A stretch of DNA of 64,000 bases from Roseimicrobium sp. ORNL1. Lineage in GTDB: Bacteria; Verrucomicrobiota; Verrucomicrobiia; Verrucomicrobiales; Verrucomicrobiaceae. Positions within the stretch are counted from its first letter, which is position 1; the number at the start of each line of letters is the position of its first letter. The stretch lies in assembly GCF_011044495.1 (NCBI RefSeq), contig NZ_CP049143.1:2666001-2730000 (forward strand), read 5' to 3'. The notes below the pieces were generated by a model. That model searched no databases, had not been told where the DNA came from, and was given only the letters and a program-made list of their open reading frames with translations. This document shows positions 1 through 64,000 of the stretch, in pieces. The position numbers and the translations under genes are program-made.

Positions 1-735
1 GGTGGAAGCGACCTGCATGGTTGTTATCGCAAAGCAGCAAAAGCAACCAAGCAGCAGAGAAGCCCCAAGGAGGTTAGGCGTCCCCGCCTGACAGCGGTCG
101 TTAGGCGTCCCGCCTGACCAGCAACAGCAAGTACACACACTACTCGCTCTTCACGCAGAAGGAACGCTTCCGGTTAACCGCAAAGGGGCAGAGAGGCAAA
201 GGACGCAGAGGAGTGAATGGGTTTGGCGATGGGGTGGTGAACGCGCAAGGGCGTGGTGATGTCTCGACGCAGAGGAGGCAAAGACGCACAGGACGCGCGG
301 TGGGTGGAAGCGACCTGCATGGTTGTTATCGCAAAGCAGCAAAGCAACCAAGCAGCAAAGCAGCAGAGAGAGTGTGTGTGCCTGTGGTGAAGCGCAAATG
401 AGCGCAGCACGAACCAAGGAGGTTAGGCGTCCCCGCCTGACAGCGGTCGTTAGGCGTCCCGCCTGACCAGCAACAGCAAGTACACACACTACTCGCTCTT
501 CACATGAAAAGGACGTTTCCATTTAACCGCAAAGACGCAGAGGGGCAAAGGACGCAGAGGAACGAGAGGGTTTAGCTGCAGGTACGATGCACGCGCAAGG
601 GCGTGGTGCACCTCGATGCAAAGGCGGCAAAGACGCACAGGACGCGCGGTGGGTGGTGCTACCTGCATGAGTTTTATCGCAAAGCAGCAAAGCAGCAAAG
701 CAGCGGTTGAACGGAAACGGCCGCGCTGTGTGAAG
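1..735. repeat. Repeat array A (two to three units)
   Basis: No convincing gene is present. Units of roughly 300-350 bp recur, each with a GCAAAGCAGC-rich stretch, a double core GTTAGGCGTCCCCGCCTGAC / GTTAGGCGTCCCGCCTGACC (near 74 and 421), a CTCGCTCTTCAC block, then GTTAACCGCAAAG..GCAGAG and GACGCACAGGACGCGCGGTG. The same modules return at about 4130-5010, 14770-15590 and 18000-18440 (reversed). Open frames across the block are by-products of the repeat. Confidence 0.85.
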
Positions 736-777
736 AGCGAGTAGTGTGCGCCTTCCGGCAGGCAACAGGTCTCCCCA

Positions 778-1131
778 TCACGTCAAATAAACCACCCCTC
801 CACAAAGCGGGCAGTCCACGTTCTTCGCGTAGGAGGCAACCTCACGTTTGCAGCGTGAGCAATCCCCTGACTCTGCATACCCGTACCACTCCCGCTCCTT
901 CCAAACCTCGGCTTCTCGAGGTGGGGCGAGCAGGGACAGATTCCATTCATCAGGATCAAGCATCGGGTGCGGATCCGTGCACCGGTTGAATTCACAAAGC
1001 ACCAGCCTGCTCTCAATGCCGTTCTCATGGGACGCGCGCCCTTCAAGGACAGGAGTGAGTATTCGCAACAGCTCCGCAGGTGAACTCCTGGCGAGAAACT
1101 CTCGAACTAGGTCTGCATCTATTTCAGGCAT
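778..1131 (-). CDS. Hypothetical zinc-ribbon-like protein
   Basis: This is a 117-residue acidic protein of unknown function. The C-terminal quarter has two CxxC pairs (CSRC near residue 93 and CPLC near 109) spaced like a small zinc ribbon, and the N-terminus is helical (DADLVREFLARSS). The ATG at 1131 overlaps the stop of a decayed frame directly upstream, so the two were probably once translationally coupled. Repeat array A begins at its 3' end and a family C element lies about 190 bp upstream. Composition is protein-like and unlike the surrounding repeat-derived frames. I do not recognise the family. Confidence 0.6.
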   Translation of the reverse strand: MPEIDADLVREFLARSSPAELLRILTPVLEGRASHENGIESRLVLCEFNRCTDPHPMLDPDEWNLSLLAPPREAEVWKEREWYGYAESGDCSRCKREVASYAKNVDCPLCGGVVYLT

Positions 1132-1321
1132 ATGGGCATATAGGCATGTGGAGATGCCCCACTATCTGGAGATTCGCCAAGGTCTCAATGGCATCCTTCT
1201 TGCAAGCCATCATCCAATCCCGGATCTCGACCCAGCCCTTCTGAGCCGAGGGGGGACGTCATGGAGCCCCACTTCCACGGTATTCCTTGCCTGGAGAAGC
1301 CGCCAAGTAGTGCAATGCCTG
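1124..1321 (-). pseudogene. Remnant of an upstream gene, with in-frame stop
   Basis: Reading the minus strand from about 1318 gives 19 protein-like residues (ALHYLAASPGKEYRGSGAP), a TGA at 1261-1259, then 44 more in the same frame (including GWVEIRDWMMACKKDAIETL) to a TGA at 1126-1124 inside the next start codon region. The 5' end runs straight into the family C repeat at about 1321. This looks like the 3' end of a gene cut by the repeat insertion and then degraded. A short 29-residue product from ATG at about 1211 remains possible. Confidence 0.4.
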
Positions 1322-1715
1322 GTGTGGTGTCCGCAAGTTTCTTCCATTACTCTGATGCTTCTGACATGGCGTAGAACCAGTTCAGGTGGCCTAACGTACT
1401 CCTACGCCGAAGGCGTTGCACATTGTCCAGCCCAAGGTCAGCTTGCGAAGCAAGCGCCACCTTGGGTGGCTGTCACAAGCGGATTGAACGCCGAAGGTGT
1501 TCCACAAACAGCCGTCAAGGCCGGACAACATGGCTTGCCGGTAGATCGTCTTTGTGGAACACCTTCGGCGTTCATGAGTCATGATGCCGACCCAGGGTGG
1601 CGCCCGCTTCGCGGGCTGACCCTGGGCTATGCATGTGCAACGCCTTCGGCGTAGAAGTTGCCAAGAATTGTAGCCGAATTCTGTGCCATTTATTATTGAA
1701 GAAACTTGTGTGACA
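1321..1715. repeat. Family C element with terminal inverted repeats (MITE-like)
   Basis: The left end reads GGTGTGGTGTCCGCAAGTTT and the right end AAACTTGTGTGACACCAC, an imperfect inverted pair about 395 bp apart. Inside are nested palindromes: CGCCGAAGGCGTTGCAC against GTGCAACGCCTTCGGCG, and AAGGTGTTCCACAAAC against its complement. A second full copy lies at about 39355-39775 and a one-ended copy at about 9550-9690. There is no coding capacity, so it appears non-autonomous. Confidence 0.75.
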
Positions 1716-1721
1716 CCACGC

Positions 1722-2000
1722 CTAATACGCCTCCGCCGGACCCGGCGCCGCACCCTCGTATACCACAGGCAGGCCGGCGGCCGCGGCTTCCACTTCGGGC
1801 AGCGGCACCGGTGCGTCATCGGACACCGTCACATACAGCGCCCACCTCCCGTCCTCCGTGCAGGTGATGCCGGAGGTGCGCACCTGCGGATGATGCAGGT
1901 TCTCCGCCAAAGCCACCAAGTCAGGAGGAGGGGTCTCCGAAGTTGGCTCTCCGGGTCGATGGGTGCCGTAGGGCTTTTTAATGACGGAGCGAGCAGGCAT
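1722..2000 (-). CDS. Small hypothetical protein downstream of protease
   Basis: This is a 92-residue protein of unknown function, starting 4 bp after the stop of the serine protease gene and so very likely cotranscribed with it. No signal peptide or membrane segment is visible. The middle contains an alternating strand pattern (CTEDGRWALYVTVSDDA) followed by a helix-like, proline- and alanine-rich tail. The tight pairing suggests a partner, substrate or inhibitor of the protease, which is inference only. Confidence 0.55.
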   Translation of the reverse strand: MPARSVIKKPYGTHRPGEPTSETPPPDLVALAENLHHPQVRTSGITCTEDGRWALYVTVSDDAPVPLPEVEAAAAGLPVVYEGAAPGPAEAY

Positions 2001-2004
2001 GCCC

Positions 2005-3078
2005 TCAGGCTGGCATCACTTGGAACCGGGTGCAAACGGCCGTCATGTCACAGGCGGTCGTATACGTCCCATCACCCGCGAAAAGCAGGGCCACTGCACG
2101 CCCCGACTCGGAGCCAAGGATGAACGATCCCGAATCACCCGGGCTGCTGAAGGGTCCACCATCGCCAAGCATCAGCACACAACCGTCAAAGGTGGCAACC
2201 AGCGGGTTTGCTTTGGTCCCATAGTTGACCTGCACACCGCTCACGTTGGTTGCGACCACGCTCCCCTGGGTCACCCCCGTCGTGCGGCCAGACTTGGTGA
2301 CAGCCATGCCGGGTATCGGGGAGCCAATCTGCGCCACGTAATTTGGGATGCCAAACATCTGTCCCGGAACGGTATGGAGATTCGTGTTGTCGAGAGTCGC
2401 GATGGCGGCATCCATCTTATTGCGCGGTGTCACACCATCGGACGGAAAAAGAATGGGCTCATAATCTGAAAGAGTGGCCACCAGGTCATTCACAGACGCA
2501 CCGAACTGTTGGCCGATGTGGCTGCCAAGTGGCCGTCTGTTCGTATCTGCCAGTACGTGGTTGTTGCTGAGCATGAAGTAGGTATCGCCCCGTTTGACCA
2601 TGCCGCCCAAAGTGCCTACATAGTTGACTCCAGCCGGGGCGATCTGTATCCCTCCCTGGAGCGGACGACGGCGCGCCTGATGCTCGGGCGGTGTCGTCTG
2701 GGCAGTGGCCCCCGCGGCTGCCTTCTTGGCTTTCGTAGCCGCCTTCTTTTTCGCGAGCGCTTGCTGGATGGGGAGTCGTTCAATGTCAATCTGCACCCCA
2801 TCAAAGGACTTGCTGGTGAGAGCGGGCACTTTCGCTCCCAGGTCCCGCTTGTCGAAGACATAGACTTTAATGACAAATGTCTTCCCTGAGATTTTGCCAT
2901 TCTTGGTTCGCAAGCCCACACCCGTGGCATGCACGTTCGTGAGCGGCGCTTTGCGCGTAAAAGCCGCGGTTCCGCGTTTTGAGAGGGCAGAGGCGGTCAC
3001 GGATTCATTGAGCTGCCCTTCCAGAAGGGCTCCACGATAGGATTCGAGTGCCTGCAAGGCTTCAGCGTAAGAGGCCAT
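2005..3078 (-). CDS. Chymotrypsin-fold (S1-like) serine protease
   Basis: This is a 357-residue endopeptidase-like protein. A full catalytic triad can be read: His174 in SNNHVLAD, Asp223 in KMDAAIATL and Ser316 in PGDSGSF. Residues 1-100 form a separate mixed alpha/beta region, joined by a Lys/Ala-rich linker (about 108-125) to the protease domain. There is no signal peptide or Tat motif, so it is probably cytoplasmic, unlike most secreted trypsin-like enzymes. The ATG at 3078 starts MASYAEAL. A 92-residue gene follows after 4 bp. The upstream gap to the divergent gene at 3442 is AT-rich (3190-3235) and could hold promoters for both. The substrate is unknown. Confidence 0.8.
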   Translation of the reverse strand: MASYAEALQALESYRGALLEGQLNESVTASALSKRGTAAFTRKAPLTNVHATGVGLRTKNGKISGKTFVIKVYVFDKRDLGAKVPALTSKSFDGVQIDIERLPIQQALAKKKAATKAKKAAAGATAQTTPPEHQARRRPLQGGIQIAPAGVNYVGTLGGMVKRGDTYFMLSNNHVLADTNRRPLGSHIGQQFGASVNDLVATLSDYEPILFPSDGVTPRNKMDAAIATLDNTNLHTVPGQMFGIPNYVAQIGSPIPGMAVTKSGRTTGVTQGSVVATNVSGVQVNYGTKANPLVATFDGCVLMLGDGGPFSSPGDSGSFILGSESGRAVALLFAGDGTYTTACDMTAVCTRFQVMPA

Positions 3079-3441
3079 AAGATGAGGTCGGTTTGAAGTT
3101 TACTAGAACGCAGTGCCGGCGATGCAGAAACGCAAAACGACACCTGGAATCCAGATTAACAAAGAGGTGCAGAAACGGTCACCAACTATTTCACCGGATA
3201 TGTATGAACAAATATATATGTATGAATGAATATGTAGCGCCGCTGCAGAGGGAGATGGTGATTTGAGGGATTGCATCAGGCAGCGTCGAGAAAAGATTCG
3301 TGCGGTCCACAAGGTGAACAAAAAATTTGTTTGCGATGGGGGAGTCGCGGGCATGCGAAATCCAGTGTCTCTTTCTTGGAAAAGACCTCACCACGCATGT
3401 GCTCATTTGCAATCGTCCCCCCGCATGTCTAAAGGATTCTC

Positions 3442-4110
3442 ATGACACCTGAGGAGATGGACAAAAAAATGGGACAGGCACCCCGTGAGGTTCGCCGGGA
3501 CGGTGCTCGCGTCTACGCATCACCCATGCTCGATGGCAGGACACGCATCACCGTGCTCCGCTCCGACGGCTCCGAGGAGACCTTCAAGGCGATGCATGTC
3601 GACCCGAATGATGCCACCCATCAAAAGCTCGCCGCCTTCTTCAGTACATCCACAAACCAAAAGCCACCCGTCTCCCGGAGCCCACGCAAAAGCGGTGGGA
3701 TTTTCACGGCGCTCTTGGGGGCTCTCCTTCCTGGAAGCGCCGCTTTGCATACCGTCTTGCGCGAGTTCGATTCCATCGGTGCGGAGATCACCGATCGTGA
3801 CGCCTTCGCCCGCCTCTCTGCCGCGACCCGGCCCCTTCTGCGGCGGGACAAGTCCAACATCGCCCAAGCCTTGAAAAGCGGCGTGTCTCCCGCCCATGCG
3901 GCTCTCACCGCCCTGGTGACTACCGCGGAAGACCAGCTGAAGTCCGGCTCCCTGAGTGTGCAGCGTGGCGAGCTCAGCCAGGAAGGCGAGTCCCTCCTGC
4001 GCCTGGCCAAGTCGCTCGTGTGGCGCATGGTGAGCCTGGGAGCCATCAGCTCAGCGGAAGCCGCCAAGCGCATCCACGAAATACGGGAGAGGGTGAAAGA
4101 GGCTGGTTGA
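3442..4110 (+). CDS. Hypothetical protein, mostly helical C-terminus
   Basis: This is a 222-residue basic protein of unknown function. The start is supported by AAAGGA about 6 bp before the ATG. Residues 20-65 look like a small beta domain (RVYASPMLDGRTRITVLRSD). After a Ser/Pro/Lys linker, a short hydrophobic stretch near residue 90 (IFTALLGALLPGSAAL) leads to a long helical region rich in Leu, Ala and Arg. It is divergent from the protease gene and stands alone, followed by repeat array A. Not recognised. Confidence 0.65.
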   Translation: MTPEEMDKKMGQAPREVRRDGARVYASPMLDGRTRITVLRSDGSEETFKAMHVDPNDATHQKLAAFFSTSTNQKPPVSRSPRKSGGIFTALLGALLPGSAALHTVLREFDSIGAEITDRDAFARLSAATRPLLRRDKSNIAQALKSGVSPAHAALTALVTTAEDQLKSGSLSVQRGELSQEGESLLRLAKSLVWRMVSLGAISSAEAAKRIHEIRERVKEAG

Positions 4111-4129
4111 GCCAATCGAGAAAGAACCT

Positions 4130-5010
4130 GGGAAGCCCGGAGGGCCTTCGAATCCCCGCACCCCGCATCTCCCCCTGCACCGGCCTGACGTTCGACCCGC
4201 TTCAAGAGGAAAACGCAAAGCAGCCAAGCAGCAGAGAATTCGACGGAGGTTAGGCGTCCCCGCCTGACAGCGGATGTTAGGCGTCCCGCCTGACCAGCAA
4301 CCACACACCACTCGCTCATCACACAGCACGGCCTCTTCCGGTTAACCGCAAAGACGCAGAGAGGCAAAGGACGCAGAGGAACGAGAAGGTTTGGCCGCAG
4401 GTGCGATGCACGCGCAAGGGCGTGGTGCCCCTCGACGCAGAGGAGGCAAAGACGCACAGGACGCGCGGTAGGTGAATTTTGCCTGCATGGGCTCAATCGC
4501 CAAGCAGCAAAGAAATTCCAAGGAGGTTAGGCGTCCCGCCTGACAGCGGAGGTTAGGCCTCCGGCCTGACCAGCAACCACACACCACTCGCTCATCACGC
4601 AGAAGGAACGCTTCCGGTTAACCGCAAAGACGCAGAGAGGCAAAGGACGCAGAGGAGCGAGAAGGTTTGGCCGCAGGTGCGATGCACGCGCGAGGGCGTG
4701 GTGCCCCTCGAAGCAGAGGAGGCAGAGACGCGCAGGACGCGTGGTGGGTGGAATTTGCCTGCATGGATCTTCATCGCAAAGCAGCCAAGCAGCCAAGCAG
4801 CAAAGCAGCAGAGAGAGTGTTTGATGTAGCGTAAAAGAGCGCAGCACGAATTACGGAGGTTAGGCCTTCCGGCCTGACAGTGGGCGTTGGGTCTTCGGAC
4901 CCGACAGCAACAGCACACGCACCCCCCTCGCTCTTCACCTGGAAAGCACACTTCCCCTCAACCGCAAAGCGGCAAACACCACAAAGAATCGAGAGCTCCC
5001 GCTCTTCAGC
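4130..5010. repeat. Repeat array A (three units)
   Basis: No gene is seen. Cores GTTAGGCGTC..GCCTGAC occur near 4249, 4526 and 4858, spaced about 280-330 bp, with variants reading GGCCTTCCGGCC in place of GGCGTCCCGCC. The intervening CGCAAAGACGCAGAG, ACGCGCAAGGGCGTGGTG and GCAAAGCAGCC modules match 1-735. Each core forms two small hairpins. Confidence 0.85.
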
Positions 5011-5065
5011 GCACCCACAAGGAGAGCCATCCACGCAATGCTCGCAAAAACAATTGTTCGTCAGG

Positions 5066-5094
5066 TTGACGAATTTTTTAATCTAAAGTATGGA
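5066..5094 (+). promoter_or_regulatory. Candidate sigma-70 promoter for the redox operon
   Basis: TTGACG at 5066-5071 and TATGGA at 5089-5094 are separated by 17 bp of AT-rich sequence. This places transcription start near 5101, about 30 bp before the first plausible ATG (5132). It lies just after repeat array A and before the four-gene operon. Confidence 0.45.
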
Positions 5095-5131
5095 CTGAGC
5101 TTGGTTGCTCCATGTAATAATCGACGCCATT

Positions 5132-6013
5132 ATGATGATGCGCTTGCGGATTTCTTACTATCCAGACATCACGCAGCATCGCACGCCGGAAGAGGTGCGA
5201 ACTGCCGTGGTGACATTTGCAGAGGCGCTGGCACGGCAAATGACGCAGTTGCGAGGCTCGGATGTCGCCATTGACGTCTTGCCGGTGGTCTCCGTTGCAG
5301 AGCAGACCGCCATGATCGCCGAGGGGCGGTGTGAAATCGCCCTCATCAAACCCTCGTCCTACGTGCTGGCGCACCGACGCAATGCGCGCGTTCTGCCTGC
5401 CGCAGTCGCTCTGCGTGTGATCGATGGGACTCCAGGCGATCGCTATTTTGCGCAGCTCTACTGTCATGTGGACTCCGGCTTTCGCTCGCTGGATGACGTC
5501 GCGGCTCGCTGCCGTCTGCCAGAGCCCAAGGACCGCCCGTCCATCGGCTTCGGCGATCCCTTTTCCACTGCGAATTTCCTCGTGCCCGCCGCGCACCTCG
5601 CCGACAAGGGCCTGTTCCCCTTCACGCGCTTCCGCCGCAGTGAATACTTCGGCGGTCACGATGGGGTCGTCCGCGCAGTCTACGCGCGCTCGGTCGATAT
5701 CGGCGCGGGTCACGACGGCGTGATCGTGGACCTGGCCCGGCAGCCCGGTTTCGCGGATGCTGCGGAGAAGCTCATCCGCCTGGACCGGGTTTTCATTCAC
5801 AGTGATCCCGTAGCCGTGCTCGTCGATGATGCCACGCGTGCCCAGCTGACGGAAAGCATGGTGACCATCGCCGCCCGCCCGGAGATCAAGCATGCACTGG
5901 ACGTCTTCTGGGGCGCAGTCGTGGGCCTGGCTCCGACCACTCATGAGAATTACGCCTCCGTGGAGCACGCCATCACCCGCCTGGGCATTCCCGAAAACGA
6001 CTTGCTGGTTTAA
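5132..6013 (+). CDS. PhnD-like phosphate/phosphonate-binding-fold protein, no signal peptide
   Basis: This is a protein of about 293 residues of the type II periplasmic-binding fold used by phosphate/phosphite/phosphonate ABC transporters. The N-terminal strand RLRISYYPDI, a TPEEVRTAVVTFAEALARQ helix and FGDPFSTANFLVP fit that group. No signal peptide is visible and no permease or ATPase gene is nearby, so a transport role is doubtful. A cytoplasmic sensor or accessory role for the oxidoreductase operon is more likely. Three consecutive ATGs (5132, 5135, 5138) follow a TTG at 5105, and I chose the first ATG because family similarity begins just after it. The next gene starts 6 bp after the stop. 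Confidence 0.7.
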   Translation: MMMRLRISYYPDITQHRTPEEVRTAVVTFAEALARQMTQLRGSDVAIDVLPVVSVAEQTAMIAEGRCEIALIKPSSYVLAHRRNARVLPAAVALRVIDGTPGDRYFAQLYCHVDSGFRSLDDVAARCRLPEPKDRPSIGFGDPFSTANFLVPAAHLADKGLFPFTRFRRSEYFGGHDGVVRAVYARSVDIGAGHDGVIVDLARQPGFADAAEKLIRLDRVFIHSDPVAVLVDDATRAQLTESMVTIAARPEIKHALDVFWGAVVGLAPTTHENYASVEHAITRLGIPENDLLV

Positions 6014-6019
6014 CTCCGT

Positions 6020-6418
6020 ATGTTGGACGCATTTCTGGCACTGTCGCGATTGGTCACGGGCGTACGGCCCCTGGATCCCGTGCTGGCGGAGAGCCTGCTC
6101 ACCCGCCTGATAAAGGCCGGCCTGGAGACACGAGTCCTCAAGGCCTGCGAAGTCCTGGCTCCGCTGGAGGCCGGCGAAGACGGCGAAGAGAAGGCGAAAG
6201 CCCTCCTGCTCCAGGACACGGTGATGTGCGAGACGGTGACCTTCATCGTCCAGCTCTGGTATCTCGGCGAGCTCAGCTTCCCGGCCAAGCTCGAGGATCG
6301 CTTGCCCGGCGAGCCGGAGCATGCCTTTCGCGGCCTGCTCTGGCCGCTCATTCACGCCCACCCGCCAGCCCTCTCCGGTGGTTACTTCGGCCACTGGACA
6401 TACCCACCTGACAACTGA
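6020..6418 (+). CDS. FAD-dependent sorbitol dehydrogenase-type small subunit (FAD-SLDH-like)
   Basis: This 132-residue protein resembles the small subunit associated with membrane FAD-dependent sorbitol/gluconate dehydrogenases. It has an early helical FLALSRLVTG, a central TVTFIVQLWYLGEL and the diagnostic C-terminus SGGYFGHWTYPPDN. No signal peptide or twin-arginine motif precedes it, whereas classical small subunits are exported. Its stop overlaps the ATG of the GMC oxidoreductase by one base (TGATG), so the two products are probably made together and form a complex. The 7-bp spacing from the upstream gene supports one operon. Confidence 0.7.
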   Translation: MLDAFLALSRLVTGVRPLDPVLAESLLTRLIKAGLETRVLKACEVLAPLEAGEDGEEKAKALLLQDTVMCETVTFIVQLWYLGELSFPAKLEDRLPGEPEHAFRGLLWPLIHAHPPALSGGYFGHWTYPPDN

Positions 6419-8088
6419 TGTCCGCGCCCTCTCCCGAATACGACTACGACGTCATCATCATCGGCGCTGGAGTGTGTGGCGCCATCGCCGCCGCGGAGCT
6501 CGCCTCCTGCGGTCGCGTGCTCATCCTGGAGGCTGGTCCCGATACCGCCGACCGGATGGACCTGGTCGCCAGTTATGCCAGGGCGGTGAATAAGAATCCA
6601 GGCTCGCCCTATAGAGATCCGGACGGAGACAAGTACGCGCCGACGCCGGACAATAGCGAGGGGTACTATGTGAAGGATGGGGCCGATTCCTTGCCCTTCA
6701 AGAGCACCTACGTGCGGCGCTCCGGGGGATCGACCTGGCATTTTCTTGGCAATACACCACGCTTCGTCCCGTCGGATTTCATGCTGTGTGACCTCTATAA
6801 GAAGGGGGTGAACTGGCCGCTGCGCTACGATGACCTGGAAGAGGACTACTGCCGCGCCGAGGAGGCCATGGGCGTTTCGGGAGACCATGACCAGCTCCAA
6901 GGGCTGCTGCAGGCGAAACGTTCCCGCCCATTCCCCATGACTCATGTGTGGGAGTCCTACAGTGATCGCGTGATCGGTCAGCGCCTGAACGGCCTGGTCA
7001 TCGATGGCGTGAAGGTGGAACTGCTCAGCACCCCGCAGGCTCGCAACTCCCGCCCCTACGATGGACGCCCCGCATGCGCCGGTAACAGCAGTTGCGTCCC
7101 CATCTGCCCCATCCAGGCGAAATATGATGGCACCGTGCACGTGCGCAAAGCCGTGGCTGCCGGAGTGGAGGTGCGCACTCGCTCCGTCGTCTTCAAGCTG
7201 GAGGCTGACGACACAGGCAAAATTCAGCACGTCCATGTGCGCAGTTACGAAGGGGTTGATACGGTATTCACGGGCCGCATCGTCGTGCTCGCGGCTCACG
7301 CGATCGAGAGCGCCCGGCTGCTCCTGCTTTCCGAGCTTCCCAACTCGAGCGGACTCATCGGGTGCAATCTCATGGATCACCTGCAGGGCGCTGTCGTCTG
7401 CCTCGCCCCGGAGCCCGTCTACGGTTTCCGCGGTCCGCCCACCACTTCCGGGATAGACCACTTTCGCGATGGCGAGTTTCGCAGCGAGCGGGCTGCGTTT
7501 CGCCTTTCGCTCGGCAATGATGGCTGGGGCCGCACCGCCTCCCCGGCGGATGTGCTCAAAAAACTCACCGATGCTGGCATCGTCGGCAGTCGGATGCGCG
7601 AGCTGGCCGAGTGGCGCCTGGTCCGGCAGCTTCGCTTCTCGTTTTCCACAGAGATGCTCCCCAAAACACACAACCGGATCATTCTCGATCCCGACCCCGA
7701 GCAGAAAGACGCGCTCGGCCTGCGCAAGCCGCGGATTCATTTTGAGATGGATGCCTACAGCCGCGCGGGCATGGAGCACGCAGGCAAGGTCTGCGAAAAA
7801 ATTTTCAAGCATTGTGGCGGCGACGAGGTCACGATCACCGTGGCCCGCGATGGCTACAACGCCGCCGGCCACATTATGGGCACGCTGCGCATGGGCGAGA
7901 AGAAGAGCGACTCGGTCGTGGATCGCGATGGACGGGCACACGATCACTCCAACCTGTTCGTGCTTGGCGCCAGCGTCTTTCCCACCTGCGGCACCGGGAA
8001 TCCCACCCTCACCGCCGTCGCGCTCACTTATCGCAGCGTGCGCGCCATCAAGGCCGCGCTTGCCCCTGAATCCGCCGTCCTCTCATGA
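6418..8088 (+). CDS. GMC-family FAD-dependent oxidoreductase
   Basis: This is a 556-residue glucose-methanol-choline type flavoprotein. The dinucleotide-binding motif GAGVCG is at residues 16-21, followed by ILEAGPD. A Cys-rich GNSSCVPICP near residue 222 is typical of the sugar/polyol dehydrogenase branch. The C-terminal GMC domain carries HIMGTLRMG and GTGNPTLTAVAL, which supply the active-site His and Asn region. The substrate is probably an alcohol, aldose or polyol, but it cannot be read from sequence. The gene overlaps the preceding small-subunit gene by 1 bp and the following ferritin-like gene by 4 bp (ATGA), so it sits at the centre of a coupled operon. No signal peptide is seen. Confidence 0.88.
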   Translation: MSAPSPEYDYDVIIIGAGVCGAIAAAELASCGRVLILEAGPDTADRMDLVASYARAVNKNPGSPYRDPDGDKYAPTPDNSEGYYVKDGADSLPFKSTYVRRSGGSTWHFLGNTPRFVPSDFMLCDLYKKGVNWPLRYDDLEEDYCRAEEAMGVSGDHDQLQGLLQAKRSRPFPMTHVWESYSDRVIGQRLNGLVIDGVKVELLSTPQARNSRPYDGRPACAGNSSCVPICPIQAKYDGTVHVRKAVAAGVEVRTRSVVFKLEADDTGKIQHVHVRSYEGVDTVFTGRIVVLAAHAIESARLLLLSELPNSSGLIGCNLMDHLQGAVVCLAPEPVYGFRGPPTTSGIDHFRDGEFRSERAAFRLSLGNDGWGRTASPADVLKKLTDAGIVGSRMRELAEWRLVRQLRFSFSTEMLPKTHNRIILDPDPEQKDALGLRKPRIHFEMDAYSRAGMEHAGKVCEKIFKHCGGDEVTITVARDGYNAAGHIMGTLRMGEKKSDSVVDRDGRAHDHSNLFVLGASVFPTCGTGNPTLTAVALTYRSVRAIKAALAPESAVLS

Positions 8089-9341
8089 GCCAAAAATCAA
8101 CGCACGACCGGTCTGAAGTGCTCACGCTCCTGAGTGAAGCGTGTGAACTCGAGCATGGCCTCGCCTGCTCCTATCTCTACGCCGCCTTCTCGCTCAAGCA
8201 GGACCTCAGCGAGGGAGGGTTGACCTGGGATCAACTCCAGAAAGTGCGCATGTGGGCCGCGCAGGTTTTCCACGTCGCTGCCGAGGAGATGCTGCATCTC
8301 GCCCAGGCTTGGAACCTCCTCTCCGCCATGGGCGGCATGCCCTGGTACGGCCGCCCCAATTTTCCCCAGCCCTGCCAGTACTACCCGCTCAACCTGCCCC
8401 TGGAGACGCGGCCCTTCGGTCTTGAGACGCTGGACCGTTTCATCGCGTTTGAAACGCCGCATGATCCCAATGCCAAGCCGCTTGAGCCAAAGCCCGGCGA
8501 CCCCGCTCCGGATTTCCGAACGGTCGGCGAGCTCTACGGCCTCATCGCGGATCGCATCAAAGCGTTGCCCGAGAAGTTTCTCTTCATCGGCGACCCGGCC
8601 AATCAGGTCGACCGTACCCTCGTGGATTTTCCGAACCTCACCGTCGTCCGCGACAGGGCCAGTGCGCTCCACGCCATTCAGGTGGTGACCGAGCAGGGGG
8701 AGGGCACCGAGGGCGAGCGTGACGGGTCTCACTACTTCGTCTTCCGCCAGATTCGCCGCAGCTTCCTGGAGGAATCGCTTCGTGCGGAACAGACCGGCAC
8801 CGTCTTCGCTCCGGTGCGGCCGTGCATCAGCAATCCGGTGGCATTCCCACATCCTCAACTGGGGGCTCCGGGGGCGAACCGCATTTCAGATCCCTACACT
8901 GAGGAGGTGGCTGACACCTTCGACTCGGTCTACATTCTGATGCTGCGACTCCTGCAGCACGTGTTCGACAATGCCACGAGCGATCGCCCGCTCCTGCAGA
9001 CCTTTGCCGCTGGTGCCATTCAGCTCATGGCTGCGGTTATCAAGCCGCACGGCGAGGCCCTCGCCCTCCTCCCGGCAGGCGAGCGGCACTACGGGGCCGC
9101 CACGGCCGGGCCGCCCTTCACCATTGGTCGTCACGTGCCTCTGCCGCAGCTTCCCGGACCGGCATTGCAGGTCGCTCGCGAGAAGTTGGAACAGCTGCAA
9201 AAGCGTCTCGCTGACCTCGCCGAAGCACCGCAGGCTCCGGCTCAACTTCGCCGTGCCGCAGCCAATATCGCGCAAATGGAATTCACGCCAGGGAAAGCCA
9301 ACCCCTTCTCACATCACCACCACAAAAACCGTGAGGAGTGA
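8085..9341 (+). CDS. Ferritin-like (VioB/iminophenylpyruvate-dimer-synthase type) protein
   Basis: This is a 418-residue protein whose N-terminal half matches the ferritin-like domain found in VioB/RebD-type enzymes. It has ELEHGLACSYLYAAFSLK near residue 21, then a second metal-ligand helix VFHVAAEEMLHLAQAWNLL near 64, with the ExxH-type pairs expected of a diiron site. The later part (about 270-400) is helical, and the tail ends in SHHHHKN. In violacein-type pathways such proteins act on imine intermediates, but most genomic homologues have no known substrate. The 4-bp overlap with the GMC oxidoreductase suggests a shared pathway. A redox or radical step on a small metabolite is inference. 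Confidence 0.75.
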   Translation: MSQKSTHDRSEVLTLLSEACELEHGLACSYLYAAFSLKQDLSEGGLTWDQLQKVRMWAAQVFHVAAEEMLHLAQAWNLLSAMGGMPWYGRPNFPQPCQYYPLNLPLETRPFGLETLDRFIAFETPHDPNAKPLEPKPGDPAPDFRTVGELYGLIADRIKALPEKFLFIGDPANQVDRTLVDFPNLTVVRDRASALHAIQVVTEQGEGTEGERDGSHYFVFRQIRRSFLEESLRAEQTGTVFAPVRPCISNPVAFPHPQLGAPGANRISDPYTEEVADTFDSVYILMLRLLQHVFDNATSDRPLLQTFAAGAIQLMAAVIKPHGEALALLPAGERHYGAATAGPPFTIGRHVPLPQLPGPALQVAREKLEQLQKRLADLAEAPQAPAQLRRAAANIAQMEFTPGKANPFSHHHHKNREE

Positions 9342-9720
9342 TGTGAACGAACCCACGTAATATCTGCAAGCCTTTCGAGTGCTGGGAAAAGGGTGATCCG
9401 CAGGTGCTTGCCAGTGTGGTGGCACGCACGTGTGTTTAGCCATGCTGATGCCTTCGATACCGATTCGAGTGATGCATGGGTAGTTTGGTCTTGCTCGTGG
9501 AGAGACCCTGTCCCCCAAGGATCGGGGGCACTCCTGCCCACAGGGGTCGGTGTGGTGTCACGTATGTTCCTTGAATAACTCTGATGGCTCTCAGATGAGA
9601 TGGAACCAGTCCATGCATGCTTAAAAACCGAGTGAGTTCTTACGTCGAAGGCGTTGCACATTGTCCAGCCCCGCCCTGCGCATGTGCGTCAGGTGAACAT
9701 ATAAATGAAGAAATCAGAAA
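9342..9720. repeat. Mixed repeat fragments (families C and F)
   Basis: No gene is seen between the operon end and the family B element. Recognisable pieces are a family F-like stem (CCCCCAAGGATCGGGGGCAC near 9510), a family C terminus (GTGTGGTGTCACGTATGTTC near 9550) and the GTCGAAGGCGTTGCACATTG segment near 9642. The C copy is one-ended, so it is probably truncated. Confidence 0.6.
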
Positions 9721-10075
9721 CGTCTCGTGATCTGAACAACCCTCGTGGCGAGACTCGACTCTGCGATGGGCCACCTTGCGCGAAGCGCCTTGGAGTGCGT
9801 GTGCGAAGCACCGCTTTGGTGGGGAACTTTGGGGCGCGGAGCTTCCTGCAGGCAGGCTTACGCCGGGTGGTTTTGCATCACAAGAGCGCATCAACTGCGG
9901 CCTCCGCTTGGGGTCATGGATAAATCCTGCGTCACGCACCTCGTGACGTTTCCTCCCAAAGCGGTGCTTCGCACACGCACTCCAAGGCGCTTCGCGCAAG
10001 GTGGATCCCGTTCATGAAAGCTACTGGCGGGTTCGCGTCGGACACATCACGAGACGTGCCGATAGTGTTCTGCAG
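9721..10075. repeat. Family B element (MITE-like)
   Basis: The element is bounded by CGTCTCGTGA (about 9722) and TCACGAGACG (about 10047). Subterminal inverted arms ACCTTGCGCGAAGCGCCTTG..CACCGCTTTG (9771-9820) and CAAAGCGGTGCTTCGCACAC..GCAAGGTGG (9957-10003) could form a roughly 50-bp stem. It has no open frame with protein-like composition. Related copies are at 17632, 23300, 37675, 44401, 53302 and 60530. Confidence 0.75.
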
Positions 10076-10089
10076 TTCTTAACCTGACG

Positions 10090-10335
10090 CATATGCGCCC
10101 TGCGGGGGTCAGCTTGCGAAGCAAGCCTCAGCGACCGCAACCACCGGATCCACGCACCAAACGCTCTTGTGTCCCGGATGGGACGCCGGAAGAGCGCCAT
10201 AGTCTCCTGTCACGAGGAAAATACCCTCGCCACCTCTTCCGCCGTCCCATCCGGGACGGTGCATCTTTTTCCTCCATGATCCGGTGGTTGAGCGAAGCGA
10301 CACCACCGGATAATACCAAGGAACGTTGAAGCCGA
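10090..10335. repeat. Large imperfect palindrome
   Basis: Arms CCACCGGATC (10140) and GATCCGGTGG (10278), with an inner pair TCCCGGATGGGAC (10172) and GTCCCATCCGGGA (10243), form a long interrupted hairpin. No gene is seen. Confidence 0.6.
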
Positions 10336-10404
10336 GTCTTTATATGAAGGACGTCGGGCTGCTTTGAGTGGTTCATGCGACAAGTGCATCCATGGAACAC
10401 GGAC

Positions 10405-10570
10405 ATGGCACAGGCCCAAGGAGCGGGAACGCCTCGTTCCCGTGGGTGAAAAGGATTGTGGCGTGCATCCGTCGAAGCACGCGTTTGAACACAGCGGTAT
10501 TCGGCCCGCAACGTCGCCAAGCATGGTGGCCGCTGACGGGAACGAGGCGTTCCCGCTCCTTGGGCCTGCC
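10405..10570. repeat. Family E inverted repeat
   Basis: CAGGCCCAAGGAGCGGGAAC at the left and the complementary GTTCCCGCTCCTTGGGCCTG at the right flank about 110 bp. The inner palindrome GGAACGAGGCGTTCC is repeated on both sides. Copies or half-copies occur at 33400, 38320-38545 and 41917-42180. The following 10571-10763 holds only a short GGGACTCCGTCCC hairpin and no gene. Confidence 0.7.
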
Positions 10571-10763
10571 GCAACACCCTGGGTAAGTTCGTCGCGTTTC
10601 AAGACCTGTTTTCAACTCATCCTGGTATAAGAGAGAAGAATCAAAGCATCCCGAAGGCGATGCCAGCGTCGCCGCACGTGGGGTGAGCGACATCACACCA
10701 CCTCGCTGGGTTGCCCATCGAGATGGTGTTTCGCGCGGGGATATGCACAAAGGGACTCCGTCC

Positions 10764-11069
10764 CTACGCATCCAGCGCATGAGTCGCATGCGTGATCGCG
10801 CCACCTGCACGCAGCGCAGCCGCCACGATCGTCGCCTCCGTCAGTTCCGTTTCCGTCGCGCCTGCTTTCTTTGCATTCGCGCTGTGGATCTCGATGCAGT
10901 AGGGGCACTGCGTCGTCACCGCCACGGCCACGGCGATGAGCTCCTTGTACTTCACCGGGATGGCACCCTCGGCCACCGCCAGTTTGTCAAAGGCCCAGAA
11001 AGCCTTCATCGCCTCCGGGGCGAGCTCTTCCATCTTCTTGATCTTCGTCAGGTTCTTCTGCTGGTACAT
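10764..11069 (-). CDS. Carboxymuconolactone decarboxylase (AhpD-like) family protein
   Basis: This is a 101-residue all-helical protein of the CMD/AhpD family. The redox or proton-relay motif CxxCxxxH is present as CPYCIEIH, with Cys55, Cys58 and His62, as in AhpD-type peroxidase partners. The C-terminus RAGGAITHATHALD fits the family's helical hairpin. It lies 64 bp downstream of the SAM methyltransferase gene on the same strand and is probably cotranscribed. A thiol-disulfide or peroxide-related role is likely, but the partner protein is not in the window. Confidence 0.88.
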   Translation of the reverse strand: MYQQKNLTKIKKMEELAPEAMKAFWAFDKLAVAEGAIPVKYKELIAVAVAVTTQCPYCIEIHSANAKKAGATETELTEATIVAAALRAGGAITHATHALDA

Positions 11070-11133
11070 GGTATGATAGGATTAGATAATAATTGATAGG
11101 AGATATTTTGAAATGATATGACGGGTGGACGGC

Positions 11134-12012
11134 TCACACCCGCGTCGCCGTCACCTCCAGGTACTCCGCGGCCACCTCCGTGGTGCCGGGGTCCACGGCG
11201 ATGTTGTACCGCGTCTGCAACTCCACCAGGTCCTTGCGCAGCGCCTCCTGGCGCGTCGCCGGCAGCGACTCAAAGGCCTTCAGCGTCGGGCCGTAGTACT
11301 TGCGGAAGTACTCCACCGTCTCCGCCGGCGGGAAGGGATAGCGCATGCAGGCCACCTCACGGGTGAACCGCACATTCGTAAATCCCTGGCGCAGGCGCGT
11401 CTGCACCACCGGCTCCATGCCCCACTCCATGGGCGAGGGGACACCCGCCGGCGGAGGAGGCAGATGCGCCTTGAACACGCCGAACATCTTCCCGATGAAG
11501 CCCTCCGGCGTCCAGTTCGCCAGCGCGATCTGCCCGCCCGGCCGCGTCACGCGACGCAGCTCCGCGGCTATCTTCGCCGGTTGCGGGGTGAACATCACCC
11601 CAAACATGCTCACCACGAGGTCAAAGCTGGCGTCACGATACGGCAGCGCCTCCGCGTCCCCCTCTTCGAAGAGGATGCTCAGCCCCTCCGCCGCCGCCCG
11701 ATGGCGCGCCTGCATGATGAGGTTCGAAGCGATGTCGATGCCCTGGACCAGGCAGCCCTTCTTCGCGGCGATGACCGCCAGGTTCCCCGTGCCGCACGCC
11801 ACGTCCAGCACCCGCGCCCCCGGGCGCAGCGGCTGGCGCTTCATGAACTGCTCCGCGAAGTTCTCGATGGAGCGGGCGATTTCACCAAAGTCCCCCGATT
11901 CCCAAGTCGCCTTCTGCTTCGCCTTGATGCCCCCCAGATCCGGAGCCACCGGTGTGTCGGAAGGAGCTGTGGATGAATTCTGCTGAGTAGGTGCGAGTGT
12001 CTGTGTTTGCAT
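11134..12012 (-). CDS. Class I SAM-dependent methyltransferase
   Basis: This 292-residue protein has a canonical motif I, VLDVACGTG (residues 68-76), then VQGIDIA (acidic residue binding the SAM ribose), EGDAEALPY, FDLVVSMFGVMF and a post-motif LRRVTRPGGQIALANW. These are typical of UbiE/Methyltransf_11-type enzymes acting on small molecules. The C-terminal part holds an aromatic segment ETVEYFRKYYGP common to arsenite/small-molecule-like methyltransferases of this branch. No signal peptide is present. It precedes the CMD gene. The AraC gene on the same strand lies about 1.7 kb upstream, separated by the IS3 element. Substrate unknown. Confidence 0.85.
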   Translation of the reverse strand: MQTQTLAPTQQNSSTAPSDTPVAPDLGGIKAKQKATWESGDFGEIARSIENFAEQFMKRQPLRPGARVLDVACGTGNLAVIAAKKGCLVQGIDIASNLIMQARHRAAAEGLSILFEEGDAEALPYRDASFDLVVSMFGVMFTPQPAKIAAELRRVTRPGGQIALANWTPEGFIGKMFGVFKAHLPPPPAGVPSPMEWGMEPVVQTRLRQGFTNVRFTREVACMRYPFPPAETVEYFRKYYGPTLKAFESLPATRQEALRKDLVELQTRYNIAVDPGTTEVAAEYLEVTATRV

Positions 12013-12400
12013 ACTTGTTCTCTGGTTTATCTAACCGTAGACAAGATACCCAAAACCCCCGCCGCCTGCTTTGCCATGCAGCCCAGTCTGTTGACTGTGG
12101 AGTTCAGAGTGGAGGTGGCTGGCCGAAAGACATCACCCTGGGGCAGCAGGCTGCATGGGATTCAACACAGCGCCGAGCGGAGCGAGACGACTGCGCAGCA
12201 GCCCGAAGGGTGAGGACGAAGGACGAATCAAACACAGAGACGCAGAGGAACTTCGGAGACTGAGAATGCGAGTGCGGATGGCTGAATCCGAAGTCTGGGG
12301 ATCGCGTGCCGAATGATGCAGGCCCAGGCCCAACCAAGAACCGTGCCCGGCTTTCTGAGGTGCGCTAATTTCTTGGACCACGGGATAAGAGACAAGCCGT

Positions 12401-12721
12401 ATGAGTACCGTGACCCGAAAAAAGCGTTACAGCAGTGATTTTAAAACCCATGCCGTGGAGTTGGTCCGCATGGGCAAGAGTGTGTCCGAGGTGGCTGAAG
12501 AACTCGGCATTGGCACTGGCATCCTTTACCGTTGGACCCGGTCCCAAAGGCAGCCGGTGCAGCTCGTAGGCGCAGACCTCCGAGCCGGAGGCGAGGAGGG
12601 CGAAGCCAACGAGCTGCACCGGCTGCGGCGTGAAATCGCCAACCTGCGTCTGGAGAACGACATTTTAAAAAAAGCCGCTGTCATCCTGGGCACGCCACAA
12701 CCGTCCAAACCCGCGAAATGA
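12401..12721 (+). CDS. IS3-family transposase OrfA
   Basis: This is a 106-residue helix-turn-helix protein that binds the IS ends. KRYSSDFKTHAVELVRMGKS followed by VSEVAEELGIGTGILYRWTR is the classic HTH_Tnp_1 pattern. A leucine-zipper-like heptad region follows (LHRLRREIANLRLENDILKKA, with Leu at regular spacing) for oligomerisation. The stop overlaps the OrfB ATG by 4 bp. A run of seven A residues near the 3' end could allow -1 frameshifting into OrfB. Confidence 0.92.
   Translation: MSTVTRKKRYSSDFKTHAVELVRMGKSVSEVAEELGIGTGILYRWTRSQRQPVQLVGADLRAGGEEGEANELHRLRREIANLRLENDILKKAAVILGTPQPSKPAK
12667..12674 (+). promoter_or_regulatory. Probable -1 ribosomal frameshift site
   Basis: The heptamer A7 followed by G lies in the OrfA codons TTA AAA AAA GCC. 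After slipping back by one, the new frame is open and joins the OrfB frame 15 codons before its ATG. This is the usual IS3 route to the OrfAB transposase. Confidence 0.6.
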
Positions 12722-13572
12722 TCCTGCAACTCCAGCGCCAGACCGGTGGGAGTGTGCGCAAGATCTGCGACGTCCTGGAGCTGCCCCGCAGCAGCTTTTA
12801 CCATGTGGCGAAGTCTGCCTCCAGCCATGAGCAAGACGCTCGTCTGGGTGAACTCATCGAGGAGATCTTCAAACGCAACCGGCACCGCTATGGCTACCGC
12901 AGGATCCATGAGGAACTGCGCGACCATGGCATCGTGTGTGCACCCTCCAAGCTGCGCCGCATCCTCAAAACACGGGGCCTCAAGGCCATCCAACCCAAGA
13001 ACTACCTGCCCAAAACCAGCGATGGCCGGGCAGACCGTCCCTCTGCCAATCTGTTGGCCCAGCAGCCTGTGCCGCAGAAGCCCGGCGAGGCCTGGGTCGC
13101 AGACATCACCTTCATTCCCACTACGGCAAACTGGCTCTATCTGGCCGTGGTCATGGATTTGGGCTCGCGTCGCATTGTGGGCTGGAGTCTGGCGTCACAC
13201 ATGCGTGCAGAACTCGTCGTCCACGCCTTGGAACAAGCCCTGCAAACCCATCCCAAAGCCAGCGGCATTGTCTTCCACAGCGACCGGGGCAGCCAGTATG
13301 GCAGCACGGCCTTCCGTTCCGTGCTCACGCGTGCCGGCCTGCGCCAGAGCATGTCGGGGCGAGCCAACCCCTATGACAATGCGTGGACAGAGTCCTTCAT
13401 GGGTACCCTCAAGCGCGAGATGCTTCAAGGAGGCCGCTTTGAAGACCTCACCGATGCACGACTGGAACTCTTTGAGTACATCGAGGGCTACTACAACAAC
13501 CAGCGCAAGCACTCCGCCATCGGTTACCTCACCCCCAATCAGTTTGAGACCCAATCCAGAAACCTAAACTAA
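12718..13572 (+). CDS. IS3-family transposase OrfB (DDE integrase domain)
   Basis: This 284-residue catalytic subunit starts with an HTH_21-like region (RHRYGYRRIHEELRDHGI, about 55-72) and continues into an rve/integrase core. The DDE triad is visible as Asp129 (WVADITFIP), Asp189 (FHSDRGSQYGS) and Glu225 (NAWTESFMGTLK), with the 35-residue D-E spacing typical of IS3. The C-terminus YNNQRKHSAIGYLTPNQFE is also characteristic. The length is full and no disruption is seen. Confidence 0.93.
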   Translation: MILQLQRQTGGSVRKICDVLELPRSSFYHVAKSASSHEQDARLGELIEEIFKRNRHRYGYRRIHEELRDHGIVCAPSKLRRILKTRGLKAIQPKNYLPKTSDGRADRPSANLLAQQPVPQKPGEAWVADITFIPTTANWLYLAVVMDLGSRRIVGWSLASHMRAELVVHALEQALQTHPKASGIVFHSDRGSQYGSTAFRSVLTRAGLRQSMSGRANPYDNAWTESFMGTLKREMLQGGRFEDLTDARLELFEYIEGYYNNQRKHSAIGYLTPNQFETQSRNLN

Positions 13573-13702
13573 GACACTCGCTGGTCCAAAAATGCGTTGC
13601 ACCTCATTCTCAGTCTCAGTCTCCGAAGTTCCTCTGCGTCTCTGTGTCTCTGTGTTGAACTCACTGCACGAGAACACACCCATCCCTCTGCCACATACCA
13701 CC

Positions 13703-14599
13703 TCACGCCGTCACCGAGCTATCCCGCACCTGCACCTCGCCCTTCTCCTGCCGATACGACACCGGTGCTGCACCGAACCTTTCCTTGAACACGCGGCTGA
13801 AGTGCGACACATGCTCGAACCCACTCTCCAGCGCCACCTCCGTGATGTTCATCTTCGAGAGACGCAGCAGCCCCGCCGCATGCTCCAGCCGGCGCTGCAG
13901 CAGCCACTTGCCCGGTGACTCATTGAAGTGCGCCTGGAACTCCCGCTTGAAGGAAGACAGGCTCCGGTGGCACAGCTTCGCATACTCCTCCAGCGAGAGA
14001 TTGTAGCGGAAGTTTGCCTCCATGATTTCTCCAATCGACGGCGCATCGCTGGAGCTCATCTGGCAGAGATACGCCGCCAGCTCCGCATTCGTGCCGCTCG
14101 TGAGCACGCTCATGACCAGCTCCTTCAGCTTCAGTCGCACCAGCGGCTCCGGCGGCTTCTCCATCGCCGCCAGGTACACGCGCATGGACTGGAAGAGCGC
14201 CGCCAGCGCCACATCACCCTCCACACGCAGCGCCACCTTCGTCGGCGGGCAATCCTTCGTGCCAAGGTTCAGCGACTCCATCACCTCCCGCACCGTGCTG
14301 CGCATCAGCGCATCCGGGATGAAGACCATTAGCAGGCACACCTCCACCTCGAAGTGCTGCTCCGAGATCGTCGCCCCCTTCTTGAAGAACACCGTCTCTC
14401 CCGGCTCCACCTTCCACACCCCATCCGGCGTATGCCATGTCTTCTTCCCGGTGACCACATGGACAAAGTAATCCGTCTCCGTCCAGTTCGGCAGCATCTT
14501 CAGGTTCGAGCCGCACGTGTACTCTGCAAACAGGAAGTCCCCGATCACGAGCTTGCTGTAGCTCGGATTATTGCGCACCGCATCGTAGAGATTCAGCAT
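13703..14599 (-). CDS. AraC-family transcriptional regulator
   Basis: This is a 298-residue regulator. The N-terminal sensor is a cupin-like domain (TWHTPDGVWKVEPGETVFFKKGA, about 55-78 in two pieces). The C-terminal double HTH reads SLEEYAKLCHRSLSSFKREF, then ITEVALESGFEHVSHFSRVF and FGAAPVSYR. I start at the ATG at 14599, which has AGGGTG about 7 bp upstream; the longer frame to 14752 begins in unconserved sequence. Targets are unknown. The nearby methyltransferase and CMD genes on the same strand are candidates, although the IS now separates them. Confidence 0.88.
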   Translation of the reverse strand: MLNLYDAVRNNPSYSKLVIGDFLFAEYTCGSNLKMLPNWTETDYFVHVVTGKKTWHTPDGVWKVEPGETVFFKKGATISEQHFEVEVCLLMVFIPDALMRSTVREVMESLNLGTKDCPPTKVALRVEGDVALAALFQSMRVYLAAMEKPPEPLVRLKLKELVMSVLTSGTNAELAAYLCQMSSSDAPSIGEIMEANFRYNLSLEEYAKLCHRSLSSFKREFQAHFNESPGKWLLQRRLEHAAGLLRLSKMNITEVALESGFEHVSHFSRVFKERFGAAPVSYRQEKGEVQVRDSSVTA

Positions 14600-14769
14600 G
14601 GCGTCACCCTGGTAGGGGAGGTTGGGTAGGGCAGGGGAGGAGAGTACACCATACACACCTCCACCCAACTCGCACGGAGAACTTCCGTCACTCCCCATCC
14701 TCCCCGCACTCTTGCTCTTGCTCACCTCGCGACCGCCGATTTCCAATCTCAAATCTGAAATCTGTAATC

Positions 14770-15595
14770 CTTATCGGGAAGCCCGGAGGCCCTTCGACTC
14801 CCCGCGTCCGCCATCGCCACCTGCACCGGCCTGACGTTCCACCCGCTTGAAGAAGAAAAACGCAAAGCAGCCAAGCAGCAGAGAGAGTGTGTGTGTGATG
14901 AAGCGCCAAAGAGCGCAGCACCAATCACGGAGGTTAGGCGTCCCCGCCTGACAGCGGATGTTAGGCGTCTCGCCTGACCAGCAACAGCAACAGCCCGCAC
15001 CACTCGCTCTTCACGCAGAAGGACCGCTTCCGGTTAACCGCCAAGGGGCAGAGGGGCAAAGGACGCAAAGAAGCAGGCGGGTATGGCTGTCATGGTGGTG
15101 CATGGCGGAGAGAGGTGGTGCACCTTGACGCAAAGGAGGCAGAGACGCACAGGACTCGTGGTGGGTGGAGACGACCTGCATGGGGTTTCATCGCAAAGCA
15201 GCGAAGCAGCAAAAGCAGCAGAGAAGCTTCACGGAGGTTAGGCCTTCCGGCCTGACAGTGGGCGTTGGGTCTTCCGACCCGACAGCACCGGCGCATACAC
15301 ACCACTCGCTCTTCACGCAGAAGGGACGACTCCGGTTAACCGCAAAGGGGCAGAGGGGCAAAGGACGCAAAGAAGCAGGAGGGTATGGCTGCCATGGTGG
15401 TGCATGGCGGAGAGAGGTGGTGCACCTCGACGCCAAGGAGGCAGAGACGCACAGGACGCGTGCTGGGTGAAATTTGCCGGCATGGGTTTTCATCGCAAAG
15501 CAGCCAAGCAGCAGAGAAGCTGATGGAGGTTAGGCGTCCCCGCCTGACAGCGGTCGTTAGGCCTCCGGCCTGACGGTGGGAGCCCGCCCGCTACT
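14770..15595. repeat. Repeat array A (three units)
   Basis: Cores of the GTTAGGCGTC..GCCTGAC type lie near 14934, 15237 and 15530, spaced about 300 bp, with the same CGCAAAGGGGCAGAGGGGCA and GCAAAGCAGC modules as elsewhere. 15596-15697 is a short GCTCCTGCTCCTG-type stretch. No gene is seen. Confidence 0.85.
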
Positions 15596-15697
15596 CGCTC
15601 TTGCTCCTGTTCCTCGTGCTCGCCCCCAGACATCCTGCTCCTGCTCCTGCAATGAATCCTGAGAAGCCAGAGGTTCAGCCTGCGGCGGTGGCGGACC

Positions 15698-17473
15698 TTA
15701 CTCACCGGGTACCAGGAGCGAGGCCAAAAGCACATCATCAGGAACCAGCCAGTTGCGCTCGGTTACCCTTTCGTCCTTCGGTTCACGCTCTTTGAGCAGC
15801 TTGCAGGCCTCAAGCGCAGTCAGCTCCTTTTCTCCCGGTTTCGTGTAGGAAACTACGATGGGAGCGCACGTGGCCTTGTTGTCGAAATCAAGGAACACAT
15901 GAATCCCCCACATCGTGCGCTTCTCCTTGTGATTGTAGATAAGCGTAAGAGAGGATTCATCATCGTGCCTGCCTATAAGGGCGATCTTCCCACTGGCGAG
16001 ATGTCCGGTGGCAGTCATCGTGTAAGGCACCACTGCTGCCTCCTCCATGTAGGTGCCGCGAACGGATGCATCCGTGCCAGGGATCTCTGCTGCGGAAATG
16101 CGCAGATTATAAGAGTGTTGCGACAGGGCAATACGTCCTTCTTTTCTCGTGGCGTGGAATCCTATGAGCTTGATTTGGTTTCCCAGGGCAAACAGATCAC
16201 TGCTTTGAGGTGCGGCGGGATGGATGTCTGAGGCATGCTCATGAGTCTCCAGGCCGATGAGAAATCGATCGATGCCGCTCTTGAGCGCCATCAACTCGTT
16301 ACGGTTCAATTTCGCGAAAAGTTCATCCATAGGTGAGCCAAGCTGCAGCTGGGGCAGTTTGGTGGCTGTGAGACACTTTTCCAGAAGACGTGAAGCATCC
16401 CCCAGTTGTGAGGGCAGGATGTGGTGATACAATTGTTCAGGCGTGACAGAAGGGGCGACCGGAACATCGCATCCGGGCAATTTCACGCAGATGGATACCC
16501 CGTCCTGAGGCCTGCTGCACAAAACCTTCAGGCGCGCGACGTAGCTGTCCAGCATGGAATGCACGAGGCTGCTGGGGGCAATCTCAAGCTGAGGGGTCTC
16601 CAGTGCGATGCCGACGGGCGTATAAAAACCGAGATAGCTGGCCCCCGGGATATAGAAGATCTGCAGTGAAAGATAGGTGTCCAGGCAGTACACCGACAGC
16701 AGCTTGGTGTTGACTGGTTCGTTGCGCTGCTTGGATTCGGCGTGCCAGGCTGTGCAAATATCGGTGAGCACGTTCATCGAATTATGGATGTTTTCCCGCA
16801 CATTCCTGATATCCAGTTCGCGTCTTCTCACCAGCGGTGAATTGGGGTGCATCAGGATGAACGTAACCGCCACCCCTTTTGCAAGAGCCTTCCCTACCTG
16901 CGTTACGAAGTCCTTGGACACATCGTTGTCATCGGCACACAGCCAGTTATCCACGATCACCACTTCGCTGCCTTTCTTTGCGGCAGAGATGCGTTTGGCG
17001 ACACTCCTTAAAAAATTGTCATCAGTCTTGGGGTTGATGACCCTCAGGATGCCGCCTTGATCCCTTCTGGCCAGGTTGTTTGCAATCTCGTCAAACACAT
17101 CGGACTCCTTGAGTTTCGATGCTATCCTGTCTGCGGTGAGGTCATCTTGGAGCTTGTTGAAAACAAAGATGGCGATGAACGTCGACGCTATTGCCGCGAG
17201 CAGCGATGAAGCAATGTTCGGCAAAAGGTCCGAAATGAAGGAGTGACTTGCTGCTTTAAAACGTTCGACGGGAGTCAAGTCTGGTTCGAAGCCAGGATTG
17301 AAGAGACTCAAGAGCATGGCGACAATGTAGACCACGAGCAGGGAGCTGAAGCACGTCACCAGAATGAGCGCGAGCTTGTGGCGAAAGAGAGAAGCCTTCA
17401 GTGTTTGGTCACCGGCGGACGTAGATTGTGCTTGGCGGGGCATACAACGGACAAAATGCTGAGTGCGCGGCAT
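15698..17473 (-). CDS. Two-TM membrane protein with PLD-like region, function unknown
   Basis: This is a 591-residue protein. Two hydrophobic segments lie near the N-terminus (LALILVTCFSSLLVVYIVAM, about 34-53, and LLPNIASSLLAAIASTFIAI, about 84-103), with a large soluble part after them. Residues about 160-300 (EVVIVDNWLCADDND, GVAVTFILMHPNSPLVRRRE) recall the phospholipase-D-like domain in DUF5919-type sensor proteins, but no HKD catalytic motif is evident. Residues about 410-560 look beta-rich. ATGs at 17473 and 17443 are both possible starts. It stands alone between repeats. Lipid or nucleotide sensing, or a defence effector role, would be speculation. Confidence 0.7.
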   Translation of the reverse strand: MPRTQHFVRCMPRQAQSTSAGDQTLKASLFRHKLALILVTCFSSLLVVYIVAMLLSLFNPGFEPDLTPVERFKAASHSFISDLLPNIASSLLAAIASTFIAIFVFNKLQDDLTADRIASKLKESDVFDEIANNLARRDQGGILRVINPKTDDNFLRSVAKRISAAKKGSEVVIVDNWLCADDNDVSKDFVTQVGKALAKGVAVTFILMHPNSPLVRRRELDIRNVRENIHNSMNVLTDICTAWHAESKQRNEPVNTKLLSVYCLDTYLSLQIFYIPGASYLGFYTPVGIALETPQLEIAPSSLVHSMLDSYVARLKVLCSRPQDGVSICVKLPGCDVPVAPSVTPEQLYHHILPSQLGDASRLLEKCLTATKLPQLQLGSPMDELFAKLNRNELMALKSGIDRFLIGLETHEHASDIHPAAPQSSDLFALGNQIKLIGFHATRKEGRIALSQHSYNLRISAAEIPGTDASVRGTYMEEAAVVPYTMTATGHLASGKIALIGRHDDESSLTLIYNHKEKRTMWGIHVFLDFDNKATCAPIVVSYTKPGEKELTALEACKLLKEREPKDERVTERNWLVPDDVLLASLLVPGE

Positions 17474-17870
17474 TTACCATGCCAAGCGAGCGTGTCGATA
17501 AAAAAATAAATGCGTTCTCCGCTTGGACAAGGCAATCGACGTGCTCACCAGTGCGAAGAGTGGCGAGCCAGTGACGGAGACCAAGGAGAGTCCGGGGTGG
17601 GTAAGGGACGCATTCGATTTGTTCTGAGCCACAGCCCAAGGCAGTGCTTCGCACACGCACTCCAAGGCGCTGCGCGCAAGGTGGTATGGCCTGGATCAGC
17701 ACTGCATGAGCCCGCGCGGATGGTGTCACGAGACGTTTAACGAAGCGATACGTCTCGTGAGATGGCTTCGCGATCGCCTTGGGAAATCACTCCGCCACCC
17801 ACCACCTTGCGCGCAGCGCCTTGGAGTGCGCGTGCGAAGCACCGCTTTGGGTGAGGGATGAGGAATAACC
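17474..17870. repeat. Family B elements, back to back
   Basis: CAGTGCTTCGCACACGCACT (17642) to TCACGAGACG (17730) is one half-element. CGTCTCGTGA (17751) to GGAGTGCGCGTGCGAAGCAC (17823) is another in the opposite orientation, so the two ends meet with about 11 bp between. The conserved interior GAGAGTCCGGGGTGGG lies at 17585. No gene is seen. Confidence 0.65.
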
Positions 17871-17999
17871 TGCTGCATCCCGCGTGCCATTCCATTTCTC
17901 ATGCTGACCCCAGGGTCGATGACGCATCCTCCGCGCTCTCTGCGGTGAACCGGAATCGACCTTCCTATGCGAAGAACGAATGTACACGCTGCAGCCACC

Positions 18000-18440
18000 G
18001 TCAGGCCAGAGGCCTAACGACCGCTGTCAGGCGGGGACGCCTAACCTCCGTGGATTTGTGCTGCGGCCCTGTTTTCGTATCACCTCACACTCTTTGCTGC
18101 TTTTGCTGCTTCGCTGCTTTGCGACAAACCCCATGCAGGTCGACTTCACCCACCGCGAGACCTGAGCCTCTCCGCCTCCTTTGCGTCGAGGTGCACCACC
18201 TCTCTCCACGTCGCGCTATCATGGCAGCCAACCCACTCCTCCTCTGCGTCCTTCGCCCCTCTGCCCCTTTGCGGTTAACCGGAAGCGTCCCTTCTGCGTG
18301 AAGAACGAGTGGTGTGTGCGCACTGCTGCAGTCGGGTCGGAAGACCCAACGCCCACTGTCAGGCCGGAAGGCCTAACCTCCGTGGAGCTTCTTTGCTGCT
18401 TTTGCTGCTTTGCGTTTCTCCACCCACCAGCGGGTCGAAC
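18000..18440. repeat. Repeat array A, reverse orientation
   Basis: GTCAGGCGGGGACGCCTAAC near 18028 and GTCAGGCCGGAAGGCCTAAC near 18359 are reversed cores, and TTTGCTGCTTCGCTGCTTTG near 18103 is the reversed GCAAAGCAGC module. 18441-18687 contains a CGAAAGCCC-type stretch and no gene that I can support. Confidence 0.8.
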
Positions 18441-18687
18441 GTCAGCCGGAGCGGGTTACCAGCCGGACGCGGGGATTCGCAGGCCCTCCGGGCTTCCCGA
18501 GAAAGGGGAAAAGGCGAGGGACGAGCAAGAGCAAGAGCAAGAGGGTGAGCGCGTAGGAGAAGTCTGACAAAACCGAGGCAAAAATACGAAAGGACACTTA
18601 TTCCCAGGTAGTATTTTTCCCCCACACCGTGGCTGTCACGAAGTTCCCGTTGACGCCCCGCTTTGTCCACGCGAGCATCGCGCCATT

Positions 18688-19224
18688 ATGGACAAGGACA
18701 CGTGGGCCTTGAAGCTCGGCAAAATGGCCACCGAAGCGAAGGAGCGACGCTCCGCGGCTGCGGCTGCGCAGAGCAGGGAAGCCTCCCATGGAGAAACCGT
18801 CCGCGAGGCCCGCGCCCGCATGCAGGCGGAGGAGGCCCGGCAGCTGGAGGAAGATGTCCGCCGCCAGAATGCCCTGCTCCACCAGCAGGACGTGCAAAAC
18901 GTCAACGCAGTGAACGCCGCCCTGGAGGCCCTGCCGGAGAACCCGGCGCTGAGTGAGTTCGAGCATCAGGACTCCGAAATCGCCGGTCTCCAGGCGCAGA
19001 TCTCTGCCCTCGAGGGGGAGAAGTCCGCGCTCCTCTCAGAGAATGCCGAGCTCCACAGCGAGATCCTGAGCCTGCGGGGCAAGGTGGAAGGGCTGGAGGG
19101 CAGCGTCATCTCCCTGCGGGATGAACTGGCCGCGCTCCGGGTGCATTCGCAGAGCCACTCCACCCTGCGGAAGACCGCCGCACTGCACGTCACTCAGCAG
19201 ATGCACCGAAAAAGATCGAAGTGA
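18688..19224 (+). CDS. Coiled-coil hypothetical protein
   Basis: This 178-residue hydrophilic protein is predicted by eye to be almost entirely helical. Residues 25-70 are Glu/Arg/Ala-rich and residues 95-155 show heptads with Leu, Ile and Val at a/d positions (GLQAQISALEGEKSALLSEN, then LRGKVEGLEGSVISLRDELA). No signal peptide is present. Its last 35 bp overlap the convergent gene ending at 19190, and the final residues may be a run-on. There is no clear ribosome site, so the start is uncertain. A structural or scaffolding role is likely but unproven. Confidence 0.55.
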   Translation: MDKDTWALKLGKMATEAKERRSAAAAAQSREASHGETVREARARMQAEEARQLEEDVRRQNALLHQQDVQNVNAVNAALEALPENPALSEFEHQDSEIAGLQAQISALEGEKSALLSENAELHSEILSLRGKVEGLEGSVISLRDELAALRVHSQSHSTLRKTAALHVTQQMHRKRSK

Positions 19225-19747
19225 CCTTCCCCTTGGTGAACTCGAACTGGAGCCCGCCGTACACGGTGCCGGCGATGAAGACGCTCCCCGCCTTGCTCGA
19301 CTCCTTGTCCTCGTAGCTGCCGTACGCCTTGCGCACCTCCGCCTCCGTGCTGCCGAGGCCGATGTCCTTGGACGTTTTCTTCGCCGGATCCCACGGTGTC
19401 TTTGCGGTGAACATGAGCACGCGCTTGCTGCCGCCCTTCTTCTCAGAAACCATCTCCGCCACGAGACCGGACTTCGGCCAGGACCACTGCTGCACATACT
19501 CGCCCAGCGCCTCCCACTCGGTGTCCTTGCCCATCTTCTCCGGCTTGCCCAGCAGGGCGATGATGTCCTTCGCGCTCATCTCCAGCTTCAGCCCGCCGAG
19601 CGACTCCGCATTCATGAGCTTGAACCCACGCTCGCTTTGCTCCTCTGAAGCCTCTTGCGCTTGAGCGTGCAGGGGGAGGGGAGTGGTGCCAACGGATACG
19701 GCAAAGAGGAGCATTGCTGCAGCGGAGGATAAGGAGCGCGTGTTCAT
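19190..19747 (-). CDS. Secreted hypothetical protein
   Basis: This is a 185-residue protein with a classical signal peptide (LSSAAAMLLFAVSVG, cleavage probably after a late Ala in LHAQAQA). The mature part contains LGGLKLEMSAKDIIALLGKP and later GLGSTEAEVRKAYGSYED. Two such repeats of a short 'G...s..evi..lGkP' unit are typical of secreted SmpA/OmlA- or DUF-type lipoprotein-like beta-alpha folds. I chose the ATG at 19747 because the signal peptide starts there; one at 19777 in the same frame is possible. The gene overlaps convergently with the coiled-coil gene. Confidence 0.75.
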   Translation of the reverse strand: MNTRSLSSAAAMLLFAVSVGTTPLPLHAQAQEASEEQSERGFKLMNAESLGGLKLEMSAKDIIALLGKPEKMGKDTEWEALGEYVQQWSWPKSGLVAEMVSEKKGGSKRVLMFTAKTPWDPAKKTSKDIGLGSTEAEVRKAYGSYEDKESSKAGSVFIAGTVYGGLQFEFTKGKVTSIFFGASAE

Positions 19748-19859
19748 CGTTGTCGTGTTCGGGTTGTTATACTCCATGTTTGTACATTCGTCATCACAGC
19801 GTGACAGGTGGGACAATGAAGCGTGAATATAATGGGCGCGTCTCGCTGCCATCCCGAAG

Positions 19860-20060
19860 CTGACGCGTAGCGTCCTTGGACTGCGGCAGCCTGCTGCCGC
19901 TTTGAAGAGTCCACAGCCTGCTGTGGCGATGGTCATATTCACCCGCAGGGTAGCGCGTTCGGAAAAGCTTGGCGACTTCGTCGCGGTGTGGCGTGCAGCA
20001 GGCTGCACTGAGGGAAAGCGGCAGCAGGCTGCACGCAGTCCAGGGACGCTGCGCGTCAGC
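19860..20060. repeat. Family D palindrome
   Basis: TGACGCGTAGCGTCCTTGGA..CTGCGGCAGCCTGCTGCCGC at the left end is complementary to GCGGCAGCAGGCTGCACGCA..GTCCAGGGACGCTGCGCGTCA at the right. An inner ACAGCCTGCTGTGGCGATGG lies between them. Relatives are at 30585-30765, 44230-44330 and 49610-49815. The 19778-20181 gap otherwise holds no gene. Confidence 0.75.
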
Positions 20061-20181
20061 ATCCGGGACCCTCCACCCCCCCCCAATAACCCCGCGTTGC
20101 CCCTTCCACCCACCGAACGCACAACCTTGACACTCCCCTCAATCATGGGGACCATGCCATACCCCCAAAAACGAATCCTGC

Positions 20182-23154
20182 ATGGCTCAGTCCGACCCCT
20201 CTGAGCCCGTGGCCGTGCCTCGCCCGGGCGACATCCCCCAGTCTGCTTCTGTGCCCAGATCTGCATCTGCGCCCGTGCCCGTGCCCACATCCGCAGCGGC
20301 GAGGCCGAAGTTCTCCGTCATCATCCCGCTCGAATTCCACCGCGGCCAGGCGGAGAAGTGCCTCCAGGCCTGGTGTGCGGACCAGACCTTTCCGCAGGAG
20401 CAGTTCGAGGTCGTCGTCGCCTGTCCCGAGGGCTTTCCGGAGCAGGAGCGCCACCGCCTGCGAGAGCAATTGCGTGCGCATGACCATCTTCTTGTTTTTC
20501 CGCAGCGGCATGACATCGCCCTGTGTGAGGTCGCCGCGCGTGAGGCGGTGGGAGAGGTGTTGTTCTTCACCGAGTCCCACGTCTATCCCGAGGCAGATGT
20601 GCTGGAGGTCGCGGAGCGTGAGATGCGCGCGCATCCCTTGTGGGCCGGGTTCAGTTGCCGCTCCGTGCCCATCACGCACAACCTGCTCTCGCAGATCGAG
20701 GCGGACCTGTATGATCAGGACATCCAGTTCGGCATGCTCACCCATCCCTGGAGGAAGGTGCTGGACCAGTGCTTCGTCATTCAGAGGCGCGCGTACTTCG
20801 CCGCCGGCGGGTTCGAGTCGCAGTACGGCCATTTCGCCGAGTGGCTGCTCGCGGCCCGGCTCTACCAGCGCGGCTACCGCATCGGCTACGTGCCAGAGGC
20901 GCGCCTGCATCACTACTACATTGGAGAGCTGCCCGAGTGGATTGAGTTCACCGAGGACTTTGCGGATGGCCACATGCTCTACCTCTCGCAGACCCCCGCG
21001 GGCCCCGAGCTCCCCCTGTTCGAAGAGGTGCCCGAGTGGAGCGCCCGCCAGCACTACCGCCGCAGCGCCGCACGGCACATGGCACGCCTGCTGTGGCGCG
21101 AGCTGGGTTTCGAGAAGCAGGCACCACTGCCACCGTTGCCATCATCATCACCACAGGCTGATGCGGAGGCAGACGCGAGCAAGAGCACGACCAAGAGTGA
21201 GAGCACGCGACGCAGGAATCTTTTCACTGCAAGCCTCCGCTGGTATGCGTGTTCCCTGCTCGGAGCGTGGCGCATCATCCTCCCCGCGTGGCTCGGCCGC
21301 TGGCGTACGGAGCTTGCCCTGCGCTGGCATCTGCGGCGGGGAAATCGTGACCGCGCCATGCAGGCGTATCACGCGTGCTGGAGTCATCTTGTGGCGCTGC
21401 GTCGCGGCCACTTCCTCCGTCGCTGGGCCCGGCGTGAGGAGCTGAAGACCTCCAGCAGGAAGGGCACGCCTGAAATGTGGCGCCACCAGCTCCGCTTCCC
21501 CGGCCTCTCCACTGCGCCTGCGGGGGTGGGCTTTCATCTCGGCGAGCCTGCACCCTCGCTTGGCGAGACTCTGCGCTGGTCCGAACCCGCCGCGTATGTG
21601 GAGCTGCCCTTGCAGAAGGCTGGCTACCGCATCCACCTGCGCTGGCTCCCGCTGGAGGTGACTCCACGGGTGCGCTTCTATTTGAATGAAGAGCCCATCC
21701 CGCAGGAGAATCTGGAGTGGCGTGGCGACGGCTATGACATCCGGGTGAAGTCCCCCTCGCGCGGACTCCAGCGCCTCGGTTGGGTCTGCACTTCGTATGA
21801 AGCGCCGCAGGATCCGCGTGCCCTCGGGCTCGCCGTGCGCAGCCTCACCTGGCGCCGGGACAAGGCAGAGCCCACGCCAGCTCCCGCATCCGCTGCTTCT
21901 GCCCCGTCACTCTTTTTTCTTCACATCCGCAAAACCGCCGGCGTCTCCCTGCGGGACATCTTCATCAATCGCTTCCCTGCGGCAGACGCGCCCTTCTTCC
22001 TCGCGCATGTCCCGGAGAATGCCTCGCGCAGTCCGGAGGTGCACCCGCTCGTCACGGGTCACGTGCACTACGGTTACATCCAGCAGTTCCGCCAGCGGCC
22101 CGCAGTCTTCACCATGCTGCGCCAGCCCTTCTCCCGCGCGCTCTCTGCCTACACTTTTTTCCAGGGGCATGATCAAGCGAAGCTGGATGAGCTGAAGGCC
22201 GAGCTCTCCGCGGAGGAGTATGCGGAGCGGGTGGCATTCCTCACCCGGGCGCGGGAGTGTGGCACGCTGGGAGAGTTTCTCCAGCGTGAGCCCGCCCTGG
22301 CAAAGGCCCACCTCTCCAATGTGCAGACCCGCCAGTTGCTGGATGAAGTGGTCGCCGGCGACTTGGATGAATCCCACCTCGCCCAGGCGCTGCGGAATCT
22401 GGGGGCCTGTGATGTCATCGGCCTCATGGAGCGCGTGCCGGAATCCATCGCCCTCCTTGAGCACCGCCTCGGCTGGGAGGGACTTGGTCCCGTGCTTCAT
22501 CAGAACGTTACCCGCGATCGTCTCGCGAAGGAACAGGTGGACGGCGACGGGCTGGAAACCCTCATGTCATGGAATATGCTGGATGTGCGGCTCTACCGGT
22601 ATGCCGAGGCCCTCTTCAACATACACCTGCGCGAGATGCATGCTGCGTCGGGTCTGTCGCACTCCTCAGTGCCGGCGCCCTCGTCCTTCCGCCATCTTTC
22701 CGATGCCTCCAGCTTCACCCCCGCGCAGCCCGTGCATGGCTATGGATGGTATCCGCGCGAACGTGCCCATGGCGCATGGATCTGCTGGATGGGCGTCGCC
22801 GACCACGCCTGGATTGATCTGCGTCCGCCAGCCCTGCGCGACAGTCACCTCACCTGCACCTTCCCCTTTCACATCTCCGCTCTAGCCCTCGATCTCCTGC
22901 AGATTCAGGTGAATGGCATTCCTGTGGAGCATCAACGTCGTCGCGCTCCCGAGCCGCCGCACGAGGAAATCTTCGAGTGCCATGTCCCCGCCACTCTCCT
23001 GCAACTCAACCCCGATCGCGTGCGCCTCACCTTCATCTGCCGCGACCGTCATCGCCTGTGTGATCTGCATGCCGGCAATCTCGATCACCGGTATCTGTCG
23101 CTGGCCCTGGGGAAGGTTGAGTTGGTGGTGGCGCGGGGATGGAAATCCATGTGA
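20182..23154 (+). CDS. Glycosyltransferase family 2 - sulfotransferase fusion protein
   Basis: This is a 990-residue cytoplasmic two-enzyme protein. Residues about 42-300 are a GT2 domain: FSVIIPLEFHRGQ, FEVVVACPEGFPE, EVLFFTESHVYPE (the ESH in the DxD position) and a C-terminal YRIGYVPEARLHHYY. A Ser/Thr-rich linker (about 320-350) follows. Near 578 the PAPS-binding motif LFFLHIRKTAGVSL begins, and TMLRQPFSRALSAY near 643 is the 3'-phosphate motif of membrane-type sulfotransferases. A beta-rich C-terminal region (880-990) may bind carbohydrate. It presumably transfers a sugar and sulfates a glycan. The ATG at 20182 is the first in frame, after a long repeat. Confidence 0.82.
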   Translation: MAQSDPSEPVAVPRPGDIPQSASVPRSASAPVPVPTSAAARPKFSVIIPLEFHRGQAEKCLQAWCADQTFPQEQFEVVVACPEGFPEQERHRLREQLRAHDHLLVFPQRHDIALCEVAAREAVGEVLFFTESHVYPEADVLEVAEREMRAHPLWAGFSCRSVPITHNLLSQIEADLYDQDIQFGMLTHPWRKVLDQCFVIQRRAYFAAGGFESQYGHFAEWLLAARLYQRGYRIGYVPEARLHHYYIGELPEWIEFTEDFADGHMLYLSQTPAGPELPLFEEVPEWSARQHYRRSAARHMARLLWRELGFEKQAPLPPLPSSSPQADAEADASKSTTKSESTRRRNLFTASLRWYACSLLGAWRIILPAWLGRWRTELALRWHLRRGNRDRAMQAYHACWSHLVALRRGHFLRRWARREELKTSSRKGTPEMWRHQLRFPGLSTAPAGVGFHLGEPAPSLGETLRWSEPAAYVELPLQKAGYRIHLRWLPLEVTPRVRFYLNEEPIPQENLEWRGDGYDIRVKSPSRGLQRLGWVCTSYEAPQDPRALGLAVRSLTWRRDKAEPTPAPASAASAPSLFFLHIRKTAGVSLRDIFINRFPAADAPFFLAHVPENASRSPEVHPLVTGHVHYGYIQQFRQRPAVFTMLRQPFSRALSAYTFFQGHDQAKLDELKAELSAEEYAERVAFLTRARECGTLGEFLQREPALAKAHLSNVQTRQLLDEVVAGDLDESHLAQALRNLGACDVIGLMERVPESIALLEHRLGWEGLGPVLHQNVTRDRLAKEQVDGDGLETLMSWNMLDVRLYRYAEALFNIHLREMHAASGLSHSSVPAPSSFRHLSDASSFTPAQPVHGYGWYPRERAHGAWICWMGVADHAWIDLRPPALRDSHLTCTFPFHISALALDLLQIQVNGIPVEHQRRRAPEPPHEEIFECHVPATLLQLNPDRVRLTFICRDRHRLCDLHAGNLDHRYLSLALGKVELVVARGWKSM

Positions 23155-23189
23155 GGTATGTGAAGCAGACCGCGTGACTCAAGTCAGAA

Positions 23190-23297
23190 TGAGAAATGAG
23201 AAATGAGAAATGAAAAATGCAAAATGAAAAATGAAAAGTGGGACTGATGCTCACACCATTTTGCACTTTTCATTTTTCATTTCTCATTTTGCATTGC
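23190..23297. repeat. Heptanucleotide-based palindrome
   Basis: AAATGAG/AAATGAA/AAATGCA heptamers on the left are complemented by TTTTCATTTTTCATTTCTCA on the right, giving an AT-rich stem of about 45 bp with a short loop. It follows the glycosyltransferase gene by 36 bp and might act as a terminator. Confidence 0.7.
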
Positions 23298-23299
23298 CT

Positions 23300-23560
23300 T
23301 TCCGCAGTGCAATCGCCTTGGAGTGCGTGTGCGAAGCACCGCTTTGAAACGTCTCCACGGCATTACCATCTCCCTGACTGCAAAACCGCGAACCAGGTGA
23401 AGGAGTTGGAGGCGAGTCCGGGGTAGATATGCGGTGCATTCGGCCTATGTGAGCCACACCCCAAAGCGGTGCTTCGCACGCGCACTCCAAGGCGCTACGC
23501 GCAAGGTGGCACGTCTTGGGGCTCACTCAGAACGCTGTTCACGAAAGAACTCACGAGACG
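23300..23560. repeat. Family B element, partly degraded
   Basis: Arms CGCCTTGGAGTGCGTGTGCG (23309) and CAAAGCGGTGCTTCGCACGC (23462) carry the conserved interior GGCGAGTCCGGGGTAGAT (23411). The right boundary CTCACGAGACG lies at about 23551; the left GTCTCGTGA end is missing, replaced by the heptamer palindrome. Confidence 0.65.
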
Positions 23561-23584
23561 ATACAAAAACCGCAGCCCCCCAAA

Positions 23585-23690
23585 CCGGAATGCAAAATGA
23601 GAAGTGAAAAGTGAAAAGTGAAAAGTAGAGTGCGCTTCAGTCACACTTTGCACTTTTCATTTTTCACTTCTCATTTTGCATTGCCCTTCG
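23585..23690. repeat. Second heptanucleotide-based palindrome
   Basis: AAAATGAGAAGTGAAAAGTG on the left pairs with CACTTTTCATTTTTCACTTC on the right. Both this copy and the one at 23190 end in TCATTTTGCATTGCC, so they share ancestry. Confidence 0.65.
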
Positions 23691-23699
23691 CAGTGTCGC

Positions 23700-23870
23700 C
23701 AGCCTTCAAGGAGTGGGGGCATTCCTGCCCCCATGGTGGGTGACAGCATGCAATCGGGTAATCCCCGCCGACGGCATCCCTTCCACGCCCTGGCAATTTC
23801 CAAGACAGCCACCCTGTGAATCCAAAAATGGGGGCAGGAATGCCCCCACTCCTTGACCAGTGGCCACGCT
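23700..23870. repeat. Family F inverted repeat
   Basis: CAAGGAGTGGGGGCATTCCT and AGGAATGCCCCCACTCCTTG face each other around about 115 bp. Other copies are near 9510 and 53141-53300. Confidence 0.7.
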
Positions 23871-23948
23871 CAATGCCGGTCACTCAACCCAACCCCAAAT
23901 CAAAAATCAAAATTCACCAATCGAAAATCATAAATCCCAATTCCCCCC

Positions 23949-26048
23949 CTACCGCCTCCGATACACCCGATAACTAAACAGTTCCTCCGTCCCCGGCAGC
24001 ACGCCCACGCGCTCGAACTCGCCTGACGGCAACTCCACCACGCGCGCATACACTTCCGGCACGCGCGGCTTGCTGTGCTGGTCGCTGCAATAAAAAACAT
24101 ACAGCGCCTTTCCCGCAGCCTGGCTGTCCGCGATCACGCGTTCCAAATCGGCGGCGCTTTCCAGAATGCGCACCCGTGGATCATAGATGGCACTCTGCCG
24201 ATCACTCACGCCGAAGGTCGCCGTCATGGCATCCGGAGATTGCGAGCGGATCAGCTGCACCACCTCACGCACCGGCTGGCGGTCGGCCAAGCGAATCACT
24301 GCACGCGAATGCGCCGTGGCCGTATCAAAGCGGAGCACGAGCCACAGCACGGCCACGAGGGGTGTCCATCTCCACTTCACCACCTGCGCTGCCTCCTGCA
24401 GCATCAGCGGCAGCGCGAGCACACCGGGGATGAGGAGGAAGAGGAGATACCACACCGTCATCGGCTTGCCCGGCTGCACATTCATCAGGCAGATGACCAC
24501 ACCCGCCACCACCGGCGCGGTGATGACCACACGCGAGGCCATGTTCCGCAGCGTAGCCCCGAGCAGTGAGACGACAGCGAGCAGCAGCAGCACGACGGGG
24601 GCGGCGATGCCCGTGAAGAAGAGTTCCTGATGCTCATGCAGCCAGTCCGTGCCACGATGCGTGTCCGGGAAGAAATTCTCATACGGCCAGCCAAACACGA
24701 GCACCGAGCCCAGGTCGCGATACCACTGCCACACATCCGTCACGTAGTTCGGCTGCGGCTCCTTCAGGAAAAGCAGGATCTGCGGAATGACCGGCAGCAT
24801 GAGCTGCAGCACGATCACCGCGCCCAGCAGATTCATCGCGATGAGCGTGCCCACCTTCTTCCACCCGCCACGGCAGATGAGCTCGACGAGCACGAAGAGA
24901 TTCACAAACGCCGCCACCACCAGCGAACCGGGGAAGCTCATCAAGTAGAGCGCCTCACCCCCGGCGAAGAGCAGCCACCAGCGCAGCTTGTTCGTGCGCA
25001 GTGCCAGCAGCAGTCCATACAGGCTCAGCGCGAGGAAGCACATCATCATGGAGTAGCCGCGCGCCTCCGCGGAGTAGCGGATGTGCCACGGGTGCAGCGC
25101 CAGCAGCCACGCACCCCCGAGCCCCGCCAGCGGCGAGCCTATCTCCTTTCCCAGGAGGAAGATCATCAATATCGTGATGAGTGCGGCGATGTACGAAGGC
25201 ATCCGCACCACATACTCGGCAAACGTATCACGCGGCGCTCCCGTCGTGACGCGCCACGCCTCCAGGCTCAGCCGCATCGTCAGCGAGCTCAGCACATGGT
25301 TGTTTCCATTGCGCGCTTCCCAGAGCGTATCCACCCACGTCACCGGCTCGAACTTCCACTCGCCAGTGCCGGCGGCCACAATGCTGCTGCTGCTGCTCTT
25401 GCCACTCGCGTCCTTCTCTTTCTCCTTTTCCTTCTTCTTCTCCTGCCTCCACTCGCCGTGGGCGAACTTCCGCACCGCGTATTCTTCATCATTCCACAGG
25501 CTGTGGTGCATCTTTGGCCAGCGCTCCCACGCGCCCACCGCGAGCGCGAGGATGAGCAGCAGATAGGTAATCGGTCGCAAGGCACCGCGCAGAATGTCAG
25601 GCGGCGCGGTAGATTTGGAGGTGGAGGGCTGTGGGGTGGGGGAAGGGGAGGACGAGGACGGTGCAGACGATGTCTCAGAAGAATCCGAGGACGCCGTCGT
25701 CGACGAGGGAGAAGAAGATGATGACGATGAAGACGAAGATGGACGCGGCATCCACTTGCCCGCCGTGCCCAGCAGCAGCGTGAGCATCCCGGCATTCACC
25801 ACCGCGGCCCACCATGAGCCGATGATGGCATACTCCTTGGGCTGCAGTGGTTCCTGCTTCGCCTTCCGGCGCTCCACGGTGCGGCCCCAGGGCTTCTCAC
25901 CTTCCACCGTGTACACCACCGCGCCGATCAAGAGCGCGAGCATCAGCCCCAGCAGCACCAGTCCCGGGGTGCCGAAGCGCCCCCGCAGGCGCTGCCACAG
26001 GCTGGCGGCGGTACTGGCAGGTGCGGGCGATGATGCAGAGTCAGTCAT
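23949..26048 (-). CDS. Membrane glycosyltransferase, GT39/ArnT-like
   Basis: This is a protein of about 699 residues with many membrane segments (first one GLVLLGLMLALLIGAVVYTV near residue 30). It resembles the dolichyl-phosphate-mannose/ArnT superfamily, which moves sugars from polyprenyl-phosphate donors to lipid or protein on the outer face of the inner membrane. Supporting features are an acidic loop after TM1-2 with HHSLWNDEEYAVRKFAHGEW (DE in the catalytic position) and HPWHIRYSAEARGYSMMMC, the signature of this superfamily. A low-complexity Ser/Pro segment lies at about 80-140. I chose the ATG at 26048; the frame extends upstream to 26246 but into unlikely sequence. Divergent from the DUF5069 gene. 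Confidence 0.82.
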   Translation of the reverse strand: MTDSASSPAPASTAASLWQRLRGRFGTPGLVLLGLMLALLIGAVVYTVEGEKPWGRTVERRKAKQEPLQPKEYAIIGSWWAAVVNAGMLTLLLGTAGKWMPRPSSSSSSSSSSPSSTTASSDSSETSSAPSSSSPSPTPQPSTSKSTAPPDILRGALRPITYLLLILALAVGAWERWPKMHHSLWNDEEYAVRKFAHGEWRQEKKKEKEKEKDASGKSSSSSIVAAGTGEWKFEPVTWVDTLWEARNGNNHVLSSLTMRLSLEAWRVTTGAPRDTFAEYVVRMPSYIAALITILMIFLLGKEIGSPLAGLGGAWLLALHPWHIRYSAEARGYSMMMCFLALSLYGLLLALRTNKLRWWLLFAGGEALYLMSFPGSLVVAAFVNLFVLVELICRGGWKKVGTLIAMNLLGAVIVLQLMLPVIPQILLFLKEPQPNYVTDVWQWYRDLGSVLVFGWPYENFFPDTHRGTDWLHEHQELFFTGIAAPVVLLLLAVVSLLGATLRNMASRVVITAPVVAGVVICLMNVQPGKPMTVWYLLFLLIPGVLALPLMLQEAAQVVKWRWTPLVAVLWLVLRFDTATAHSRAVIRLADRQPVREVVQLIRSQSPDAMTATFGVSDRQSAIYDPRVRILESAADLERVIADSQAAGKALYVFYCSDQHSKPRVPEVYARVVELPSGEFERVGVLPGTEELFSYRVYRRR

Positions 26049-26238
26049 GAAGAGGAGAGGCGCGGAATTGGCAAAAAAGGTGCAGGGGAAGAGGCGGATG
26101 CGCGGCGATGGTCGTTTGACGCTTCGGCGGATGTCCCTATCATGCGTTTTCCGTGTCTGACGCAACCACATTCTCCATGCGGTGCGTAGGCATTTGCAGA
26201 CCTCAAGACCCCCTCCCACCTCCACTTTTCCCAATCCC

Positions 26239-26772
26239 ATGTCCAACTCCTTTCACTGGGCCTCCCAGTTCGGCGAGCTTTTCGTAAGCTGCTGTGATGA
26301 ATACGAAGACGACAACAAGGACTATGCCGCCTGGTTCGATGAGGAGGACCTCGCCTACCTGAACTCCATCGGCGCGAAGCCGCGTGAGATTTTCGACTAC
26401 GTGGAGGACTGCTGCAGCGCCGAGGGCGATGAGCCCACGCCTGAGACCGCGCTCCTTGTGGCCGCCGTGCGCCGCGACTACTTCCTCGTGGAGCAGAAGG
26501 GCGTGCCCAGCACCAAGGTCGTGCCCCAGAGCTCCCTACCTCCCAAGCCCGAGGAACTGGACGGCATCCCCTGGCTGCCCCGCATCATCGCCAAGGCCGA
26601 GGCCAAACTCCGCGGCGAGATGGATGATGACACCATGTACGGCTGCGGCGGTGACCGCGCCTTTCTTGAGAAGCACAAACTGCACGCCGCTGACTTCCTG
26701 CGCGTGGTGTGGGCCGCAAAGGGTGACAAGGAACGCATCCTCCGCTTCGTAAAGAGTGGGAAGTGGGATTAA
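26239..26772 (+). CDS. DUF5069-containing protein
   Basis: This is a 177-residue soluble protein. The C-terminal half (LDGIPWLPRIIAKAEAKLRG, GGDRAFLEKHKLHAADFLRV, then ILRFVKSGKW) matches the pattern of DUF5069, a domain frequent in Verrucomicrobia and Planctomycetes. The acidic N-terminal half (CCDEYEDDNKDYAAWFDEED) is an added region. Function unknown. I chose the ATG at 26239; the frame extends a little further upstream. The following gene starts inside its last codons, so the two may be coupled. Confidence 0.75.
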   Translation: MSNSFHWASQFGELFVSCCDEYEDDNKDYAAWFDEEDLAYLNSIGAKPREIFDYVEDCCSAEGDEPTPETALLVAAVRRDYFLVEQKGVPSTKVVPQSSLPPKPEELDGIPWLPRIIAKAEAKLRGEMDDDTMYGCGGDRAFLEKHKLHAADFLRVVWAAKGDKERILRFVKSGKWD

Positions 26773-27722
26773 GCGAGTCTCCAACACCGGAAGACAAGCA
26801 TGACACCGCAGCAGGCCTCGTCCATGCTGCGGTGGAAGCAAAGCATCACCGGGGACGCAAGTCCCTGCGTGGCTGCGGCATCACCGCGCTGCTGTGGATT
26901 GCCGCGATCGTGTTCCTGGCCGTCGTCCAACCGGACATGGAGAAGGGGAGGACGTGGGAGATGGTCAGCGCCGGGTCTGCCATGCTTTTTCTCTTCTTCG
27001 GGGCCCCCGCCTTCGGTGTGCTCTACGGCATTGAGGCCGGAAGCTACTTGAACTGGCGGAAGAAGCAGTACCCCGGCACGAGGTGGTGGCGGCTTTTCCT
27101 GGGATTCTGGTGGCTGCTGTTTGCCGCATTGTTCCTCGCGTTCGGCCTGCTGAATTTGATCGAGGCGATCTATGGTTTGTTCCGCGAGAGGGAGACTGCG
27201 GAGATTGTGCAGACGACCTTCCTCGGCTTGGCATGCGGAGGCGTGGGCTGGTTCCTCGGATGGCTCGCCCTCAGGAGAAAGACGGAATCCTCGGAAGAGG
27301 TGGACACGGCCATCGCGGACGCATGGAAGCATGCATGGGACGCGCTTGATTTCGTCACGCTGGAGCAGCAGCTGGGTTGTACTCTGCCTCCCGCTTACAA
27401 AGCGATGCTGCAACCCGGCAGCGAGTGGCGCGAGAAGAGCTGGATGCTGTGTCCCAAGGGACTCGAAAACGAAGACGAGGAACTTTACGACGTGCTCATG
27501 CTCCTGCCTCCGCATCCCAAAGCATTGGAGAAGCATCCCATCACCGGCGAAACAGTGCTGTGCTTTGCGCGAGCGGAGTTTGGTGTGTATTTCCTGAAGC
27601 CCGGCAGCGAAGACCCTCCTGTATTTCTTTTTTCCAAAGACTCCGGACCCGACAACATCGAAGAAATCGCCCCAAGTCTCTCCGTGTTTCTCAGCTGGCC
27701 GAAGAGGGGGTGGGGGGAGTAG
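26763..27722 (+). CDS. Membrane protein with C-terminal SMI1/KNR4-like domain (copy 1)
   Basis: This is a 319-residue protein. About four hydrophobic segments lie at residues 40-190 (GCGITALLWIAAIVFLAVVQ is the first). A cytoplasmic C-terminal domain of about 120 residues begins LDFVTLEQQLGCTLPPAYKA, the opening signature of the SMI1/KNR4 fold that often serves as an immunity or adaptor domain. It starts with GTG at 26763, overlapping the previous stop, with purine-rich AGAGTGGGA just upstream. It is closely related to the next gene (28119). No toxin gene adjoins it, so an immunity role is unproven. Confidence 0.7.
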   Translation: MGLSESPTPEDKHDTAAGLVHAAVEAKHHRGRKSLRGCGITALLWIAAIVFLAVVQPDMEKGRTWEMVSAGSAMLFLFFGAPAFGVLYGIEAGSYLNWRKKQYPGTRWWRLFLGFWWLLFAALFLAFGLLNLIEAIYGLFRERETAEIVQTTFLGLACGGVGWFLGWLALRRKTESSEEVDTAIADAWKHAWDALDFVTLEQQLGCTLPPAYKAMLQPGSEWREKSWMLCPKGLENEDEELYDVLMLLPPHPKALEKHPITGETVLCFARAEFGVYFLKPGSEDPPVFLFSKDSGPDNIEEIAPSLSVFLSWPKRGWGE

Positions 27723-27775
27723 TTCGTAGTTCGTAGTTCGTAGTTCGTAGTTCGTAGTTCGTAGTTCGTAGTTTT
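27720..27775 (+). repeat. Heptanucleotide tandem repeat (TAGTTCG)x7
   Basis: Seven perfect copies start at 27720, 27727, 27734, 27741, 27748, 27755 and 27762, followed by TAGTTTTATTTTT. The first copy's TAG is the stop codon of the gene ending at 27722. Every copy carries TAG, and because 7 is not a multiple of 3 the array puts stops in all three frames. Confidence 0.95.
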
Positions 27776-27859
27776 ATTTTTCCATCTGCTGCTCACCGTT
27801 CACTGCTTGCTGCTCGTGATTGGTACCAGCAGGGAGATAAAGCGGAGCGTGCCCAGTTA

Positions 27860-28025
27860 TGGTACCAATTCGCTTTGCGTCTTGGAGTGCGGTGGCACAG
27901 GCCTCCCTTGAGGCCGCGACACCGCATTGAACGAAGGAATAGAGTCCTGATGCACCGCTGAACGTTCGTGGAACCCAGCATCCCAAGCTCGTCACCGCAC
28001 TCCAAGACGCAACACGCTCCGTCAT
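27860..28025. repeat. Family K palindrome
   Basis: TTCGCTTTGCGTCTTGGAGT..GCGGTG (27869) faces CACCGCACTCCAAGACGCAA (27992), with GCCTCCCTTGAGGCCGCGAC between. Further copies are at 37465-37540 and 38100-38170. No gene is seen in 27776-28118. Confidence 0.65.
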
Positions 28026-28118
28026 CTGCAATCGTCCATCATCATCACAGCAGCCATTTAGTTGAATCTGCGTGCACGCACCTCCGGCTACGTTAGAATC
28101 CAGGGTCGAAAAAAACCC

Positions 28119-29102
28119 ATGGCCTCGCACGACCTCTCCCCCAAAGACGAGCGCAACCCGGAGAACCCGGAGGCGCTCGCAGAGGAAGATGTCGCCACCC
28201 TCGTGCGCCAGGGCGGGCATAGTGAGGGGCTTCGGACCATGCGCGGGTGTGGCGTTACCGCCCTGCTGTGGTTCGTGTGCATCGTCGGCGGCTATGTTTT
28301 CTTGAGATACCTTGAGGGCAGGAAAGAGGAACCAGGACTCTTGGCCGGTGTCATCGGTTGGACCGCTGGCATCTATGTGATCCTCATCGGTCCCGCCCTT
28401 GGCGTGCTCTATGCCATCGAATTGGTGGGCTACCTCAACTGGCGGAAGAAGAAAGGCGCTGCCAATATCTTCTGGCGCCTGTTCATCGGCTTCTGGCTGC
28501 TCGTGTTCGCTGCGCTGTTCCTGGGATTTGGCGGGGCTTCCATGTTTGTGAGTGTGCGCGAATTCGTGAAGTTCGAGGGATTGGCCAATACCGCCGCGGC
28601 GGTGGGAGGCGTCGCCCTGGGAGCCATGCTCTTCGGCGCTGGGGTGATTTTCGTACGGACCTGCTTCACAAGAAAAGGATTCTCCACCGAGGAACAGGAC
28701 ATCGCCGCCGCCGAAGCCGAGCTGCGAGCGTGGAAAAACCTCGACTTCGAGACCCTGGAATCCCAGCTCGGCTGCACCCTGCCCGCTGCCTACAAGGCCA
28801 TGCTGCAACCCGGCAGCGAGTGGCATAGGAAGGAGTGGGCGATTCATCCCAAGGGACTCGACAATGATGAGGAGCTCTACCTCATCTTCGGCCTCCACCT
28901 GCCAGACCAGAATGCCATTCGCAGGCATCCCACCACCAGCGAGACCATGCTCTGCTTCGGCAGCGCCGAGGGACTCGAATACTGGATCCGCCCCGGTACG
29001 GAAGACCCACCGGTCTATGAGTGCGTCACCGACACCCTTCCCTTCGAAGCGACCGAGATCGCGCCGCATCTCTCCGTGTTTCTGGGCTGGCCGAAGGATT
29101 AG
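28119..29102 (+). CDS. Membrane protein with C-terminal SMI1/KNR4-like domain (copy 2)
   Basis: This 327-residue paralogue of the preceding gene has an identical architecture: a soluble N-terminus, about four membrane segments (MRGCGVTALLWFVCIVGGYV first) and the C-terminal LDFETLESQLGCTLPAAYKA domain. Blocks such as YKAMLQPGSEW and the closing SVFLGWPKD are shared almost exactly, while the membrane part has diverged. It starts at the ATG of MASHDLSPKD. The pair results from tandem duplication with a family K palindrome and the heptamer array now between. Function unknown. Confidence 0.72.
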   Translation: MASHDLSPKDERNPENPEALAEEDVATLVRQGGHSEGLRTMRGCGVTALLWFVCIVGGYVFLRYLEGRKEEPGLLAGVIGWTAGIYVILIGPALGVLYAIELVGYLNWRKKKGAANIFWRLFIGFWLLVFAALFLGFGGASMFVSVREFVKFEGLANTAAAVGGVALGAMLFGAGVIFVRTCFTRKGFSTEEQDIAAAEAELRAWKNLDFETLESQLGCTLPAAYKAMLQPGSEWHRKEWAIHPKGLDNDEELYLIFGLHLPDQNAIRRHPTTSETMLCFGSAEGLEYWIRPGTEDPPVYECVTDTLPFEATEIAPHLSVFLGWPKD

Positions 29103-29128
29103 AGCGGGTGTGTTCGTGTGCAGTGGAT

Positions 29129-29315
29129 TCAACACAGAGACACAGAGGAAACTTCGGAGACTGAAACTGAGAAAATCGGGATTGGTTCTTGGTTCTTGGT
29201 TAGTTCCGAGCCTGCATCATCCGGCACGTGAACTCGGACTTCGAATTCAGTCTTTCGCACTCGCATTCTCAGTCTCCGAAGTTCCTCTGCGTCTCTGTGT
29301 CTCTGTGTTGAATCC
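29129..29315. repeat. Family H palindromic repeat, intact copy
   Basis: TTCAACACAGAGACACAGAG at the left is complementary to CTCTGTGTCTCTGTGTTGAA at the right, with inner AACTTCGGAGACTGAAACTG / CAGTCTCCGAAGTT. The centre contains GGTTCTTGGTTAGTTCCGAG and CCTGCATCATCCGGCACGTG, which match (reversed) the copy interrupted by the IS at 12361-13601. A half copy is at 31495-31535. Confidence 0.8.
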
Positions 29316-29462
29316 CACGCAGCATGCCCCACCCAGCACCCTCCTGCCGGCTTCCACCGCTCACACGCATCACATGCCACACCATAAACGATTCACTCTC
29401 GATCACACGTCCTGTCGCGTATCATGATATGAACATCGGCAGCTGAAAGCAGAGGTCCCCTC

Positions 29463-30416
29463 ATGAGCCACGAACCTGAAACCCAGTCGCACGAGCAATC
29501 GCACGCTCACGCTCATGAGCCTTCGCAGTCCCACAGTCACTCTCATTCGCATTCACACACCCACGCCCTTTCCTCCAATCTCCTCACCGCCTTCCTCCTC
29601 AACCTCGCCTTCACCGGCATCGAGATCGCGGGTGGTCTTTGGACAAACAGCATCGCCATCCTGAGCGATGCGCTGCATGACGCGGGAGATTCCCTCACGC
29701 TCGCCCTCGCGCTCTATCTCCAGCGCCTTTCCGTGAAGAGCGCGGACGCACGCTTCACCTACGGCTACCGCCGTTTCTCCTCCCTCGGCGCGCTCATTTC
29801 CGGCGTGCTGCTCTCCGTGGGTGTGGGCTACATGGGCTGGCAGGCCGTGCATCGCCTGAGCAACCCGGAACCCGTGCACGCGCAGGGCATGATGATGCTC
29901 GCCGTCATCGGCGTGCTCTTCAATGGCGCGGCAGCATGGAAGCTGCGCCACAGCCATTCACTCAATGAGAAAGTCGCAGGCTGGCATCTGGTGGAGGACA
30001 CCCTTGGTTGGATCGCCGTGCTCATCGGCAGTGCCATCATGACCGTGTGGGATGTGCCCATCATCGACCCGCTGCTCTCCCTGGCCATCTCCGTCTTCAT
30101 CTTGTGGAATGTCATCCGCAATCTCCGCCAGGTCGCCATGGTCTTCCTGCAGCGCGCGCCGGCGGGGTTCGATGTCGCCGCATTCGAGCGCAGGCTGTGC
30201 GAATTCCCCGGCGTACTCAATGCGCACCTCACCCAGACCTGGACCGTCGATGGCGAGCATCATGTGCTCTCAACGCATCTCGTGATGCAGCCTGGCACCA
30301 CGCGGGAGGAAATCGTGGAAGCCAAACGCCACGTGCACAGGCTGCTGAGGGAGCAGGACTTCGAGCACATCACGGTGGATGTGGAACTGGAAGGGGAGGA
30401 TTGCTCGGCGGAGTGA
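29463..30416 (+). CDS. Cation diffusion facilitator (CDF) metal exporter
   Basis: This is a 317-residue inner-membrane zinc/divalent-metal:proton antiporter. A His-rich tail (residues 9-38, HAHEPSQSHSHSHSHSHTHA) precedes the membrane region. TM2 carries the metal site AILSDALHDAGDSLTLAL (HxxxD pattern) and TM5 carries KVAGWHLVEDTLGWIAVLIG with the second His-Asp pair, the ZitB/CzcD arrangement. The C-terminal cytoplasmic ferredoxin-like domain follows. The His-rich start suggests zinc. The ATG at 29463 follows a weak GAGGTCC. No regulator adjoins it. Substrate choice between Zn, Co and Cd is inference. Confidence 0.9.
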   Translation: MSHEPETQSHEQSHAHAHEPSQSHSHSHSHSHTHALSSNLLTAFLLNLAFTGIEIAGGLWTNSIAILSDALHDAGDSLTLALALYLQRLSVKSADARFTYGYRRFSSLGALISGVLLSVGVGYMGWQAVHRLSNPEPVHAQGMMMLAVIGVLFNGAAAWKLRHSHSLNEKVAGWHLVEDTLGWIAVLIGSAIMTVWDVPIIDPLLSLAISVFILWNVIRNLRQVAMVFLQRAPAGFDVAAFERRLCEFPGVLNAHLTQTWTVDGEHHVLSTHLVMQPGTTREEIVEAKRHVHRLLREQDFEHITVDVELEGEDCSAE

Positions 30417-30419
30417 GCA

Positions 30420-30465
30420 GTGCGACGGTAAGCGGTACGACAGTAAGCAGTGCGACGGTGGGACT
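30420..30465 (+). repeat. Family J short tandem repeat downstream of the CDF gene
   Basis: Variants of GTGCGACGGTAAGCGGTACG and GACAGTAAGCAGTGCGACGG begin 3 bp after the stop. The same GGTAAGC-based motif follows the stops at 33181 and 44165 and precedes the start at 52904. Confidence 0.75.
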
Positions 30466-30584
30466 GTCGGAGACGTGCGGTGTGATATGGTGTGGTTTAG
30501 CGTGATGGATTTGGTCGTAAGCAGCGAAAGCAGCAGAGCAGCAAAGAGGAAGAAGGGTGGGGGAGTGGAAGCTGGTGCCGGAGG

Positions 30585-30765
30585 CCTTGGACTGCGGCAG
30601 CCTGCTGCACGTTCCACTGCGACGAAGTCGCCAAGCTTTCCTGAGTGCGTTACCTTACGAGCGAGAGTCGCCATCGCCACAGCAGGCTGTGGACTCTAGA
30701 AAGCGGCAGCAGGCTGCACGCAGTCCAAGGACGCTGCGCGTCACAGCATCTGGATCATTCGTGTG
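30585..30765. repeat. Family D palindrome
   Basis: CCTTGGACTGCGGCAGCCTG (30584) faces GCAGTCCAAGGACGCTGCGC (30720), enclosing ACAGCAGGCTGTGGACTCTA. The distal flank TCATTCGTGTG is shared with 49810. The rest of 30766-31004 has no gene. Confidence 0.75.
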
Positions 30766-31004
30766 TATTCTCCCTTCACAGTGATGCCACGCGCTTCTGT
30801 TCACCGGACGCAGCGCAGTTTTAGCCATTCTCCTCTTTGTTGCTCTGCTGCTTTCGCTGCTTTGCGTCTAAACCAATGCAGCCCGGTGCGCCCGACTGCA
30901 AGCCCTCGGCACCCTCGTGACACCTACCGACAGCTTATTTACGAAGTGACAGGGGAAACGAAGTTCAAGTAAGATGCCGCATCTAATTCCTCCCAAAAGC
31001 TGGC

Positions 31005-31397
31005 ATGGCTCGCTTTCTCAATTTCCTTCTCGTTTCGGTCTTTCTGTTTTTCAGCGCGATGCTCGCCAGCTCCTACTTGGGTGGAGTCGCGGAGTCGCGT
31101 GAAAGGGCGACGCGTGAAAAGGCGATGCTGGAGTTCGCGCTCTTCATCAGTGACATGAGGCGGCGTGAACCAGGGCTTCCACTGGAGGAGATTTTCGAAA
31201 TGCGGCCGTGGTGGGTTTCCATCCCCAAGGGCATCACCTGTCGCGTCCGTACGGAAGAGGAGCGCAAGCGAAACAATCAGGAGGCGGATGTGATCGTGGA
31301 GTGCCTCGACCATGGCAATTGGGTGGTGCTCAGCAATGGCCAGAGCGGACACTTTGGCCCCTCACGGCAACCCGCGGTTACCTCTCACGCGAAGTGA
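31005..31397 (+). CDS. Small membrane-anchored hypothetical protein (paralogue 1)
   Basis: This is a 130-residue protein with one N-terminal membrane segment (FLNFLLVSVFLFFSAMLASS). The rest is extracytoplasmic or cytoplasmic and carries LEFALFISDMRRREPGLPLE followed by EIFEMRPWW. The same skeleton (short TM, then a Glu/Arg-rich helix, then 'LEEIxxM' and a beta-rich end with VIVECLDHGNWVVLSNG) recurs in the genes at 33618 and 34100. Start ATG at 31005. Function unknown. The trio may form a complex or be variants of one exported factor. Confidence 0.65.
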   Translation: MARFLNFLLVSVFLFFSAMLASSYLGGVAESRERATREKAMLEFALFISDMRRREPGLPLEEIFEMRPWWVSIPKGITCRVRTEEERKRNNQEADVIVECLDHGNWVVLSNGQSGHFGPSRQPAVTSHAK

Positions 31398-31639
31398 AGC
31401 GTGACAATGCCCCGGTGAGGACGCCGGCAATTTCATAAACATTGGCAGGTACGAATATCCTGCCAACCACTGCCACCCCCAATTCCTTTTCTCTCCTCTG
31501 TGGCTCTGTGTCTCTGCGTCTCCGTGTTGAAATCACGCAGCGCCGCCGCCGCCTACCGCTCACCCTCCCATCTTCCTCGCAAGGACTGCGACTTTTCTAA
31601 CCTCACGCAAAGGCGGCCCGCTTTCTACGTACCTGTGCC

Positions 31640-33181
31640 ATGAAGCCGAATCGTCGACGTTTCCTCAAGGCCACCTCCACCGGCGCCGTCGCGTCCGCCT
31701 TGTTGCGTGATGCTTCCCAACCGGTTGCTGCCGCAGAAGGCAAATCATCATCCGTCGCCACCTCTTCCAAGAAATCCAACCTCATCGCCCAGGAAAACGC
31801 GCGTGAAGGCTCGCTCGACTGGCAGCTCACTCGCGTGCGGCTGGATAGCACCGCAGGCTTCCGCTCCTCGTTCATCGAGGGCTATTGCTCAAAACAATCC
31901 GTCAAGGCCGGCGAATCCATCGACATCTTCGTCAGCACCAAACCCGCAGCGAAGTTCGAAATCGAAATCTTCCGCACCGGCTACTACGGCGGACGCGGCG
32001 CGCGGCTCATGACGAAGCTCGGCCCCTTCGAGGGGAAGACGCAAGAGACGCCTGCCATGGGAGAAAAACAATTGCACGAGTGCCGCTGGGAAGCCTGCAC
32101 CTCGGTGAAGATTCCCGAGGACTGGGTGAGCGGCGTGTATCTCGGTCGCCTCACCACACGTCCGGAGAGCGGCCCGTACTGGCAGAGCTACGTCGTCTTC
32201 ATCGTAAAGGACGACCGCCCCGCGGATATCCTCGTGCAGTGCAGTGATAACACCTGGCAGGCCTACAACCGCTGGCCGGATAAGTATTCCATCTACACGC
32301 ATCCAAAAGGGAACCAGGGACCGTGGGCCGATGTCAGTTATGACCGCCCGTATGCGAAGTACGCGCAGATCTATGAGAACCCGCAATCCATCGGCTCCGG
32401 CGAGTGGCTCTGCTTTGAGTTCCCCATGGCCTACTGGCTGGAGCAGGAGGGTTATGATGTCACCTACTGCTCCAATGTGGACCTGCGCACGCCCGACCGC
32501 GCGCTGAAGTGCAAGGCCTTCCTCAGCGTGGGGCATGATGAGTACTGGCACATCGATCAATACAAGAGCGTCGTCGCCCTGCGCGATGCGGGTGTGAACG
32601 TGATGTTCTTCTCTGGAAACTCCGTCTGCTGGGTCACGCCATTGCGACCAGGCTTCGATGGACGTGAAAATCGCATCATGTTCCGCGGCGGTCCGTATGG
32701 TGGCGAGCACCAGTGGGCCGTCGAGCGTGCCAAGGATCATGGACCCTTCCCCGAGCGCGGCCCGGATGAAGGCTACCTCATGGGCTCACGAAACATCCGC
32801 CCCGTGAATGGCGGCGGCGACTGGATCTGTGAAAAGCCGGACCACTGGATCTTCAAAGGCACCGGCATGAAAAAAGGAGACGCCATCCCCGGCCTTATCG
32901 GCTGGGAGTATCACGGCGACCCACCGGCTATTGAAGGCCTCGAAGTCGTCGCTGCAGGCACCGCGTGGCAGGGCGGCACCAATCCCTCCAACTGGACCGC
33001 CACCATCTACCCCGGACCGAAGGGCAACTTCGTCTTCAATGCCTCCACCATCTTCTGGTGCCAGGGCCTCAGCCACCCTCCCGGCCACATGCTCCCCTGG
33101 TCCCACTGGAGCAGGCCTCATGGACCCGATGCCAGAGTGCAGCGCATCACGAAGAATCTGATGGATAAGGCGGTAGGGTAG
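31640..33181 (+). CDS. Tat-exported N,N-dimethylformamidase-like protein
   Basis: This is a 513-residue protein with a twin-arginine signal (KPNRRRFLKATSTGAVASAL). The mature part matches the large (beta) subunit C-terminal domain of N,N-dimethylformamidase: TGYYGGRGARLM, the beta-sandwich YLGRLTTRPESGPYWQSYVV, then QAYNRWPDKYSIY, the metal-ligand region SVGHDEYWHIDQ and the closing NFVFNASTIFWCQGLSHPPG. In DmfA the enzyme hydrolyses DMF to dimethylamine and formate. Homologues are widespread with unknown substrates, and no separate small-subunit gene is nearby. It lies between small-membrane-protein paralogues. Confidence 0.78.
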   Translation: MKPNRRRFLKATSTGAVASALLRDASQPVAAAEGKSSSVATSSKKSNLIAQENAREGSLDWQLTRVRLDSTAGFRSSFIEGYCSKQSVKAGESIDIFVSTKPAAKFEIEIFRTGYYGGRGARLMTKLGPFEGKTQETPAMGEKQLHECRWEACTSVKIPEDWVSGVYLGRLTTRPESGPYWQSYVVFIVKDDRPADILVQCSDNTWQAYNRWPDKYSIYTHPKGNQGPWADVSYDRPYAKYAQIYENPQSIGSGEWLCFEFPMAYWLEQEGYDVTYCSNVDLRTPDRALKCKAFLSVGHDEYWHIDQYKSVVALRDAGVNVMFFSGNSVCWVTPLRPGFDGRENRIMFRGGPYGGEHQWAVERAKDHGPFPERGPDEGYLMGSRNIRPVNGGGDWICEKPDHWIFKGTGMKKGDAIPGLIGWEYHGDPPAIEGLEVVAAGTAWQGGTNPSNWTATIYPGPKGNFVFNASTIFWCQGLSHPPGHMLPWSHWSRPHGPDARVQRITKNLMDKAVG

Positions 33182-33226
33182 GGGGACGGTAAGCGGTAAG
33201 CGGTAAGCGGTGCGACGGTGGCTCGT
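33182..33226 (+). repeat. Family J tandem repeat after the stop
   Basis: GGACGGTAAGCGGTAAGCGG..TAAGCGGTGCGACGGTGG begins right after the stop: the 7-bp unit GGTAAGC in three copies. A near-identical block is at 44168-44212. Confidence 0.8.
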
Positions 33227-33329
33227 GGGTTTCCAGATGCATTGGTTGAAACGCAAAGCAGCAAAGCAACGAAGCAGCAAAGGGGAGCATGGTTAGAACT
33301 GCGCGCACGATGATCGCGCCGTTTACCAG

Positions 33330-33600
33330 GCATTCATCTTTTGTGTTTTTTGCGTCTTTTTGCGGCCATTCCTTCTCCTTTACCATCCTCCATCACATCG
33401 CATCATGCCCAAGGAGGGGGAACGCCTCGTCCCCCAACCCCTGATATTCTATCCACCCCGCCTCTCGCATGCAGCGCCGCATACTACCGGCAGCTCCACC
33501 CTTTTGTGTTCTTTGCGTTCTTTTGCGGCCATTCCTTCCCCTTCACCATCCCCCCTTGAGCCTTCTCTTGCTCCGCCCCCTGCCGCTGGGTATCCTCAGC
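33330..33600. repeat. Direct repeat and family E fragments
   Basis: TTTGTGTTTTTTGCGTCTTTTTGCGGCCATTCCTT-type sequence at 33340-33375 recurs at about 33500-33545 (TTGTGTTCTTTGCGTTC..TTTGCGGCCATTCCTT), a direct repeat 160 bp apart. CCCAAGGAGGGGGAACGCCT at 33409 is a family E half. No gene is seen upstream of 33618. Confidence 0.6.
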
Positions 33601-33617
33601 TGCTAAAGCCGATATTC

Positions 33618-34079
33618 ATGGAGGGAACCAAAGAAAGACCGGGCTGTGCGCTTGTGGCCGTCATCTTCGTGCTGACACTTGTGGGATTATACGTCGTGGG
33701 AACATTTCAGGAGATCGAAGCCGACTCCAAGCAAAACTATCTTGAGCGTGTCCCCATGCTCCAGTGGGCGGCATTCATCAACGAAACGAGACTGCGCAGA
33801 CCAGACCTGGCACTGGAAGAGATCCTCAAGATGCCAGTGCCCTTTGCCATTCCGCCCCGCGTCACCAGCCGGGTGCTGACCCCGGAGGAGCGAGTCGAAG
33901 ACAGCGACTGCCATTTTGTCGTCGAATGCCCTGTGCCAAGACCCTTCACGGTACTCAGCAACGGGAGCACGTTCTATGGGGTCATGGAAAAGAAGAAACC
34001 GAAGGGTCCGTGGAAGGACATCACCGTAGATGCGATCGACCTTACGGAACCGTCTTCTTCCAAAACAAACAAGAGGTAG
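33618..34079 (+). CDS. Small membrane-anchored hypothetical protein (paralogue 2)
   Basis: This is a 153-residue protein with a membrane segment (CALVAVIFVLTLVGLYVVGT) and then the family pattern: MLQWAAFINETRLRRPDLAL, EEILKMPVPFAIPP, a Glu-rich turn TPEERVEDSD and strand FVVECPVPRPFTVLSNGS. A basic C-terminal tail (KKKPKGPWK) is unique to this copy. It is followed after 20 bp by paralogue 3, so the two are probably cotranscribed. I start at the ATG at 33618, because upstream frame sequence is repeat-derived. Function unknown. Confidence 0.68.
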   Translation: MEGTKERPGCALVAVIFVLTLVGLYVVGTFQEIEADSKQNYLERVPMLQWAAFINETRLRRPDLALEEILKMPVPFAIPPRVTSRVLTPEERVEDSDCHFVVECPVPRPFTVLSNGSTFYGVMEKKKPKGPWKDITVDAIDLTEPSSSKTNKR

Positions 34080-34099
34080 ACCATCCGCACGGCATCATC

Positions 34100-34504
34100 A
34101 TGACGACACTTGGCAGGAAACCCGGACTTGGGCTTCGAGTGATGTTGTGCATCATCATAGTCCAGGTGTGCTTGTTTGCGTACTCCATCGTGAGCTGGCG
34201 GAAAGAGGAGGGTTCCTATCGCGCGAGCTACCGGCAGCATCTGGCGATGATCGAGTGGGCCGTGTTCATCAACGAGCAGAGACGCGAGCAGCCAGGCTGC
34301 ACGTTGGAAGAGATCATTGAGATGCAGGGACCTTTTCGCATCCCCAGCTGGGCGAGATGCCGCATCCTCACCCCGGAAGAGCAGACTGGCTCCCGGAAGG
34401 GCTGCGCGTACGTCATCGAGTGTGCTGGGCCAAATCCCTTTGCCGTATTGAGCGACGGAACGGTCGAGGTCGGCCCCCTGCTTCTGAACGCGAGTGCGGA
34501 GTGA
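34100..34504 (+). CDS. Small membrane-anchored hypothetical protein (paralogue 3)
   Basis: This 134-residue protein is built like the genes at 31005 and 33618: membrane segment VMLCIIIVQVCLFAYSIVSW, then MIEWAVFINEQRREQPGCTL, EEIIEMQGPFRIPS, a TPEEQTGSRKG turn and YVIECAGPNPFAVLSDG. It starts 20 bp after paralogue 2. The conserved core motif of all three is 'F-I-[NS]-(x)n-LEEI-[FLI]-[EK]-M'. No enzymatic motif is visible. Confidence 0.68.
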   Translation: MTTLGRKPGLGLRVMLCIIIVQVCLFAYSIVSWRKEEGSYRASYRQHLAMIEWAVFINEQRREQPGCTLEEIIEMQGPFRIPSWARCRILTPEEQTGSRKGCAYVIECAGPNPFAVLSDGTVEVGPLLLNASAE

Positions 34505-34579
34505 GTGGCGGCGCAAGTCTTCTGGCTTTTGAGTGCGGTGAGGCCTCCATCGCCTTGCGACGGTAGATGAGGATGCCAC

Positions 34580-34760
34580 CCCAAGGAGCGGCGTGCTTTA
34601 GCCGCCGTTGAAACGTGGCCCCGTCTACAACGCCGAGTGACCGCGAACGCCTCTTTCAGCAGCCACAGGATTCTTGTCACATGATGGTGCGAAGTGCGGC
34701 GCAGGCCATGCCTTTCACCCTCCCACGGCGGCTAAAGCACGCCGCTCCTTGGGAGAGCGG
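34580..34760. repeat. Long inverted repeat
   Basis: CCAAGGAGCGGCGTGCTTTA..GCCGCCGTTG near 34581 is complementary to CGGCGGCTAAAGCACGCCGC..TCCTTGG near 34727. 34761-35044 shows nothing further that looks like a gene. Confidence 0.65.
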
Positions 34761-35044
34761 CCCTTCGCCATGCGCCATGCGCTCTGCGAACCAAACTTGG
34801 CCCAGTCACGAGACGCATCGAGGGCACAAACCTTCTCCAGACGCACATCCGCGAAGCGGGACGGCCATTCCTTCCCCGGCACCATCCCCCGCACCCCGCG
34901 CCGCGTTCTTTCATCCCCCCCGCAAGTCACACTCCAAAACCAGCGTACATCCTACATGTCTGACAGGTTGCGGCTTTCCCTGATCGCGCTATGGTCTCCC
35001 TCCGCAGCCTCTCCTCCCAAGATTGCAGATCCCCCCACAATTCC

Positions 35045-37303
35045 ATGCCACAAACTGAGCCTACTCCCGGGCAAGGACCTCTCACCAAGAAGACTCAGGA
35101 ACTGAGCCGCCGCACGGTCTTCCGCTTCACGGTCTGCACCGTACTGGCCACCCTGGTGGGCTGGTATATCAATGCGCTGCTCACTTTCGCGGGGAATACC
35201 TACGGGTTCAACAATCGCTTCACGGAGGTCGCCGTCGGCCACCACTGGTTCTACCTCGTCTGGAGCAATGTGGAGGTGATGAAGGCCTACATCATCGTGG
35301 CCATCATCTTCACCGCCATCATCTATCCCATCATCCTCCTGTGGCGGAAGTGGCAGGTCTTTGGCCGCTGGGGGGTCATCTGGCGTGCGCTGGCCCTGTG
35401 CGGCGCGCTGTACGGCTTCTTTGTCTTCCGTCTCATGCTGAACAAGCCCTACTTCGGGAACTACAGCTACTTTGACCAGGGATGGAAAAAATTCGGCGAC
35501 TGGTTTGGCGCGGCCATCCAGCAGGGCTTCGGCTTCTTCGTCCTGTACATCTTCCCCGCCATTGCGGTGCTGGTGTGCGGTCTCTTTTACCTCAATGAAC
35601 TGCGCCGCTTCCTGAAGTCCCGCCCCGGGATGGTCCCCTGGCCGCTCGTGGGCCCGGTGGTCATTCTCATCGGCATGGTCGTCACAGGGTATGGCTTCAT
35701 CAAGGATGACTCCAGGCACACTCCCGCGGTGGAGCAGGCCCCCAAGCCCAAGACCAAGCCGAAGAACATCCTCATCCTCGCCTCGGACTCCTTCCGTTCC
35801 GACCGCCTGTCGTGCAACGGCTACGGCCGCGTCACCTCACCGCACATCGACCGCATCGCCGCGGAGGGCATCACCTTCCGCAAGTGTTTCACACCCATCG
35901 CGTCCACCCTGGAGAGTCTCACGACCATGTTCTCCAGCCAGTACCCGCACACGCATGGCATCCAGCACATGTTCCCGAACAAGGAACAAGTGGCCAAGGC
36001 CAATGCCACCTCGCCCGGGCTCGGCACCATCCTGCGGAGCAAGGGCTATGACACTGCCGTCATCGGCGACTGGTGTGCCTGCGGGTTCAAGGAACTGCCC
36101 ATGGGTTTCGAGGACGTCACCGTGTCTGACTTCGACAACTTCAAGGTCTACATGAGCGAGGTGGTCTACCTGCACCACCAGATCCTGCCCCTCTTCTTTG
36201 ACAACCGTGCCGGCCACTGGCTCTTCCCCAAGCTCAAGTCCTTCGCGAACTTCATGACCCCCGATGTCGTGACCAACCAGGTCGTCGACCGCCTCCAGGA
36301 GCGGAAGGAAGATGAGAAGCCCTTCATCCTTTTCGCCTTCTACTCCTGCACCCACCTTCCCTACCGCACCCCGCGCCAGTATGCGGACATCTGGGCCGAC
36401 CCCGCCTACAAGGGCGACCACAACTTCGAGCTGAAGCTCAATGTGGATGAATTCATCGGCAACGTGGACATCGGCAACAAGTGGGAGAAGCTGCCGAAGA
36501 AGGACGTGGAGCAAATCGATGCGCTCTATGACGGCTGCATCCGCATGTTCGACGATTGCGTGGGCCGCATCATGGCCGAGCTGGAAGCCTCCGGCCTGAA
36601 GGATGACACCATCGTGCTCATCACCGCCGACCACGGGGACGACCTCTTCGAGCCGAATGTCACCTTCGGCCACGGTCTCACCTTCAACGGCGGCGACCAG
36701 AGCAACAACATCCCCTTCGTCCTCCGCGTCCCCGGCGTGGAGAATCGCGGCCGTACCTCGGACAAGATCACCCGCAGCATCGACTTCGCGCCCACGCTGC
36801 TGGAGCTCACCGGCCACGCCCCCGAGCCCCGCTTCGAAGGGAAGAGCCTCGTGCCCTATATCAAGGGGAATGCCGACCTCTCCCTCGCCTGGTACGGAGA
36901 GACCAGCTACCTCTTCTTCCGCCGCAAGATTCCCGGCGAGGAGCCTCTCTACATCCCCGCGATGGATGAGACCACCACCATTGACCCCGAGTTCGACTTC
37001 CACTTTGTGCTGAAGGACAAGTACCAGGAGGACGTCATCCGTACGAAGGAGCGCGTGCTGCGCACCCAGCGCTTCAAGCTTGTCTATACCCCCGGTGTGA
37101 AAGGCCCCATCTTCCGCCTCTTTGACCTCGAAGAGGACAAGCACTGCGAACGTGACGTGAAGACGAAGTTCCCCGAAGTCTTCGACGCCATGAAGACCGC
37201 CCTCGTGAAATGGCGCGACCAGCACAAGGAAAGCACCATCACGGAAATCTTCGCCGGTGAGGATGAGTTTACGTTCAAGCCTGCGGCGACGGGGAAGAAG
37301 TAG
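35045..37303 (+). CDS. Membrane sulfatase-superfamily hydrolase/transferase
   Basis: This is a protein of about 752 residues. The first 230 residues hold about five membrane segments; the rest is an alkaline-phosphatase/sulfatase domain facing the periplasm. Metal ligands are visible in NILILASDSFRSDR (first Asp), ITADHGDDLFE (Asp-His) and FGHGLTFN. The usual C/S-x-P-x-R formylglycine motif is missing: the nucleophile position reads TPIASTLESLTTMFSSQYP, giving a Thr or Ser as in phosphoethanolamine/phosphoglycerol transferases. It may therefore modify lipid or glycan rather than remove sulfate. I start at the ATG at 35045; a longer frame reaches 34991. Confidence 0.82.
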   Translation: MPQTEPTPGQGPLTKKTQELSRRTVFRFTVCTVLATLVGWYINALLTFAGNTYGFNNRFTEVAVGHHWFYLVWSNVEVMKAYIIVAIIFTAIIYPIILLWRKWQVFGRWGVIWRALALCGALYGFFVFRLMLNKPYFGNYSYFDQGWKKFGDWFGAAIQQGFGFFVLYIFPAIAVLVCGLFYLNELRRFLKSRPGMVPWPLVGPVVILIGMVVTGYGFIKDDSRHTPAVEQAPKPKTKPKNILILASDSFRSDRLSCNGYGRVTSPHIDRIAAEGITFRKCFTPIASTLESLTTMFSSQYPHTHGIQHMFPNKEQVAKANATSPGLGTILRSKGYDTAVIGDWCACGFKELPMGFEDVTVSDFDNFKVYMSEVVYLHHQILPLFFDNRAGHWLFPKLKSFANFMTPDVVTNQVVDRLQERKEDEKPFILFAFYSCTHLPYRTPRQYADIWADPAYKGDHNFELKLNVDEFIGNVDIGNKWEKLPKKDVEQIDALYDGCIRMFDDCVGRIMAELEASGLKDDTIVLITADHGDDLFEPNVTFGHGLTFNGGDQSNNIPFVLRVPGVENRGRTSDKITRSIDFAPTLLELTGHAPEPRFEGKSLVPYIKGNADLSLAWYGETSYLFFRRKIPGEEPLYIPAMDETTTIDPEFDFHFVLKDKYQEDVIRTKERVLRTQRFKLVYTPGVKGPIFRLFDLEEDKHCERDVKTKFPEVFDAMKTALVKWRDQHKESTITEIFAGEDEFTFKPAATGKK

Positions 37304-37459
37304 GTCGAAGAGTTGATAGTCTTTGGTTGATGGTTGATAGCCTGAGGGGAGGGGATGCAATGATGCTTCCCTCAATTCCCTTTCCACTGCTGCGGTAGGT
37401 CGAGGCCTCTGGATGGAGTGTGTGTGGCTTCAGCAGGGGAATGGAGCACTAAAAACCGA

Positions 37460-37545
37460 CTCGACGTACCAGTTCGCTTTGCGTCGTGGAGTGCGGTGGC
37501 AAAGGCCTCCCTTGAGGCCGCGACACCGCTTTGAGCGAAGGAAAA
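37460..37545. repeat. Family K half-element
   Basis: TTCGCTTTGCGTCGTGGAGT..GCGGTGGCAAAGGCCTCCCT carries TTGAGGCCGCGACACCGCTT at its end. The complementary sequence occurs at 38100-38170 in the opposite orientation. The 37304-37459 stretch has only TTGATGGTTGATAG-type repeats. Confidence 0.65.
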
Positions 37546-37674
37546 ATGTTCTCACCGAGATGCCGCTCTGACAGGAACGAGGAACGGAAAACAAGAATCG
37601 CCTCAAGAGAACCGTCTCTATCGCAATCGCCCGGTATTGGAAAGCGAGGCGGTGAAGTCAGCGATAGCGCTCCG

Positions 37675-38180
37675 TTCAAAGCGGTGCTTCGCACACGCAC
37701 TCCAAGGCGCTTCGCGCAAGGTGGTTCATCACAGAGCCGCTTCATCTTTCATTGCTCGTTCTTCTCACGAGACGTCCATGCATTCACCCACTCAAGGTGA
37801 ATGACGCCCTTCCTGATATACCATCCTCCACCAACATCGTCGAAGCGATTTTCCCCAAGTCACCAGCGACGGTCCCCGGGACACAATCATCTCGTGAAAC
37901 AGGACACGTCTCCTCCACGCACCACCTTGCGCGCAGCGCCTTGGAGTGCGTGTGCGAAGCACCGCTTTGACCGGAGGGAAACGGCGTGCAATGAGACGCT
38001 GCTTTGATAGGAACGGGAAACCGGAAACGAGAGGCGCCTCTGCTGCACATGCTCGGTGTCGGAGAGCGATGCGGATGAACTCAACGATCGCGCTCCGTTC
38101 AAAGCGGTGTCGCGGCCTCAAGGGAGGCCTTTGCCACCGCACTCCAAGACGCAAAGCGCTCCTTCTTCATGCCAGGTGAA
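37675..38180. repeat. Nested families B and K
   Basis: Arms CAAAGCGGTGCTTCGCACAC (37677) and GCGCCTTGGAGTGCGTGTGC (37936) belong to family B and are arranged outward (right arm, then left arm), with CTCACGAGACG at 37756 and CTCGTGAAACAGG at 37888. A reversed family K end (CGGCCTCAAGGGAGGCCTTT) is at 38112-38170. No gene is seen. Confidence 0.65.
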
Positions 38181-38314
38181 AATGAGCCAGGCAGGATTAC
38201 CAAAGAGCCTCTTCATCTTTTACTGCTCGTTCTTCTCACGGGACATTCACACCTGAGATCATAGAACACTCAAAGCCCCTCACACCACCCCTGATACACC
38301 ATACTCCACCACAT

Positions 38315-38550
38315 CGCCCCATGCCCAAGGAGGGGGAACGCCTCGTTCCCCGGCGCGGCCCCTGAGGTGACAGGAGTAAGCGTGATGCGGAGCGTGTGCG
38401 CGTTCCCAGCCGGGTATCTTTGCGTGGGGCGGAGATGACCGTGGATGGGGAGGGGGACGTGCGTCACCTGCAAAAGGCGGAGCGGGACTCACGTCAGGGG
38501 TTGGGGAACGAGGCGTTCCCCCTCCTTGGGCCTGCGGCAATCCCTCTGGG
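38315..38550. repeat. Family E inverted repeat
   Basis: GCCCAAGGAGGGGGAACGCC (38321) faces AGGCGTTCCCCCTCCTTGGG (38511), enclosing about 150 bp. The gap 37976-38614 otherwise shows no gene. Confidence 0.7.
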
Positions 38551-38614
38551 AAATTTCACACCGTTGCCAGCACGGGCCAAGCATGCAGCCTGGCACGCAC
38601 TCTACCTCCCCCCC

Positions 38615-38935
38615 TCAAATCGCCGCAATCAACCACTCCCGCGCCACCTCACGTTCACGGTCACGGTCACGCCCACGCGCGCATCCACCATCGCGCTGCT
38701 CGCGCTCGCGCTCCTGTTGCAGCCGCTTCTGCCACTCCGTGTGCGCATAGCTCTTCAGCGAAACCCCGAAGCACAGGTGGAAGGCCCGCTCCAGATGCAT
38801 CGGGGACATGCCGGCCACCGCGCATAGCGCCTCCATATCCGGCGGAAATACCGCGTCCTCGGATATCGCCCAGGCCACCTGCTCCACAGCTTCCTCCTGC
38901 CAGGGCGAGAGTTCTTCCGGCTCGCACCAAGCCAT
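38615..38935 (-). CDS. Small protein with a single AraC/Ada-type helix-turn-helix
   Basis: This is a protein of about 106 residues. DMEALCAVAGMSPMHLERAF, then HLCFGVSLKSYAHTEWQKRL, matches the HTH_18/Ada pattern ('LexLAxxAGmSPxHlxRxFkxxxGvSpkxYA'). The first HTH helices and the sensor domain of a full AraC protein are absent. It could be a fragment of an Ada-like or AraC regulator or a genuine mini-regulator. The basic tail (REREQRDGG..RDRDRERE) is low-complexity. I start at ATG 38935; the frame extends to 39016 in Gly/Ala/Ser-rich sequence. Confidence 0.5.
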   Translation of the reverse strand: MAWCEPEELSPWQEEAVEQVAWAISEDAVFPPDMEALCAVAGMSPMHLERAFHLCFGVSLKSYAHTEWQKRLQQEREREQRDGGCARGRDRDREREVAREWLIAAI

Positions 38936-39354
38936 TCCTGCTGAAGTTATCGCTGACGCCCACGTTGATCCCGCCGCCGCCGCTACCGATGTTGATGAAA
39001 ATGCTGACAACCCCATGTTAATTCACTCCCCATTTAAAAGTTCGTAACCTCATGCATCTTGCAAATCTAAAGCAGATTGCACGAAGTTTTTGCAACCAAC
39101 CACCAGACGCGAGCTGAAGTACTCACGCCATCCCTGTTGTTGTTGCTCCGTACAACGATACCCACACATGCCTTCCGCCATTTCACCCTGCTTCGACGAG
39201 GGTTGCGCCCCGTGCATTCACGGAGTCCAGATTTTCAGTCATGGCGCAACGACATTCGCTGAATATTTAGCGAAAACTACGAAATGTGACTAGCTAATTC
39301 TGCACGATCCTCCACTTTTTTGTGCAGCCAGTGACCGGGCCGCTTTCCGGAGCC

Positions 39355-39775
39355 CTGGTGTGGTGTCACGCAAGTTTGTTCAATGATAAGATGACCCAGG
39401 CTGCGGCTACAGGTTTTGGCAACTCCTACGCCGAAGGCGTTGCACATGCATAGCCCGGGGTCAGCCCGCGAAGCGGGCGCCACCCCGGGACGGCATCATA
39501 ATTCATGAACGCCGAAGGTGTTCCACAAACACGGTCCATCCCTGCGCCATGTTGTCCCGCCTAAACGGCTGTTTGTAGAACACCTTCGGCGTTCGATTCG
39601 TTTCCGACCGCTACCCAAGGTGGCGCTTGCTTCGCAAGCTGACCCTTGGGCTGGACAATGTGCAACGCCTTCGGCGTAAGAACTCATTCGGTTTTTAAGC
39701 ATACATGGACCGGTTCCTTGCCATCCGAGAGACATCAGAGTTATTCAAGGAACCTACGTGACACCACACAAGCGA
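39355..39775. repeat. Family C element (second full copy)
   Basis: Left end GGTGTGGTGTCACGCAAGTT and right end ACCTACGTGACACCACACAA are inverted. Interior arms CCTACGCCGAAGGCGTTGCA (39425) and GTGCAACGCCTTCGGCGTAA (39660), plus CGAAGGTGTTCCACAAACAC, reproduce the layout of 1321-1715. The 38936-39354 stretch before it holds no gene I can support. Confidence 0.75.
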
Positions 39776-39803
39776 ATTGCTCATGGAAAACTGCTCGCTC
39801 CAA

Positions 39804-40268
39804 CTATCCAACATCGTTCCCTGCTTCCCTACGTTGTTCTTCTCCTGCAGCCTTATCTCTCTCAGCCAATTCACGCTTTAATTCGCTCTTAAGCTTTGCA
39901 ACGTCGGTGAATCTGAATGGCTTTAAGTTAATCACAACGCTTTCCTTATTTAGAAGTCCCAAAACCAGGCTACGCGAGCTTTGATGTACAGCGTCCACCT
40001 CGTCCAGCATCACCTCAATAGTTTTGAAGAAGCCATTGTGATATACCAAGACGCCACACCTCAGATCAATTCGAAGATTGTTCAGCCAAAGCCAAATTCC
40101 ACTCGCTATTGCAATCGGAATTAAGGAAGCAATCCAAGCGTCAGTTTGTGGACGTTCAAAGGCAACGAAGCCTCCGAAAAGTGCTAATCCAACCCATGGG
40201 CCGCACAACATCACATAGCTTTTGCGGTCAACACGTAGCTCAGTAACGTTGTGCGAGGCGCTTTTCAT
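39804..40268 (-). CDS. Small membrane protein with PH-like region
   Basis: This is a 154-residue protein with two closely spaced membrane segments (MLCGPWVGLALFGGFVAF and SLIPIAIASGIWLWLNNL). The remaining half has the strand-rich pattern of a bPH/YdbS-like domain (DLRCGVLVYHNGFFKTIEVM) followed by a basic helix. GC content is visibly lower than in neighbouring genes (A/T-rich third positions), suggesting recent acquisition. It ends next to the family C element. Function unknown. Confidence 0.65.
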   Translation of the reverse strand: MKSASHNVTELRVDRKSYVMLCGPWVGLALFGGFVAFERPQTDAWIASLIPIAIASGIWLWLNNLRIDLRCGVLVYHNGFFKTIEVMLDEVDAVHQSSRSLVLGLLNKESVVINLKPFRFTDVAKLKSELKRELAERDKAAGEEQRREAGNDVG

Positions 40269-40347
40269 AGTGTAGGAGGGTGGATAGGTTTTGAACTCGA
40301 AGATCCTCTCGGACGCTAGGGACCATCAAATCTCAAATCCGCATCCC

Positions 40348-41004
40348 TCAGCACACCCCGGTCACCAGGCAGATCAGGTCATCCGGGTGCGCCACAATCT
40401 CGCGCGCGCCCTTCGCCTTCAGCTCGGCCTCACCGCGGAATCCCCAGCGCACGCCCACGGGCAGCATGCCGGCATTCACCGCGAGCTCCATGTCGATGCC
40501 CGAGTCGCCCACATAGGCGCACTCACCCGGGGTCACCCCGAGGATTTCGCAGATGTCAAAAGCACCCTGCGGATGCGGCTTGCGTGGCACATTCGAGCGC
40601 GCACCAAAGACTGCTTCGAACCCCGCGTCTGGGAAGAAGTGTGAACAGCACAGCTTGGTGAAATGGTCCGGCTTGTTGGAGAGCACGGCCAGCTTCATGC
40701 CCCGCTCCTTCAGGTCTGAGAGTGTCTCGCGGATGCCGGTGTAGGGGACGGTCGCGTCCTTCCACACGTCATTGTAGTGCCGCTGATACTCCGCCACCCG
40801 GGCATCGATGTCCTCCGTGGCGAGCACCTCAGGCGGCAGCGCCCGCTCCACGAGGGGCCGCACGCCATCCCCGATGTACCGGGGAAAGGCCGTCAGCGGC
40901 GCCCGGGGATACCCCCGCTCAATCAGCATGCGGTTCACCGCCTCAGCGATGTCTGCCAGGGAATCAATCAGAGTGCCGTCGAGGTCAAAGATGAACGCTT
41001 TCAT
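40348..41004 (-). CDS. gph: HAD-family phosphatase, phosphoglycolate-phosphatase-like
   Basis: This is a 218-residue soluble phosphatase. HAD motif I is DLDGTLID (nucleophile Asp7, acid/base Asp9), motif II is AVLSNKPDHF, motif III is RKPHPQGA (Lys) and motif IV is GDSGIDMEL. A helical cap of about 60 residues (ADIAEAVNRMLIERGY) follows motif I, as in Gph/PGP enzymes that hydrolyse 2-phosphoglycolate. I start at the ATG of MKAFIFDLDG at 41004; the frame continues to 41157 but is unlikely to be translated. The function assignment within the HAD superfamily is tentative. Confidence 0.85.
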   Translation of the reverse strand: MKAFIFDLDGTLIDSLADIAEAVNRMLIERGYPRAPLTAFPRYIGDGVRPLVERALPPEVLATEDIDARVAEYQRHYNDVWKDATVPYTGIRETLSDLKERGMKLAVLSNKPDHFTKLCCSHFFPDAGFEAVFGARSNVPRKPHPQGAFDICEILGVTPGECAYVGDSGIDMELAVNAGMLPVGVRWGFRGEAELKAKGAREIVAHPDDLICLVTGVC

Positions 41005-41159
41005 GATGGGGTTTGTCGTTCTCCACGAAGCCCAAAGGAGAGCCTCTGCCAAGTGAAAAAAGGTACCCCTCCGGCCCATCCTGTGCTTGAGAAAGCGCCG
41101 GAAATCGGGTGGCCAAAAACTTAAGAGGTCTTGACAAACCCGGTTGCAAATTCTCAAAA

Positions 41160-41789
41160 ATGGAAGAAATTTTTAAAGGCCCGTCCTTCATGCCTGTTCC
41201 CCCTCAAGACGTTACGATGGCGCAGCCCGTTTCCAGTGAAGGAAATGCGGGTGGGGGAGTCGTCCCTGCACCGGTCCCCACGCCCGTGACTGCAGGAGCA
41301 GCAGGAGCCACCGGCAGCGTCACGCCCGTACCAGCCCCCGTGCTCTACCGGCCGAACGTCGCCGCCATCATGCTGAACATGGAGAACAACATCCTCGTGG
41401 CCCAGCGCGCGGGGTTGAAGGGCGCCTGGCAATTCCCGCAGGGCGGGGTGGACATGGGAGAGGGCTGGGACGATGCCTTCTTCCGCGAAGTGGAGGAGGA
41501 AATCGGACTCAAGCCGGAGAACATCCAGATCCTCGACCGCAAGGGCGGCTACCGCTATGAGTTCCCCAAGGGCCGGCTGAAGTACGGCGTCTACGGCGGG
41601 CAGGAGCAAGTGTACTACCTCTGCCGCTTCCTCGGCCGTGACACAGACATCAATCTGAACACTGCCCACCGTGAGTTTGACAAGTGGAAGTGGATCAAGC
41701 CGGAGAAGTTTGACATGGACTGGGTGCCCCGATTCAAGCGCGAGGTCTACCGCCATGTCTTCCGCGACTTCTTCGGCATGGAGAAGTGA
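41160..41789 (+). CDS. rppH: Nudix hydrolase, RppH-like RNA pyrophosphohydrolase
   Basis: This is a protein of about 209 residues. The Nudix box is perfect: G-GVDMG-E-GWDDAFF-RE-V-E-EE-I-G-L (GX5EX7REUXEEXGU), preceded by LYRPNVAAIMLNMENNILVA and AWQFPQGGVD, as in RppH/Ap4A pyrophosphatase enzymes that remove pyrophosphate from mRNA 5' ends. After the box, YEFPKG and WKWIKPEKFDMDWV with the C-terminal FKREVYRHVF also fit. An N-terminal, Val/Pro/Ala-rich extension of about 55 residues (VPAPVPTPVTAGAAGA) is unusual and probably disordered. Start choice (41160 or 41109) is uncertain. Confidence 0.87.
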   Translation: MEEIFKGPSFMPVPPQDVTMAQPVSSEGNAGGGVVPAPVPTPVTAGAAGATGSVTPVPAPVLYRPNVAAIMLNMENNILVAQRAGLKGAWQFPQGGVDMGEGWDDAFFREVEEEIGLKPENIQILDRKGGYRYEFPKGRLKYGVYGGQEQVYYLCRFLGRDTDINLNTAHREFDKWKWIKPEKFDMDWVPRFKREVYRHVFRDFFGMEK

Positions 41790-41909
41790 CCGCAGACGTA
41801 ACGAGTCCGTGTGACGGTGAACCCAACACAGCGCGAGCAGCAGGGAGTGGGGTGCCTCCGCTCTCTTCATATCCCTGCATGAACTCTGGCTCACCAACCT
41901 CCATGACAG

Positions 41910-42190
41910 CGCCTCAGGCCCAGGGAGGGGGAACGCCTCGTTCTTCAGCCCTTGAGGTGACATGCGCGGGCGCGTACGACATGGAATGCCCCGGTGCCAC
42001 CCGTCGTAGCATGCGGAAGGCGGTGCGAGTTTGGCGTCAGGGGTTCGGGGACGAGGCGTCCCCGCTCCTTGATCGATCGCCGCGCCAGATCATCCGCGCG
42101 GTAGCCGAATCACCATTCCTGATACACCATCGTCCATCACGTGGTACCAGGCCCAAGGAGCGGGAACGCCTCGTTCCCGGCGCGTTGCGG
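41910..42190. repeat. Family E repeats
   Basis: CCCAGGGAGGGGGAACGCCT (41919) and GACGAGGCGTCCCCGCTCCT (42050), then CAGGCCCAAGGAGCGGGAAC (42149), are E-type arms in both orientations. No gene is seen in the gap 41790-42296. Confidence 0.65.
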
Positions 42191-42296
42191 CTCGCTGACC
42201 TGATGACACCCCACCCGCCGGTCAGAGGCCAGCGCTCCCTTCTTGAGTCGGCCTGATGCAACTCCAATCCAACACCGCACAGGAAGGACTTCCTCT

Positions 42297-44165
42297 TTGA
42301 ACTGGCAGGCAGGCACGGCAAAGCTCTGGCACGGGTTGTGGACCTTCTGGGACGCGGCGCGGAAGTTCGCCCTGGAGAACCCGCTCGATCCCTTCCCGCT
42401 GAAGCGCACCCTCACCGGGTACAATACGGTGAAGGCCAAAGCCGATGTGCGCGCCGGTATCAATGTGGCCCTGCTCGGCTTCTGCCAGGGCATGGCCTTC
42501 GCCTCCATGGCCGGGCTGCCGCTGCGCTACGGCGTCATGTGCTCCGCTGTCTCCGCCCTGGTGGGACCGTGGCTGGCTAGCTCGCGACACACGGTGCTCG
42601 GCCCCACGAATGGCTCGGCCTTCATCATCTTCTCCTATTTTGCATCATACCCTCACCTCGACCAGCTCCAGCTCATGCCCATGCTGGTGTTCCTCGTGGG
42701 GGCCATGCTCATTCTCGGCGCCTACTTCCGCGTCGCGGATCTCGCGCAGTACATCAGCCGCAGCGTCATGGTCGCGTATGTCACCGGTGCCTCGGTGATG
42801 ATTGTCATCAATCAGGCTCCGGCACTCCTCGGCGTGGCACGCGTGGCCACGCACATGAAGGAGGGTGAGTCTGCGCCGGGCAATGTCTTTGGCAACGTGT
42901 GGAACTTCCTCACGCACCTGGGCGCGGCGAACTGGTGGGCCCTGCTCGTGGCGCTCGCGACGGCGGGCTGCTACACCGCGCTTCGTTATTGGAAGCCGAA
43001 GTGGCCCGCCTTCATCATCAGCCTCGTGCCCGGTCCCCTGGTGTGCCTGCTGCTGCAGCGGTTTGATATTCACCTGCCCACCTTCAGCAGTGGGGAACTC
43101 GATGCGGCGCATCTCCTGCCGCCGTTCCCCTCGTTCCTCTCCTCGGAGGCGCCTTCGCAGTTCGCCCAGCTCTTCGGCCTCGCCATCGGTATCGCCTTTG
43201 TCGCGAACCTGGAGAACAGCGTCATGGCCAAGACGCTCGCCAGCCGCGGGAACTACCGCGTGGACCCGAATCAGGACATGCTCAGCCTCGGCGCGGCGAA
43301 TCTCGCGTGTGCCTACTTCGCCGGCATGCCCGCCAGCGGCAGCCTCACGCGTTCCGCGTTGAACTTCGAAAGCGGCGCGCGCACTGCCGTCTCCAGCCTG
43401 GTGGGTGGCGCCGTGTGCCTCACTGGCGCGCTCACCTTGGGACCGCTCATCGTCTATCTGCCGAAGGCCGCACTCGCCACCCTGGTGATCTGCATCGCCA
43501 TCTCGCTCATTCACAAGAAGCAGATCCGCATCTGCCTGCGCGCCACGAAGTCGGATGCCTTCGTCTTCATGGTCACCTTCATCGCCACGCTGCTGGTGCC
43601 GCTGCACGTGGCCATCTTCACCGGCGTGGGCGTGGCCATCATGCTCTACCTGCGCAAGGCCGCACGTCCCTCGCTGGTGGAATACGAGTTCAACAAGGAG
43701 GGCAACCTCGCCGAGGCTGCGCTCAATGCCCAGCGCCAGCACCCTTCCATCTCGATTGTGCACGTGGAGGGCGACCTCTTCTTCGGCGCTGCGGAACTCT
43801 TCCGCACGCAGATCCAGCGCACCTGCTCCGACCCCAATCTGCGCATCATCATCCTGCGCCTGAAGAATGCCCGCCACCTCGACGCCACCAGCGTGATGGC
43901 CCTGGAGGAACTCGTGCAAACCATGCGCAGGGCCGGCCGCGACCTCATCATCAGCGGCGCCGGGAGGGACGTGTACCGCGTCCTGCGCGACAGCGGCGTG
44001 CTGCAGGAAATCGGCCGCGAAAATTTCTTCATGGGCAGCGCCCAGAATCCCAACATCGCCACGCGAAACGCCCTAAAGCGCGCCCAGCAAATCATCGGCG
44101 CGAAGGAAGCGGATGTGCATATCTATTACGACCCGCGGCATGCGAAGAAGGATGAGAAGGCGTGA
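42297..44165 (+). CDS. SulP-family anion transporter with STAS domain
   Basis: This is a protein of about 622 residues in the inner membrane, carrying sulfate or another anion (bicarbonate, oxalate) into the cell. About 11-12 membrane segments occupy residues 55-460; GLPLRYGVMCSAVSALVGPW and TVLGPTNGSAFIIFSYF correspond to the signature region before TM3. The C-terminal STAS domain (about 500-600) has ISIVHVEGDLFFGAAELFRT and LKNARHLDATSVMALEELV, the anti-sigma-antagonist fold. I chose the TTG at 42297, which has AGGAAGGA about 8 bp upstream; a TTG at 42243 is further 5'. Substrate cannot be assigned. Confidence 0.85.
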   Translation: MNWQAGTAKLWHGLWTFWDAARKFALENPLDPFPLKRTLTGYNTVKAKADVRAGINVALLGFCQGMAFASMAGLPLRYGVMCSAVSALVGPWLASSRHTVLGPTNGSAFIIFSYFASYPHLDQLQLMPMLVFLVGAMLILGAYFRVADLAQYISRSVMVAYVTGASVMIVINQAPALLGVARVATHMKEGESAPGNVFGNVWNFLTHLGAANWWALLVALATAGCYTALRYWKPKWPAFIISLVPGPLVCLLLQRFDIHLPTFSSGELDAAHLLPPFPSFLSSEAPSQFAQLFGLAIGIAFVANLENSVMAKTLASRGNYRVDPNQDMLSLGAANLACAYFAGMPASGSLTRSALNFESGARTAVSSLVGGAVCLTGALTLGPLIVYLPKAALATLVICIAISLIHKKQIRICLRATKSDAFVFMVTFIATLLVPLHVAIFTGVGVAIMLYLRKAARPSLVEYEFNKEGNLAEAALNAQRQHPSISIVHVEGDLFFGAAELFRTQIQRTCSDPNLRIIILRLKNARHLDATSVMALEELVQTMRRAGRDLIISGAGRDVYRVLRDSGVLQEIGRENFFMGSAQNPNIATRNALKRAQQIIGAKEADVHIYYDPRHAKKDEKA

Positions 44166-44167
44166 GC

Positions 44168-44330
44168 CGGTGGGGCGGTAAGCGGTAAGCGGTAAGCGGT
44201 GTGACGGTGGAGCATTCACGACAGATCCAGATACTGTGACGCGCAGCGTCCTTGGACTGCGGAAGCCTGCTGCCGCTTTCCTAAAGTGCAGCCTGCTGCA
44301 CGCTTCACCGCGACGAAGTCGCCACAAAGA
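44168..44330. repeat. Family J tandem repeat plus truncated family D
   Basis: GGCGGTAAGCGGTAAGCGGT begins right after the stop at 44165 (GGTAAGC units). It is followed by a family D half (TGTGACGCGCAGCGTCCTTG near 44236 to GCGACGAAGTCGCCAC) which then runs into a family G tail (AAAGTAGCTACGGCTTCAGC). Confidence 0.7.
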
Positions 44331-44400
44331 AAGTAGCTACGGCTTCAGCCGTACGTGCCCGTGGCGCAACCAACTCCACCGACTTCAAACTACCCCCGAC

Positions 44401-44725
44401 GAAATGTCTCGTGACCCCAACCTGCCATATCACAGTGCAGAGCCCTTCATCTCACCACCTTGCGCGAAGCGCCTTGGAGTGCGTGTGCGAAGCACCGCTT
44501 TGGGTGTGACTCAGACAATCCGGATGCGCCTCTTATCTACCCCCGGACTCTCCTCCTGCCGTTCTAACCTATTCGTGGCTTTGGAAACGAGGGCGTAGCA
44601 AGGCTGTGGAGACGTTTCAAAGCGGTGCTTCGCACACGCACTCCAAGGCGCTTCGCGCAAGGTGGCCTGCTGCAAGGTAATCCCAATCCCAGCCTGCACA
44701 GATGACATCACGAGACGTTTCACAA
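44401..44725. repeat. Family B element, complete
   Basis: This is the cleanest copy. ATGTCTCGTGA (44402) and TCACGAGACGT (44708) are the ends. Arms CACCTTGCGCGAAGCGCCTT (44455) and AAGGCGCTTCGCGCAAGGTG (44645) flank an interior with CCCCCGGACTCTCCTCCTG (44540), the reverse complement of the GGAGTCCGGGGTAG-type interior of other copies. It is about 320 bp with no coding capacity. Confidence 0.78.
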
Positions 44726-44839
44726 CCGGACTCCTCCCGTGAAAGGGCTTCACCTCCGATGGTGGGAACGGCCCACGCACCAACCCACACCATCCACTTT
44801 CCCCGTGACACCATCCACCAAATACCGCACCATTCCACT

Positions 44840-44896
44840 ACTCCATCACTCCGTTACTCCGTTACTCCGTTACTCCGTTACTCCGTTACTCCAGCG
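44840..44896 (+). repeat. Short tandem repeat CCGTTACT
   Basis: Five copies of the 8-bp unit TACTCCGT occur, ending 11 bp before the ATG at 44907. They occupy the region where the ribosome site and leader would be. Confidence 0.85.
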
Positions 44897-44906
44897 CCCC
44901 CTCGCC

Positions 44907-45872
44907 ATGCACTACCACCATCGTAGTCAGCCGCTGCCGTTGCTCATTGCCGCGTTCCTCACCCTCCTCCTATCAGGGTATATCACACCCTATTCCCACG
45001 CCGACATCGGTCTCGGCAAAGAATCCAAGCGCGGCTCCGGGCGCGAGCTCACGCAGGCTCAAGTCATCTCCCTCCTCGCGGCCAATCTCCAGAAGTCACC
45101 ACCCGAGACCTTCATCTCCCGCTCCGGCAAGCTCTACGGCATGGACTCCGATACCGCCCTGAGCTTCCGCGCGAACAACGAAGTCGTCCTCGGCGAATAC
45201 GGCTACACCTACATCGGCTATCGCGGCACCTACAGCGTGGCGGCGGATGGCGTCATCACCCTTGAACTCAAAGGCTATCCCAAGGACACCACGTGGCCCG
45301 CCATGAAGCTCGTCTCAGATGGCAAGTCTAACTGGCTCCATCCCGTGACGAAGAAAAAAGGCTTCATCATGGGTGGCCGCGGCGGCGCTTCCGAATCAGG
45401 AGACATGAATGCCTTCTGGCCCTTCAAGCTCGTGAAGAGTGATCTCACCCTGGACGTATCTCCCATCACCACGTGGCCGGTATTAAAATACTTCCAAAGC
45501 CCCACACTGCCGGAGGACTTCAAGTGGGAAGGCGACTCCATGGAATTCCGCCTCGACTACTTCATCAATGAAAATGGAACCGTGACGTTCGAGAAGCACT
45601 TCACCCAGGACACCGAGTCCCGCACCTACGCCGCCGATGACTGGCGCCACCCCGCCGTCTTCGCCGCCAGTGAGGCCCTCAAGCTCTGGACCTTCTCTCC
45701 CATGCTCTCCGACGGCAAACCCATTCGATTCGGAAACTACCTCACGGTAAAACTCACCCGCGTGGACGGCGCCGCACACTGGGTCATCTCCGAGAACTAC
45801 AACGTCATCTACGACAACATGCCCCGCGAAACCAGCATCCAGCGGGACAAGCAATCCCAGCAGGGGAAGTAG
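44907..45872 (+). CDS. Secreted protein with TonB-C-like end
   Basis: This is a 321-residue exported protein. The signal peptide is LPLLIAAFLTLLLSGYITPY. The central part is strand-rich (GEYGYTYIGYRGTYSVAADG). Residues about 210-310 resemble the TonB C-terminal fold: MEFRLDYFINENGTVTFEKH, then FAASEALKLWTFSPMLSDGK and PIRFGNYLTVKL. It has no membrane anchor or proline-rich spacer as in a real TonB. A peptidoglycan- or receptor-interacting role is possible. I chose the ATG at 44907; no clear ribosome site, as tandem repeats fill that region. Confidence 0.7.
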   Translation: MHYHHRSQPLPLLIAAFLTLLLSGYITPYSHADIGLGKESKRGSGRELTQAQVISLLAANLQKSPPETFISRSGKLYGMDSDTALSFRANNEVVLGEYGYTYIGYRGTYSVAADGVITLELKGYPKDTTWPAMKLVSDGKSNWLHPVTKKKGFIMGGRGGASESGDMNAFWPFKLVKSDLTLDVSPITTWPVLKYFQSPTLPEDFKWEGDSMEFRLDYFINENGTVTFEKHFTQDTESRTYAADDWRHPAVFAASEALKLWTFSPMLSDGKPIRFGNYLTVKLTRVDGAAHWVISENYNVIYDNMPRETSIQRDKQSQQGK

Positions 45873-45940
45873 ACTTCTCGGAGGTTAGGCGTCCCCGCCT
45901 GACAGTGGATGTTAGGCCTCCGGCCTGACCAGCAGTCCTG
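45873..45940. repeat. Family A core, single unit
   Basis: GGAGGTTAGGCGTCCCCGCC..TGACAGTGGATGTTAGGCCTCC sits right after the stop, a lone core of the array A family. A second is at 46660-46712 after the next gene's stop. Confidence 0.8.
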
Positions 45941-45997
45941 GAGCTCCAACCACCACACCACATCCCATAACCATCCCGCTGCTCCACCGCTGACCGC

Positions 45998-46651
45998 ATG
46001 ACCTTCCTGCAAGCGTTTCACTCCAAATCCCTGCGAACATGGTGGCCGTGGATTCTCTCCACGTTTCCCGTTCTCGTGATTTTCAGCAGTCTCGCAGTAG
46101 CTCCCGTGGGGCATATGATGTTTTTGTGGTTCAAGCTGCCTTACTTCCTCGCCGTCTTTCCAGCGTTGTTGATGGTGGTGATCCTTCCGCTGCGAGCGCT
46201 CTTGTGGCGGGAGGAGAGGTCGCTCATGCTCGCGTGGTGGTGTGCCACACTCGTGTTCCTTGCCTCCCTCGTTGCCGGAGAATTTTTTGGACAGCTGGTG
46301 CGCCACCGGGCTTTTAATCGACTCGCGGAACGCAGCGCTCCTCTGGTAGAGGCCATCAAGAAATATGAGAAGGAACACGGCGCACCGCCGCCTTCCCTGG
46401 AGTCGCTGGTGCCGCAGTATCTCCCCACCGTGCCCCGCACCGGCATCATGGCCTATCCCACCTATCGCTACTACCCCAAGGCGAAAGACAGCAAGGACTA
46501 CGAGGGCAATCCCTGGATCCTGAGCGTGAGCACCCCGAGCGGCGGCATCAACTTCGACGAGTTCCTCTATTTCCCCCTGCAGAACTATCCCGAGACCGGC
46601 TACGGCGGAGGTCTCCAGCGCATCCGCGACTGGGCGTATTTGCATGAGTAG
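45998..46651 (+). CDS. Membrane protein with pseudopilin-like C-terminal region
   Basis: This is a 217-residue protein with three hydrophobic segments (WILSTFPVLVIFSSLAVAP; FLAVFPALLMVVILPL; AWWCATLVFLASLVAG). The C-terminal part, APLVEAIKKYEKEHGAPPPS then LESLVPQYLPTVPRTG, has the type II secretion pseudopilin-like motif seen downstream of the GspG helix, but the prepilin peptidase site is absent. It ends with a Tyr/Gly-rich region. Function unknown. It lies between two isolated family A cores. Confidence 0.68.
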   Translation: MTFLQAFHSKSLRTWWPWILSTFPVLVIFSSLAVAPVGHMMFLWFKLPYFLAVFPALLMVVILPLRALLWREERSLMLAWWCATLVFLASLVAGEFFGQLVRHRAFNRLAERSAPLVEAIKKYEKEHGAPPPSLESLVPQYLPTVPRTGIMAYPTYRYYPKAKDSKDYEGNPWILSVSTPSGGINFDEFLYFPLQNYPETGYGGGLQRIRDWAYLHE

Positions 46652-46845
46652 ACTCAGTCGGAGGTTAGGCGTCTCCGCCTGACAGTGGTCGTTAGGCCTC
46701 CGGCCTGACCAGCCAACCACTTCCCATTACCATCCCACTACGGATTGCGGCACCGGCTTTCCCATTGCCGTCCGGTAATGCACTGGCGTAAACTCACCGT
46801 TCATTTGTCGCTATTTCGTTTCATTCCTCACACTGCGCCGCTTCC

Positions 46846-47328
46846 ATGAAACACCTCCCAGTCTTCGCCCTTTCCCTCCTCCTCCTGACCTCTACCACCC
46901 TCTTTGCGGAATGGAAGATCGATGCGCCCGCCGACAAAATTGAAGGTCCGCTCAAGGGGGAACTCTACGGGGCGCCCTTCACCCTGGGAAAAGCGGAATG
47001 GAGTGACGCGGCGTTGCGCATTGAATCCGCTGACAAACTGGGGAACTGGCCGGCAACGTCGCTCGTGATCTTCGTCAAGCCTGGCGAGCAAAAGGAGTGG
47101 GTCATCACCCCAGACTCGGACAAGAGTCCAGCCGTGCACATGAAGTTCGCCAAGAAGGGCGCGAAGTTTCCGGGCACGCTGACGTACAGTGGTGAGTATT
47201 CCATGCGCCTGACCGTGCTCAGCGAGACCGCGGACAGCGCCAAACTCGCCATTCACATCTCCCTGCCGGACTACAAGAAGTCCCACCTCATCGGAGAATT
47301 CGAGGCGAAGGTGGTGAGAAAGAAATAG
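46846..47328 (+). CDS. Secreted hypothetical protein
   Basis: This is a 160-residue protein with signal peptide HLPVFALSLLLLTSTTLFAE. The mature part is a strand-rich Lys/Asp/Glu protein (KIEGPLKGELYGAPFTLGKA, then LAIHISLPDYKKSHLIGEFE). It has no recognisable domain. Start ATG at 46846. It could be a periplasmic or surface beta-sandwich protein. Confidence 0.68.
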   Translation: MKHLPVFALSLLLLTSTTLFAEWKIDAPADKIEGPLKGELYGAPFTLGKAEWSDAALRIESADKLGNWPATSLVIFVKPGEQKEWVITPDSDKSPAVHMKFAKKGAKFPGTLTYSGEYSMRLTVLSETADSAKLAIHISLPDYKKSHLIGEFEAKVVRKK

Positions 47329-47439
47329 TCACGGGGAATTCAAAAAAGCAGGGACGCATGTCCTGGGCGGGAGGGGGCGTTCGTCATGGGTTTGACCAAA
47401 GGAATCAACCCACTCACGAAAGATAGAGAGACCACCGCC

Positions 47440-47904
47440 ATGATCGAATCTCCCCAAATCATCCAGACCAGCACGCTGCACGCCGCCATCATCCCCGTCA
47501 CGGTTCCTCGTGCACAGATCGGGGAAGCCATGATGCCCGGGCTCACCGAAATCATGGCTGCCGTGAAGGCACAGGGCATCGGCCCCGCCGGCGTGTGGTT
47601 CACGCATCACCTGCGCATCGAGCCGGAAATCTTCGACTTTGAAATCTGCGTCCCCGTCACCGCTGCCGTGAAGCCCGTGGGCCGCGTCATCCCCGGCGTG
47701 TGGCCCGGCATGAAAGTCATCCGGACCGTCTACCACGGTCCCTATGAAGGCATGGGCGATGCCTGGGGCGAATTCGAAGAGTGGATCGAAACGCAGGGCC
47801 TCAAAGGCACCCGGGACCTCTGGGAGCGGTATCTCGTCGGTCCCGAAGTCGGGCCGGATGGGAGCCTGTATCGCACGGAGTTGAATCGGCCGTTGGCGGA
47901 GTAG
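47440..47904 (+). CDS. GyrI-like/effector-binding-domain protein
   Basis: This is a 154-residue soluble protein of the GyrI-like small-molecule-binding family. TLHAAIIPVTVPRAQIGEAM, then FDFEICVPVTAAVKPVGRVI and GMKVIRTVYHGPYEGMGDAW, follow the two-repeat fold that in AraC-type regulators binds effectors. Here it stands alone, so it may sequester or sense ligands. Two starts are possible: ATG 47440, where family similarity begins (MIESPQI), and ATG 47386, which has a good GGGAGGGGG site about 10 bp upstream. Confidence 0.75.
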   Translation: MIESPQIIQTSTLHAAIIPVTVPRAQIGEAMMPGLTEIMAAVKAQGIGPAGVWFTHHLRIEPEIFDFEICVPVTAAVKPVGRVIPGVWPGMKVIRTVYHGPYEGMGDAWGEFEEWIETQGLKGTRDLWERYLVGPEVGPDGSLYRTELNRPLAE

Positions 47905-47949
47905 GGGAAGACCGCGGGACTTCGGCAAGTCCCGCTCCTTCCGAGGATG

Positions 47950-48025
47950 CTGCATGCAAAGTAGCTTCGACTTCAGTCGAATCAGTCGCGCTGCGGCCAA
48001 ACACACATCGCTGAAGCCGTAGCAT
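47950..48025. repeat. Family G palindrome
   Basis: AAAGTAGCTTCGACTTCAGT..CGAATCAGTCGCGCTGCGGCC is followed by GCTGAAGCCGTAGC. Related copies are at 48895-48965 and 49430-49505, each a hairpin of about 70 bp. Confidence 0.7.
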
Positions 48026-48059
48026 TGCAGCATGGAGCCTCTTGGTGCAGGATTATCCT

Positions 48060-48836
48060 ATGCTCAAATCCGCTTGGCATCTGCTGCCTGTACCCATGGT
48101 TGTATTGGCCCTCTTGCTTTGTGCAGGCATATTTACAACAGCGCGTGCTTCCTGGGATCGAAACGAATGGCTGCTTCAACTGGATCAAGCCATCAAGGAC
48201 CCGGTGGAGCGCGAGAAGGTCAAGGCCGCGTACCTGAAATGGCACGATGCCAAAGGCAGCCAGGACGCTCTCAAGGAGTGGTATGCGGTGGATTCGTCCA
48301 CTGCGAAGATGGTGGCATGGCTGAGTTGCAGCTATCCAATCGACTACTTCGAGCGGGAAATAGGACCGGTCTCACTCTCCATCCCAGACCTTCCTCTGGT
48401 CCTTGATTGGCTCATTGCGCATGAATCCACCATCGAAGACGTCTTCGCAAACGACAGCATGGGATACGCGCATCTTGAAATGCTGGAGGACGTTGCCGAA
48501 AAATGGAATGCGCTCCTCAAGACCACTGGTGCCATCAGTAGTAACCGCCTCGCTGAAGTGGGGAATCGGTGGGAGGATTACTCCGCACAAAATCTTCGTA
48601 GATGGGCCGTGAAGAGAATCCGCTTGGCCCTCGCAAAAGGTCATTGGACGGAAGTGGAAGCTGCCATCCTGCGTGGAATGGAGGAGGAGCTCCGCAAGGA
48701 CATCGCCAAGGGAGACTTCCCACGACAGATGAAATGGTTGAAATGGGGTGCGGTTGGTGTCACGGGAATTGCCCTCATTTTGTTGCTTATGCTCAAGCCG
48801 CGCAGTGGTCGGAGGGAACCTGCTCCCGCTACATGA
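48060..48836 (+). CDS. Membrane-anchored hypothetical protein
   Basis: This is a 258-residue protein with hydrophobic segments at both ends (LLPVPMVVLALLLCAGIFTT near 10 and WGAVGVTGIALILLLMLKP near 230). The middle is a helical, acidic soluble region (residues 30-215). The C-terminal tail is basic. I start at the ATG at 48060, supported by AGGA 7 bp upstream; a TTG 18 bp earlier is also in frame. Function unknown. Confidence 0.65.
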   Translation: MLKSAWHLLPVPMVVLALLLCAGIFTTARASWDRNEWLLQLDQAIKDPVEREKVKAAYLKWHDAKGSQDALKEWYAVDSSTAKMVAWLSCSYPIDYFEREIGPVSLSIPDLPLVLDWLIAHESTIEDVFANDSMGYAHLEMLEDVAEKWNALLKTTGAISSNRLAEVGNRWEDYSAQNLRRWAVKRIRLALAKGHWTEVEAAILRGMEEELRKDIAKGDFPRQMKWLKWGAVGVTGIALILLLMLKPRSGRREPAPAT

Positions 48837-48884
48837 GAGAAGTTTTGTGTGAAGGACACCCCAGCAAGTCTGGCTCCCTGCGAC

Positions 48885-48966
48885 ACTGCTGCATGCAAGT
48901 ACCTTCGACTTCATCCGAATCAGTCGCACTGCAGCCGAATACATACGGCTGAACCCGCAGCTACTT
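48885..48966. repeat. Family G palindrome
   Basis: CAAGTACCTTCGACTTCATC..CGAATCAGTCGCACTGCAGCC and the opposing GGCTGAACCCGCAGCTACTT form a hairpin between two unrelated small genes. Confidence 0.7.
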
Positions 48967-49066
48967 TGTTCCGCTGACGCTCATCCATGTTCACGTCGTT
49001 CGAAGAGTATGGGAATGGTGTTGGCGTTGGAGTTGAGATTCTACTCAGAGGAGGTAGTTTCATTTT

Positions 49067-49414
49067 ATGGCCTGGCCGAAGAAGGGCACACGCAAAATCG
49101 TTGTGGATGGAGTCGAATGGCTCTGGCACTACAGCGCGCATTGCTATCTGTGTTCCAATGATGTGGTCACGGTGGGACAGGCGGGCAGCCCGCATCATTT
49201 GTTCTTCGATACTTTCTCCCGGGATTTCGAGCACACGCCAGGGCATGTTGCTGCGTCGTTGCGATGGGCGTTGTCCCAGGGCTGGAATCCCACGAACGGA
49301 GGTGACCGTGCTATGACAGCAAAAGAGAACTCTTTTGAGTGGCTGCCCGAAGGTTGGAGGCATCATACCGACGCGTTCAACGGTTCGAAAGTGGTGGACA
49401 AAGACCAGCTCTGA
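49067..49414 (+). CDS. Small hypothetical protein
   Basis: This is a 115-residue soluble protein. It contains WLWHYSAHCYLCSNDVVTVG (one CxxC) and HHLFFDTFSRDFEHTPGHVA; the His and Cys spacing might bind metal. Protein-like composition and an ATG start with no overlap support it as a gene, although the ribosome site is weak. Flanked on both sides by family G hairpins. Not recognised. Confidence 0.55.
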   Translation: MAWPKKGTRKIVVDGVEWLWHYSAHCYLCSNDVVTVGQAGSPHHLFFDTFSRDFEHTPGHVAASLRWALSQGWNPTNGGDRAMTAKENSFEWLPEGWRHHTDAFNGSKVVDKDQL

Positions 49415-49429
49415 CGCTGGGGCTCATCC

Positions 49430-49940
49430 ACAAAGTAGCTTCGACTTCAGTCGAATCAGTGGCGCTACGTGCCGAATACGTACGGCTGAAGCCGTAGCTA
49501 CTTTGCTCTGCCTCTGCATATCCGCGCCCGCTGCCGCGTGAATTGCTCCGTGTTCGAGGGGCGACACTAGTCCCACCTCGCGCGTGAGCGTCAGGTTGAG
49601 GATATGGAACCGGTGCCGAAGGCCTTGGACTGCGACAGCCTGCTGCCGCTTTCCTAAAGTGCAGCCTGCTGCACGCCTCACCGCGACGAAGTCGCCAAGC
49701 TCTCTGGGACACATTACCCGATGAGTGAGTGTCGCCATCGCCACAGCAGGCTGTGGACTCTAGAAAGCGGCAGCAGGCTGCACGCAGTCCAAGGACGCTG
49801 CGCGTCACAGCATCCAGATCATTCGTGTGAATCCTACTTCTCGATGATGTCACACATTTCTGTTAACTTGGCGCTCATGCACGAAGCGGGACGTCGGCGG
49901 CTGGCAAATCACACCCGTACGGCTGAAGCCGTAGCTACTT
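49430..49940. repeat. Families G and D in tandem
   Basis: A family G hairpin at 49430-49505 (AAAGTAGCTTCGACTTCAGT / ACGGCTGAAGCCGTAGCTAC) is followed by a full family D element at 49610-49815, then another G end at 49915-49940. No gene is present. Confidence 0.72.
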
Positions 49941-49947
49941 TGTTGAC

Positions 49948-50958
49948 CTACTTCGCCGCCGTCTTCTCCTCTGCCTTCGCGCCGGCACTTCCACTCCCAC
50001 TCGCCACACTCGCCGCATCAATAAACACATCCACCTGCTGGCCCACATAAATCGGCGGGTCCTTGGGGCGTTGCAGGCTATAAATCACCTGGAGCACACG
50101 TGTGTCCACACGCTCGGTGCTCGCACCAGTCAGCGATACTTTCGGAATCACATAGGGCTCGACGCGCACGAACTGCAGCGGTATTGGATTCGTCGTGTCT
50201 CCCTTGATGAAGGCCTTGGCGGCTTGACCGGGGCGCACGCGGGTGGCGTTCTGTTCATCCACATCGGCACGCACCTGGAGCCGGTCCAAGTCACCGAGCA
50301 CCATCGCGGGAGACTTCGGCGCGGTGGCAGCATATTCGCCGGCGCGGATGTTCACCTGCAGAATGGTTCCCTCTCTCGGGGCGCGCACGGTGAGGCGCTG
50401 GATGAGCAGCTCCGTCTGCTTCACATCCGCCTCGGAAGCGAGGAGCTGCGCATTGCTCGCGGCGAGCTGGGCTTTGGCCACATTCACATCATTCTCGCGC
50501 TGGCGCACTTCATCCTCGCTGATGGCGCGGCGGTCGGGCATGTCGCGCACACGCTTGTAGAGGTCTTCCTGCTTCACGACGGTCGCCCTGGCGACTTCGA
50601 TGTTTGCCTTGGAAACTTCCACCATGGCACGGTGACGCAGCAGGGTCGCCTGGAAGTCGCGGTCATCCAGTCGGAAGAGTGGGTCATTCACCTTCACGTT
50701 GTCATTCACCTTCACCAGCACCTCGGTGACGAGACCCGCCGCAGGCACGCCGATGGAAACGTTCTCACTCAGTGCTTCCAAAATGCCCGTCGCCGCCACC
50801 GTGCTGGCAAAGGGCTTCGTCGCAGGAGCCACCGGTGGTGGTAGAATCTTCGCCTGGTCCTCCGCTTTGATTTTCTGCAGCAGGAGCGCCACACTCACGA
50901 AGCCCCCGAGCGCGATCACAAAGGTGAGATTGCGGATGAGTTTGGCAAGGAAGTTCAT
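49948..50958 (-). CDS. HlyD/DevB-like periplasmic adaptor of an ABC exporter
   Basis: This is a 336-residue membrane fusion protein. An N-terminal membrane anchor (NLTFVIALGGFVSVALLL) precedes the barrel-sandwich hybrid: VAATGILEALSENVSIGVPA..GLVTEVLVKVNDNVKVNDPL, a coiled-coil hairpin (RATVVKQEDLYKRV, AISEDEVRQRENDVNVAK) and the return strand with APREGTILQVNIRAGEYAAT. This is the DevB/MacA-type layout. It is the last gene of a permease-ATPase-adaptor operon, 30 bp after the ATPase. It should bridge the ABC permease to an outer-membrane factor encoded elsewhere. Confidence 0.85.
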   Translation of the reverse strand: MNFLAKLIRNLTFVIALGGFVSVALLLQKIKAEDQAKILPPPVAPATKPFASTVAATGILEALSENVSIGVPAAGLVTEVLVKVNDNVKVNDPLFRLDDRDFQATLLRHRAMVEVSKANIEVARATVVKQEDLYKRVRDMPDRRAISEDEVRQRENDVNVAKAQLAASNAQLLASEADVKQTELLIQRLTVRAPREGTILQVNIRAGEYAATAPKSPAMVLGDLDRLQVRADVDEQNATRVRPGQAAKAFIKGDTTNPIPLQFVRVEPYVIPKVSLTGASTERVDTRVLQVIYSLQRPKDPPIYVGQQVDVFIDAASVASGSGSAGAKAEEKTAAK

Positions 50959-50988
50959 GGAAACAGAGGCTGGGGGAAGGGGAGGGGA

Positions 50989-51735
50989 TTAATGATGAAA
51001 CACCGGTGGCACCGCGCGGTCCACGTCGTGCACTTCCACAATCTGGCCGTCATCCATCTGCGCGATGCGGTCGGCATGGGAGAAGATGCGATTGTCGTGC
51101 GTGACGATGATCACGCAACGTCCCGGCACGCGCGCGATTTTCTCAAAGAGGTCCATCACCAGTGCGCCGTTCTTGGCATCGAGCGCAGCGGTGGGTTCAT
51201 CGCAGATGATCAGGCGCGGTTCATGCACCAGGGCGCGGGCGATCGCCACGCGCTGCTGCTGGCCGCCGGAGAGTTGATTCGGCCGGTGCTTCCATCGCTC
51301 GCCGAGTCCCACCTGCGCCAGCACCTCGCGCGCCTTCGCCTCTGCCTTGCGTGGGCTCACGCCTTGAATCAGCAGCGGCACGCTCACATTCTCCGCGCAG
51401 TTCAGCGTGGGGATGAGATTGAAGGACTGGAAGATGAAGCCGATGTTCTCCGCGCGGAACTTCGTCACCACGCCGTTGCTCAGCTTGTCGATTTGCTTGC
51501 CGAAGACCTCGATGCTGCCCTGCTCGGCACGCAAGGTCCCGGCGAGGATGCTCAGCAGCGTGGTCTTCCCACAGCCGGAGGGGCCCACCAGCATCATGAT
51601 CTCGCCATCGCGCGCATCGAAGTCCACGCCCTTGAGTACGGTGAGCTTCGAGCCACCGTCGCCGAAGCTCTTCACGATGCCCTTGGCATGCACGGCGATT
51701 TTGTGATCGCCCCGGTTGGGAGGTGTGTCACTCAT
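50989..51735 (-). CDS. ABC exporter ATP-binding subunit (MacB/DevA-like)
   Basis: This is a 248-residue ATPase. Walker A is GPSGCGKTT, the signature is QLSGGQQQR and Walker B is LIICDEPTAALD; the H-loop is VTHDNRI. It matches the LolD/DevA branch that powers MacB-type permeases. I start at the ATG at 51735 (MSDTPPNRGD), which overlaps the permease stop by one base (TAATG); longer upstream frame is part of the permease gene. It lies between the permease and adaptor genes. Confidence 0.9.
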   Translation of the reverse strand: MSDTPPNRGDHKIAVHAKGIVKSFGDGGSKLTVLKGVDFDARDGEIMMLVGPSGCGKTTLLSILAGTLRAEQGSIEVFGKQIDKLSNGVVTKFRAENIGFIFQSFNLIPTLNCAENVSVPLLIQGVSPRKAEAKAREVLAQVGLGERWKHRPNQLSGGQQQRVAIARALVHEPRLIICDEPTAALDAKNGALVMDLFEKIARVPGRCVIIVTHDNRIFSHADRIAQMDDGQIVEVHDVDRAVPPVFHH

Positions 51736-52904
51736 TATCCTCGGAAGACCATGGCGGGTTCGAACCGGCTGACGCGCCAGATGCCGATGAGCGCTGCGAG
51801 CATGCAGATGAAAAGGATGATGGCGAGGGAGAACACGGGAATCTCCCACGTCATGTAAAAGGGCGGCTGCTCATTCTTCAGGCCGAAGTAACCGAAGAGC
51901 GCGGTGAAGGCCATGCCGATACCGAAGCCGATGACGCCCACCGTGAGTGCCTGCAGGATGAGCATGCCGCACAGCTTGCTGCTGGAGGTGCCCATCGCCT
52001 TGAGCGCGCCGAGGTGCTTGATGTTGTCCAGCACGAACGCATAAAACGTCTGGCAGGAAATCGCGATGCCCACGATGAAACCGATGATCACCGTGGTGCC
52101 GAAGGACATGGGGATGCCGGTGTTCCGCACATACCACCAGATGGTGGAGGTGCCGAAGTCATACGGCGAGGAGTTGAAGGAATGGTTCACATACGCCTTC
52201 ATGCCCGTGGCCTTCTGGATGTCCTCCGCCACCTGATCATCACTGATGCCCTCCTTCGGCGCCGCGATGATGGCGGAGAGCATCTTGCGTGAGGCCGGCG
52301 TGTACTGCAGCGCGCGCTCATAGGTGGTCCACACATACGGGCCACCGGTGAAGCTGGTCATGGCATCGCAGATGCCCACCACACGCGCCTCCATGTCATT
52401 GATTTCAAAGACATCGCCCACCTTGATCCACGTGCTCTTGTCCTTGGGATTCTTCGAGAGGCGCCTCACCGCGAGGTCGTCGATGATCACTGTGTTCGGC
52501 AGGCGCAGGTCTTCCAGGTTGCCTTCGAGCATCTTCGCTGGCGCACCCGCGAGCGTGGTGGGGTCGATGCCGAGAAGCTGGATGACCTTGAACTTGCCGT
52601 TCTCCAACCGCACCCGCTGGATGCCGGAGAAGAGCGGCATGGCCCACGCCACGCTGTCCACACTGCGCACGCGGGCCACATCCGTATCGCGCAGCGGATT
52701 GGTTTCATTCACCTGCTCCACCTTCTCATCCACCACCCAGATGGGCGCGGGCACATTCTTCAGCGTCGCCGTGGTCCAGCGCATGAGACCGCAGAAGACC
52801 GAGGCCTGCTGCGCGATGAGAAACGTGGCGAAGAAGATGCCGAAGACCAGCATGAGATACTTCGCGGTATCACCGAAGAGCATCTTGAGGGCGAGGCGGT
52901 ACAT
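51735..52904 (-). CDS. FtsX/MacB-type ABC exporter permease (DevC-like)
   Basis: This is a 389-residue inner-membrane protein with one N-terminal membrane segment, a large periplasmic domain (about 40-265) and three C-terminal segments (FGTTVIIGFIVGIAISCQTF onward). The arrangement and the closing RVSRFEPAMVFRG are typical of the FtsX-like fold. The periplasmic domain carries the ISDDQVAEDIQKATGM helix. Transcription order is permease, ATPase, adaptor. The tandem repeats at 52905-53110 lie directly against its start codon, leaving no normal leader. Exported molecule unknown. Confidence 0.86.
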   Translation of the reverse strand: MYRLALKMLFGDTAKYLMLVFGIFFATFLIAQQASVFCGLMRWTTATLKNVPAPIWVVDEKVEQVNETNPLRDTDVARVRSVDSVAWAMPLFSGIQRVRLENGKFKVIQLLGIDPTTLAGAPAKMLEGNLEDLRLPNTVIIDDLAVRRLSKNPKDKSTWIKVGDVFEINDMEARVVGICDAMTSFTGGPYVWTTYERALQYTPASRKMLSAIIAAPKEGISDDQVAEDIQKATGMKAYVNHSFNSSPYDFGTSTIWWYVRNTGIPMSFGTTVIIGFIVGIAISCQTFYAFVLDNIKHLGALKAMGTSSSKLCGMLILQALTVGVIGFGIGMAFTALFGYFGLKNEQPPFYMTWEIPVFSLAIILFICMLAALIGIWRVSRFEPAMVFRG

Positions 52905-53110
52905 ATCGGTGGGACGGTGAGCGGTGGGACGGTGAGCGGTGGGACGGTGAGCGGTGCGACGGTGGGGAGAGGGGAAGACGCGGAGAGGGGGAGAGGGGAA
53001 GACGCGGAGAGGGGGAGAGGGGAAGACGCGGAGAGGGGGAGAGGGGGAGAGGGGAAGACGCGGAGAGGGGGAGAGGGGAAGACGCGGAGAGGGGGAGAGG
53101 GAAGGGGAGT
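52905..53110. repeat. Two tandem repeats next to the permease start
   Basis: A 15-bp unit GGTGGGACGGTGAGC runs from about 52910 (three copies plus a variant). Then a 24-bp unit GAAGACGCGGAGAGGGGGAG runs in five copies beginning at 52974, 52998, 53022, 53054 and 53078, with one 32-bp interval. Both periods are multiples of three. The first resembles family J. Confidence 0.88.
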
Positions 53111-53134
53111 TATCGCGTAGGGGAGGTGGCGATG

Positions 53135-53300
53135 CGCTGCGGGGGCAGGAATGCCCCCGCTCCTTGGAGAAAGGCGATGCGCTGGGTGCCGGCGGTGCTG
53201 CCAGGTGAGTGAGCGCGGATGGGAGTTGGAGCGCCCGGCTGCTTTATCGATGCGCGTTGTCCCCCAAGGATCGGGGGCATTCCTGCCCCCGTTGTGGTGG
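53135..53300. repeat. Family F inverted repeat
   Basis: GGGGGCAGGAATGCCCCCGC at 53141 and CGGGGGCATTCCTGCCCCCG at 53272 are the arms, each itself a short palindrome. Confidence 0.7.
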
Positions 53301-53301
53301 T

Positions 53302-53750
53302 CGCGTCTCGTGAGTCTCTTCGCAGCCCTGATCCAGACGCAGTCCACTCACGCACCACCTTGCGCGAAGCGCCTTGGAGTGCGTGTGCGAAGCACCGCTT
53401 TGGTGGGGAGTTCCGGGGGCGGAGCGGCGGGTCGGAGACTTGGAGTGCGGGAGCTTGCTCCCGCTTTCCCGCAGGCAGCTTGCTGCCGTGAAGCGACTGT
53501 TGGGGTGAATCTCGTCTGTCGCTCGAATCCTTGGAGGCTGCCAGGCGGGTCATAGCGTCCTTGGTAGCTTCACGCAGAGCAAGCTCTGCTCCCGAAAGCG
53601 GGAGCAAGCTCCCGCACTCCAAATGGCGCGTCCGGCTTGCATCGCTGCCTCCCAAAGCGGTGCTTCGCACCGCACTCCAAGGCGCTGCGCGCAAGGTGGT
53701 GGACGTTACGGTCGCTTCATACGGATAGGCGCAGGTCATCTCACGAGACG
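53302..53750. repeat. Family B element with a nested second palindrome
   Basis: CGTCTCGTGAG (53305) and CTCACGAGACG (53740) are the ends, and arms CCTTGCGCGAAGCGCCTTGG and CCAAGGCGCTGCGCGCAAGG lie inside. Between the arms another palindrome sits at 53440-53630: TGGAGTGCGGGAGCTTGCTC against GAGCAAGCTCCCGCACTCCA. No gene is seen in 53110-54013. Confidence 0.7.
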
Positions 53751-54013
53751 ACTCGGCAATATCCGTAAAATACCATGGTATCTCACTACCCATCACATCA
53801 TGATGAGCTTCGCGGTGGCCTTCACCATGCGCCCCAGCATTCGAAGTATCTCCTGCATCACGCCCCACACCTCCCTCACACCCCACCTCCTGTGCCCGGA
53901 TTGCATTCACAAGAGGCGATGAGAGATCCAGGTCCAGGTGCCTTTCCGGCAGCGTGCTGTGATCTCCGTCGCCCATAGGATTCAATCGGTCCTCCGTACG
54001 TACTTCAGCGTCC

Positions 54014-54490
54014 CTAGCCTGCCAGCGTGAGCAGCGCGCGGCGGATGAGCACGCGCTCGTCCTCGGTGAATCCTATCAAGAGCTTCTTCTCCATCTGGTC
54101 TCCCACCTTCTGCAGGGTGGCGAGCACCTTCTTCCCGGTGGTGGTGATCTCCACGAGGTACACCCGGCGGTCTTCGGGGTGGTCCTTGCGGCGGGCCAGT
54201 TTGCCCTTCTCCAGCATGTCCACCATCTTCACCATGGTGGTGCGGTCGATGCGCAGTTTGCGGCCGAGCTGTTGCTGGGACATGGAGCCTTCCTCGCCCA
54301 GCAGCCACAGCACGCCGCCGCACATCACGTCGAGGCCGAGCTTTTTGCACTCGTCACCGAAGAGGGTCCAGAGCCGCTGGTGGGCTTTGGCCACGAGGAA
54401 GCCCGTGTAGCGGGTCAGGCCCTCGGGCAGGGGTTCACGCTCCGCCCCTTCTGGCAGGCGGAACATCAGGTCACAAAGCTCGGCACCCAT
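54014..54490 (-). CDS. MarR-family transcriptional regulator
   Basis: This is a 158-residue dimeric winged-helix regulator. QQQLGRKLRIDRTTMVKMVD is the recognition helix region, and ARRKDHPEDRRVYLVEITTT is the wing with the conserved D-x-R; flanking helices form the dimer interface. The start at 54490 is chosen because a -10 element lies right before it (see the promoter), giving a nearly leaderless message. An in-frame TTG at 54526 would lie inside the -35. The nearest candidate target is the ABC exporter at 49.9-52.9 kb, which is only a guess. Confidence 0.88.
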   Translation of the reverse strand: MGAELCDLMFRLPEGAEREPLPEGLTRYTGFLVAKAHQRLWTLFGDECKKLGLDVMCGGVLWLLGEEGSMSQQQLGRKLRIDRTTMVKMVDMLEKGKLARRKDHPEDRRVYLVEITTTGKKVLATLQKVGDQMEKKLLIGFTEDERVLIRRALLTLAG

Positions 54491-54495
54491 GATGG

Positions 54496-54508
54496 TCAGT
54501 ATTACTGA
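54496..54508 (-). promoter_or_regulatory. Palindromic operator over the MarR -10 box
   Basis: TCAGTATTACTGA is a perfect 13-bp palindrome (6-bp arms, one central base) that covers the -10 hexamer. MarR regulators usually bind such sites in their own promoter, so autorepression is likely. Confidence 0.6.
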
Positions 54509-54526
54509 TGATTTCTCTTCTGTCAA
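54499..54526 (-). promoter_or_regulatory. Strong sigma-70 promoter of the MarR gene
   Basis: On the minus strand, TTGACA (54526-54521) and TAATAC (54504-54499) are separated by 16 bp. Start of transcription is then at or within 1-3 bases of the ATG at 54490, so the mRNA is nearly or fully leaderless. Confidence 0.6.
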
Positions 54527-54540
54527 AGCCCGCCATCCTG

Positions 54541-54585
54541 AAAAACAACGCGGCGGCAGGGTTCAGACCGCTGCCGCCGCGTGAA
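54541..54585 (-). terminator. Rho-independent terminator of hpf
   Basis: On the minus strand, CGCGGCGGCAG (from 54581) pairs with CTGCCGCCGCG (to 54549), an 11-bp GC-rich stem with an 11-nt loop, followed by TTGTTTTTC. It lies between the hpf stop and the MarR promoter. Confidence 0.75.
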
Positions 54586-54630
54586 TTGGACAAAGGCAAA
54601 GCCTCTATTCGATCCTGTCGTTTCGAGTCC

Positions 54631-55239
54631 TTACGCTGCCACGTGCCCGTTCATCTCGGGCTCCACCATGCCGTACTCGCCGTCCTTGCGACGGAAGAGG
54701 ATGGCCAGCTTGCCGTTGTTCTTCGCATTGTGGAAGAGGACGAAGGGCCGGTCGCTGAGCTCCAGGTCCATGATGGCCTCATCCGGGAAGAGGGGCTTCA
54801 TGCGGAAGTTCTCGCGGTGGATGATCACTGGCTCGATGTCGTCATGCTCCGCTCCCGTGTGCATGGACTCCTCCGTGAAGACCTGCTCCTGGATGTGCTT
54901 GATGGAGCCCAGCCTCGGCCGGTGGTGGCTCTTGAGGAGGCGCGTCTTGAACTTGCGCATGCGGCGCGCGATCTTGCTCACGCTCTCGTCGATGGCGGAA
55001 TAGATGTCGCCCGTGGTCGTGTCCACCTCAATGGTGATGTGGTTCGCACAGTGCAGAATGATTTCCGCCTTCTGGCGCTCCTTGTTTTCCACGTCGAGAA
55101 TCACCTTGGCGTCGATGATGCGAGGGTAGTCGAGGTGGAGGTTCTCGACTTTTCGCTGCGCGTAGTCACGCATGGCTTCTGTCACGTTGATGTGACGTCC
55201 GGTGACGGTGATGGGCAGGTTGATATTGTGCACTTGCAT
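54631..55239 (-). CDS. hpf: Ribosome hibernation promoting factor, long form
   Basis: This 202-residue protein has an N-terminal S30AE domain (residues 4-110: INLPITVTGRHINVTEAMRD, then DIYSAIDESVSKIARRMRKF) and a C-terminal dimerisation domain (residues 135-195, IIHRENFRMKPLFPDEAIMD, FHNAKNNGKLAILFRRKDG). Long HPF forms 100S ribosome dimers in stationary phase. A near-perfect AGGAGGA lies 5-6 bp before the ATG. It is followed by a clear terminator. It follows the lpt genes in the same direction, with 187 bp between. Confidence 0.93.
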   Translation of the reverse strand: MQVHNINLPITVTGRHINVTEAMRDYAQRKVENLHLDYPRIIDAKVILDVENKERQKAEIILHCANHITIEVDTTTGDIYSAIDESVSKIARRMRKFKTRLLKSHHRPRLGSIKHIQEQVFTEESMHTGAEHDDIEPVIIHRENFRMKPLFPDEAIMDLELSDRPFVLFHNAKNNGKLAILFRRKDGEYGMVEPEMNGHVAA

Positions 55240-55426
55240 GGTTTTCCTCCTTGGTTGGTTTTACCTCAAAATTGATGCGCGTGAAGTTAACGAATTTTAG
55301 GCGTGTGCGTGCTTCTGCTGTGCGGTGCGGTTCGTGTCCGTGCGTGCTTGGGCTATGCTTGGCTTGGCGTTTGCTTGCGTTCGTGCGCTTGCGTTGGGTG
55401 GCGGGCGGCTTGCGATGAGCTGCGCG

Positions 55427-56392
55427 TCACATGCGGAAGTTTTCACCAAGGTATCGTTCCTTGGCGAGCGGATGTTCTACAATGTATTCGCGTGTGCCGT
55501 GCAGGAGCACGCGTCCTTCATGAATCAAATACGCGCGATCGACGATGCCGAGCGTCTCGCGCACATTGTGGTCAGTGATGAGAATGGCCAGTCCCACGCT
55601 TTTGAGCATCAGGATGATTTTCTGAATATCCTCCACAGCCAAAGGATCCACGCCGGAGAAGGGTTCGTCCAGCATGATCAGCTTTGGTTCTGAAACTAAT
55701 GAGCGGGCAATCGTCAGGCGGCGCTTCTCACCCCCGGAGAGGGTCAGGGCCAGATTGTCCGCCACATGGTCGATGCCGAACTTCTCCATGAGCTGCTGGC
55801 ACTGGGTGGCGCGCTCATGCGGGGTGAAGTTTTGCGTCTCCATGACCGCGAGAATGTTCTCCCGGACGGTGAGTTTGCGGAAGATGGACTCTTCCTGCGG
55901 CAGGTAGCCCATGCCTAGGCGCGCGCGCTTGTACATCGGCTCGGCAGTCGTATCCAGACCGTTGAAAAAGACCTGGCCGCCATTCGGCTGGACCAGTCCC
56001 ACGATCATGTAGAAGGAGGTCGTCTTGCCGGCGCCGTTGGGGCCCAGCAGGCCCACGATTTCGCCACGCTTCACCTCGATGTCCACGCCGTTCACCACGG
56101 CTCGGCCATCGTATACCTTCTTCAGTCCACGCGTGTAGAGCAGGGTTTCCCCGTCCTGAGCGTGTTGATTGGCTTCCTGCTGACGGGCAAAGAAATCGTC
56201 CTGGGAGTTCGAGGGCATGGTCTGCTGTCGGCGCTTGGAAGGGGCAGCGGCATTGGCGGCCACGACCTCCTCCTCCTCGGTGAAATTGGGGGCAGAGGAG
56301 TGCAAATCAGACTGCTGCTCCGGTGCTTGCGAATACTGCTGGGGAGCGCCCTCTCCTTCCAGGGGGCGTTGCTTGCGTACTTTCTTCCTCAC
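55427..56392 (-). CDS. lptB: LPS export ABC transporter ATPase LptB, with N-terminal extension
   Basis: This is a 321-residue ATPase. Walker A is GPNGAGKTT (about residue 117), the signature LSGGEKRRL and Walker B LIMLDEPFSGVDP; DHNVRETL is the LptB-type H-loop. It powers lipopolysaccharide movement to the outer membrane with LptFG. The first 80 residues are Gln/Ser/Ala-rich and absent from usual LptB proteins of about 240 residues. The start is GTG at 56392, overlapping the lptA stop (TAGTG); an ATG at 56218 would remove most of the extension. Confidence 0.9.
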   Translation of the reverse strand: MRKKVRKQRPLEGEGAPQQYSQAPEQQSDLHSSAPNFTEEEEVVAANAAAPSKRRQQTMPSNSQDDFFARQQEANQHAQDGETLLYTRGLKKVYDGRAVVNGVDIEVKRGEIVGLLGPNGAGKTTSFYMIVGLVQPNGGQVFFNGLDTTAEPMYKRARLGMGYLPQEESIFRKLTVRENILAVMETQNFTPHERATQCQQLMEKFGIDHVADNLALTLSGGEKRRLTIARSLVSEPKLIMLDEPFSGVDPLAVEDIQKIILMLKSVGLAILITDHNVRETLGIVDRAYLIHEGRVLLHGTREYIVEHPLAKERYLGENFRM

Positions 56393-57552
56393 TACTGCTG
56401 GCCTCCTTGAGTACGATTATTCAATGTGGGAGCGGGCCCGCCTCCGGGTGCCACCGGAGTGGCCGCGCCTACAGAAGCACCTTTCGGGCCTTTCTTCTCA
56501 TCTTCATTGATCAGGCGGACCTCATTCGGACCAAAGGACTTGAACTGGCCGTTCGCCTTGATCAGGAAATAGGTGGAAGGCGAGGTGGCCACCGTGAGGT
56601 TGCGCCCCTCTTGGATCTGCGGCCAGCCACGCAGGATCATATCGCCAGTCTTGCCGTCGTAGTCCGCCTCACGGCCGACGCCGGTCTGCAGCTCGCCCTT
56701 GTCAGACATCTTGTTGATGACTACGCGGCGGCCCTTGGCAATGGCGCGGTCCAGGCTGCTGTTTCCAGCACCCTCGGCGTCTTTCTTGTCGGATGCAGAG
56801 GCGGGCTTGTCCGCAGCGCCACTGGCGAGGAGTTCACCTGCGGTGGGCTGCTTGGCGGGTGGGGGAGTTGCTTCCTTGGCGATTGGCTTGCCGTCCGGGC
56901 CCTTCTCCTGCGGCTCCTTTTTCATGAAGACTTGCAGTTCATCACAGGTCAGGTGGAACCGGGGATCTTTCACCACCACGTTCTCCACAAAGACACCGAA
57001 TCCCTGACGGGAGTCGAAGAAGGAGCTCTCCGAGTTGATCACCGTCTCCTGCGGTGGGGTCTTGGGCTTTTCAGCCAGAGGCGTGGGTTTCAGAGGTTGG
57101 GGCTTCGGTCCACCACCGGCCGTAGTCAGGGGGGAGGCCTTCACCGCGGTGCGGGCCACCGGCGCTTCATCAGGAGCGCGCATGGCGGGGGAGGCATTGC
57201 TCTGGGCGAGGAGCGCCTTGCCCTCCGGGGAGACGCGGTTCATGGCCGAGTCGAGACGGGCGCTATTCTCCGCAGCCTGTGTCTTCTCCGCGTAGGAGGG
57301 CTTGGTGGCGCCATTCGCCTGGGCCTGGGCCAGCAGGGACTCTGCCCGCTCCGCCTGGGGCAGCTCCTGCGCGCGACGCTGCAGTTCCGCCATGTTGCCG
57401 GCCTTTGCCTGCTCCAGCACCCGGGCTGCTTCCTGCGAGGCCTTCACCCCATCACGCGGGCGGGCGGTGGGAAATCCATTGCGCCCGGCCTGGCCGAGTG
57501 CCTGTGACGCCGCCGCGAGCACGCAGCAGGTGGTGATCAAAGTCAGTTTCAT
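56392..57552 (-). CDS. LptA/OstA-like periplasmic protein
   Basis: This 386-residue protein has a signal peptide (LTLITTCCVLAAASQALGQ). Residues 20-160 are helical and Ala/Gln/Pro-rich. The beta-jellyroll OstA-like region starts near 160 (SSFFDSRQGFGVFVENVVVK..DPRFHLTCDELQVFMKK) and resumes near 275 (RAIAKGRRVVINKMSDKGEL; YDGKTGDMILRGWPQI), split by a Pro/Ala-rich insert. This layout fits an LptA bridge component, although much longer than the 170-180 residues of E. coli. It sits between lptC-like and lptB. The gap to the lptC-like gene is only 5 bp. Confidence 0.78.
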   Translation of the reverse strand: MKLTLITTCCVLAAASQALGQAGRNGFPTARPRDGVKASQEAARVLEQAKAGNMAELQRRAQELPQAERAESLLAQAQANGATKPSYAEKTQAAENSARLDSAMNRVSPEGKALLAQSNASPAMRAPDEAPVARTAVKASPLTTAGGGPKPQPLKPTPLAEKPKTPPQETVINSESSFFDSRQGFGVFVENVVVKDPRFHLTCDELQVFMKKEPQEKGPDGKPIAKEATPPPAKQPTAGELLASGAADKPASASDKKDAEGAGNSSLDRAIAKGRRVVINKMSDKGELQTGVGREADYDGKTGDMILRGWPQIQEGRNLTVATSPSTYFLIKANGQFKSFGPNEVRLINEDEKKGPKGASVGAATPVAPGGGPAPTLNNRTQGGQQ

Positions 57553-57557
57553 CTCGC

Positions 57558-58397
57558 TTACTTCTTGGGCTTCGTCGGGGATGCGCCCGCGCCCGGCTTC
57601 ACCGCAGTGGCCGTGGCAGGCGTGGTGGCTGCCGGAGCAGGAGCACTGCCGGCAGGGGATGAAGAGGGCGGCGCGGACCACGAAGTGGAGTCTTTCTCAG
57701 TCTCCTCCTTCTTGGTCTTCTCTGTGCCCTCCTTGGTTCCGGTCGCAGGGGGTTCGCCGGTGCCGGAGGCGGCCTTGGTCAGGGAAGATGCGTCATGCAG
57801 GACCATCGTCACATTGCCCACCATCTTCCCCTGGCCCGAGGCCGTGTCGAAGATGAGGCTGTCTCCTTGCAAATCAAAATCCGAGCGTGTGATCCGCGAG
57901 CGCTCTTCACTGGCGATGATGTTGCTCGGCATGTGGTAGATCGCTGTGCGGAGCTGCACGCGCAGGTCCTTGTCAGCCTCCCCGGGAGGGCCGTACATCC
58001 AGATGTTCATCTGCTCCAGGAACATGTTTTCTTCATCGGTGCGCGTCATCGTCTTCGCCTGCAGCATGCTCGACGGCGCCCCGTTTTTGAAACTGGGAAT
58101 CTCCATGTCCCTGTGGGCCTGGCCCAGGGGCAGCATCTTGCCAAAGGCGTACAGCCCGGTCGTGGGCACCGCGGGACCTTGGGCGGTGGCGGCGCTGGCA
58201 GCGGCTTCCTTGGGTTTCTCCCCGTCCTCCGCTTTGGCCTTGCCCTTGCCCTTGCCTTCTTTCTTCCCCTCGGCGGTGGGCTTCTGCGCCATGGTGGCGA
58301 CGGGGGCCGAGATCCACATGCCGCCCAGCACGAGCAGGAGCAGCGTCGTGGCCAGTCGGAGGTGTCTCTGGAGGATGCTTGAGCGGGACATCACCAT
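57558..58397 (-). CDS. LptC-like LPS transport protein
   Basis: This is a 279-residue protein. After a hydrophobic anchor (LATTLLLLVLGGMWISAPVA), residues 40-75 are Lys/Ala/Glu-rich. The beta-rich LptC/OstA-like part follows: LYAFGKMLPLGQAHRDMEIP..SFKNGAPSSMLQAKTM, LRTAIYHMPSNIIASEERSR and SDFDLQGDSLIFDTASGQGK. The tail is a Thr/Pro/Ala low-complexity stretch. It lies between kdsA (5 bp) and the lptA-like gene (5 bp), the usual position for LptC. Starts at 58397 and 58391 are both possible. Confidence 0.75.
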   Translation of the reverse strand: MVMSRSSILQRHLRLATTLLLLVLGGMWISAPVATMAQKPTAEGKKEGKGKGKAKAEDGEKPKEAAASAATAQGPAVPTTGLYAFGKMLPLGQAHRDMEIPSFKNGAPSSMLQAKTMTRTDEENMFLEQMNIWMYGPPGEADKDLRVQLRTAIYHMPSNIIASEERSRITRSDFDLQGDSLIFDTASGQGKMVGNVTMVLHDASSLTKAASGTGEPPATGTKEGTEKTKKEETEKDSTSWSAPPSSSPAGSAPAPAATTPATATAVKPGAGASPTKPKK

Positions 58398-58402
58398 CAG
58401 CG

Positions 58403-59245
58403 TTACTCTTTCGCGATTTCGTGGATGCGCAACAACTGGCTGAGCAGACCCTTTAGATCGGACACCGGGATCTGATTAGGACCATCGCTCAGTGCCTTGG
58501 AAGGGTCCACATGCGTTTCAATGAAAACACCGTCCACCCCAGCGGCGACTGCGGCGCGAGCCAGCACCGGCGCCAGCTTGCCATCGCCACCCGTCGTGGT
58601 GCCCTGGCCCCCGGGACGCTGCACCGAGTGTGTGGCGTCCATCACCACACGGTAGCCCAGTTCCCGCATCCAGTAGAGTGACCTCATGTCGGCGACGAGG
58701 TTTTGATATCCGAACGTAGTTCCACGTTCAGTGAATACGAAATTAGTACACCCCACGGAGAGCAATTTGTCTCCAATGTTTTTCACATCCCAGGGCGCCA
58801 GGAACTGGCCCTTCTTCACATTCACCGCGCGGCCCGTACGTCCGGCCGCCTCGATGAGGTCCGTCTGACGGCAGAGGAAGGCGGGGATTTGGAGAAAATC
58901 GATCCACTCCGCCGCGCGCGTGGCCTCCTCGGGGCTGTGCACATCCGTCGTCACGGGCACGCCCAGCTCTTTGCCGATGGCGGCGAGAATCCCGCAACCC
59001 TCTTCCAAACTCATGCCCCGGTAGCTCTTGCCCGAGGTGCGGTTCGCCTTGTCATAGCTCGCCTTGAAGACCCAGCGCAGGCCCAGCTCATCGGCAATCG
59101 CCTTGATGCGGCGTGCCATGTCCCACACGAAGTCCTCACTTTCAATCACACACGGGCCGAGAATGAACACCGGCTGGACACCATCGAAGCGGACACCATG
59201 GCCAAGATCCACGATGGGGAGGGAGTTGAGGAACGGGGCAGGCAA
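58403..59245 (-). CDS. kdsA: 3-deoxy-8-phosphooctulonate synthase
   Basis: This is a 280-residue enzyme that condenses phosphoenolpyruvate and arabinose-5-phosphate to KDO-8-phosphate for the LPS inner core. Typical motifs are FILGPCVIESEDF (PEP site), FKASYDKANRTSGKSYRG, PVTTDVHSPEEA, DFLQIPAFLCRQTDL, NVKKGQFLAPWDV and ATHSVQRPGG. The presence of Cys in GPCVIES is consistent with a metal-dependent class. The first in-frame start is TTG at 59245; no strong ribosome site is visible. It opens the kdsA-lptC-lptA-lptB operon. Confidence 0.94.
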   Translation of the reverse strand: MPAPFLNSLPIVDLGHGVRFDGVQPVFILGPCVIESEDFVWDMARRIKAIADELGLRWVFKASYDKANRTSGKSYRGMSLEEGCGILAAIGKELGVPVTTDVHSPEEATRAAEWIDFLQIPAFLCRQTDLIEAAGRTGRAVNVKKGQFLAPWDVKNIGDKLLSVGCTNFVFTERGTTFGYQNLVADMRSLYWMRELGYRVVMDATHSVQRPGGQGTTTGGDGKLAPVLARAAVAAGVDGVFIETHVDPSKALSDGPNQIPVSDLKGLLSQLLRIHEIAKE

Positions 59246-59299
59246 AACTGGGATGGGCGAAAAGTGGGTGGGACTTGAGGCTGAGGCTTAAACTTGAAG

Positions 59300-59555
59300 C
59301 GCGGGGGCAGACAGTAATGAAGCCTCCGTGGATTGCAAACCCTGCATGTGGGGGGAGGGGAGATTGTGACAAAAATGAAGTGCAAAATGCGGGATGGCTC
59401 TTCTTTGGGGGGCTCCTGTCTAAGTCCTGGTGGTCGGCGGCGGGGTTCCCGGCTTTAAGATTACTCGCAACTCATCCAGCAGTGATCACATGCGAGTTCA
59501 TCGTCGAAACGCATCCACACCCGAGCCCGAGCCTCAGAGGCACCATTCGCCCTGA
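59300..59555. other. Intergenic region with no gene seen
   Basis: Between the kdsA start and the large palindrome I see no protein-like frame. The kdsA promoter should lie here on the minus strand, but no clear -35/-10 pair stands out. Confidence 0.5.
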
Positions 59556-59559
59556 ATGG

Positions 59560-59735
59560 CAGCGTCCCTCAACCCAAAAGGGACGGTAGGGATGCGCTCC
59601 TGCGCGTCCGTCGATCGCGGGCGGAGGTGGTGGGAGATGCCACGCGGCGAGGCCGTTTGGCACCGCAGCTCCGCTCCACCTCCGCCCACGAAGAATTCGG
59701 ACGCGCAGGAGCGCATCCCTACCGCCTCTTGGTGG
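59560..59735. repeat. Family L large palindrome
   Basis: GGTAGGGATGCGCTCCTGCG..CGTCCG (59586) faces CGGACGCGCAGGAGCGCATC..CCTACC (59698). GGCGGAGGTGG and CCACCTCCGCC form an inner stem. No other copy is seen in the window. Confidence 0.75.
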
Positions 59736-59883
59736 AAGGACGTTTGCCTTGCAGGGCGTAGCTCGCGGAATGGCTTCGACTCGGCGTCATCGATCACCAC
59801 GAAAGGCATATCCCCCGCACCTTGAAGCGCCGCCCCCCGCCAGTGTAACCCCCGCCTGCGATTCATGGATAACCCCTTCCCCC

Positions 59884-60105
59884 ATGAAACGCCTCATCAT
59901 CCCCCCTGCTGGCCCCCCCGGACCCATCCCCGCGGACGTTGCCGCCACCGAGCCCCCGAAGTCCCAGCCTGAGCACTCGCTCGCCCTGGACCCCAATGAC
60001 CTCCCACTTCCACCGACCGGTACCGAGTCCTCGTCCTCGTCAGGAACAGAGCCTGAGCGGGAGCAGGAGAAAACGCAAGAGCATCCCGGTCCAGATTCCA
60101 AGTGA
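59884..60105 (+). CDS. Small Pro-rich hypothetical protein
   Basis: This 73-residue protein, beginning MKRLIIPPAGPPGPIPADVA, is rich in Pro, Ser and Glu and probably disordered. ATG at 59884 follows a C-rich stretch with no clear ribosome site. It is followed after 105 bp by another tiny gene. Evidence is modest: protein-like start but biased composition. Confidence 0.4.
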   Translation: MKRLIIPPAGPPGPIPADVAATEPPKSQPEHSLALDPNDLPLPPTGTESSSSSGTEPEREQEKTQEHPGPDSK

Positions 60106-60209
60106 GGCAATGCCAAACGATGACGTGGTGAGCTGAGGCAACCCGAGCCGCGCGCATTCGAATTTCCATCTCTCAAATCTCAAATCCCATCACCACCCTC
60201 CCGAGCGCC

Positions 60210-60434
60210 ATGAAGGAAAAAGAAACAGACATCGAAACAGAAAAAGACTCTCACGGCTCCCATCACCACGTCTCCGACCAGGAGCGCGTCGATGAAGCCA
60301 TGCTTGAATCCTTCCCCGCCAGTGACCCACCCTCCTGGACCGCCGGCGTGGATCACGAGCACGAAATCATCCACGACGCCTGCGCCCCCGATTCCGATGA
60401 GTTGAAAGAGCGCGGCAAAGACGAACTCGCGTAG
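60210..60434 (+). CDS. Small acidic protein with SFPASDPPSW motif
   Basis: This 74-residue protein has HVSDQERVDEAMLESFPASD then PPSWTAGVDHE, a motif found in many short proteins of proteobacteria and others, always near the middle. The rest is acidic and His-rich, with no membrane segment. ATG at 60210. Role unknown; the conserved motif argues for a real gene. Confidence 0.65.
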   Translation: MKEKETDIETEKDSHGSHHHVSDQERVDEAMLESFPASDPPSWTAGVDHEHEIIHDACAPDSDELKERGKDELA

Positions 60435-60459
60435 AGCCGTCACAACACCTCGCGCCAGT

Positions 60460-60660
60460 TGCGCCTCTTCCAAGGTAGCTACGGCTTCATCCGTAGGTGT
60501 TGTGTCTGCGCATGGCGCGCGGCAGTGCTTGTTTCACACCTCACGGCGCTTCGCACAAGGTGAGCTGGTTTATGAACGCTCCTGGCCGTTTCGCGTTGGG
60601 CAAATCACGAGACGTGCCGATGGCGTTCCAGCGTTGTTAACCTGACGCACGTGTACGAAG
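60460..60660. repeat. Degraded families G and B
   Basis: AGGTAGCTACGGCTTCATCC (60473) is a G end. ACGGCGCTTCGCACAAGGTG (60543) and AATCACGAGACGTGCCGATG (60603) are a B half. The sequence after it, TTAACCTGACGCAC, is shared with 10081. 60661-60868 holds no gene that I can identify; it should carry the promoter of the next gene. Confidence 0.6.
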
Positions 60661-60868
60661 CGTGCGACCGACACCCTGGGTGTGGACAGTAACTAGAGAC
60701 CGCCCCGGAGGGACGCGAGGAGTGGCATGGAGATTGCTTGAGGGGGTTCCTTTTGCCATCAGGGTATTTGCCCAGTTTTGGGCAGGTGACAGTGGATGGA
60801 TTGCCGGTTTTATTGTGGTTTGGTAAAAAAGTTGTTGCAGACCATGATGGGGCTTTTTATACCACGGC

Positions 60869-63800
60869 ATGATTAGATTTGAGCGGTGGTTGGGTGCGAT
60901 TGCAGGTATTGCCATTTGTGGTCAGGTCCTGGCTGGTGACGAGAGGCCATCCTCGGGCTACGCAGAGAGGACACCCTCAGCGAAGCAACTCCAGCAGGCT
61001 GACTTGCTCATAAAAGACGCGGTGGAACAACTCGATCGGGTGGAAAAGTACCTTGAGGAATGGGGGCATGCGTCCGCCAGCGAATTCCTTTTGATCCCAG
61101 AGGAGCCAGTCGTTCGGGACCGTCCGGATGAGGGAATCTTTGGGTTTAACCCAGGGGAGACAGGTAGTCGATACACCACCTTTGAGAACAACATCCGGCA
61201 GAAAGTTCAGGGCGGAGCCATGCTTTCTGACGCCAGATCACTGGGCATTCAATTCAGTGGCGGCATTGGCGTGGATAAGTTGAACGCGCCGGGCCAGCTT
61301 CTTCAGCAGCGCAAGCAGGAGTTCAATTTGGACCGGTTGCAGGCGGGGCGGAAGGTGGAGGATATCAACAGTGAGATCCGCCTCTTGAGGGCGCAAAAGC
61401 TCCTGGAGCAGGAGAAGGCAATGGTGTTGCCCCTGCCTGGCACTGCGCCAGCTGAAGGAGAGGGAGAAGGTGAAGGTGAAACCGCCGCCGCTACTACTCC
61501 TGCTACGTCCGCTGCTACAACCGGAGAAGCGAAAGATGGCCAGACACCCCAGAAGCCCGATGTCGCCGATTCGGGTATGTCATTGAACCCACTCTTTGAA
61601 ACTGGCACAGACAACGGAGCGACCCAAGGTACCATAACCGGAGTGCCGGATCCCAGGTATGCGCCCACGGGGGCAGACGGCAAGTTGGAGCCCAGGGAGT
61701 TGACTGCTTGGGAAAAACGGAGTGCTTTGAATAATCCCTTTGTAGTTGACGCGGATGGGAAGCCAGCGGCGACTGGTTTCAGCAAGCCCCTGGCAAATCT
61801 CAGCCTGCTACCCGGTGGATCCGCAACACCCAAGGATGCCGACGGGAACACACTCGAGAGCAAGCCCTTTGGTGGGATGCAGTTGTCTGAATCAGATGTA
61901 GTGAAGATCGCGGCTTCCACTGCCGTCACGGAAAATTTGCTTAAATTCCTGGCGAACCCGGGATTCCTGCCGGCCAACCGTCGTGTGTTTCTTGGTGTGA
62001 CCAACGTGGATGTAGCTCCTGGATGGCGCACGCGAGAGGACTACATTTGCGAAGTGCAGGTGAGGCCGGAATACGCAGGCGGTCCTCCGGATACTGGTAA
62101 GCATAGTCAGCCCATGGTTTTTGGCGTTTTCCCAGTAGTAGAAGCACAGACGATGGATCTCGGATACAGTGCGAGGCGGCAGTTTGAGCTGCTCATGGAT
62201 CTGGCCGCCAAGTATGGCGCCGCTGGTCAGACGGCGGCAGGGGACCTCCTTGTGCGATACATGAAGCGCATCGAGCAAGATATAGCCACTCGTTCCCCGC
62301 TTCCCACCCTTATTCCCAGCTCGGACGGGACGCAGGTGACATTCCGATTTGATCCTACCATTCAGGCTCTGGCAAATCCAGCAAGCATGAGAACCAAGCC
62401 CGGTCGGATCCTGCATGCGAGAAGCGTTCCGGCGCTGGTCCTTTTGGTCTGTGAACCAGAGGAACTTGAAAAGTTCAAGGGCATTAAATTGAAAACATCC
62501 ACCCGCTGGATCCGTGTTGAATATCCACACTATCTCAAACGTATCTGGACTCCTATCTGGTACGGACACCTGAAAGGCGAACGCTCAAGCGCGGTGGATA
62601 TCTTGGCGCAGGTTCGCAGACTGGACAACGTCTTTGGCACCGCCGTTTCCATAGCTGCCATTTTTGGCGGCAGAATGCCAGAAGACCTAAAGCTGAGTCT
62701 GGATGTCGTGAAATCTAGATATGGCGCGATTGAGACTTTGCTGACGGGCAGCACAAAAACTCAAACCATTCCCAAGCCCGTTCACGTCATTTCGAACGCG
62801 GTCCTTACTGCTGAGAGCGCGGGCGGCGGCACTGCGGCAGTGACTGCATATAAACTGAAAATATTTGGAAAAAACCTTAAATATGCGTGTGAAGACATCT
62901 CTGTTGCGGTGGATGGGGTGCCTTATTCTGTGGAAAGTGCCGGCGATGGCGTGATCGAGGCCAGGGTCGGGAGCAAGGAGGCAGCCGCTGTGCTGGCCAC
63001 GATGACCAACGCCAATCTAAGCGTGCAGATCCATGGGCTCAAAATCGAGAAGATTGTGAATTTCTCCACCCATGCGAGGGACACTATCAAACCCGAGCAA
63101 CTTGCAGTGAGCAAGGTCAGTCCCAAGGAGGGCTTCCTTTATGCCAAGACGATTCTCACCATTGAAGGGGATGGCTTCACCGATGTCTCTGGAGCTGCCA
63201 CGGTGAAGCACGTGACGGTGGGGGGCCGCGCCTGCACCATTCTGCTCACCACCCCGAAGGCCCTCATCGTGGAAGTCCCGCCATGGGCTGGCTTTGCAGG
63301 TAAGAATACCGTCGCCGCTGCAGAGGGGCCGCCGGAGCTGTCACTGCTATCCATGGCGGCCACGCGTCTCAGTGCTGCCATCAAGGCTGGACTTGAAGGG
63401 GATGCGGTTTCTCCAGGCGCAAAAGCAAAGTTGGAAGCTTCCGAGAAGGAAATAACGCAACTGCTGCTCGTCTTTGGAGCGCCTAGTCTCGCCGAGTATC
63501 GGCCATATGCCATAAATCTCCAGGGCTTCGCCGTTAATTGCCTGCCAGCCACACGCGCAGTACTGAACGAGAATGAGCCTCTGGTGGCGCATTGGATTGC
63601 GGTTTTGGACCGCCTCTCGCAACGTGATATTTTAATCGAAGGCGACGTGGTGGTCGCAACGTCTCAAAGTGTTGTGGCGAATGAGGCCCACAAAGTCAAG
63701 TTTCGTCCCAGATCACCGCTAGACGCCGCAACCGTCGCCCAAGCCGCCAAGGAACCTGCTGAGGAAAAGAAACCGACCGGCGCGGAGCGTCTCGCCGCAG

Positions 63801-63952
63801 GGCTCACGGAGTCCCTGGGGAACATGTCCCTGACCAAGGCGCAGATTGAAATCGGCGTCCCGGCGCCAAAGGCCACAGGTACATCTTCTGCAGCCACCGT
63901 GAATGCCGCAGGTGGCCCAGGCAAAGCCGGAACAGATGCCCAACCCAAATAA
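60869..63952 (+). CDS. Large exported protein with IPT/TIG-like domain
   Basis: This is a 1027-residue protein. The signal peptide is WLGAIAGIAICGQVLAG. A helical N-terminal part (about 30-200; LDRLQAGRKVEDINSEIRLL) is followed by an acidic Glu-Gly/Ala-Thr linker (near 200). Mid-region residues (about 350-620) look like a globular domain with DVAPGWRTREDYICEVQVRP. Near 745-800 TILTIEGDGFTDVSGAATVK and VEVPPWAGF form an IPT/TIG-type beta-sandwich. The C-terminus is Ala/Lys-rich. ATG at 60869. It could be a surface or matrix-binding protein. No enzyme motif was found. Confidence 0.7.
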   Translation: MIRFERWLGAIAGIAICGQVLAGDERPSSGYAERTPSAKQLQQADLLIKDAVEQLDRVEKYLEEWGHASASEFLLIPEEPVVRDRPDEGIFGFNPGETGSRYTTFENNIRQKVQGGAMLSDARSLGIQFSGGIGVDKLNAPGQLLQQRKQEFNLDRLQAGRKVEDINSEIRLLRAQKLLEQEKAMVLPLPGTAPAEGEGEGEGETAAATTPATSAATTGEAKDGQTPQKPDVADSGMSLNPLFETGTDNGATQGTITGVPDPRYAPTGADGKLEPRELTAWEKRSALNNPFVVDADGKPAATGFSKPLANLSLLPGGSATPKDADGNTLESKPFGGMQLSESDVVKIAASTAVTENLLKFLANPGFLPANRRVFLGVTNVDVAPGWRTREDYICEVQVRPEYAGGPPDTGKHSQPMVFGVFPVVEAQTMDLGYSARRQFELLMDLAAKYGAAGQTAAGDLLVRYMKRIEQDIATRSPLPTLIPSSDGTQVTFRFDPTIQALANPASMRTKPGRILHARSVPALVLLVCEPEELEKFKGIKLKTSTRWIRVEYPHYLKRIWTPIWYGHLKGERSSAVDILAQVRRLDNVFGTAVSIAAIFGGRMPEDLKLSLDVVKSRYGAIETLLTGSTKTQTIPKPVHVISNAVLTAESAGGGTAAVTAYKLKIFGKNLKYACEDISVAVDGVPYSVESAGDGVIEARVGSKEAAAVLATMTNANLSVQIHGLKIEKIVNFSTHARDTIKPEQLAVSKVSPKEGFLYAKTILTIEGDGFTDVSGAATVKHVTVGGRACTILLTTPKALIVEVPPWAGFAGKNTVAAAEGPPELSLLSMAATRLSAAIKAGLEGDAVSPGAKAKLEASEKEITQLLLVFGAPSLAEYRPYAINLQGFAVNCLPATRAVLNENEPLVAHWIAVLDRLSQRDILIEGDVVVATSQSVVANEAHKVKFRPRSPLDAATVAQAAKEPAEEKKPTGAERLAAGLTESLGNMSLTKAQIEIGVPAPKATGTSSAATVNAAGGPGKAGTDAQPK

Positions 63953-63965
63953 CCCTTCCTAAGTC

Positions 63966-64000
63966 ATGGCCAGATCAAACAAGTCAGACGGCAGTCCCAA
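63966..64000 (+). CDS. Start of a further gene, cut by the window edge
   Basis: ATG at 63966 opens MARSNKSDGSP and stays open to the edge, 13 bp after the large gene's stop. Too little is present to identify it. Confidence 0.4.
   Translation, partial: MARSNKSDGSP

Follow-up and report, generated by a model that had tools for sequence, protein, structure and literature searches.

Glucose and fructose dehydrogenase complexes are periplasmic enzymes that pass their electrons to a cytochrome and are used in biosensors. VioB, the iminophenyl-pyruvate dimer synthase, is a member of the ferritin-like family PF12902, in which, to our knowledge, the VioB/RebD type is the only part with an assigned role. 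For the FAD-dependent glucose dehydrogenase (GDH) of B. cepacia, Cys212/218/222 are given as the ligands of the 3Fe-4S cluster and an alpha-gamma disulfide is placed at Cys213 (PMC6719666).

The window, a stretch of 64,000 nucleotides of the Roseimicrobium sp. ORNL1 genome, contains an operon that combines members of these families. The original prediction of four coupled, co-directional genes is borne out by the open reading frames, all on the + strand. The first gene (5132..6013) encodes a PhnD-like substrate-binding protein of PF12974 (293 aa; Pfam Phosphonate-bd, 9.4e-26). It is followed after a 6-bp gap by the gene of a small subunit of the FAD-SLDH family (6020..6418; 132 aa; PF12318, 8.3e-7, above the cut-off), which overlaps by 1 bp (TGATG) with the gene of a GMC flavoprotein corresponding to the catalytic subunit of FAD-GDH and fructose dehydrogenase (FDH) (6418..8088; 556 aa; GMC_oxred_C 1.3e-22, GMC_oxred_N 1.6e-7). 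A 4-bp overlap (ATGA) then leads into the gene of a ferritin-like PF12902 protein (8085..9341; 418 aa; 1.7e-37, 129.9 bits against a cut-off of 22.3). The gap and the 4-bp overlap had thus been read correctly, while a supposed 1-bp spacing is in fact the 1-bp overlap. None of the four proteins has an export signal visible by eye at its N terminus, in line with the earlier claim. The core of the operon is the triad of small subunit, GMC protein and ferritin-like protein, with the PhnD-like gene as an optional member.

The GMC protein is close to GDH and FDH by phmmer (6a2u_B, E-value 2.7e-95; 7w2j_A, 3.5e-85) and shows 37-38 % identity to GMC proteins whose genes lie next to ones annotated as small subunits of sugar dehydrogenases and as cytochromes. 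In alignments, the His/Asn pair is kept as H485 and N528, and the predicted 3Fe-4S ligands C220, C226 and C230 (codons within 7075..7107, +) are the equivalents of Cys212/218/222 of B. cepacia GDH; these cysteines are present in all 20 aligned GMC rows. The disulfide cysteine Cys213 is replaced by Ala221. This position is Ala or Thr in 9/9 triad rows, which fits the predicted cytosolic location; it is variable among other members as well. A monophyletic clade of triad GMCs is not supported by the GMC tree, in which the nine sequences need two changes (one change in 16 % of the bootstrap trees).

The AF2 model of the small subunit (pLDDT 73.8) has as its top four Foldseek matches in the PDB the FDH small subunits 8jej and 8k6j and the GDH gamma subunits 8hdd and 6a2u, with probabilities of 0.91-0.99 but E-values of 0.2-0.9. 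Judged from the model, the protein is probably a relative of these subunits. By inspection, no Tat-type RR motif occurs in the first 40 residues of the small subunit in the window and eight relatives. In four out of 20 loci a gene with three CXXCH motifs adjoins the GMC gene, and the small subunit there carries an RR motif (three loci) or a hydrophobic N terminus (one locus); neither such a gene nor such a leader is found in any of the nine triad loci. We found no open reading frame with at least two CXXCH motifs within 4 kb of the triad in the window and the eight relatives (for L016 and L017 over 1.3-1.7 kb downstream only). Azospirillum L065 encodes an annotated cytochrome C beside a small subunit without a visible leader, so that the two features are not strictly associated.

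The ferritin-like protein has a predicted diiron site formed by E23, E68, H71, E206 and H216. The first four residues are identical in 20/20 aligned PF12902 proteins and H216 in 18 of them. The best PDB match of its AF2 model (pLDDT 83.9) is 3hl1 (Z 22.9 over 261 residues), followed by ferritins and bacterioferritins at Z of about 14, which may reflect a common arrangement of helical bundles. A large C-terminal part lies outside the ferritin bundle. The protein had been taken for VioB-type; however, the VioB model TIGR04492 gives only 74.9 bits (3.1e-21) against a cut-off of 1250 and is matched at positions 602-939 of 1003, and we rejected this identity. The ferritin-like gene also occurs without a GMC gene, namely in 7/7 more distant loci, in the plasmid loci L006, L007, L009 and L010, and in Streptomyces L086.

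The PhnD-like protein scores 60.9 bits against NCBIfam PhnD (TIGR03431; cut-off 261.1) and shows the GDxxST and GH motifs in the alignment to 3p7i. Its start aligns at the same place in the relatives from Aquisphaera and Hymenobacter. No neighbouring phosphonate transporter had been expected, and indeed the nearest match to the permease family PF00528 in this genome lies about 390 kb away; a role in phosphonate uptake was rejected for this lack of a nearby permease. The PhnD-like gene is present in three out of nine distinct intact type A loci, i.e., loci collected by a close ferritin-like homologue, which come from several phyla and include the window. In Aquisphaera (L011) the homologue is 71 % identical and occupies the same place, while in Hymenobacter (L015) it is 43-44 % identical and placed behind the ferritin-like gene. 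Close copies occur in only these two of the nine genomes behind L011-L019, and among 297 genomes searched in the class to which Aquisphaera belongs, the Aquisphaera copy was the only close one. Six matches in plasmid records have 24-30 % identity, none covering 80 %.

The triad is contiguous and in identical gene order in 9/9 distinct intact type A loci. The four-gene set is more than a chance assembly, since it recurs in Aquisphaera insulae in the order of the window (71, 45, 58 and 60 % identity for PhnD-like protein, small subunit, GMC and ferritin-like protein) and, rearranged, in Hymenobacter sp. BT559. Changes between the window and Aquisphaera genes are commonest at third codon positions. 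The original prediction of a shared four-gene unit therefore holds for a coupled, signal-less redox unit, but what recurs throughout is the three-gene core. Its recurrence in a few very distant bacteria suggests a real redox unit. Of the 288 genomes searched in the phylum, the one that contains the window is alone in carrying a close copy. Searches for further copies in the hit families (150 genomes at 1e-3; 201, 45, 248 and 244 at 1e-40) returned only the known loci and distant ferritin-like genes, and none of 24 pattern-matched stretches of viral contigs encodes a relative. A description of the triad gene set was not found in the portions of the literature searched.

The pairing of GMC and ferritin-like protein is repeated in a divergent lineage, type B, from Rhizobium, Sinorhizobium and Persicobacter (35 % GMC and 28 % ferritin-like identity to the window). 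The two genes are 86-118 bp apart in 43/43 plasmid records that appear among the matches listed for both proteins; the small subunit was checked in one of these, R. etli 8C-3. In Persicobacter the order is GMC, ferritin-like protein, small subunit. The type B GMC branches with Azospirillum (100/99) on a long branch, its placement being unsure. Neighbours include a glucoamylase GH15 and an inosose dehydratase in R. etli, and an aldos-2-ulose dehydratase propeller, a glycogen-debranching enzyme and an iolE-like gene in Persicobacter. At the cut-offs used, the Rhizobium-type ferritin-like gene occurs in 133 records and the GMC gene in 98, so some of the former may be unpaired. Streptomyces and Kitasatospora encode GMC and small subunit without a ferritin-like gene but with an SNase. 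Roseibium, R. leguminosarum CB782 and Sinorhizobium garamanticum (the last by annotation only) have a GMC gene with neither, and other acceptors are therefore possible. R. leguminosarum GmcA resembled type B at first sight but was set aside (550 aa against 622), the word ferritin being absent from the part of the text available (PMC7105596).

Rather than a pathway for an odd metabolite, as originally proposed, what the sequence indicates is electron transfer between paired proteins with FAD, 3Fe-4S and diiron centers, and a sugar- or polyol-type substrate. We give about even chances to the reading that the operon encodes a cytoplasmic sugar/polyol dehydrogenase passing electrons via the 3Fe-4S cluster to an O2-reacting diiron protein. 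The complex would be a soluble version of the FAD-dependent glucose, fructose and sorbitol dehydrogenases, in which the GMC protein, stabilized by the small subunit, would oxidize a sugar, a polyol or a related alcohol. The FAD would hand electrons to the 3Fe-4S cluster at the surface, and from there they would reach the putative diiron protein, which would serve as acceptor where the periplasmic enzymes use a membrane-bound trihaem cytochrome c. It would then reduce or activate O2, yielding water or peroxide, or an oxidized keto-sugar or second molecule. The PhnD-like protein may be a cytosolic binder of a ligand bearing a phosph(on)ate or other oxyanion, acting as sensor or carrier for the pathway. 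Speaking for this reading are the recurrent triad and the type B pairing, the kept 3Fe-4S cysteines, the missing leader, multihaem cytochrome gene and disulfide cysteine, the cousins of the ferritin-like protein with iron-sulfur domains in their own chain, and the sugar-related type B neighbours. Against it stand the loci in which GMC or ferritin-like genes occur apart, Azospirillum L065, the lack of support for a single triad clade, and the absence of a glycosidase from those genes that were scanned beside type A triads. If true, such a cytoplasmic relative of the glucose and fructose dehydrogenases, paired with a diiron protein, would couple sugar oxidation to O2 in a novel way and would provide a function for part of the PF12902 family.

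A biosynthetic role is unlikely. Here the GMC protein would oxidize an intermediate and the ferritin-like protein would couple or rearrange the product, with a logic like that of VioA/VioB, leading to a small natural product, and the PhnD-like protein would bind a phosphonate product or precursor. The shared PF12902 membership and the VioB model match are consistent with this, as are NRPS-like, radical SAM/SPASM and flavin amine oxidase genes beside L018, two radical SAM genes beside L019, and radical SAM and tryptophan halogenase genes at the more distant L009. However, the VioB score is far under its cut-off, such neighbours occur in a minority of loci, and a Pfam scan of four window neighbours revealed no oxidase, NRPS or PKS.

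We consider it distinctly unlikely that the triad belongs to an island for offence or defence, producing peroxide or another toxic oxidant alongside further effectors. The genes attached to type A loci vary by lineage and would suit such a role: an animal haem peroxidase lies 10-26 bp upstream in L014, L016 and L017, a PLD or trypsin-PLD protein adjoins the triad in L011, L015 and L018, and an SNase is found in L005, L019 and the cut loci L012/L013. These counts are descriptive, since the loci were collected via the ferritin-like gene. One source counts trypsin-like proteases among the effectors of bacterial conflict systems (PMC8195603), and the patchy distribution also agrees. On the other hand, the conflict role of these partners is putative and the window operon has none adjacent. 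PADLOC models do not match the PhnD-like, small-subunit or ferritin-like protein of the window and match the GMC over a single run of 30 residues (5e-4), by which a known anti-phage system was rejected. Relatives of the trypsin/PLD protein in three of 27 matching plasmid records stand among hydrolase genes without the triad, a haem peroxidase relative in Gemmatirosa (one of 36 records) has no triad within 6 kb, and the single plasmid match to the L019 SNase is a fragment that lacks the triad. It is very unlikely that the operon is an inducible oxidative weapon or defence in which a cytosolic, sugar-fuelled, O2-activating FAD/3Fe-4S/diiron machine of three small proteins works independently of NAD(P)H, quinone and cytochrome and is joined by plug-in effectors and a PhnD-like sensor. 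The plug-ins would be haem peroxidase, nuclease or phospholipase/protease by lineage, and the sensor would belong to one branch.

Ordinary sugar or polyol catabolism, with the ferritin-like protein merely giving peroxide protection or iron storage, is very unlikely: it agrees with the GMC protein's closeness to GDH/FDH and to GMCs of annotated sugar-dehydrogenase loci and with the ferritin fold of its partner, but the PF12902 pairing recurs in two lineages, the large C-terminal part extends past the ferritin bundle, and no sugar transporter or kinase was found among the window neighbours scanned.

The proposed dehydrogenase with a diiron acceptor can be set beside several known systems. It shares the PF12902 domain with VioB (TIGR04492), matched over part of the model only, and the PF12974 family and both motifs with the binding proteins PhnD, PtxB and AioX, but its PhnD-like protein lacks a visible signal and a nearby permease and lies within a redox operon. 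PF12902 also occurs in cousins of 651-676 aa (L006, L051-L054) that are Ferritin-like, Fer4_19 and CDGSH fusions in 5/5 cases scanned; the domain is 31-38 % identical to that of the window and keeps the diiron ligands, except H216 in L052. Unlike the window protein, these carry iron-sulfur domains in the same chain, and the stretches examined around them revealed no GMC gene. That CDGSH can be associated with ferritin-like domains has already been noted (PMC5859297). The type B loci have the same three families adjacent, but differ in gene order, sugar-catabolism neighbours and the separate branch of their GMC. Also close are B. cepacia FAD-GDH (alpha, gamma and trihaem beta) and the membrane-bound FDH of Gluconobacter, with which the window operon shares the GMC fold, the His/Asn pair, the three 3Fe-4S cysteines and the FAD-SLDH-type small subunit. 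It differs from both in having no visible Tat/Sec signal, no alpha-gamma disulfide cysteine and, over a distance of 4 kb, no gene for a multihaem cytochrome c, and encodes a PF12902 diiron-type protein instead.

Four co-directional genes on the forward strand of the window are organized as the original prediction described, encoding a PhnD-like protein (5132-6013; Phosphonate-bd), a small subunit (6020-6418; FAD-SLDH), a GMC flavoprotein (6418-8088; GMC_oxred_N/C) and a ferritin-like protein (8085-9341; Ferritin-like), all with Pfam matches above the cut-off. The first two frames lie 6 bp apart, the second and third overlap by 1 bp, and the last two by 4 bp. The ferritin-like protein has a single match, itself, in its own genome (7.96 Mb, one contig). 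At E ≤ 0.001, it matches three of the 288 genomes sampled from the phylum, its own included, with the other two being distant (3e-17 and 7e-6). The operon is preceded, 2 kb upstream, by a trypsin-like protease gene (2005-3078, reverse strand) with a GDSG motif and a weak, sub-cut-off Nal1_C match. By eye, the N-terminal part of this protease slightly resembles the middle domain of the L011 and L015 trypsin-PLD proteins, a link that tblastn did not recover. Downstream lies a transposase-like gene pair (12401-13572, forward strand) of two frames, the second being integrase-like in sequence as judged by eye.

A pattern-based scan of genome contigs with the ferritin-like alignment identified nine loci, and plasmid records added L005 and L066, nearly identical copies from Methylobacterium that count as one. 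Loci L012 and L013 resemble one DNA: their shared sequence starts at an identical point within the GMC gene, their upstream sequences differ, and an ISL3-type transposase gene precedes the break in L012. The 5' part of the GMC gene and any small-subunit gene are thus missing there, and both loci were excluded from the counts, the distinct set being the window, L005, L011 and L014-L019 (n = 9). The predicted co-occurrence in other genomes was recovered, with the small subunit, GMC and ferritin-like genes contiguous and in the same order in all nine loci, which span the window's own phylum, Planctomycetota, Bacteroidota and Pseudomonadota. The proposed four-gene unit therefore stands as a triad but not with the PhnD-like gene as a constant member, since the latter is present in three of the nine. 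Because the loci were gathered via the ferritin-like gene, the recurrence of the GMC and small-subunit genes is informative, while counts of attached partners are descriptive. The closest locus is that of Aquisphaera insulae (L011), which has a PhnD-like gene at the matching position and a GMC that is sister to that of the window (97/96); in Hymenobacter (L015), the PhnD-like gene follows 3 bp behind the ferritin-like gene.

The PhnD-like protein shows weak matches to PhnD as well as to phosphite- and arsenic-related binding proteins, and its alignment to 3p7i keeps GDxxST and GH. It was correctly described as signal-less, with no visible leader in any of three copies, and the closest PF00528 permease match in the genome is about 390 kb off. 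A close copy occurs in two of the nine genomes behind L011-L019, both times beside the triad; among 297 genomes of Aquisphaera's class, the Aquisphaera copy is the only one at 1e-30. We infer a role in cytosolic ligand binding.

The triad is accompanied by an animal haem peroxidase gene directly upstream in three of the nine loci (L014, L016, L017), an adjoining PLD or trypsin-PLD gene in three (L011, L015, L018) and an SNase gene in two (L005, L019), the last also in the cut loci L012 and L013. These attached genes allow a reading in which the triad and its partners act in oxidative conflict; none of the three partner types adjoins the triad of the window, and we regard this role as rather unlikely. 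The Methylobacterium-type SNase is found in nine plasmid records, with the small subunit and GMC genes adjacent in five and absent in four. Immediately behind the triad, L011 (11219-20321) encodes a trypsin-PLD protein, two further trypsin-like proteins and a large AAA_16/STAND-like ATPase. Three conjugative rhizobial plasmids (L057, L058, L059) carry hydrolase clusters (trypsin-PLD, caspase-like, S8, M12, patatin, amidase) and no triad, possibly representing an undescribed effector cluster.

The pairing of GMC and ferritin-like genes is repeated in a second lineage, which argues for a functional link. The gene order in R. etli is GMC, ferritin-like, small subunit. Plasmid records with a Rhizobium-type ferritin-like gene number 133 (E ≤ 1e-60) and those with the corresponding GMC 98 (E ≤ 1e-150); all 43 records common to the best 60 of each have the two genes separated by 86-118 bp. 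Many of these records are close relatives and thus reflect few independent events. A Persicobacter (Bacteroidota) plasmid (L084, 5055-15089) has the same order, followed by aldos-2-ulose-dehydratase propeller, debranching-enzyme, GH63-like and iolE-like genes, a set that looks like a keto-sugar pathway. Cupriavidus encodes a small subunit, a split GMC, another GMC piece and a ferritin-like protein. The second-lineage GMC groups with Azospirillum (100/99), but on a long branch with unsure placement. This lineage points to sugars as substrates.

The ferritin-like and GMC genes each also occur without the other, so that the partnership, though strong, is exclusive for neither gene. GMC and small-subunit genes with SNase upstream and no ferritin-like gene are found in S. 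yangpuensis, S. lavendulae and Kitasatospora, and consecutive thermonuclease, small-subunit and GMC genes, again with no ferritin-like gene, on a Streptomyces plasmid (L061, 5577-8611). Roseibium, R. leguminosarum CB782 and, by annotation, S. garamanticum have the GMC with neither. Conversely, no GMC gene was found near ferritin-like relatives outside both lineages in seven of seven genome stretches or in L006, L007, L009, L010 and L086. The nine triad GMCs do not emerge as a single clade in the tree. Another branch of GDH-type GMCs has a CEGY motif and no ferritin-like gene (L062, L064, L076), adjoining genes for a small hypothetical protein, aspartate kinase and aminotransferase in L062 and L076.

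The ferritin-like model (pLDDT 83.9) best matches the Caulobacter ferritin-like protein 3hl1 (Z 22.9 over 261 residues), followed by ferritins and bacterioferritins near Z 14. E23, E68, H71 and E206 are identical in 20/20 aligned PF12902 proteins and H216 in 18/20, a pattern suggesting a diiron carboxylate site, with putative ligands assigned from that of ferritins. Five relatives of 651-676 aa (L006, L051-L054) carry this domain in fusion with Fer4_19 and CDGSH iron-sulfur domains, and the stretches fetched around them contain no GMC gene; that CDGSH and ferritin-like domains are associated was noted earlier (PMC5859297). Pfam revealed no such fusion in the PF12902 proteins of L007, L009, L049 and L050. 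The diiron-type domain thus shares a chain with an iron-sulfur module in some cases and in others is encoded next to a flavoprotein with a predicted surface 3Fe-4S cluster, which is the main argument for the proposed electron flow from the GMC to the ferritin-like protein. On a Bradyrhizobium plasmid (L009, 7860-14297), ferritin-like, radical SAM and tryptophan 7-halogenase genes cluster near C25 and S8 peptidases. In one protein of a Nostoc plasmid (L007, 10920-12815), a ferritin-like domain and a LodA_C match share a single chain; its gene adjoins radical SAM and second ferritin-like genes.

No paper on the GMC/ferritin-like pairing was found in searches of open-access literature, judged by title and abstract. 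The best solved relatives of the GMC are the catalytic subunits of Burkholderia cepacia FAD-glucose dehydrogenase (GDH; 6a2u, 2.7e-95) and Gluconobacter fructose dehydrogenase (FDH; 7w2j). The four best PDB matches of the small-subunit model are FDH small subunit and GDH gamma (probability 0.91-0.99, yet E values of just 0.2-0.9); the 33 C-terminal residues of the model are poorly predicted. In GDH, Cys212, Cys218 and Cys222 hold the 3Fe-4S cluster and Cys213 is disulfide-bonded to the gamma subunit (PMC6719666). In the window GMC, C220, C226 and C230 occupy the cluster positions and Ala replaces Cys213. All 20 GMC rows compared retain the cluster cysteines and the His/Asn pair. Each of the nine triad rows has Ala or Thr at the disulfide position, a weak point of difference since, according to PMC6719666, the disulfide cysteines are not conserved across the wider family. 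A gene with three CXXCH motifs adjoins the GMC in all four relatives L072-L075, whose small subunits have an RR motif (L072, L073, L074) or a hydrophobic start (L075). Neither an adjacent gene of this kind nor a small-subunit start of either type is found in any of the nine triad loci (for L016 and L017, 1.3-1.7 kb downstream of the GMC was covered). Azospirillum L065 is intermediate, with an annotated cytochrome C gene (fewer than two motifs in a CXXCH scan) and a small subunit in which no leader is visible. We class the triad as a variant GDH/FDH-type complex with a putative electron acceptor.
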